Positions 1-21,170 of a DNA stretch of 21,170 bases are shown here, one piece after another; the first letter of the stretch is position 1; each line of letters opens with the position of its first letter. Under the pieces are notes generated by a model that did not search any database, was not told the origin of the DNA, and was given only the letters and a program-made list of their open reading frames with translations. This stretch comes from a virus, in the IMG/VR virus record IMGVR_UViG_3300027797_000172, positions 1 to 21,170 of that record, one strand, 5' to 3'. Position numbers and translations under genes: made by a program.

Positions 1-1
1 A

Positions 2-649
2 CCTAGTTTTGATGGGGATAGAATTAATGTTGATGTATATAAAATACCACAACCTGTACCTGTTGATATAAAATATTCCGTTAAAATAATCTGTAATCGA
101 ATGAGAGAATTAAATTCGGTTAATAAAACAATATTACAGAAATTCTCGTCAAGACAAGCCTACCAAAATATTAAAGGTCATTATATTCCAATTATTTGGG
201 ATAACGTATCTGATGAGTCGGTTATGGATGTTGAAAAAAGAAAATATTACATCCAAACATACGATTTCACAATGATGGGATTTTTATTAGACGAAGATGA
301 ATTTGAAGTTAAACCAGGAGTTGAAAGAGTTTTTCAAATGTTTGAAACTGTTGGTGGAGGTGGTGGTTCTAAAAGAAGAAAAAAATTAGATAACCCATCA
401 AATTATTCAGTTGACATTGAGTTTCTTGATGAGAACACGTTTGTGTTAAAAAGATTCTACGAAAGGGCGGATTTAAATTGGGTGTCTTCAGATAATGTGT
501 CGAGGTATGATATATACATTAATGGGGAGTTCTATGGGTCAAATTTAACTCAACTTAGAGTTAATGGAGGGGACGAAGTTAAGTTTGAAATAGGTAAAAC
601 GTATAGTAATCAAACATCTAATTTGAAGTTTGAAGCCACTTTAGTTTAA
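2..649 (+). CDS. Virion structural protein upstream of sheath, 5'-partial (neck or tail-completion candidate)
   Basis: The reading frame is open from base 2 to the TAA at 647-649, giving at least 215 residues. The first ATG (position 101) is preceded by 33 in-frame sense codons with good protein-like sequence, including the stretch KIPQPVPVDIKYSVKIICNR. The true start therefore probably lies before the window and the ATG is internal. The visible protein has an N-terminal domain containing RMRELNSVNKTILQKFSSRQ and later GHYIPIIWD, then a glycine-rich hinge (GGGGGSKRRKK, nt 350-390), then a small C-terminal beta-rich-looking domain. It sits directly before the sheath gene, the place where T4-type phages carry neck and tail-completion genes (gp13 to gp15), so a role at the head-tail joint or sheath end is likely. 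The specific family is not established. Its stop overlaps the stop of a convergent small gene. Confidence 0.75.
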   Translation, partial: PSFDGDRINVDVYKIPQPVPVDIKYSVKIICNRMRELNSVNKTILQKFSSRQAYQNIKGHYIPIIWDNVSDESVMDVEKRKYYIQTYDFTMMGFLLDEDEFEVKPGVERVFQMFETVGGGGGSKRRKKLDNPSNYSVDIEFLDENTFVLKRFYERADLNWVSSDNVSRYDIYINGEFYGSNLTQLRVNGGDEVKFEIGKTYSNQTSNLKFEATLV

Positions 650-810
650 TTTTCTCCGTAGATATCCTTTTTTTCTTTACAAGTTTCAAAAATGAAATTC
701 TCAATAAACTTGTAAATTTTAATACCCCTTTTATCACAGTATTTCTTCAATAACGCGTGTGATTCGACCGATATCTTAAGGTTTTTGATTTTTTTAATTT
801 CCTTATCCAT
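646..810 (-). CDS. Small ribbon-helix-helix-type DNA-binding protein
   Basis: This is a 54-residue minus-strand gene. A longer reading frame runs back to 981, but its first 57 residues are low-complexity and overlap the sheath start, so the ATG at 808-810 is the better start. The protein has a lysine-rich N-terminus, a short strand-like segment (NLKISVESH, residues 10-18), a helix (about 17-28), a turn at KRG, and a second helix (about 31-47, KIYKFIENFIFETCKEK). This strand-helix-helix pattern and size match the Arc/MetJ ribbon-helix-helix fold, in which dimers bind operator DNA through paired strands. The fold is judged from pattern only. The gene is antisense to its virion-gene neighbours, and its TAA overlaps the TAA of the upstream gene within TTAA at 646-649. 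A tandem 11-bp repeat just upstream could be its own operator. A role in timing late genes or in autoregulation is inference. Confidence 0.68.
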   Translation of the reverse strand: MDKEIKKIKNLKISVESHALLKKYCDKRGIKIYKFIENFIFETCKEKKDIYGEN

Positions 811-935
811 ATATATAAGTAGAAAAAAGGTAGAAAAAAGTCTGCCAGAATAAAAATATGTTTTGAAAAGTAAAGTTTTTTGGTATAAAAACAAATATTT
901 ATGATAAAATAAATCTGCATAGAAATTAAAAAATA
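811..935. promoter_or_regulatory. Divergent control region between RHH-type gene and sheath gene
   Basis: This 125-bp A/T-rich stretch separates the divergent starts at 810 (minus) and 936 (plus). It holds a tandem 11-bp repeat (819-840), an adjacent short inverted repeat TCTG-C-CAGA (841-849), a TATTTATG element (896-903), and AGAAATTAAAA (921-931) just before the sheath ATG. The last two elements recur in the same order before the tube gene. The minus-strand reading of 896-903 is CATAAATA, one mismatch from the T4 late promoter core TATAAATA. It could therefore serve either strand. No Shine-Dalgarno sequence is evident at either start. Confidence 0.5.
819..840. repeat. Perfect tandem 11-bp repeat, candidate operator
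   Basis: Two identical head-to-tail copies of GTAGAAAAAAG lie at 819-829 and 830-840. The repeat length equals about one helical turn, a spacing at which ribbon-helix-helix dimers commonly bind side by side on the same DNA face. The repeat starts 9 bp upstream of the RHH-type gene start. It could equally be a pyrimidine-rich leader element of that gene's mRNA, since the minus strand reads CTTTTTTCTAC twice. Confidence 0.5.
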
Positions 936-3900
936 ATGGCAACAAACAGTAAAGTATTCGTGTCACCTGGAGTGTACACATCGGAAAGAGACTTAAGCTT
1001 TGTTACTCAGAGTGTTGGGGTTACTACTTTAGGTATGGTTGGTGAGGCTTTAAAAGGTCCTGCCTTTGAACCAATCTTCATTAGTAATTATGATGAGTTC
1101 CAAACTTATTTCGGGGGGACAAGCCCTGAAAAATTTATAAACACGCAAATTCCTAAGTACGAATCAGCGTACATCGCAAAATCATACCTACAACAATCTA
1201 ATCAAATGTTTATGACAAGAGTATTAGGTTTATCAGGATATGATGCGGGTCCTTCTTGGTCAATTCAAACAATTGCCAATGTTGACCCTACAACGGTGGC
1301 GTTCCAAGAGACTTGTACATCAGTACCTAATTTTGTCGACAATACTTGCGACATTATTTGTACCGTTGATTCAATATCTTTCGATATCCCTTTTACAGGA
1401 TGCGCAAATCAAGATGGTAGTATTTCGTATAATACATCATTCCCTGATGAGATACAAAATATCATCAATAACCAATACACTAAATTTAATGGGGGAGTTT
1501 CAACATTAAAATCAGATATTAATCAACAATTACTATCGATTTTTGCTCAACCAAGTTTAAGTGCTACATCAATAAACTATTGGGGTACAATCCCTACATA
1601 CGATTATGATATTTTAAACACTGCGTTTACTTCATCTAATAACGTATTGGCGGTACCTTCAGTTTCTCAAGATGAGACAGACTATACGTCATCATATAAT
1701 GATTCTTGGTATTATTCACTATTTGAAAATTTCAGTGGTAATAGTTATTCAGGATATTCATTTTGGACTGTAGTTAAAGACTTAGTTATGTTACCTAAAA
1801 CAGGAACAACAACTACTACAAGTACTACTAACCCAGTTACTACTACAAGTACAACGTTGAATCCTTGTGAAACTACAACAACAACATCACCTATTAGTAC
1901 AACTACTACAACTCAACCTGATTGTTATTCAGGAACGTTACACGGTAAGTTATATTTTTATAATGGTACTTCTTACAGTAATTATAACAACTTAATTGTC
2001 GCAACTTTACGTTCAAGAGGTATTTCAACTTATGACGCGACTCACGACGGACCTAATTATGAGGTTGAGGCGTTAAGTGCGGTAACTTTAGATTTTTCTG
2101 GAAGTTATTCTTCTGTAGGTAAAAACCCATACTCACCATTTGCGGTTAACATCACAAATGATGAAGGTAAAACGTTTGTATTCAAAACCTCTTTACAAGA
2201 GTCAGATGCTACGTACTTACCAAAAGTATTTGGAGGAAGTAATTTTGCAAAACCAAGAACAGAAGTTCCGTTATTTGTTGAAGAGGTATTCTCAAGTATG
2301 TTAAATTGGGCATTTAAGAAAGGATATGTTAGAGGTTTAAGAGCTGAGTTAATATCTTTACCTGAGTCAAGAAGTAATGATTCCTCAAGTATCGGATACT
2401 ACAATGAAAAATATCAAACACCTGAAACCCCTTGGTTAGTTTCTGAATTAAGAGGAACTAAAGTTTATAGATTGTTTAAATTTATCTCAATTGCTGACGG
2501 TAATTCTGCTAACGACCAATTAAAAATTTCGTTAATGAATATGTCTTTCAACAATCAAACATTTGACGTTGTTATTCGTGATTATTACGATACTGATGAT
2601 GCACCTGTAGTATTAGAGAAATTTACAAACTGTTCTATGGACCCTAATTTAAATAATTTTGTGGGTAAAAAAGTTGGTTCTGCTGACGGAGAATACTCAT
2701 TGAATTCTAAATTTGTAATGGTTGAAATCAATGAAGACGCACCTAAAGACTCATTACCTTGTGGTTTTGAGGGATACATTTTTAGAAATTATGATGGAGT
2801 TAAATCACCATTCCCAATTTTTAAAACTAAATACGATTTTCCAGGTGAAGTTATTTTTAACCCACCATTTGGTTATTCTAATGGACAAGATAATCCTGCG
2901 ATTAGTGCGGGAGACAATGTTAGAAGAACTTATTTAGGTTTATCAAATTCACCAGGAGCAGGATATGATTTAGATTTCTTCCAATACGCAGGTAAACAAA
3001 ATTTAGGTACAATTTGCGACCCTATACTTCAAGATTGGTCATACCTTACTAAAGGTTTCCATATGGACTCAGGAGCGACAGTTGTTAAAATCGCTGAAAC
3101 ATACGCGACTTCAGGTAGAACTGCATTTGCGGTTGGAGATGGTGCTTTTAGAAACGACCCCGATAATGCAAATAACCCGTATTACAGATTATTCGCAAGA
3201 AAATTCACATTATTTGTTAACGGAGGTTTTGACGGATGGGATGTTTATAGAGAAAATAGAACAAATAGTGATAGATTTCAAGTAGGTTCTTCAGGTTATC
3301 TTGGAGGAGCTTGTTATTCAGATAGATACCCAACCGCAACAGGTTCAGGTATGTTTAAACGTATAACAGTTGGAGATAATTCTCAAGATTGGGCAAATAC
3401 TGACTATTACGCTTACTTATTAGGACAAAGAACTTATGTTAACCCTGAAGCGGTAAACATTAACGTATTCGTTACTCCTGGTATTGATTATGTTAATAAT
3501 AGTAACTTAGTTGAGGACGCTATTGAAATGATTGAGTACGATAGAGCGGATTCATTGTACATATGTACAACTCCTGACTTTAATATGTTTGTACCTTCAA
3601 CTACCGATTCAATGGATATGATTTATCCTCAAGAAGCGGTTGATAACTTAGAACAAATAGGTATTGACTCTAACTACACGGCAACTTACTACCCTTGGGT
3701 ATTAACTCGTGATACAGTAAACAATACTCAAATCTATATTCCAGCAACTGCTGAGGTAACAAGAAACTTGGCGTTAACAGATAATATCGCATTCCCTTGG
3801 TTCGCATCAGCGGGTTACACAAGAGGTTTGGTAAATGCTATTAAAGCAAGACGTAAGTTAACTCAAGAAGATAGAGATGTTCTATACAGTGGTAGACTTA

Positions 3901-4289
3901 ACCCAATTGCAACCTTCTCAGATGTTGGTACTGTTATTTGGGGTAATAAAACATTACAAGTTAGAGAATCAGCTCTTGACAGAATCAACGTAAGAAGATT
4001 ATTATTACAAGCTCGTAAGTTGATTTCAGCAGTGGCGGTAAGATTATTGTTTGAACAAAACGATATGAAAGTTAGACAAGATTTCTTAGATGCGGTTAAT
4101 CCTATCTTAGATGCGATTAGAAGAGACAGAGGTTTATACGATTTCCGTGTGACTGTTTCATCATCACCTGAAGATTTAGATAAAAACCAATTGGTTGGTA
4201 AGATTTATATCAAACCTACTAAAGCATTAGAGTTTATTGACATCGAGTTCTTGATTACACCAACAGGAGCATCATTTGATAATATTTAA
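936..4289 (+). CDS. Contractile tail sheath protein (T4 gp18-like), extended
   Basis: The 1117-residue product forms the outer contractile tube of the tail. The N-terminus carries the typical SPGVYTSERD segment (residues 10-19) followed by VGVTTLGMVGEALKGPA. The C-terminal part carries the conserved sheath core, with FPWFASAGYTRG at about 953, then GRLNPIATFSDVG, and a final region of RINVRRLLLQARK followed by predicted strands ending in FLITPTG. T4 gp18 is 659 residues, so this protein is much longer. The extra sequence lies in the middle and includes a Thr-rich segment at about 289-330, probably as surface-exposed insert domains that do not disturb the contractile core. The ATG at 936 is preceded by AGAAATTAAAA and no Shine-Dalgarno sequence. 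A hairpin follows the stop. Family assignment is firm; the role of the inserts is unknown. Confidence 0.95.
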   Translation: MATNSKVFVSPGVYTSERDLSFVTQSVGVTTLGMVGEALKGPAFEPIFISNYDEFQTYFGGTSPEKFINTQIPKYESAYIAKSYLQQSNQMFMTRVLGLSGYDAGPSWSIQTIANVDPTTVAFQETCTSVPNFVDNTCDIICTVDSISFDIPFTGCANQDGSISYNTSFPDEIQNIINNQYTKFNGGVSTLKSDINQQLLSIFAQPSLSATSINYWGTIPTYDYDILNTAFTSSNNVLAVPSVSQDETDYTSSYNDSWYYSLFENFSGNSYSGYSFWTVVKDLVMLPKTGTTTTTSTTNPVTTTSTTLNPCETTTTTSPISTTTTTQPDCYSGTLHGKLYFYNGTSYSNYNNLIVATLRSRGISTYDATHDGPNYEVEALSAVTLDFSGSYSSVGKNPYSPFAVNITNDEGKTFVFKTSLQESDATYLPKVFGGSNFAKPRTEVPLFVEEVFSSMLNWAFKKGYVRGLRAELISLPESRSNDSSSIGYYNEKYQTPETPWLVSELRGTKVYRLFKFISIADGNSANDQLKISLMNMSFNNQTFDVVIRDYYDTDDAPVVLEKFTNCSMDPNLNNFVGKKVGSADGEYSLNSKFVMVEINEDAPKDSLPCGFEGYIFRNYDGVKSPFPIFKTKYDFPGEVIFNPPFGYSNGQDNPAISAGDNVRRTYLGLSNSPGAGYDLDFFQYAGKQNLGTICDPILQDWSYLTKGFHMDSGATVVKIAETYATSGRTAFAVGDGAFRNDPDNANNPYYRLFARKFTLFVNGGFDGWDVYRENRTNSDRFQVGSSGYLGGACYSDRYPTATGSGMFKRITVGDNSQDWANTDYYAYLLGQRTYVNPEAVNINVFVTPGIDYVNNSNLVEDAIEMIEYDRADSLYICTTPDFNMFVPSTTDSMDMIYPQEAVDNLEQIGIDSNYTATYYPWVLTRDTVNNTQIYIPATAEVTRNLALTDNIAFPWFASAGYTRGLVNAIKARRKLTQEDRDVLYSGRLNPIATFSDVGTVIWGNKTLQVRESALDRINVRRLLLQARKLISAVAVRLLFEQNDMKVRQDFLDAVNPILDAIRRDRGLYDFRVTVSSSPEDLDKNQLVGKIYIKPTKALEFIDIEFLITPTGASFDNI
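1800..1925 (+). repeat. Thr-codon-rich low-complexity tract within the sheath gene
   Basis: The tract is built of ACA/ACT codons with interspersed AGT and CCT. It encodes runs such as TTTTTSTTNPVTTTSTT and TTTTTSPISTTTTTQP, with cysteines at residues 311 and 330. It separates two globular-looking parts of the sheath insert region. At DNA level it is microsatellite-like and could change length by slippage in multiples of three. The protein stretch is probably an extended, possibly glycosylated linker, which is inference. Confidence 0.8.
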
Positions 4290-4304
4290 TATTTAATAAA
4301 AAAA

Positions 4305-4323
4305 GGGGAGTGAAATTCTCCCC
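4305..4323. terminator. GC-rich hairpin after the sheath gene
   Basis: GGGGAG (4305-4310) pairs perfectly with CTCCCC (4318-4323) around a 7-nt loop. A run of seven A precedes the stem on the plus strand, and no T run follows it. The classical intrinsic-terminator arrangement is therefore on the minus strand. For the plus strand it may instead stabilise the 3' end of the sheath mRNA or act as a weak terminator before the HAD gene, which starts 19 nt later. Confidence 0.5.
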
Positions 4324-4342
4324 ATAGCCTTTAAAATAGAAT

Positions 4343-5158
4343 ATGAGAAAAAAAATAAACGAAGGATTTACGGAAGAGGGAACCCCCGACCTAAAATATT
4401 ACGCATTCGATTGGGACGACAATATCGTAACAATGCCAACTAGAATTATGGTTAAGGATGATAATGATGAGGTTATTGGGATGACAACTGAGGATTTCGC
4501 TCATTATAGAAACAAACTTGGAAAAGAAGAGTTCGATTATAATGGACATAAGATTGTTGGATATGATGAAGACCCATTTAGGAATTTTAGAACCGAGGGG
4601 GATAAAGCGTTTTTAGTTGACGCAATGTTAGCAAAAACAGGTCCTGCTTGGAGTGATTTTGTAGAATGTGTTAATAACGGTTCGATTTTTTCGATAATTA
4701 CTGCGAGAGGTCATAATCCAAAAACTATAAAAGAAGGTGTTTATAATTATATCATATCAGAATTTAACGGAATAAGTAAGTCTGAGTTGTTGAAAAATTT
4801 AAGAAAGTTTAGAAATTTTACAGATGAAAAAGATTTAAACGATTCCCAACTCATTAAAAGTTACTTAGATTTATGTAGATATTATCCTGTGTCGTTTGGT
4901 ACAGGGTCTGAAGCGAATCCTGAAGAAGAAAAAGTGAAAGCTTTGGACGAATTTGTGGGGTATGTTAGGGAATTATCTACGAAGTTACACAAAAAAGCGT
5001 TCCTTAAAAATAAAGTTAGTAATAATTTTGTCCCAACTATTGGTTTTTCAGATGATGACCTTAAGAATGTGGAAACGATTAAGAAACATTTTGAAGATAA
5101 ACCAGATAATATAGTACAGACTTATTTTACATCAGGAGGAAAAAAAGTTAAATACTAA
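4343..5158 (+). CDS. HAD-superfamily hydrolase, probable phosphatase
   Basis: The 271-residue protein has recognisable HAD motifs. Motif I is AFDWDDNIVT with the DxD pair at D23 and D25, the first being the expected nucleophile. Motif II is IITARG with T120. A lysine such as K197 or K199 in EEEKVKALDEF could serve as motif III. Motif IV is GFSDDDLKNV with acidic residues at 237-239. HAD enzymes transfer phosphoryl groups through an aspartyl intermediate. The substrate cannot be told from sequence: nucleotide, nucleic-acid end and protein phosphatases all use this fold. The residues between motif I and motif II would hold a cap-like insertion. Its position between sheath and tube genes is unusual. 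It may be an independent enzyme expressed late or a protein acting on virion components; neither is shown. The start at 4343 is supported by the N-terminus leading straight into motif I. Confidence 0.82.
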   Translation: MRKKINEGFTEEGTPDLKYYAFDWDDNIVTMPTRIMVKDDNDEVIGMTTEDFAHYRNKLGKEEFDYNGHKIVGYDEDPFRNFRTEGDKAFLVDAMLAKTGPAWSDFVECVNNGSIFSIITARGHNPKTIKEGVYNYIISEFNGISKSELLKNLRKFRNFTDEKDLNDSQLIKSYLDLCRYYPVSFGTGSEANPEEEKVKALDEFVGYVRELSTKLHKKAFLKNKVSNNFVPTIGFSDDDLKNVETIKKHFEDKPDNIVQTYFTSGGKKVKY

Positions 5159-5179
5159 AATATATTTAATAAAAGATAA

Positions 5180-5208
5180 TATAAATAATTACTAGATAAT
5201 TTCTAGTA
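5180..5208 (+). promoter_or_regulatory. TATAAATA element followed by perfect inverted repeat
   Basis: TATAAATA at 5180-5187 matches the T4 late promoter core. Two bases later a perfect 7-bp inverted repeat, TACTAGA (5190-5196) and TCTAGTA (5202-5208), surrounds a 5-nt spacer. The arrangement resembles a promoter box with an operator-like palindrome, about 100-125 bp upstream of the tube gene. Because the region is very A/T-rich and TATAAATA also occurs inside coding sequence (near 7297), the promoter assignment is tentative. The palindrome could also be a weak 3' hairpin for the HAD mRNA. Confidence 0.35.
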
Positions 5209-5239
5209 GAAGATTATAGAATAAAAAAATAAAGTAAAT

Positions 5240-5295
5240 ACAAAAATTTTAAAGTTGGAAGTATTTATTGTAATAAACAAAAAAAGAAATTAAAA
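5240..5295 (+). promoter_or_regulatory. Tube gene upstream element resembling that of the sheath gene
   Basis: The order TAAAGTT (5240-5246), TATTTATT (5262-5269) and AGAAATTAAAA (5285-5295) repeats the order seen before the sheath gene at 871-877, 896-903 and 921-931, with spacings differing by only two or three bases. The two genes encode the most abundant tail proteins and would need matched, strong expression. This may be a shared late promoter plus an A-rich translation-initiation leader. No Shine-Dalgarno sequence is visible. Confidence 0.45.
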
Positions 5296-5305
5296 TTAAA
5301 ATACT

Positions 5306-5794
5306 ATGGCTGATTTATTGATGAAAATGCCGATACCGTACGAACCGAAACGTCAGAACCGATTTATCCTACGTTTTCCTTCTACATTGGGTATTAACGA
5401 ATGGTTTGTAGAATCAACTTCTAGACCACACATAAAAATTAATCCAACTGAGATTCAGTTTTTAAATACTTCAACATTCGTTGCGGGAAGATTTAACTGG
5501 GACCCGATTTCTGTTAAATTTCGTGACCCAATTGGACCTTCAGCGGCTCAAGCTCTTATGGAGTGGGTTCGTTTACACGCAGAATCTGTTACAGGACGTA
5601 TGGGATATGCTGCAGGTTACAAGAAAAATGTTGACTTGGAGATGTTAGACCCTACAGGTGTTGTTGTTGAAAAGTGGATTTTGGAAGGTACTTTCCTAAC
5701 AGACGTATCATTTGGTGACTTAGGTTACTCCAATGATGGATTAGTTCAAATTAGTGCATCTCTTCGTATGGACAGATGTATTTTAGTTTACTAA
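5306..5794 (+). CDS. Tail tube protein (T4 gp19-like)
   Basis: The 162-residue product matches the T4 gp19 family in length (T4 gp19 is 163 residues) and in pattern. It begins with RQNRFILRFP, followed by strands and a WDPISVKFRDPIGPSAAQAL segment, and ends with LVQISASLRMDRCILVY. Tube proteins stack as hexameric rings inside the sheath and form the channel for DNA, assembling onto the baseplate around the tape measure. The gene has its own leader with elements resembling those of the sheath gene and is followed by a strong intrinsic terminator, which suggests a discrete, heavily transcribed unit. Confidence in the family is high. Confidence 0.93.
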   Translation: MADLLMKMPIPYEPKRQNRFILRFPSTLGINEWFVESTSRPHIKINPTEIQFLNTSTFVAGRFNWDPISVKFRDPIGPSAAQALMEWVRLHAESVTGRMGYAAGYKKNVDLEMLDPTGVVVEKWILEGTFLTDVSFGDLGYSNDGLVQISASLRMDRCILVY

Positions 5795-5833
5795 TATAAT
5801 ACTATTGATAAAAAACCGTACACTACTATATTT

Positions 5834-5874
5834 AACCATAGGGACACTATAAACTCTCTATGGTTATTTTTTTT
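5834..5874 (+). terminator. Intrinsic terminator after tail tube gene
   Basis: AACCATAGGGA (5834-5844) pairs with TCTCTATGGTT (5855-5865) over 11 bp with one G-U pair and a 10-nt loop. It is followed by A and then eight T (5867-5874). This is the best terminator in the window. It ends two bases before the ATG of the next gene, so most tube transcripts would stop before that gene and only read-through RNA, or RNA starting within the stem region, would carry it. Confidence 0.85.
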
Positions 5875-5876
5875 AT

Positions 5877-6632
5877 ATGGATACATCACAACAATACGGA
5901 CAACAAAACTTCAATTTACCACACGATGTGGTAAAATTACCTTCAGGCGGAGTTTTTTACAAAAATAAAAAGAAATCAGTTAAGGTTGGATATCTTACTG
6001 CCGCAGATGAAAACATTCTTATGGCAGGAGATTCAATCGGTAAAGACGGATTAGTTATTACACTTCTACGTAATAAAATATACGAACCTGATTTAAGACC
6101 TGACGAACTTATCCAAGGGGATTTAGAAGCAATATTAATATTTTTAAGAAATAGTGCTTTTGGACCTGAGTATAATATTACTCTTACAGACCCCACAACC
6201 GACAAGAAATTTGAAACAACAATTCTATTAGATGAGTTGTATATCAAAGAAACAAATCAAACCCCAAGTGAAGACGGATTTTTCACGGTTAAATTACCTA
6301 AATCAGGAATGACGGTTAAATTAAAACCATTATCTTTTGGTGAAATATCTGATTTAGATAAAATGGCGGAACAATACCCCGTTGGTAGAATTGCTCCAAA
6401 ACAAACTTGGAAATTAAATAAAATGGTGGTCGAAATTGAAGGAAATTCTGACATTGCTTTCATAACTCAATCAATTGAAGCATTACCGATATCTGACGCT
6501 AAGTTTATTAGAACTTTTGTTGAGGAGAATGAACCACGTCTGAATTTAATCAGAAAAGTTAACGCCCCGTCAGGAAAAGAGGTATATGCAAATATAGCCT
6601 TTGGGGTGGAGTTTTTTCGGCCTTTCTTCTAA
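5877..6632 (+). CDS. T4 gp26/gp51-type baseplate or tail assembly protein, short form
   Basis: The 251-residue protein has the typical N-terminal pattern of the T4 baseplate-assembly family (gp26/gp51). VVKLPSGGVFY (residues 18-28) leads into VKVGYLTAADENIL, then a mainly helical segment with DLRPDELIQGDLEAILIFLR and a strand-rich middle. It ends in GVEFFRPFF. T4 gp26 and gp51 help assemble the baseplate hub. In many phages the gene directly before the tape measure is a tail-assembly chaperone with two forms made by frameshifting, and this gene occupies that place. The start at 5877 is supported by conserved sequence beginning soon after it, although the terminator T-run ends just two bases upstream and leaves no obvious ribosome-binding site. 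The sequence probably continues in another frame through a T6 run at 6612-6617 (separate entry). Confidence 0.8.
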   Translation: MDTSQQYGQQNFNLPHDVVKLPSGGVFYKNKKKSVKVGYLTAADENILMAGDSIGKDGLVITLLRNKIYEPDLRPDELIQGDLEAILIFLRNSAFGPEYNITLTDPTTDKKFETTILLDELYIKETNQTPSEDGFFTVKLPKSGMTVKLKPLSFGEISDLDKMAEQYPVGRIAPKQTWKLNKMVVEIEGNSDIAFITQSIEALPISDAKFIRTFVEENEPRLNLIRKVNAPSGKEVYANIAFGVEFFRPFF

Positions 6633-6777
6633 TTATCGAGAAACCCAATCTTGGGAATATTATATCTGTACGAAACATTTAAACATCTCGTATTCAGATT
6701 TTAACATTATGCCTGTTTATTTGAGAAGATATTTAATTGACCAATTAGTTAAAGAAATGACTCCAAAAAATAGTTAA
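6598..6777 (+). CDS. Second-frame extension of the assembly protein (probable frameshift product C-terminus)
   Basis: The frame one base ahead of the 5877 gene is open from 6598 (just after TAG at 6595-6597) to TAA at 6775-6777. Past the T6 run it encodes 53 residues, including ETQSWEYYICTKHLNISYSD and MPVYLRRYLIDQLVKEM. The composition is that of a real protein: an aromatic-rich helix, a short loop and an amphipathic helix. The only ATG in this frame (6709) would give just 22 residues, so independent translation from ATG is unlikely. Joined at the T6 run, the long form would be 299 residues (+1) or 300 residues (-2). The extension lies between the assembly gene and the tape-measure gene, the place where tail chaperone T-domains encoded by frameshifting are found in many phages. 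Confidence 0.65.
   Translation, partial: PLGWSFFGLSSNYRETQSWEYYICTKHLNISYSDFNIMPVYLRRYLIDQLVKEMTPKNS
6612..6617 (+). other. Candidate frameshift site (T6 run)
   Basis: In the zero frame the run is read as GAG TTT TTT CGG, five codons before the stop at 6630-6632. A P-site Phe-tRNA on TTT can re-pair with TTT after slipping forward by one or back by two, and in either case the next codon is TTC in the extension frame. A -1 slip would reach a stop near 6683 after only about twenty codons. No strong downstream pseudoknot was identified by eye. An insertion or deletion error in the homopolymer is the main alternative. Confidence 0.55.
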
Positions 6778-6780
6778 TCA

Positions 6781-6791
6781 ATCTATTTATA
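6781..6791 (+). promoter_or_regulatory. ATCTATTTATA element before tape-measure gene
   Basis: This 11-mer is identical to one at 8903-8913 and lies at nearly the same distance from the next start codon (14 versus 13 intervening bases). It may be a late promoter core. Its complement contains TATAAATA, the T4 late promoter core in reverse orientation, so a minus-strand or palindrome-like role is not excluded. Confidence 0.4.
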
Positions 6792-6805
6792 TTTAAACAT
6801 TAAAT

Positions 6806-8869
6806 ATGGGAAACTTAGGAGCGGGAAATACGGGTACTAACAAACAAGATTTAGACGCTGCAATCAGTGCTGCGGAAACCGCCGCCAAAGTTGATTTAGG
6901 TAAAGTTATACCAGGTCTTGAAACCATTCTTACTAAATTATCAACGACGATTCCCATTATTGGTAATTTGGCTACCGAAATTAAAAATTCTATTGAAGCT
7001 ACCGAGTCCCAAGTAAACTCTGTATCAAGGTTATTTGCGGGAAGTCATTTATTAGCTCAACAAACCCGAGATATATATCGTGATGTAACGCCTTCAGTCG
7101 CGGCTTTAGGAGGAAACATTTCTGATGTCGCTAAAATTCAAAAAGGAGTTTTAGAAGGACTACAAACACAATCAACCTTAAATACCGAGTCATATAAAGA
7201 CCTATATGCTGCGGGTTCCTTAGTTGCTGGGTCGGGCGAAAACGCGTCCGCTAAAGCCGCCGCAATGATACCATTATTTGCGAATGCAGGTTATGGTATA
7301 AATAATATTGGTAAAGAAATGACGGGGATACTTAATACTGGAAAAGAATTAGGTGTTACCTCAGTCTCGGTTTATAAACAAATGGAGAGCCAGATGGGTA
7401 AATTGGCTTTATATAATTTTGACGGTGGGGTACAAGGTATGGCTAAAATGGCGGCCCAAGCGTCACTATTAAGAATAGATATGAGTCAAACTTTAGGTTT
7501 GGCTGATAAATTATTTGAGCCTGATGCTGCGGTTCAAATGTCCGCAGCATTTCAAAGACTAGGAGTTCAAGTAACTAGTTTACTTGACCCATATAAATTA
7601 ATGGATATGTCAAGAAACGACCCCGCAAAACTACAAGAAGAGGTTGGTAAAGCGTTAAAATCTTTGACGTATTTTGATGAACAAAGTAAAAGTGTTAGAA
7701 TCCTACCTGGAGCTCAAGGTCATTTAAGAGAGATTGCAAAAGAAATGGGTATGAGTTCCGACCAAGTGGCAAAATGGGCGATTAATGCGGGAGACCTTGA
7801 TAGAAAAATGAAAGAAATTACATTTAATCCCGAATTTGCCGATGAAGATTCTAAAAAAATGATTGCGGGTATGGCTCAACTTGGAGCTACGGGAGGAAAA
7901 TTTGAAGGTCAATATATTATTAAAACCGCGTCAGGAGAAGAAAAATTAGTTTCTAAAGTTGATAAAACAGATTTAGATGAGATTAAGGCTAGTAATGAAA
8001 AAATGGCAAATCCTGCTAAAATGCAATTAGAGGCCAACGGTATTTTAAAAAATATTGAAGGGTTAATTGCCGCAAGAAAAGGGGTAATTGGACAATCAAT
8101 TGCGTCCGACGCTGGAACTGTTAAATCCATTAACGGTATGGCGAGACTTGTCGCTACAGGACAAGAAACTATTAATAGAACCATAGGATTACAAAGAGAC
8201 GCTAATGACCAAAACCAAATTAACGTTAAATCAATTTCAACTAATATTAATAAATTAACTACCGTTATTAGTGATGCTTTTGGCAAGGCGGCGAAAGGTG
8301 ATATGACAGGAGCTGGTAGTACTTTATTAACAGGTGGTCAGACCGCACTAAATGATTTAAAAGCCGCAGCTTCAAATGTTCCTAACAATATTGCAGGTGC
8401 GAGTGAAATGTTTGGAACCCAAGGGGAAGTTAAAGCAATACAAGACGCAATTATTAATCTTAAATCCTCATTACCGCAAGAAGTACAAGATATGATTGGA
8501 AATGCGTTTGGAAATATACAAACTCAAACGGTTAATGGGGCAACACTGCAACCTGCAACTCCTGGTTCGACAATAGTTGCTCCAACTGCGTTACCCTCTC
8601 AAATAGTACCACAATCAACAATTGTCCCACAAACACCGTCAATTCCTGAGACAGGGACAGTTAAAGTTGAAGGTTCTTTAAGTGTGAATGTTAATCCTGT
8701 TGGGTTAAATAGTTTTGTTATGGATATGTTAGCTCAGTCGGATGTTTCAAACGCTATCTATCAGGGGAATAGTAAAACTCAAATAATGTTAAACGACCTT
8801 AAAGGTAGTGGTGAGAATAAAGCTAAGGCTGGAAATCTATTTGGACCTACAACCGCTTACGTTGGTTAA
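6806..8869 (+). CDS. Tail tape-measure-like protein
   Basis: The 687-residue product is largely helical by composition, rich in Ala, Gly, Leu, Lys and Asn, with long stretches of amphipathic pattern. Examples are residues about 15-75 (DLDAAISAAETAAKV onward) and the central LGLADKLFEPDAAVQMSAAF region. A proline/threonine-rich linker follows (about 575-615, including PSQIVPQSTIVPQTPSIPET), then a short C-terminal region. The tape-measure assignment rests on its place straight after the tail-assembly chaperone candidate, its size and its helical character, not on a diagnostic motif. At the usual rough 0.15 nm per residue it would set a tail near 100 nm, similar to T4. The N-terminus begins at ATG 6806 with a flexible Gly/Asn/Thr stretch. 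No clear enzymatic domain was recognised. Confidence 0.72.
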   Translation: MGNLGAGNTGTNKQDLDAAISAAETAAKVDLGKVIPGLETILTKLSTTIPIIGNLATEIKNSIEATESQVNSVSRLFAGSHLLAQQTRDIYRDVTPSVAALGGNISDVAKIQKGVLEGLQTQSTLNTESYKDLYAAGSLVAGSGENASAKAAAMIPLFANAGYGINNIGKEMTGILNTGKELGVTSVSVYKQMESQMGKLALYNFDGGVQGMAKMAAQASLLRIDMSQTLGLADKLFEPDAAVQMSAAFQRLGVQVTSLLDPYKLMDMSRNDPAKLQEEVGKALKSLTYFDEQSKSVRILPGAQGHLREIAKEMGMSSDQVAKWAINAGDLDRKMKEITFNPEFADEDSKKMIAGMAQLGATGGKFEGQYIIKTASGEEKLVSKVDKTDLDEIKASNEKMANPAKMQLEANGILKNIEGLIAARKGVIGQSIASDAGTVKSINGMARLVATGQETINRTIGLQRDANDQNQINVKSISTNINKLTTVISDAFGKAAKGDMTGAGSTLLTGGQTALNDLKAAASNVPNNIAGASEMFGTQGEVKAIQDAIINLKSSLPQEVQDMIGNAFGNIQTQTVNGATLQPATPGSTIVAPTALPSQIVPQSTIVPQTPSIPETGTVKVEGSLSVNVNPVGLNSFVMDMLAQSDVSNAIYQGNSKTQIMLNDLKGSGENKAKAGNLFGPTTAYVG

Positions 8870-8902
8870 TATGTTAGATACTATTAAAAAAATAAACCTA
8901 TT

Positions 8903-8913
8903 ATCTATTTATA
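8903..8913 (+). promoter_or_regulatory. ATCTATTTATA element before the 1897-residue baseplate gene
   Basis: This is the second copy of the 11-mer found at 6781-6791, in the 57-bp gap between the tape-measure stop and the ATG at 8927. Its conserved position relative to the start codon argues for function. Whether it acts in transcription or in translation initiation is open. Confidence 0.4.
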
Positions 8914-8926
8914 GTAAAAATAAAAG

Positions 8927-11900
8927 ATGCCAAGTAAATTAACATTTCCATCTACTGAAGGTTTTAGAAATAAGTTACTATCAAGAAACTTGTCTCCATA
9001 TACGGTGCCAGGAAGTTATACTCCTCCATCAGGACAAATTGTTCAGGAAACTATTCTTAGAGACCAAAGTGTTATTGACCAAGATGATTCGTTAATTGAG
9101 AATCCGCCAAAAAATCTTGGACCTGTTTATCACGGTTTATATAATTTAAATGAGTTTGGTCCTGACCAAGGATATGGGGATACTTTTTCTCAATCACTAC
9201 CATCATCGTTAACTGCAAATTTAGGGGAATATGATGTCACCGACGCGTCTTTACCCCAACAGAGTTTAGACGGTAACACTTGGCCTTCGTACAATTCTAA
9301 CGCAATTTCTGAAGAAGATATTACGTCTGTTAATAGATGGGCGTTTACAACTATTCAATTAGCCCAAATAGGTAATCTACTTCTTACTCCAAAATTTGAG
9401 GAGTACGATACTTTAAATGCAAGTTTACCTGAACAAAGTATTAATGGTAACACTTGGCCTTCATATAATTCAAGTGCGATATCTGAGGAAGATATTCCGT
9501 CAGTTAACAAATATTCTTTTGATTTTGTACAATTGGCATTAATAGGTAATTTATTATTAACTCCAATATATTCAAGATATGACATTACTCACGCGTCTTT
9601 ACCACAACAAAGTTTGGATGGTGCGGGATGGCCAGCGTATAACGCAAACGCAATTAGTGAAAATACAATATCTTCAGTTAACAAATACGGATTACCATCG
9701 ATAATATTATATCAAATAAATGATTTTATATTATCACCAACTTATGAACAATATAATTTAAATTTAGCGAGTTTACCTCAACAAAGTTTAAACGGTAATA
9801 ATTGGCCTTCTTACAATTCAGGAGCGATTTCTGAACAAGATATTCCATCGGTTAATAGATGGAGTACTCCGTTTGTTAATTTATTTTCAATTGGTAGTGT
9901 TATTTTACCCCCTAAATTTGTGGAATATGGTGTAACAAACGCAACATTACCTGACCAAAGTTTAACAGGGGCGGGATGGCCTTCATACAACCAAGGAATT
10001 TCTGAACAAGATATTCCAACAACTAACAAATATTCTTGGAGTAACTCAGGAGGGATACAAATATATTCAGTTGACACTAAACAATTAGTACCAACTTTTA
10101 AAACATATGCAGACCCACTAGGGTTTGTCCCGTCTTATTATACTCCGTATCAAATCTTATTACAAGATGACCCAACAGGAAGTGACGGTAGTCTATCTCA
10201 GGATTCATTCATCGCTCAACTTGGGGCTAAAACTTTAAAACAAGAATTTAAAGAAAGAATTGCTAGACAATTAATTAAAAATACTGTCGGTAGAATTAAT
10301 CTACCAAATGCCGCAAATGACCCATTAATGGCCGTTCGAGTGTTACAAGGTAAAATTCCGTTGATTGAAAGAGATTGGGTTATTACAAGACCTGGCAACA
10401 TATTATTTAGGGCAGCAGATTTTGCCGCGAGATTAGGTGGGGTTTATTTCCCTGGGTCTGAAATACCAGGTGATTATTTTACAACGGACGAACATAATTT
10501 AAATCTTGCAGGACAAATTGCGTCCGCAATTGGTGGAAACAAAAACCCACAAGAAGGTTTCTTAGGAAAAGTTTTTGGAAGATTTTTACATCAAAAATCA
10601 CCATCACAATTATTCCTTAATAATACGGGTGGAGGACAAAAGTCACAATTATATTATTCATTAGGATTTAACAGATATGGTCCTGATTATGATAAAGGGA
10701 TTATTGGTAATTTAATTGACGGAGCAAAAAATTTATTAAATAGTCTTTTAGATAAACCTACTAAAGGAGGTTACTATGTCGGTAGTAAAGAAGTTGACCC
10801 TGGTTATGTTAGTGGACCTGCGGGTAAATTACCACTTAATATGTTTGGAGTTGAAGTACAGACATCTGTATACGGCCCAAATGTTTTAGCGGATTTATAT
10901 GAGCCAGGATTAGAAGGAATTAAATTCGGATTTGCGGGAGATTCTTTCTATGGAAACGGTGGGTTGTCAGGAGGATTAACTTGGTCAACACCACAATCAG
11001 ATTTAAAGGTCGGATATAAAGTTGGACAGAAAGGTAATCAAGTTAGTATTGACCCTGAATACAATCAAACTAAATCTTACTTATCTCTTGATTTAAGTAC
11101 TACGGATAAAAACTTTAGAGAAGGTTCCATTTTATGGAACACTCAAAAATTAGTTGAGGCGGGAGAAGGAGACCCTGCTCACGTTGGTAATGCAATCAAC
11201 CAAATCAGTAAAGTTTTTAATGATGGATATAAAGAAATTACTAAAGGTTCAAAAGTAATGACTTATGTTAGTCAGGGTGGAGTTGAAGTTGGTAAAGAAT
11301 ACTGTAGAGTTTTCACTAAAGATACCCCATATTTTACTTATGCTGATTTACAAAAAAGAGACGGTAACCATAGAGGTTATTCTTATTCCGTTTTAGACAA
11401 AACTTATAATCTTAACATAGCCCCTTTAAAAGGAACTTCAGCATCAAGCTCAACTAACATTAGAGATGGTAGAGTTAAAAAATATATGTTCTCACTTGAG
11501 AATTTAGCTTGGAGAACGTCAAATAGACCAGGATTAACTTATCTTGATTTACCTGAATGTGAAAGAGGTCCAAATGGAGGTAGAGTAATGTGGTTTCCAC
11601 CTTACGATATTTCATTTAATGAAAATGTAACACCAAGTTTCCAAGGACAAGATTTCTTAGGTAGACCTGAACCTGTTTATACTTACAAAAGTACGACAAG
11701 AACAGGAACTTTAAGTTGGAAAATTATTGTTGACCACCCGTCAATTTTGAACACTATTGTTGAAAAAGAAATGAAGGGAAAAAATAAAGAATTAGTTAAT
11801 AATATTGTTGACTCATTTTTTGCGGGATGTAAGAAATATGATATTTACGAATTAGCTAGAAAATATAATACAGTTCCAATTAGCGAATTGTTTTATATGC

Positions 11901-14620
11901 AACAATTAATTACTAATCCTAATATTACACCTGAGGATGTTACTGAGATTGGGAATACTCTTCCTGAAACCAAAGACCAAACTACACCACCAACACCTGT
12001 ACCAACAAATGTTGATTTAAGTAAATGGGTAGGGTTAGGGTTTTATTTTGATAACGATTATCCAAACCCAAAAACGACTCAAACTACGACTAATGATAGT
12101 TTTGCCTCGTTATATACTAATTATACAGGTAAACAAGGAATTTATCAAAGCAATGCAACCGCTACGGATAAACCACTTGTTGCAAACTTTTTTAAAGATG
12201 TGGTTATTTGGAGTTATAGTGAAACTGAGGCGTTCTTAAACGACTTGGTCAAAACCTTTGAAAATAACTTAACTCCCGACGGTAAAAAAACCGCGGCAAA
12301 AGTGGAATTAGTGTTAGATGGAAGTGCGTCGGCACCAAACACTAAAGAGTATAATGTTAAACTATCAAGCAGAAGAATATCTTCGGTTCAAAACTACTTA
12401 CAAAAGTGGAGTAGTGGTAAGTTGGATAAATATGTTAAAGATAAAGTTTTAACAATTAAAGATGGTGCGTCATTAGGTGAGAGTCCTACAGGAGTTTCTC
12501 CTAAAATGAAAGGTGGTGGAACTATGGGACCGTTCAACTGTTCAGATAATGACCCTGCAACGGGTAAGAGTTCGGACATATATTCTCCTAACGCTATGGC
12601 GTGTAGAAGAGTTTCAGTTAGAAGTGCCAAGGTTACAGTAGACCCAGGGTCAACAATTACTCCAAATAATAATACTCAAACAACCCCTGGCAGCATCACA
12701 CCTCCAGGATACAAGCCGTCGGTACCTTTACCCCCAACGATTACTACTACTCAAAAACTTAAAGATGGTATTAGTAAAAAAATACTAAGAAAATTACTTT
12801 CAGAATGTGATTATTTTACATTAATTGAAGAACAAAACCCTATGGTTTATGATACTATTAAGGAGAAGGTTAAGTATTTTGACCCTGCGTTTCACTCGAT
12901 GACACCTGAAGGGTTGAATTCAAGATTAACGTTCTTACACCAATGTACAAGACCTGGTGATACCATACCTGTAATTGGTAATGATGGGAAACCAAAATAT
13001 ACAAGTTCAGTAAATACTAGTTTTGGGGCTCCACCCGTATTAGTATTGAGAATTGGTGATTTTTATAATACTAAGATTATACCAACATCGTTACAAATTA
13101 CTTACGACCCGTTAGTATTAGACATAAATCCTGAAGGAATTGGTGTTCAACCTATGTTAGCAAAAATATCGTTAGGGTTTAATTTTGTTGGAGGTTCAGG
13201 ATTAAAAGAGCCAATTGATAAGTTACAAAACGCATTATCTTTTAATTATTACGCGAATACCGAAATGTATGATGAACGAGCTGATTGGACTGACGATTCA
13301 TTCAAGAAGATTGACGAGGCTTTAATAAGAGCGTTATTAGACCAAACACCTGTTGTCGGTATTAATAATGCGGACAATACACTTACAAATGAGGGAGGAA
13401 CAACTATTGGAGTTATACAAGAAAAGATTGAATCTGATTTAGGAACTAGTGGGTCAATAACCTATCAAAAAATAATGGACGATTCTTTATTAAAAGGAGG
13501 TCAATCCTATATGGAAACCATTTTAAATAAGTGTGAGCAGGTAACCAAAGACTTTAATTTTCAAATATATACCGCATTTTCACAAGGTAGAAAATATGTT
13601 GATGGTAAAACTAAAGAATTTACCTCTCCTAAAGATTTAAAGATATACGGAAAACCCGATTCTATTGATTCCAAAATTACCAAATTATATGATATGATAA
13701 TTAAGGATATTGATAACGCGACAAGTAGTAATAGTGACGGACTTAAATATATTACAAATTTATATAAAGCAGATTTTCCAAATTCGGTAATTAAAAAAGT
13801 TAAAGAAAATTTAAAAAATACGGTTAATAAAACTAAATCAAGTTTATTAACATCATTAACTTCTGCGGATAATGAAATAACTAAAGTACAACTAGAATTG
13901 ATTAGAACTTTAGCTAAATTAGATGTTGTTGATACTAAAACTGATGGGTATATTAAATCCGACCAAACGGCTAAAATATACAATTTAACCGCAACAACTG
14001 AAGTACAATCTGGTGGTACGTACTCAGACACATATGCGGAATTAGTTGGTGATTATGATACCGCGGTTACTTCTTTATTTTCATTTTATACTGACCTAAC
14101 TAGTTATCCAAGTTCTGATGGTAAGAAGACTTATAAATTAGTTGACCTTGAATATACCCCCGATAATCTAAAGGTTTATGAAGATGGTGGATTTGGTACC
14201 GACCCTAAAAATGGTGATGAGGAGAAAAGATTTTACGCAGTAATGAGTAAAACTATGTTAGATAATAATTTGTGGGAAGCGTTTATTAAAGAAGTTGTCC
14301 CTGAAGATATTGCGAACACACCATCTAATGGAGATAGGTTATTAACATTTACTAAATCATATTATACAATAATTAAAGGTAGCTATAAAGAAGAGTATGA
14401 TGCAGAACAAAAAATTGTGAAATCGTTTAAAGAAACTGCTAATTATAAAGACAAGTATTCTAAATGGACTCCATACCCGTCAGGTAAAGTTAGAAAATTT
14501 ACTTTTAATGGTTATGTTGCGGGAACTACTGAACAATCAACAAGAATACAGAATTTATATAAAAATGGTAACTCTAATGATGATACCAAAACATTTAACG
14601 GAAAAAATAAACTAAACTAA
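8927..14620 (+). CDS. Giant baseplate protein with tandem repeats and OmpA-like domain
   Basis: The 1897-residue product has several parts in order. Residues about 101-392 hold five tandem repeats of about 58 residues around the pattern ASLPQQSLxGxxWPSYN. A long middle region follows, with VMWFPPYDISFNEN at about 887-900 followed by a GRPEPVYTYKSTTRTGTLSW segment, a pattern I associate with structural baseplate proteins of large phages. A Pro/Thr linker (about residues 1015-1030) precedes an OmpA-like domain (about 1035-1235) with GFYFDND, GSASAPNTKEYNVKLSSRR and CRRVSV. A second structural segment follows (LRIGDFYNTKIIPTSLQITY), then a helical, lysine-rich C-terminal third. No catalytic motif was recognised. 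Its stop overlaps the next ATG in TAATG. It likely forms part of the baseplate and may anchor the tail to peptidoglycan; the exact place in the baseplate is unknown. Confidence 0.8.
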   Translation: MPSKLTFPSTEGFRNKLLSRNLSPYTVPGSYTPPSGQIVQETILRDQSVIDQDDSLIENPPKNLGPVYHGLYNLNEFGPDQGYGDTFSQSLPSSLTANLGEYDVTDASLPQQSLDGNTWPSYNSNAISEEDITSVNRWAFTTIQLAQIGNLLLTPKFEEYDTLNASLPEQSINGNTWPSYNSSAISEEDIPSVNKYSFDFVQLALIGNLLLTPIYSRYDITHASLPQQSLDGAGWPAYNANAISENTISSVNKYGLPSIILYQINDFILSPTYEQYNLNLASLPQQSLNGNNWPSYNSGAISEQDIPSVNRWSTPFVNLFSIGSVILPPKFVEYGVTNATLPDQSLTGAGWPSYNQGISEQDIPTTNKYSWSNSGGIQIYSVDTKQLVPTFKTYADPLGFVPSYYTPYQILLQDDPTGSDGSLSQDSFIAQLGAKTLKQEFKERIARQLIKNTVGRINLPNAANDPLMAVRVLQGKIPLIERDWVITRPGNILFRAADFAARLGGVYFPGSEIPGDYFTTDEHNLNLAGQIASAIGGNKNPQEGFLGKVFGRFLHQKSPSQLFLNNTGGGQKSQLYYSLGFNRYGPDYDKGIIGNLIDGAKNLLNSLLDKPTKGGYYVGSKEVDPGYVSGPAGKLPLNMFGVEVQTSVYGPNVLADLYEPGLEGIKFGFAGDSFYGNGGLSGGLTWSTPQSDLKVGYKVGQKGNQVSIDPEYNQTKSYLSLDLSTTDKNFREGSILWNTQKLVEAGEGDPAHVGNAINQISKVFNDGYKEITKGSKVMTYVSQGGVEVGKEYCRVFTKDTPYFTYADLQKRDGNHRGYSYSVLDKTYNLNIAPLKGTSASSSTNIRDGRVKKYMFSLENLAWRTSNRPGLTYLDLPECERGPNGGRVMWFPPYDISFNENVTPSFQGQDFLGRPEPVYTYKSTTRTGTLSWKIIVDHPSILNTIVEKEMKGKNKELVNNIVDSFFAGCKKYDIYELARKYNTVPISELFYMQQLITNPNITPEDVTEIGNTLPETKDQTTPPTPVPTNVDLSKWVGLGFYFDNDYPNPKTTQTTTNDSFASLYTNYTGKQGIYQSNATATDKPLVANFFKDVVIWSYSETEAFLNDLVKTFENNLTPDGKKTAAKVELVLDGSASAPNTKEYNVKLSSRRISSVQNYLQKWSSGKLDKYVKDKVLTIKDGASLGESPTGVSPKMKGGGTMGPFNCSDNDPATGKSSDIYSPNAMACRRVSVRSAKVTVDPGSTITPNNNTQTTPGSITPPGYKPSVPLPPTITTTQKLKDGISKKILRKLLSECDYFTLIEEQNPMVYDTIKEKVKYFDPAFHSMTPEGLNSRLTFLHQCTRPGDTIPVIGNDGKPKYTSSVNTSFGAPPVLVLRIGDFYNTKIIPTSLQITYDPLVLDINPEGIGVQPMLAKISLGFNFVGGSGLKEPIDKLQNALSFNYYANTEMYDERADWTDDSFKKIDEALIRALLDQTPVVGINNADNTLTNEGGTTIGVIQEKIESDLGTSGSITYQKIMDDSLLKGGQSYMETILNKCEQVTKDFNFQIYTAFSQGRKYVDGKTKEFTSPKDLKIYGKPDSIDSKITKLYDMIIKDIDNATSSNSDGLKYITNLYKADFPNSVIKKVKENLKNTVNKTKSSLLTSLTSADNEITKVQLELIRTLAKLDVVDTKTDGYIKSDQTAKIYNLTATTEVQSGGTYSDTYAELVGDYDTAVTSLFSFYTDLTSYPSSDGKKTYKLVDLEYTPDNLKVYEDGGFGTDPKNGDEEKRFYAVMSKTMLDNNLWEAFIKEVVPEDIANTPSNGDRLLTFTKSYYTIIKGSYKEEYDAEQKIVKSFKETANYKDKYSKWTPYPSGKVRKFTFNGYVAGTTEQSTRIQNLYKNGNSNDDTKTFNGKNKLN
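9227..10102 (+). repeat. Five tandem 174-bp coding repeats (58 residues each)
   Basis: Equivalent codons start at 9227, 9401, 9575, 9749 and 9923, giving four exact steps of 174 bp; the fifth unit is about 180 bp. Each unit contains YD/YN, then ASLPQQSL, G, WPSYN, AISExDI and SVNKY/NRW, followed by a hydrophobic stretch ending in IGxxLLxP. The units are diverged at DNA level but keep exact length, except that the fifth lacks one residue at NQGISEQ and gains others later. They look like an old, selected repeat rather than a recent duplication. Function is unknown; an elongated fibre-like or ring-decorating structure is possible. Confidence 0.9.
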
Positions 14621-14943
14621 TGTCAGATTTATATTTTAATAGATATTATAATTTTTTAATTAATGGTAACCAAACAGTGGTTCCTTTTGTTAAAATTGAA
14701 GCAAAATCGTCAGATAAGAGGTATTTTTATAAAACGGGTATGAGTCGTTTGGATAAGATTAGCCAAGAATATTACGGTTCTCCATATTTTGGGTGGGTGA
14801 TATTAGCTGCAAATCCGCTATATGGTGGATTAGAATGGAATATTCCCGACAACGGTCTATTGACTATTCCATTTCCTTTAGTAGCTTCTATTCAGGATTA
14901 TGAATCCGCATTAAACACCCACTTCTTCTATTATGGTCGATAA
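14620..14943 (+). CDS. Baseplate wedge protein, gp53/LysM-like
   Basis: The 107-residue protein begins MSDLYFNRYYNF and contains a LysM-like arrangement, RLDKISQEYYGSPYFGWVILAANP (about residues 43-66) followed by a glycine-asparagine turn and LTIPFP. T4 gp53 (196 residues) and the P2-type tail protein X carry similar folds in baseplates and are thought to help assemble the wedge or hub. In phage tails the LysM fold need not bind peptidoglycan. The ATG overlaps the previous stop by one base (TAATG), and the end overlaps the next start by 11 bp, consistent with coupled translation and equal supply of baseplate parts. Confidence 0.78.
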   Translation: MSDLYFNRYYNFLINGNQTVVPFVKIEAKSSDKRYFYKTGMSRLDKISQEYYGSPYFGWVILAANPLYGGLEWNIPDNGLLTIPFPLVASIQDYESALNTHFFYYGR

Positions 14944-17900
14944 AAATGAAAATGTATTAGTTGAATTTGATTATCAAAACATTGTGTTGGTTGACCCAAA
15001 CAAGGTTATTGATAGCGAAGGAAACGTTAAAGAAAGATTACTGAAACACGAAAACCTTGTGTATTATGCTAATTTAGAATGTAATCTATTCCCAAGAACA
15101 AGACTATCAGTAGGAACTAACGGTTATTATGAGAATAAAACTGTGTCAATTGCCGCGATTAATTTCCTAAAACCTGGAAATAAAACATTTTTAGATAATA
15201 GTTACTTAGATGAAATAACGGGATTTAACTCAGTTCAAGGACAGGGTGCGAATCAAATAATTGAAACCAAAAATCAAATAGTAAAGAAAGATAAGTCAAG
15301 TGAATCTTACCTATCTCAGTCAGTTGGAAATGCCGTAGACAATAACCTATTACTAATCAGTGATATTACCATCAATACTCCTTTAAATTTAACTCCTACA
15401 GTTACAATTAAGATGGAGGATATTAGAGGTAGAGCTTTGTTTGAACAAGGTGAAAACTCACCATATTCGGTATTTTTTAATTACCCATATCCATTATTTT
15501 ATTTAACAGTTAAAGGATATCTTGGTAAAGCCGTTAAATATCAATTAGCTTTAAAAACATTCAACGCAAGGTTTGACACCGCAAGTGGTAACTTTAAAAT
15601 TGAAACGGTTTTTATGGCTTACAAATATAATGTCTTAACTAATTTAAGTATGGAATATGTTAAGGCGGTTCCATATATGTATAAGTCAAAATATACGTTA
15701 GGACCAACGGGTAATGCAGGATTACAATCAGCCCAAAACCAAGTAGGTTCAACAACCCAAGACGTTACCCCTAAAGATGTTTATCGAGGATTTGAAAAAA
15801 TTAAAGAGGTTTACTCCGAATACAAAGCGAAAGGTCTTGTTTCTGAAGATTTCCCTGAAATAACAATACAAGAGTTAGTTGTTAGACTTGAGACTCTTGA
15901 AAAAAACATTTCGGATATGTTCACTAAAGCCGATATGACCCCAATTACTGACGCCGAAAATTATCGAAATAATTTACTTGAATACGAGAAAGAAGTTTAT
16001 TTTGCAAGAGGTAATTCTTGGTTTTACAAATATATGGATACTGAGAGTTTCTTTATTGACAAAACTACAGGTTTAAAAATGTACACGTTTAATAAATCAA
16101 CTATTGATGCTAAAAAGAAGTTAGTCAGTATTACTGACCTTAAGGATGGTATAATTCCAAAATGGAATAAAGTGTTAAACGAAAATAAAACATTTGGGAT
16201 TAATGGGGTTTATAAGGTTGAAGGTGTTGAAACAAGTTCAGAAATTCACAACCCAGTTACCTTTCAAAAGTTTTTAATTGATGCGAATGAAGAGGATATT
16301 AATTGGGATGAAACTTATAGACAAAGAACAGGTAAAGAGGCTACGGAAATCGGAGTTGCGAATTTAAAAGCGGAATCTTTTAAAAAAGTATTAAGTTCCA
16401 TTAGTTTAGACAGTGAACGACCTCAATACAATTGGTTTGTATTTGAAGGACCTGGTAGGTTTGTTAACAGTGTTCAAATTATGGAAAACACCGCTAATTC
16501 CAAAACTGAGGAAATTCAAGATAAATTATCAAGTGTTTTATCTAAAAGTTTAGCGGACCCAAAAAGTGGTTTAGGGTTTAAACCGACATTAAAAAATGTA
16601 ATCGCGGTATTATTGGCAAGTAGTGAAGCTTTCCTACGAATAATGTGTGATACACATCAAAACTCTTGGAACCAAAGAAAAAATAAATATAGAGTTGGAG
16701 CGGTTTTAGGTAACGATAAGTCTGCGGTGTCTACAGACGCTAAACAATCCGTAACTACGGCAGACGGAAATCTAATTCCTGTATATCCTTGGCCACAATA
16801 TTTTGTTGAGACTAATAACGATAAAGGAGAAAAATTTGAAATTGCTTATCCTGGCGACCCTAAACATATTTCTAAAACTAAAGGTTATTTATATGATGTT
16901 TGGCCTGAAATTGAATTTGTTGAGGAGTTTATTAAAGGTAAAACAGTAACAATTCCATCTGGAAGTGGAGATAGTGGTTCGAATTCTGCGGGAGTGGTTA
17001 ATCGAGTTTCATTTAATGCTATCGACTTCCCAACTACAAATATATTATTTGCTAACAAACAGGAAGCAAAATTTATGTATGAGATATGGGAAAGAGTCTT
17101 CCTACCCGCAAATTATCAAAGATTTATGAGACCAAATGCGGAAAACGAAATTTTGGATGTTCTTGCTGAGTCCGAGTTTATTAATATTAGTCAATCGATA
17201 TTAGATAGTGCCCCGTTTTTAATTCAGAAATTAAAACAATATGGATTTAATTCTTCAAATTATCTTCCTTTCTTAGCTAGTATCTCCAATGATGGTATTG
17301 GAGAAAGTTGGCAGAAATATATAAGAGATGAATTTGTTACAAATTATATTCAACAAGAGGTTAATAATGATTTTACAATCCTTGATAGTACAGTTGTTAC
17401 TTCAGGAGTTAATAACATTAACTCACAACCTAAAACTATTAATAAACTTAAAGATTATTTAAAAAGTAATGTGACCAACGACCCTAATTTTTTAGACACA
17501 ATACCGTTTAATGTAAGCGGTTGGTATTCTAAAAATTTGGCGAACGGTAAATCGGCTAGTGCTCTTAGAGACACTTATAATACAAGTAAGGTTTATGTAC
17601 TAAATGAAGATAAGAAAATGGTTTCTAACTTTAATAGTTTAACCACATCTAGAGATAATCGACCTATAACTAGTTTTAATTACTTATCTCCTAAGATTCC
17701 AACGCAAGACGGGTTAGGGTTAAAAAGTTTTTATTCGGAAAGAGCTGGGGATAGTTTTGCAAGTAAACAACAAGTTACGGAAGGACAAATCAATTATGTT
17801 AATTATAGTGGAAATGTTGGAGTACAACAAACTACATCTATGTTAAACACCCCAATGTTTGTTAATTCAGTATTACAAGGTGTTGATAATTGGTTATCGG

Positions 17901-20900
17901 GTAACACCTATCCATATGTTAATGCGTCTTATTTATTACTTAACAGTTTACCTATCGGAACTCTTAGAGAAAAATACAAATCATATGACAATGGAGTTAC
18001 AACAGATTTAGATTATATTTTTGCAGTATTTAAAAAGTTTGGGGCAATTCATAAAATACCTTATGCTTGGATTCTTAAATATGGTTCAATTTGGCATAGA
18101 TATAAAAAATATATTGAAGATGGTGTTGATATTTTGGATACTGTTTGGAATGATTTTGACGCCGCGAAATATTATGACCCGATTGTGAATGACCCTGAGA
18201 GGACATACACTTTAACACTTCCAGGCCAGACAACAACAACCGATATTGTTATGGAATCTGTGACACCTGTTGTTGGCGGAACTGTAACACAATTAAACGT
18301 AGGATTTTACCCTAAATTGATTGATAAATATAATCTATTTTATAGAGGTTATAATTTATTTGGTACGGGGTATACTAATACTGATATTCAAACCCAATTA
18401 AGTAACACTACAAGTGGATTCACTTTAACTCCAATTTCTGAGGCGATAATAAATAAATACTCAGGATATAACGAGTCAGATTTAACTGATATTTTATCGG
18501 TAAAACCTTGGAACTGTACGTTAATTGATAAAAAAAATCAAAAGGAATATATTATACCATCGTTTGGTAGTGTGGTAAACCAAGTAGAATCTGAATGTTT
18601 TAATAATAATCAAAAATTAATTATTAATGTTAAATCAAACCCTGCGGTTTATAATGGGTCTGTTAGAAGTTTTTGGGCGTTACCTAACTATGGTTATTTC
18701 GACTTATTCGAAATAGATAAACCAGAACCAACACAACATTTAAAAACTATTTTAAGTGGTAGTCCTGAACAATTAGCCTTCTCACTTGGAAAGTATACCG
18801 CTTACACCTCAAATGAGGAGATGTTATCTGTTTTTAACAAAGATATTTTAGATTCTTTAGAAAATGAATTTTTAAAGTTTTCAAAATCAATGTATGAGTA
18901 TCAAACGCAACAAGTTGGAGATTTAGTAACAACAAGAGTTCAAATCGATACATTATATCTTGACCCTAACGGTATTAATAAGAATTTCCAAATCTTATTA
19001 AAAAATATGATGTCTGTTGATATTGTAACTCCTACCGCAACTAACTCTGCGGGACAAACTAATAGATTAAAAGAGAATCAATTTGCTCAGATTAATAATA
19101 CTTTAAAAAGTTTCTTAGAATTTGATGTTATTTTAAAATACGGAAACCCTGGAGATTATAATAGACGACTTTTTGATAGTTATGCCAATAACGTGTTTAT
19201 TGAGGATAAGATTGCGTTTAATTATTATGTTGAGGGGTCATTACCTAAGTCAGGGATTACAGGAACAACTCTTGCGGTTTACAAATCATCACACCCTGAG
19301 ACTTGGAAAGCGTTAGAAACACACGTCGGATTCTCAACAGAACCTGGACTTGTGTATACCAGTAACGGAAGTTTTATTACTGATTTCTTTATTGATATGA
19401 ATATTGAATTTATTCCTGAGTCCGTCATCGCTTTGGCTCCACTAATTAAAATTTATGCAACTCAAAAGAAAATTGACCCAACTATGAATAGAGGTAAGTT
19501 CATTGGGTTATTAACCACATATGTTAACGAAAATAAAAAATTTAGTGATGAATTATTGAACTCTGTTTTTCAAAAAGTTAGATTTGGGTTACCTGATATT
19601 GAGGAGATTAAAGACACTAAGATGGATACCGCATTACAGGGTACTCAAACTAAAGTAGAACTTTGGGAGAACTTTAAAGCCTTGAACGATACTTGGATTG
19701 CGGGTTATGATTATACACAAACAACATTCTTAGAAGATGTTCTTTTATTGGATAGGGCAAATAGAAATATTGCGGATGAGGTATTGATTGACCCTAAAAA
19801 AGTTAGGGATTTGTTTAAAAATATTAATCCTAGTGCGTCTGTTTATTTTTATTTAGAATCGTTATTAGATATACATCACTTTATATGTATGATGCACCCT
19901 GCGTATGTTAATTATTATAATGTTCAGGAAGTTCAAAAGAATGCAATTCCAAAAGTTGAGGGAACATTAGAATTTGGTAATACCTTATTTGGTACATATT
20001 TGAATGTTGATACAAGAGCCGCATCACCTAAATTAGTTTGTGTTTATGCCGCAGAACCAAGTAAACATTTAGAAACTGATAAGAACGAAAATAATAAGTT
20101 TAAGTCTGACTCTTTTGATTTACGAAGAAGTAGTGATAACCCTCTTACGGATAAGTTAGACGGTAAAGAAGATTGGGCATTATCGAATAGGGTTGTAGGA
20201 TTTAATGTGGATATTGGAACTAGAAATCAAAATATCTTTTACTATTTTGACGTATCACAGGATTCGGGTAAACAAACTTCAGAATCGTTACTACAAATGG
20301 ATAATTTAATTAACCAATCCAACGGTAAAGAAACTGCAACTCAGAACGTATCATTATGGAATTACTATAAGAGTAGGTCATATCAATGTAGAGTTAATAT
20401 GTTGGGTAACGTAATGATACAACCAACAATGTACTTTAATGTTAGACACGTGCCAATGTTTAACGGTCCTTATTATATTTTGGATGTTAATCATAGTATA
20501 TCGCCAGGTAGATTTGAAACTACCTTTACAGGAATTAGACAACAAATTTTCGCATTACCTAAATTGGAAAGTTATATACAAACACTTACTAAAAGATTAT
20601 TCGTTGAATTGTATAAAGATTTAAAACAAAAAGTTAATACAAACGCTAAGGATAATCCTACAACTAATAATAATCCAAATGCGGTTGTTACTACCTCAAC
20701 TACACAACCCCCAAGTAATAATAACTCAACGATTGTTAGTGCGGGTAAAACAGATGATTCACAAAACTGTTCGGCGAAGTTGGATGGTAATTATTCAAAA
20801 TTTATTCCTACAGATGCTAAACAAACTTCATTAAGTCCTAAACAAGTTGTTGATGGTTTAAATAATATAATTAGGGATGTTAGTGATTTAGATAGTGTTA

Positions 20901-21170
20901 AATTAATATCTTTTGCAACAATTTATATTGAATCATATAAAGACAATCAGTTTGTTACCTTTAACAATAACTTTGTTGGGGCCAAATTAAATTATAATTG
21001 GCCTGGTGAATTACCTAAATTTTTCACACCAAATAGTTATCTTTGTGTTATGGCTAAAGATGGTTATTCATACCCCTATGCGGAATTTAGTGATATGAAT
21101 AACGTGTATGGATTACTAATGGCAAAATGGGGACCTGTTGCATCGGAATATAAACCTACCGCAGAAGACA
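14933..21170 (+). CDS. Giant baseplate hub-like protein with terminal peptidoglycan-hydrolase-like domain, 3'-partial
   Basis: From ATG at 14933 the frame is open to the window end: 2079 full codons and no stop. The start overlaps the previous gene by 11 bp. The N-terminus contains NLVYYANLECNLFPRTRLSVG (about 41-61), a motif I associate with large-phage baseplate proteins. Most of the middle (about 100-1800) has no recognisable family. Near residues 1843-1870 lies GPYYILDVNHSISPGRFETT, then FTGIRQQIF, resembling the end of tail hub proteins of the gpD/gp27 type. An Asn/Thr/Pro-rich linker (about 1901-1945) leads to a domain with ATIYIES (E2000 a candidate acid), NNNFVGAKLNYNW and YPYAEFSDMNNVYGLLMAKW. 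This pattern resembles glucosaminidase or muramidase-type hydrolases. It would be a fusion of hub and cell-wall-cutting functions that T4 splits between gp27 and gp5. The domain assignment is inference, and the C-terminus is not seen. Confidence 0.75.
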   Translation, partial: MVDKNENVLVEFDYQNIVLVDPNKVIDSEGNVKERLLKHENLVYYANLECNLFPRTRLSVGTNGYYENKTVSIAAINFLKPGNKTFLDNSYLDEITGFNSVQGQGANQIIETKNQIVKKDKSSESYLSQSVGNAVDNNLLLISDITINTPLNLTPTVTIKMEDIRGRALFEQGENSPYSVFFNYPYPLFYLTVKGYLGKAVKYQLALKTFNARFDTASGNFKIETVFMAYKYNVLTNLSMEYVKAVPYMYKSKYTLGPTGNAGLQSAQNQVGSTTQDVTPKDVYRGFEKIKEVYSEYKAKGLVSEDFPEITIQELVVRLETLEKNISDMFTKADMTPITDAENYRNNLLEYEKEVYFARGNSWFYKYMDTESFFIDKTTGLKMYTFNKSTIDAKKKLVSITDLKDGIIPKWNKVLNENKTFGINGVYKVEGVETSSEIHNPVTFQKFLIDANEEDINWDETYRQRTGKEATEIGVANLKAESFKKVLSSISLDSERPQYNWFVFEGPGRFVNSVQIMENTANSKTEEIQDKLSSVLSKSLADPKSGLGFKPTLKNVIAVLLASSEAFLRIMCDTHQNSWNQRKNKYRVGAVLGNDKSAVSTDAKQSVTTADGNLIPVYPWPQYFVETNNDKGEKFEIAYPGDPKHISKTKGYLYDVWPEIEFVEEFIKGKTVTIPSGSGDSGSNSAGVVNRVSFNAIDFPTTNILFANKQEAKFMYEIWERVFLPANYQRFMRPNAENEILDVLAESEFINISQSILDSAPFLIQKLKQYGFNSSNYLPFLASISNDGIGESWQKYIRDEFVTNYIQQEVNNDFTILDSTVVTSGVNNINSQPKTINKLKDYLKSNVTNDPNFLDTIPFNVSGWYSKNLANGKSASALRDTYNTSKVYVLNEDKKMVSNFNSLTTSRDNRPITSFNYLSPKIPTQDGLGLKSFYSERAGDSFASKQQVTEGQINYVNYSGNVGVQQTTSMLNTPMFVNSVLQGVDNWLSGNTYPYVNASYLLLNSLPIGTLREKYKSYDNGVTTDLDYIFAVFKKFGAIHKIPYAWILKYGSIWHRYKKYIEDGVDILDTVWNDFDAAKYYDPIVNDPERTYTLTLPGQTTTTDIVMESVTPVVGGTVTQLNVGFYPKLIDKYNLFYRGYNLFGTGYTNTDIQTQLSNTTSGFTLTPISEAIINKYSGYNESDLTDILSVKPWNCTLIDKKNQKEYIIPSFGSVVNQVESECFNNNQKLIINVKSNPAVYNGSVRSFWALPNYGYFDLFEIDKPEPTQHLKTILSGSPEQLAFSLGKYTAYTSNEEMLSVFNKDILDSLENEFLKFSKSMYEYQTQQVGDLVTTRVQIDTLYLDPNGINKNFQILLKNMMSVDIVTPTATNSAGQTNRLKENQFAQINNTLKSFLEFDVILKYGNPGDYNRRLFDSYANNVFIEDKIAFNYYVEGSLPKSGITGTTLAVYKSSHPETWKALETHVGFSTEPGLVYTSNGSFITDFFIDMNIEFIPESVIALAPLIKIYATQKKIDPTMNRGKFIGLLTTYVNENKKFSDELLNSVFQKVRFGLPDIEEIKDTKMDTALQGTQTKVELWENFKALNDTWIAGYDYTQTTFLEDVLLLDRANRNIADEVLIDPKKVRDLFKNINPSASVYFYLESLLDIHHFICMMHPAYVNYYNVQEVQKNAIPKVEGTLEFGNTLFGTYLNVDTRAASPKLVCVYAAEPSKHLETDKNENNKFKSDSFDLRRSSDNPLTDKLDGKEDWALSNRVVGFNVDIGTRNQNIFYYFDVSQDSGKQTSESLLQMDNLINQSNGKETATQNVSLWNYYKSRSYQCRVNMLGNVMIQPTMYFNVRHVPMFNGPYYILDVNHSISPGRFETTFTGIRQQIFALPKLESYIQTLTKRLFVELYKDLKQKVNTNAKDNPTTNNNPNAVVTTSTTQPPSNNNSTIVSAGKTDDSQNCSAKLDGNYSKFIPTDAKQTSLSPKQVVDGLNNIIRDVSDLDSVKLISFATIYIESYKDNQFVTFNNNFVGAKLNYNWPGELPKFFTPNSYLCVMAKDGYSYPYAEFSDMNNVYGLLMAKWGPVASEYKPTAED

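Follow-up and report, generated by a model that had tools for sequence, protein, structure and literature searches.

A conserved, probable +1 frameshift site in the gp26/gp51-type tail assembly chaperone gene of an IMG/VR virus and its relatives

The chaperone gene and its neighbours

We analysed a stretch of viral DNA of 21,170 nucleotides (IMG/VR record IMGVR_UViG_3300027797_000172, positions 1 to 21,170), referred to below as the window. The gene of interest (5877-6632) follows a tail tube gene (5306-5794) and precedes a large ORF located where a tape measure is expected (6806-8869), and its 3' end overlaps a second open frame. The features considered here, all on the plus strand, are the following:

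936..4289, +, tail sheath protein (phrog_23, E = 1.9e-52)
5306..5794, +, tail tube protein (phrog_4542, E = 4e-25)
5877..6632, +, T4 gp26/gp51-type tail assembly chaperone, short form, 251 aa (PF12322, phrog_150, AlphaFold2 fold)
6603..6606, +, GGGG at -12 to -9, unchanged across 25/25 representatives even at a four-fold degenerate site
6612..6617, +, T6 run, its first half dispensable (TTC TTT CGG in relatives L020 and L021)
6615..6620, +, slip site TTT CGG, its TTT and CG invariant in 80/80 loci
6616..6777, +, 53-aa extension in the +1 frame, between the re-paired TTC and the stop (open frame, conservation, fold, homology)
6622..6629, +, CTTTCTTC, invariant and constrained in both frames (PFF in the zero frame, LSS in the +1 frame)
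6630..6632, +, short-form stop, two codons later in some relatives (FFGL*)
6806..8869, +, putative tape-measure protein (position only)

In profile searches the zero-frame product of 5877-6632 matched PF12322 (T4_baseplate; E = 5.8e-8, 33.1 bits, above the curated cut-off of 24.5 bits) and phrog_150 (E = 8.8e-13). For structure prediction the short form and the extension were folded separately. The short form gave a confident AlphaFold2 model (pLDDT 87) which, in fold searches, resembled gp26-type proteins only (SP-15 hub, TM 0.81, E = 2e-16), and structure searches returned no solved structure matching its fold or the sequences. An hhalign alignment of the short form with T4 gp26 was not significant, and membership of the gp26/gp51 family is assigned from the Pfam and PHROG profiles together with the fold search. 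The product of 6806-8869 had no family match among Pfam and PHROG profiles and did not significantly match the tape measure annotated in phage immuto.

Several neighbouring proteins have features of their own. The sheath is enlarged (1117 aa), and its inserted part holds a Thr-rich low-complexity stretch (TTTTTSTTNPVTTTSTT...). Between the sheath and tube genes, 4343-5158 encodes a 271-aa protein without a Pfam match, in which FDWDDNIVTMP resembles HAD phosphatase motif I by eye. Downstream, 8927-14620 encodes an 1897-aa protein with several degenerate repeats of the type SLPQQSLDGNTWPSYNSNAISEEDI..SVNK in its N-terminal part and a weak OmpA-like stretch, with no other match reported.

The zero frame of the chaperone gene ends, from position 6603, in GGG GTG GAG TTT TTT CGG CCT TTC TTC TAA, where the two TTT codons start at 6612 and 6615, CGG at 6618 and the stop occupies 6630-6632. 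Shifted by +1, the frame stays open from 6598 until a TAA at 6775-6777, with the reading ...FFGLSSNYRETQSWEYYICTKHLNISYSDFNIMPVYLRRYLIDQLVKEMTPKNS. The sequence and coordinates of the original prediction hold as given, as does its statement that this frame lacks a usable start: its ATGs all lie at 6709 or beyond, deep inside the conserved part. Taking TTTC as one Phe step gives a joined protein of 299 residues. The motif TTTTTTCG alone is not rare (2 occurrences in the window versus 2.75 expected), and the significance of the site comes from its conservation.

Conservation of the slip site and the extension

A scan of viral contigs yielded a clade sample of 80 loci with short forms 57-100% identical. 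At every one of these the frame breaks at the same place and an extension is open in the +1 frame, although a few contigs end inside the extension; an in-frame UUU CGN likewise lies inside the overlap, with the downstream ORF in +1, at 80/80 loci. The P-site codon is TTT throughout, followed by CGT (41 loci), CGG (26) or CGC (13) and never, among the 80 loci, by AGA or AGG. A T6 run is present at 78/80. The alignment of homologues that had been proposed as a check thus finds the extension present and split at the same position in all clade members, and comparison establishes both the dual-frame architecture and the UUU_C(GN) motif as conserved.

Coding constraint was assessed on 25 representatives, each below 90% identity. 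The extension frame contains 0 stops in 1273 codons versus 95/1248 and 153/1248 in the other two frames, and changes within it number 2209, 1506 and 3585 at codon positions 1, 2 and 3, a substitution pattern typical of a coding frame. Site nucleotides are better conserved than their surroundings: GGGG, TTT, CG and CTTTCTTC are invariant in these representatives, while the third base of CGN is free. In each frame, alternate positions of CTTTCTTC could change without altering the protein, and its invariance therefore suggests selection on the short end (PFF) as well as the long form (LSS), or on the RNA itself. The zero-frame stop is less fixed; in L048-type loci it lies two codons later (FFGL*), which indicates that the frameshift does not depend on the stop codon.

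Codon choice at the site departs from the local norm. The usual Arg codon is AGA, yet the slip site is always CGN within the clade. Arg codons in the window number 113 AGA, 8 AGG, 17 CGT, 5 CGA, 0 CGC and 1 CGG, and this single CGG among 4682 codons is the one at the slip site. Across 63,304 codons from clade loci, 13 of 16 CGG and 8 of 10 CGC codons stand directly after TTT. Outside the slip site, four large relatives (103 to 158 kb) contain 8 TTT-CGN versus 136 TTT-AGR pairs, compared with a CGN:AGR ratio of 365:1381 after other NNT codons (Fisher p = 1e-6 for avoidance of UUU_CGN). This avoidance may be partly due to other sequence biases: codon-pair biases are large in these relatives, and GAT-CGN is at zero because GATC is avoided.

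GATC is absent from the window (0 versus 50 expected) and nearly so from the four large relatives (L345-L372; 0-1 versus 295-516 expected), and the relative of L002 also lacks CATG (0 of about 474). Judged from these counts, the absences reflect strong avoidance of restriction or methylation sites.

Direction and proposed mechanism of the shift

Related phages carry +1 sites at the same gene position, including phages of Flavobacterium, Microcystis, Bacillus and Streptomyces, and their variants are informative about direction. Within the clade, L020 and L021 read GAG TTC TTT CGG. The site is CTG TTT CGC in BRock, pSt2308 and GiJojo, TTC TTT CGT in Streptococcus phage GXN1, TTC TTT CCC in QdP_Psa3, AAC TTT CTA in LR756508 and TTT TTT CAC in SP-15; in Listeria phage LIS04 it is TTT TTT AGT, where +1 re-pairing is possible from the first TTT. 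The group of Flavobacterium phage immuto has TTT TTT TGG (40 loci), TTT CTT TGG (34), TTT CTA TGG (4) or TTT CTT TAC (1), with the +1 frame open for at least 40 codons past the stop in 77/79 loci and the -1 frame in one. The Microcystis phage group has TTT TGG or TTT TAC at 76 loci, with T6 or T7 in most. Across these alignments the common rule is that a pyrimidine comes directly after the P-site UUU, which would allow tRNA-Phe to re-pair on UUU or UUC one base downstream. The slippery element of the original prediction, a pure T-run, gives way to UUU followed by C (or U), with CGN as the next codon in the clade of the window.

A -1 shift on X_XXY_YYZ is ruled out for the window, where the extension lies in the +1 frame. 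The original prediction allowed either +1 or -2, of which only +1 survives. A -2 shift of the kind described for Mu, in which tRNA-Phe slips back two bases on the T6 run, would reach the same frame and yield 300 residues with three Phe and the junction peptide EVYANIAFGVEFFFGLSSNYR, and the T-runs at nearly all clade loci and in most of the Microcystis phage group are what it would lead one to expect. Re-pairing two bases upstream fails, however, in TTC TTT CGG, where it would place tRNA-Phe on TCT, and it is equally impossible in CTG TTT CGC (BRock group), TTC TTT CCC (QdP_Psa3) and both TTT CTT TGG and TTT CTA TGG of the immuto group. By this comparison of variants the direction is +1, membership in the Mu type is rejected and we consider a -2 shift very unlikely.

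Transcriptional slippage, with RNA polymerase dropping one U or adding two in the T6 run, would likewise draw on the T-run found at most loci. The longest T-run is, however, only 3 in the TTCTTTCGG, CTGTTTCGC and TTTCTTTGG members, and such slippage needs neither CGN over AGR nor UUU in P-site phase, both of which are codon-level features. We therefore regard it as highly improbable and infer that the slippage is ribosomal.

Expression of the extension as a separate small gene, through reinitiation or a non-canonical start, would agree with its listing as an ORF of its own in SP-15, BRock, cyanophage and Flavobacterium phage records. This reading is barely tenable: the conserved block FxLSSxYR begins before any ATG, GTG or TTG in several loci, and in three representatives (L007, L019, L044) a +1-frame stop lies just before the slip, so that the frame opens one codon ahead of it with no start codon before the conserved block, and the invariant UUU_CGN would be left unexplained. 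A homopolymer error in assembly or sequencing, which would make the real gene a single frame and for which T6 is a typical context, has practically no chance of being correct and is refuted by comparison, since the same break recurs in 80 clade contigs and in isolated, sequenced phages of other families, the site nucleotides are more conserved than their surroundings and no clade homologue repairs the frame.

Programmed +1 ribosomal frameshifting in 5877-6632, giving two proteins that act as a short and long chaperone pair, is the reading that we favour, at a probability of roughly 88%; the frameshift that had been predicted to join the chaperone to a hidden C-terminal domain ahead of the tape-measure position is strongly supported by comparison. 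Most ribosomes would stop at 6632 and release the 251-residue short form. In a fraction, tRNA-Phe would sit on the P-site UUU (6615-6617) while the ribosome pauses at the very rare Arg codon CGG; with the A site slow or empty, the tRNA-Phe would re-pair one base downstream on UUC (6616-6618). The next codon would then be GGC (6619-6621), and reading on to 6777 would produce the 299-residue long form with the junction peptide EVYANIAFGVEFFGLSSNYR, containing two Phe (FFGLSS).

A role for A-site codon rarity is plausible for CGG and CGC and weaker for CGT. CGT is not very rare and occupies about half of the clade sites, which scarcity of the A-site tRNA alone cannot explain; some sister groups have UUU_UGG or UUU_CUU instead of UUU_CGN. 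The nearest large relative (158 kb) carries 28 tRNA genes covering nearly all amino acids (L349:5105-17423 and L351:6692-6766), among which are two tRNA-Phe(GAA), Arg(ACG) and Arg(TCT); CGG has no tRNA in this set. No tRNA genes were found in the other three large relatives (103-156 kb), so the argument from the tRNA set is suggestive only.

The GGGG at 6603-6606 is at most a tentative candidate for a Shine-Dalgarno-like stimulator, its pairing with the anti-Shine-Dalgarno sequence being modestly better than in local controls (ranks 1st to 13th of 60). Downstream RNA structure is not conserved, being inconsistent between relatives and weak in the consensus. Bacteroidota, the probable hosts, make little use of Shine-Dalgarno sequences. 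The start codons of the window lack Shine-Dalgarno-like leaders and the closest isolates to its tail sheath include Flavobacterium phages, which together make a Bacteroidota host likely; a scan of bacterial genomes for the host returned one distant locus only.

Relation to the T4 and lambda chaperones and to known +1 shifts

The extension alone is predicted to form three helices (pLDDT 86). Its counterpart in the Microcystis phage group is a clear homologue (hhalign 97.6%, E = 3.4e-12), and direct comparisons with T4 gp51 and with the cyanophage extension gave no significant match. A Foldseek search with the extension model returned nothing significant; two tail assembly chaperones among its top six rows are only suggestive. 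In lambda, the short form gpG coats the tape measure and the extension of gpGT recruits tube subunits (PMC5009743). By analogy, we infer that the short and long forms here are a tail assembly chaperone pair, the counterpart of lambda G/GT, in which the common part would coat the tape measure and the extra C-terminal domain would recruit tail-tube subunits. Here, as in lambda, a short and an extended form would come from one gene by a shift near its 3' end, beside the tape-measure position; the two differ in that lambda uses a -1 shift on a slippery heptamer (Xu 2004; PMC5009743), whereas the gene studied here belongs to the T4 gp26/gp51 family (PF12322) and would shift +1 on UUU_CGN.

T4 itself was described in a 2016 review as an exception to G/GT frameshifting (PMC5009743), and gp26 and gp51 appear in the literature among the hub assembly chaperones, of which gp51 is essential and does not occur in the particle (PMC3004832). 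Short and long chaperone genes of T4-like phages (gp26/gp51) are attributed to Vladimirov, Gautam and Davidson (2022, Virology 566:9-15), as cited in PMC10885494 and PMC12846349. In T4 each form has its own gene (26 and 51): gp26 stops at the Phe-Phe position of the slip site, and gp51 bears a C-terminal extension. Here a single gene would yield both through a +1 shift. In a third arrangement the site is U_UUU_UUC (cyanophages, Rhizobium phages, phiAS5, Atu_ph07, PA5oct, RaK2 and LR756511) or U_UUU_UUG (RL38J1) and the extension after it lies in the -1 frame; poly-T -1 sites were already known in T4-like phages (PMC12846349). The cyanophage -1 extension aligns with the end of T4 gp51 (60.7%, E = 8e-5), and gp51 comprises the same domain as that extension plus about 48 residues. 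What cyanophage records annotate as an ORF for a 'baseplate hub assembly catalyst' is this -1-frame extension, and other ORFs annotated separately, under that name or as hypothetical, are out-of-frame extensions of the upstream gp26 gene. Such separately annotated extension ORFs lie at:

L091:2699-2890
L094:2309-2482
L085:3324-3443
L088:3258-3440
L263:3652-3762

UUU_CGN is the +1 motif of influenza PA-X and of plant amalgaviruses, where each of the four CGN codons is represented; at the influenza site the measured shifting was about 1-2% (PMC5052127). Those sites share with ours an identical P- and A-site motif, the +1 direction and a variable third base in CGN, but they are read by eukaryotic ribosomes, whereas ours would be read by bacterial ribosomes, and the genes have no homology. 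Among tailed phages and viruses, +1 shifts occur in Listeria phage PSA and, very likely, in the tail assembly gene of haloarchaeal HSTV-2 (PMC5009743); in PSA the shift takes place at a Pro codon, in the capsid and tail-shaft genes, and neither has been reported as UUU_CGN.

A further comparison is with the bacterial prfB gene (RF2), where the P-site tRNA slips by +1 at a slow A site behind a G-rich upstream element and where an A-site stop codon is needed. The present site shares the G-rich upstream element and, as proposed here, the P-site +1 slip at a slow A site; its A site holds a sense codon, with the stop several codons further on.

Tail chaperone frameshifts, -1 sites and the T4 two-gene pair are already known. 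In the open-access literature, a scope that leaves out Vladimirov et al. 2022, we found no description of a +1 UUU_C class in the gp26/gp51 family; the +1 UUU_C mechanism and its conservation thus appear to be new, UUU_CGN having come previously, as far as we found, from eukaryotic viruses only. A broader proposition, to which we give even odds, is that bacterial and eukaryotic ribosomes alike slip +1 intrinsically at UUU_CGN (or at UUU before a pyrimidine when the A-site codon is slow), a site which this lineage would use as its chaperone switch and avoid elsewhere. On that proposition, the subclade of the window would reserve for the switch an Arg codon unread by known phage tRNAs, and within the family the switch would have changed sign (-1, +1) or become two genes (T4).

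For annotation, the result corrects records that usually enter the extension as a hypothetical protein of its own or as a 'baseplate hub assembly catalyst', or that overlook it. For the T4 gp26/gp51 family, it adds a large conserved +1 class, so that natural versions with a +1 shift, a -1 shift and no shift may be compared at one homologous position, as a test of forward versus backward slipping and of how the ratio between short and long forms is set.
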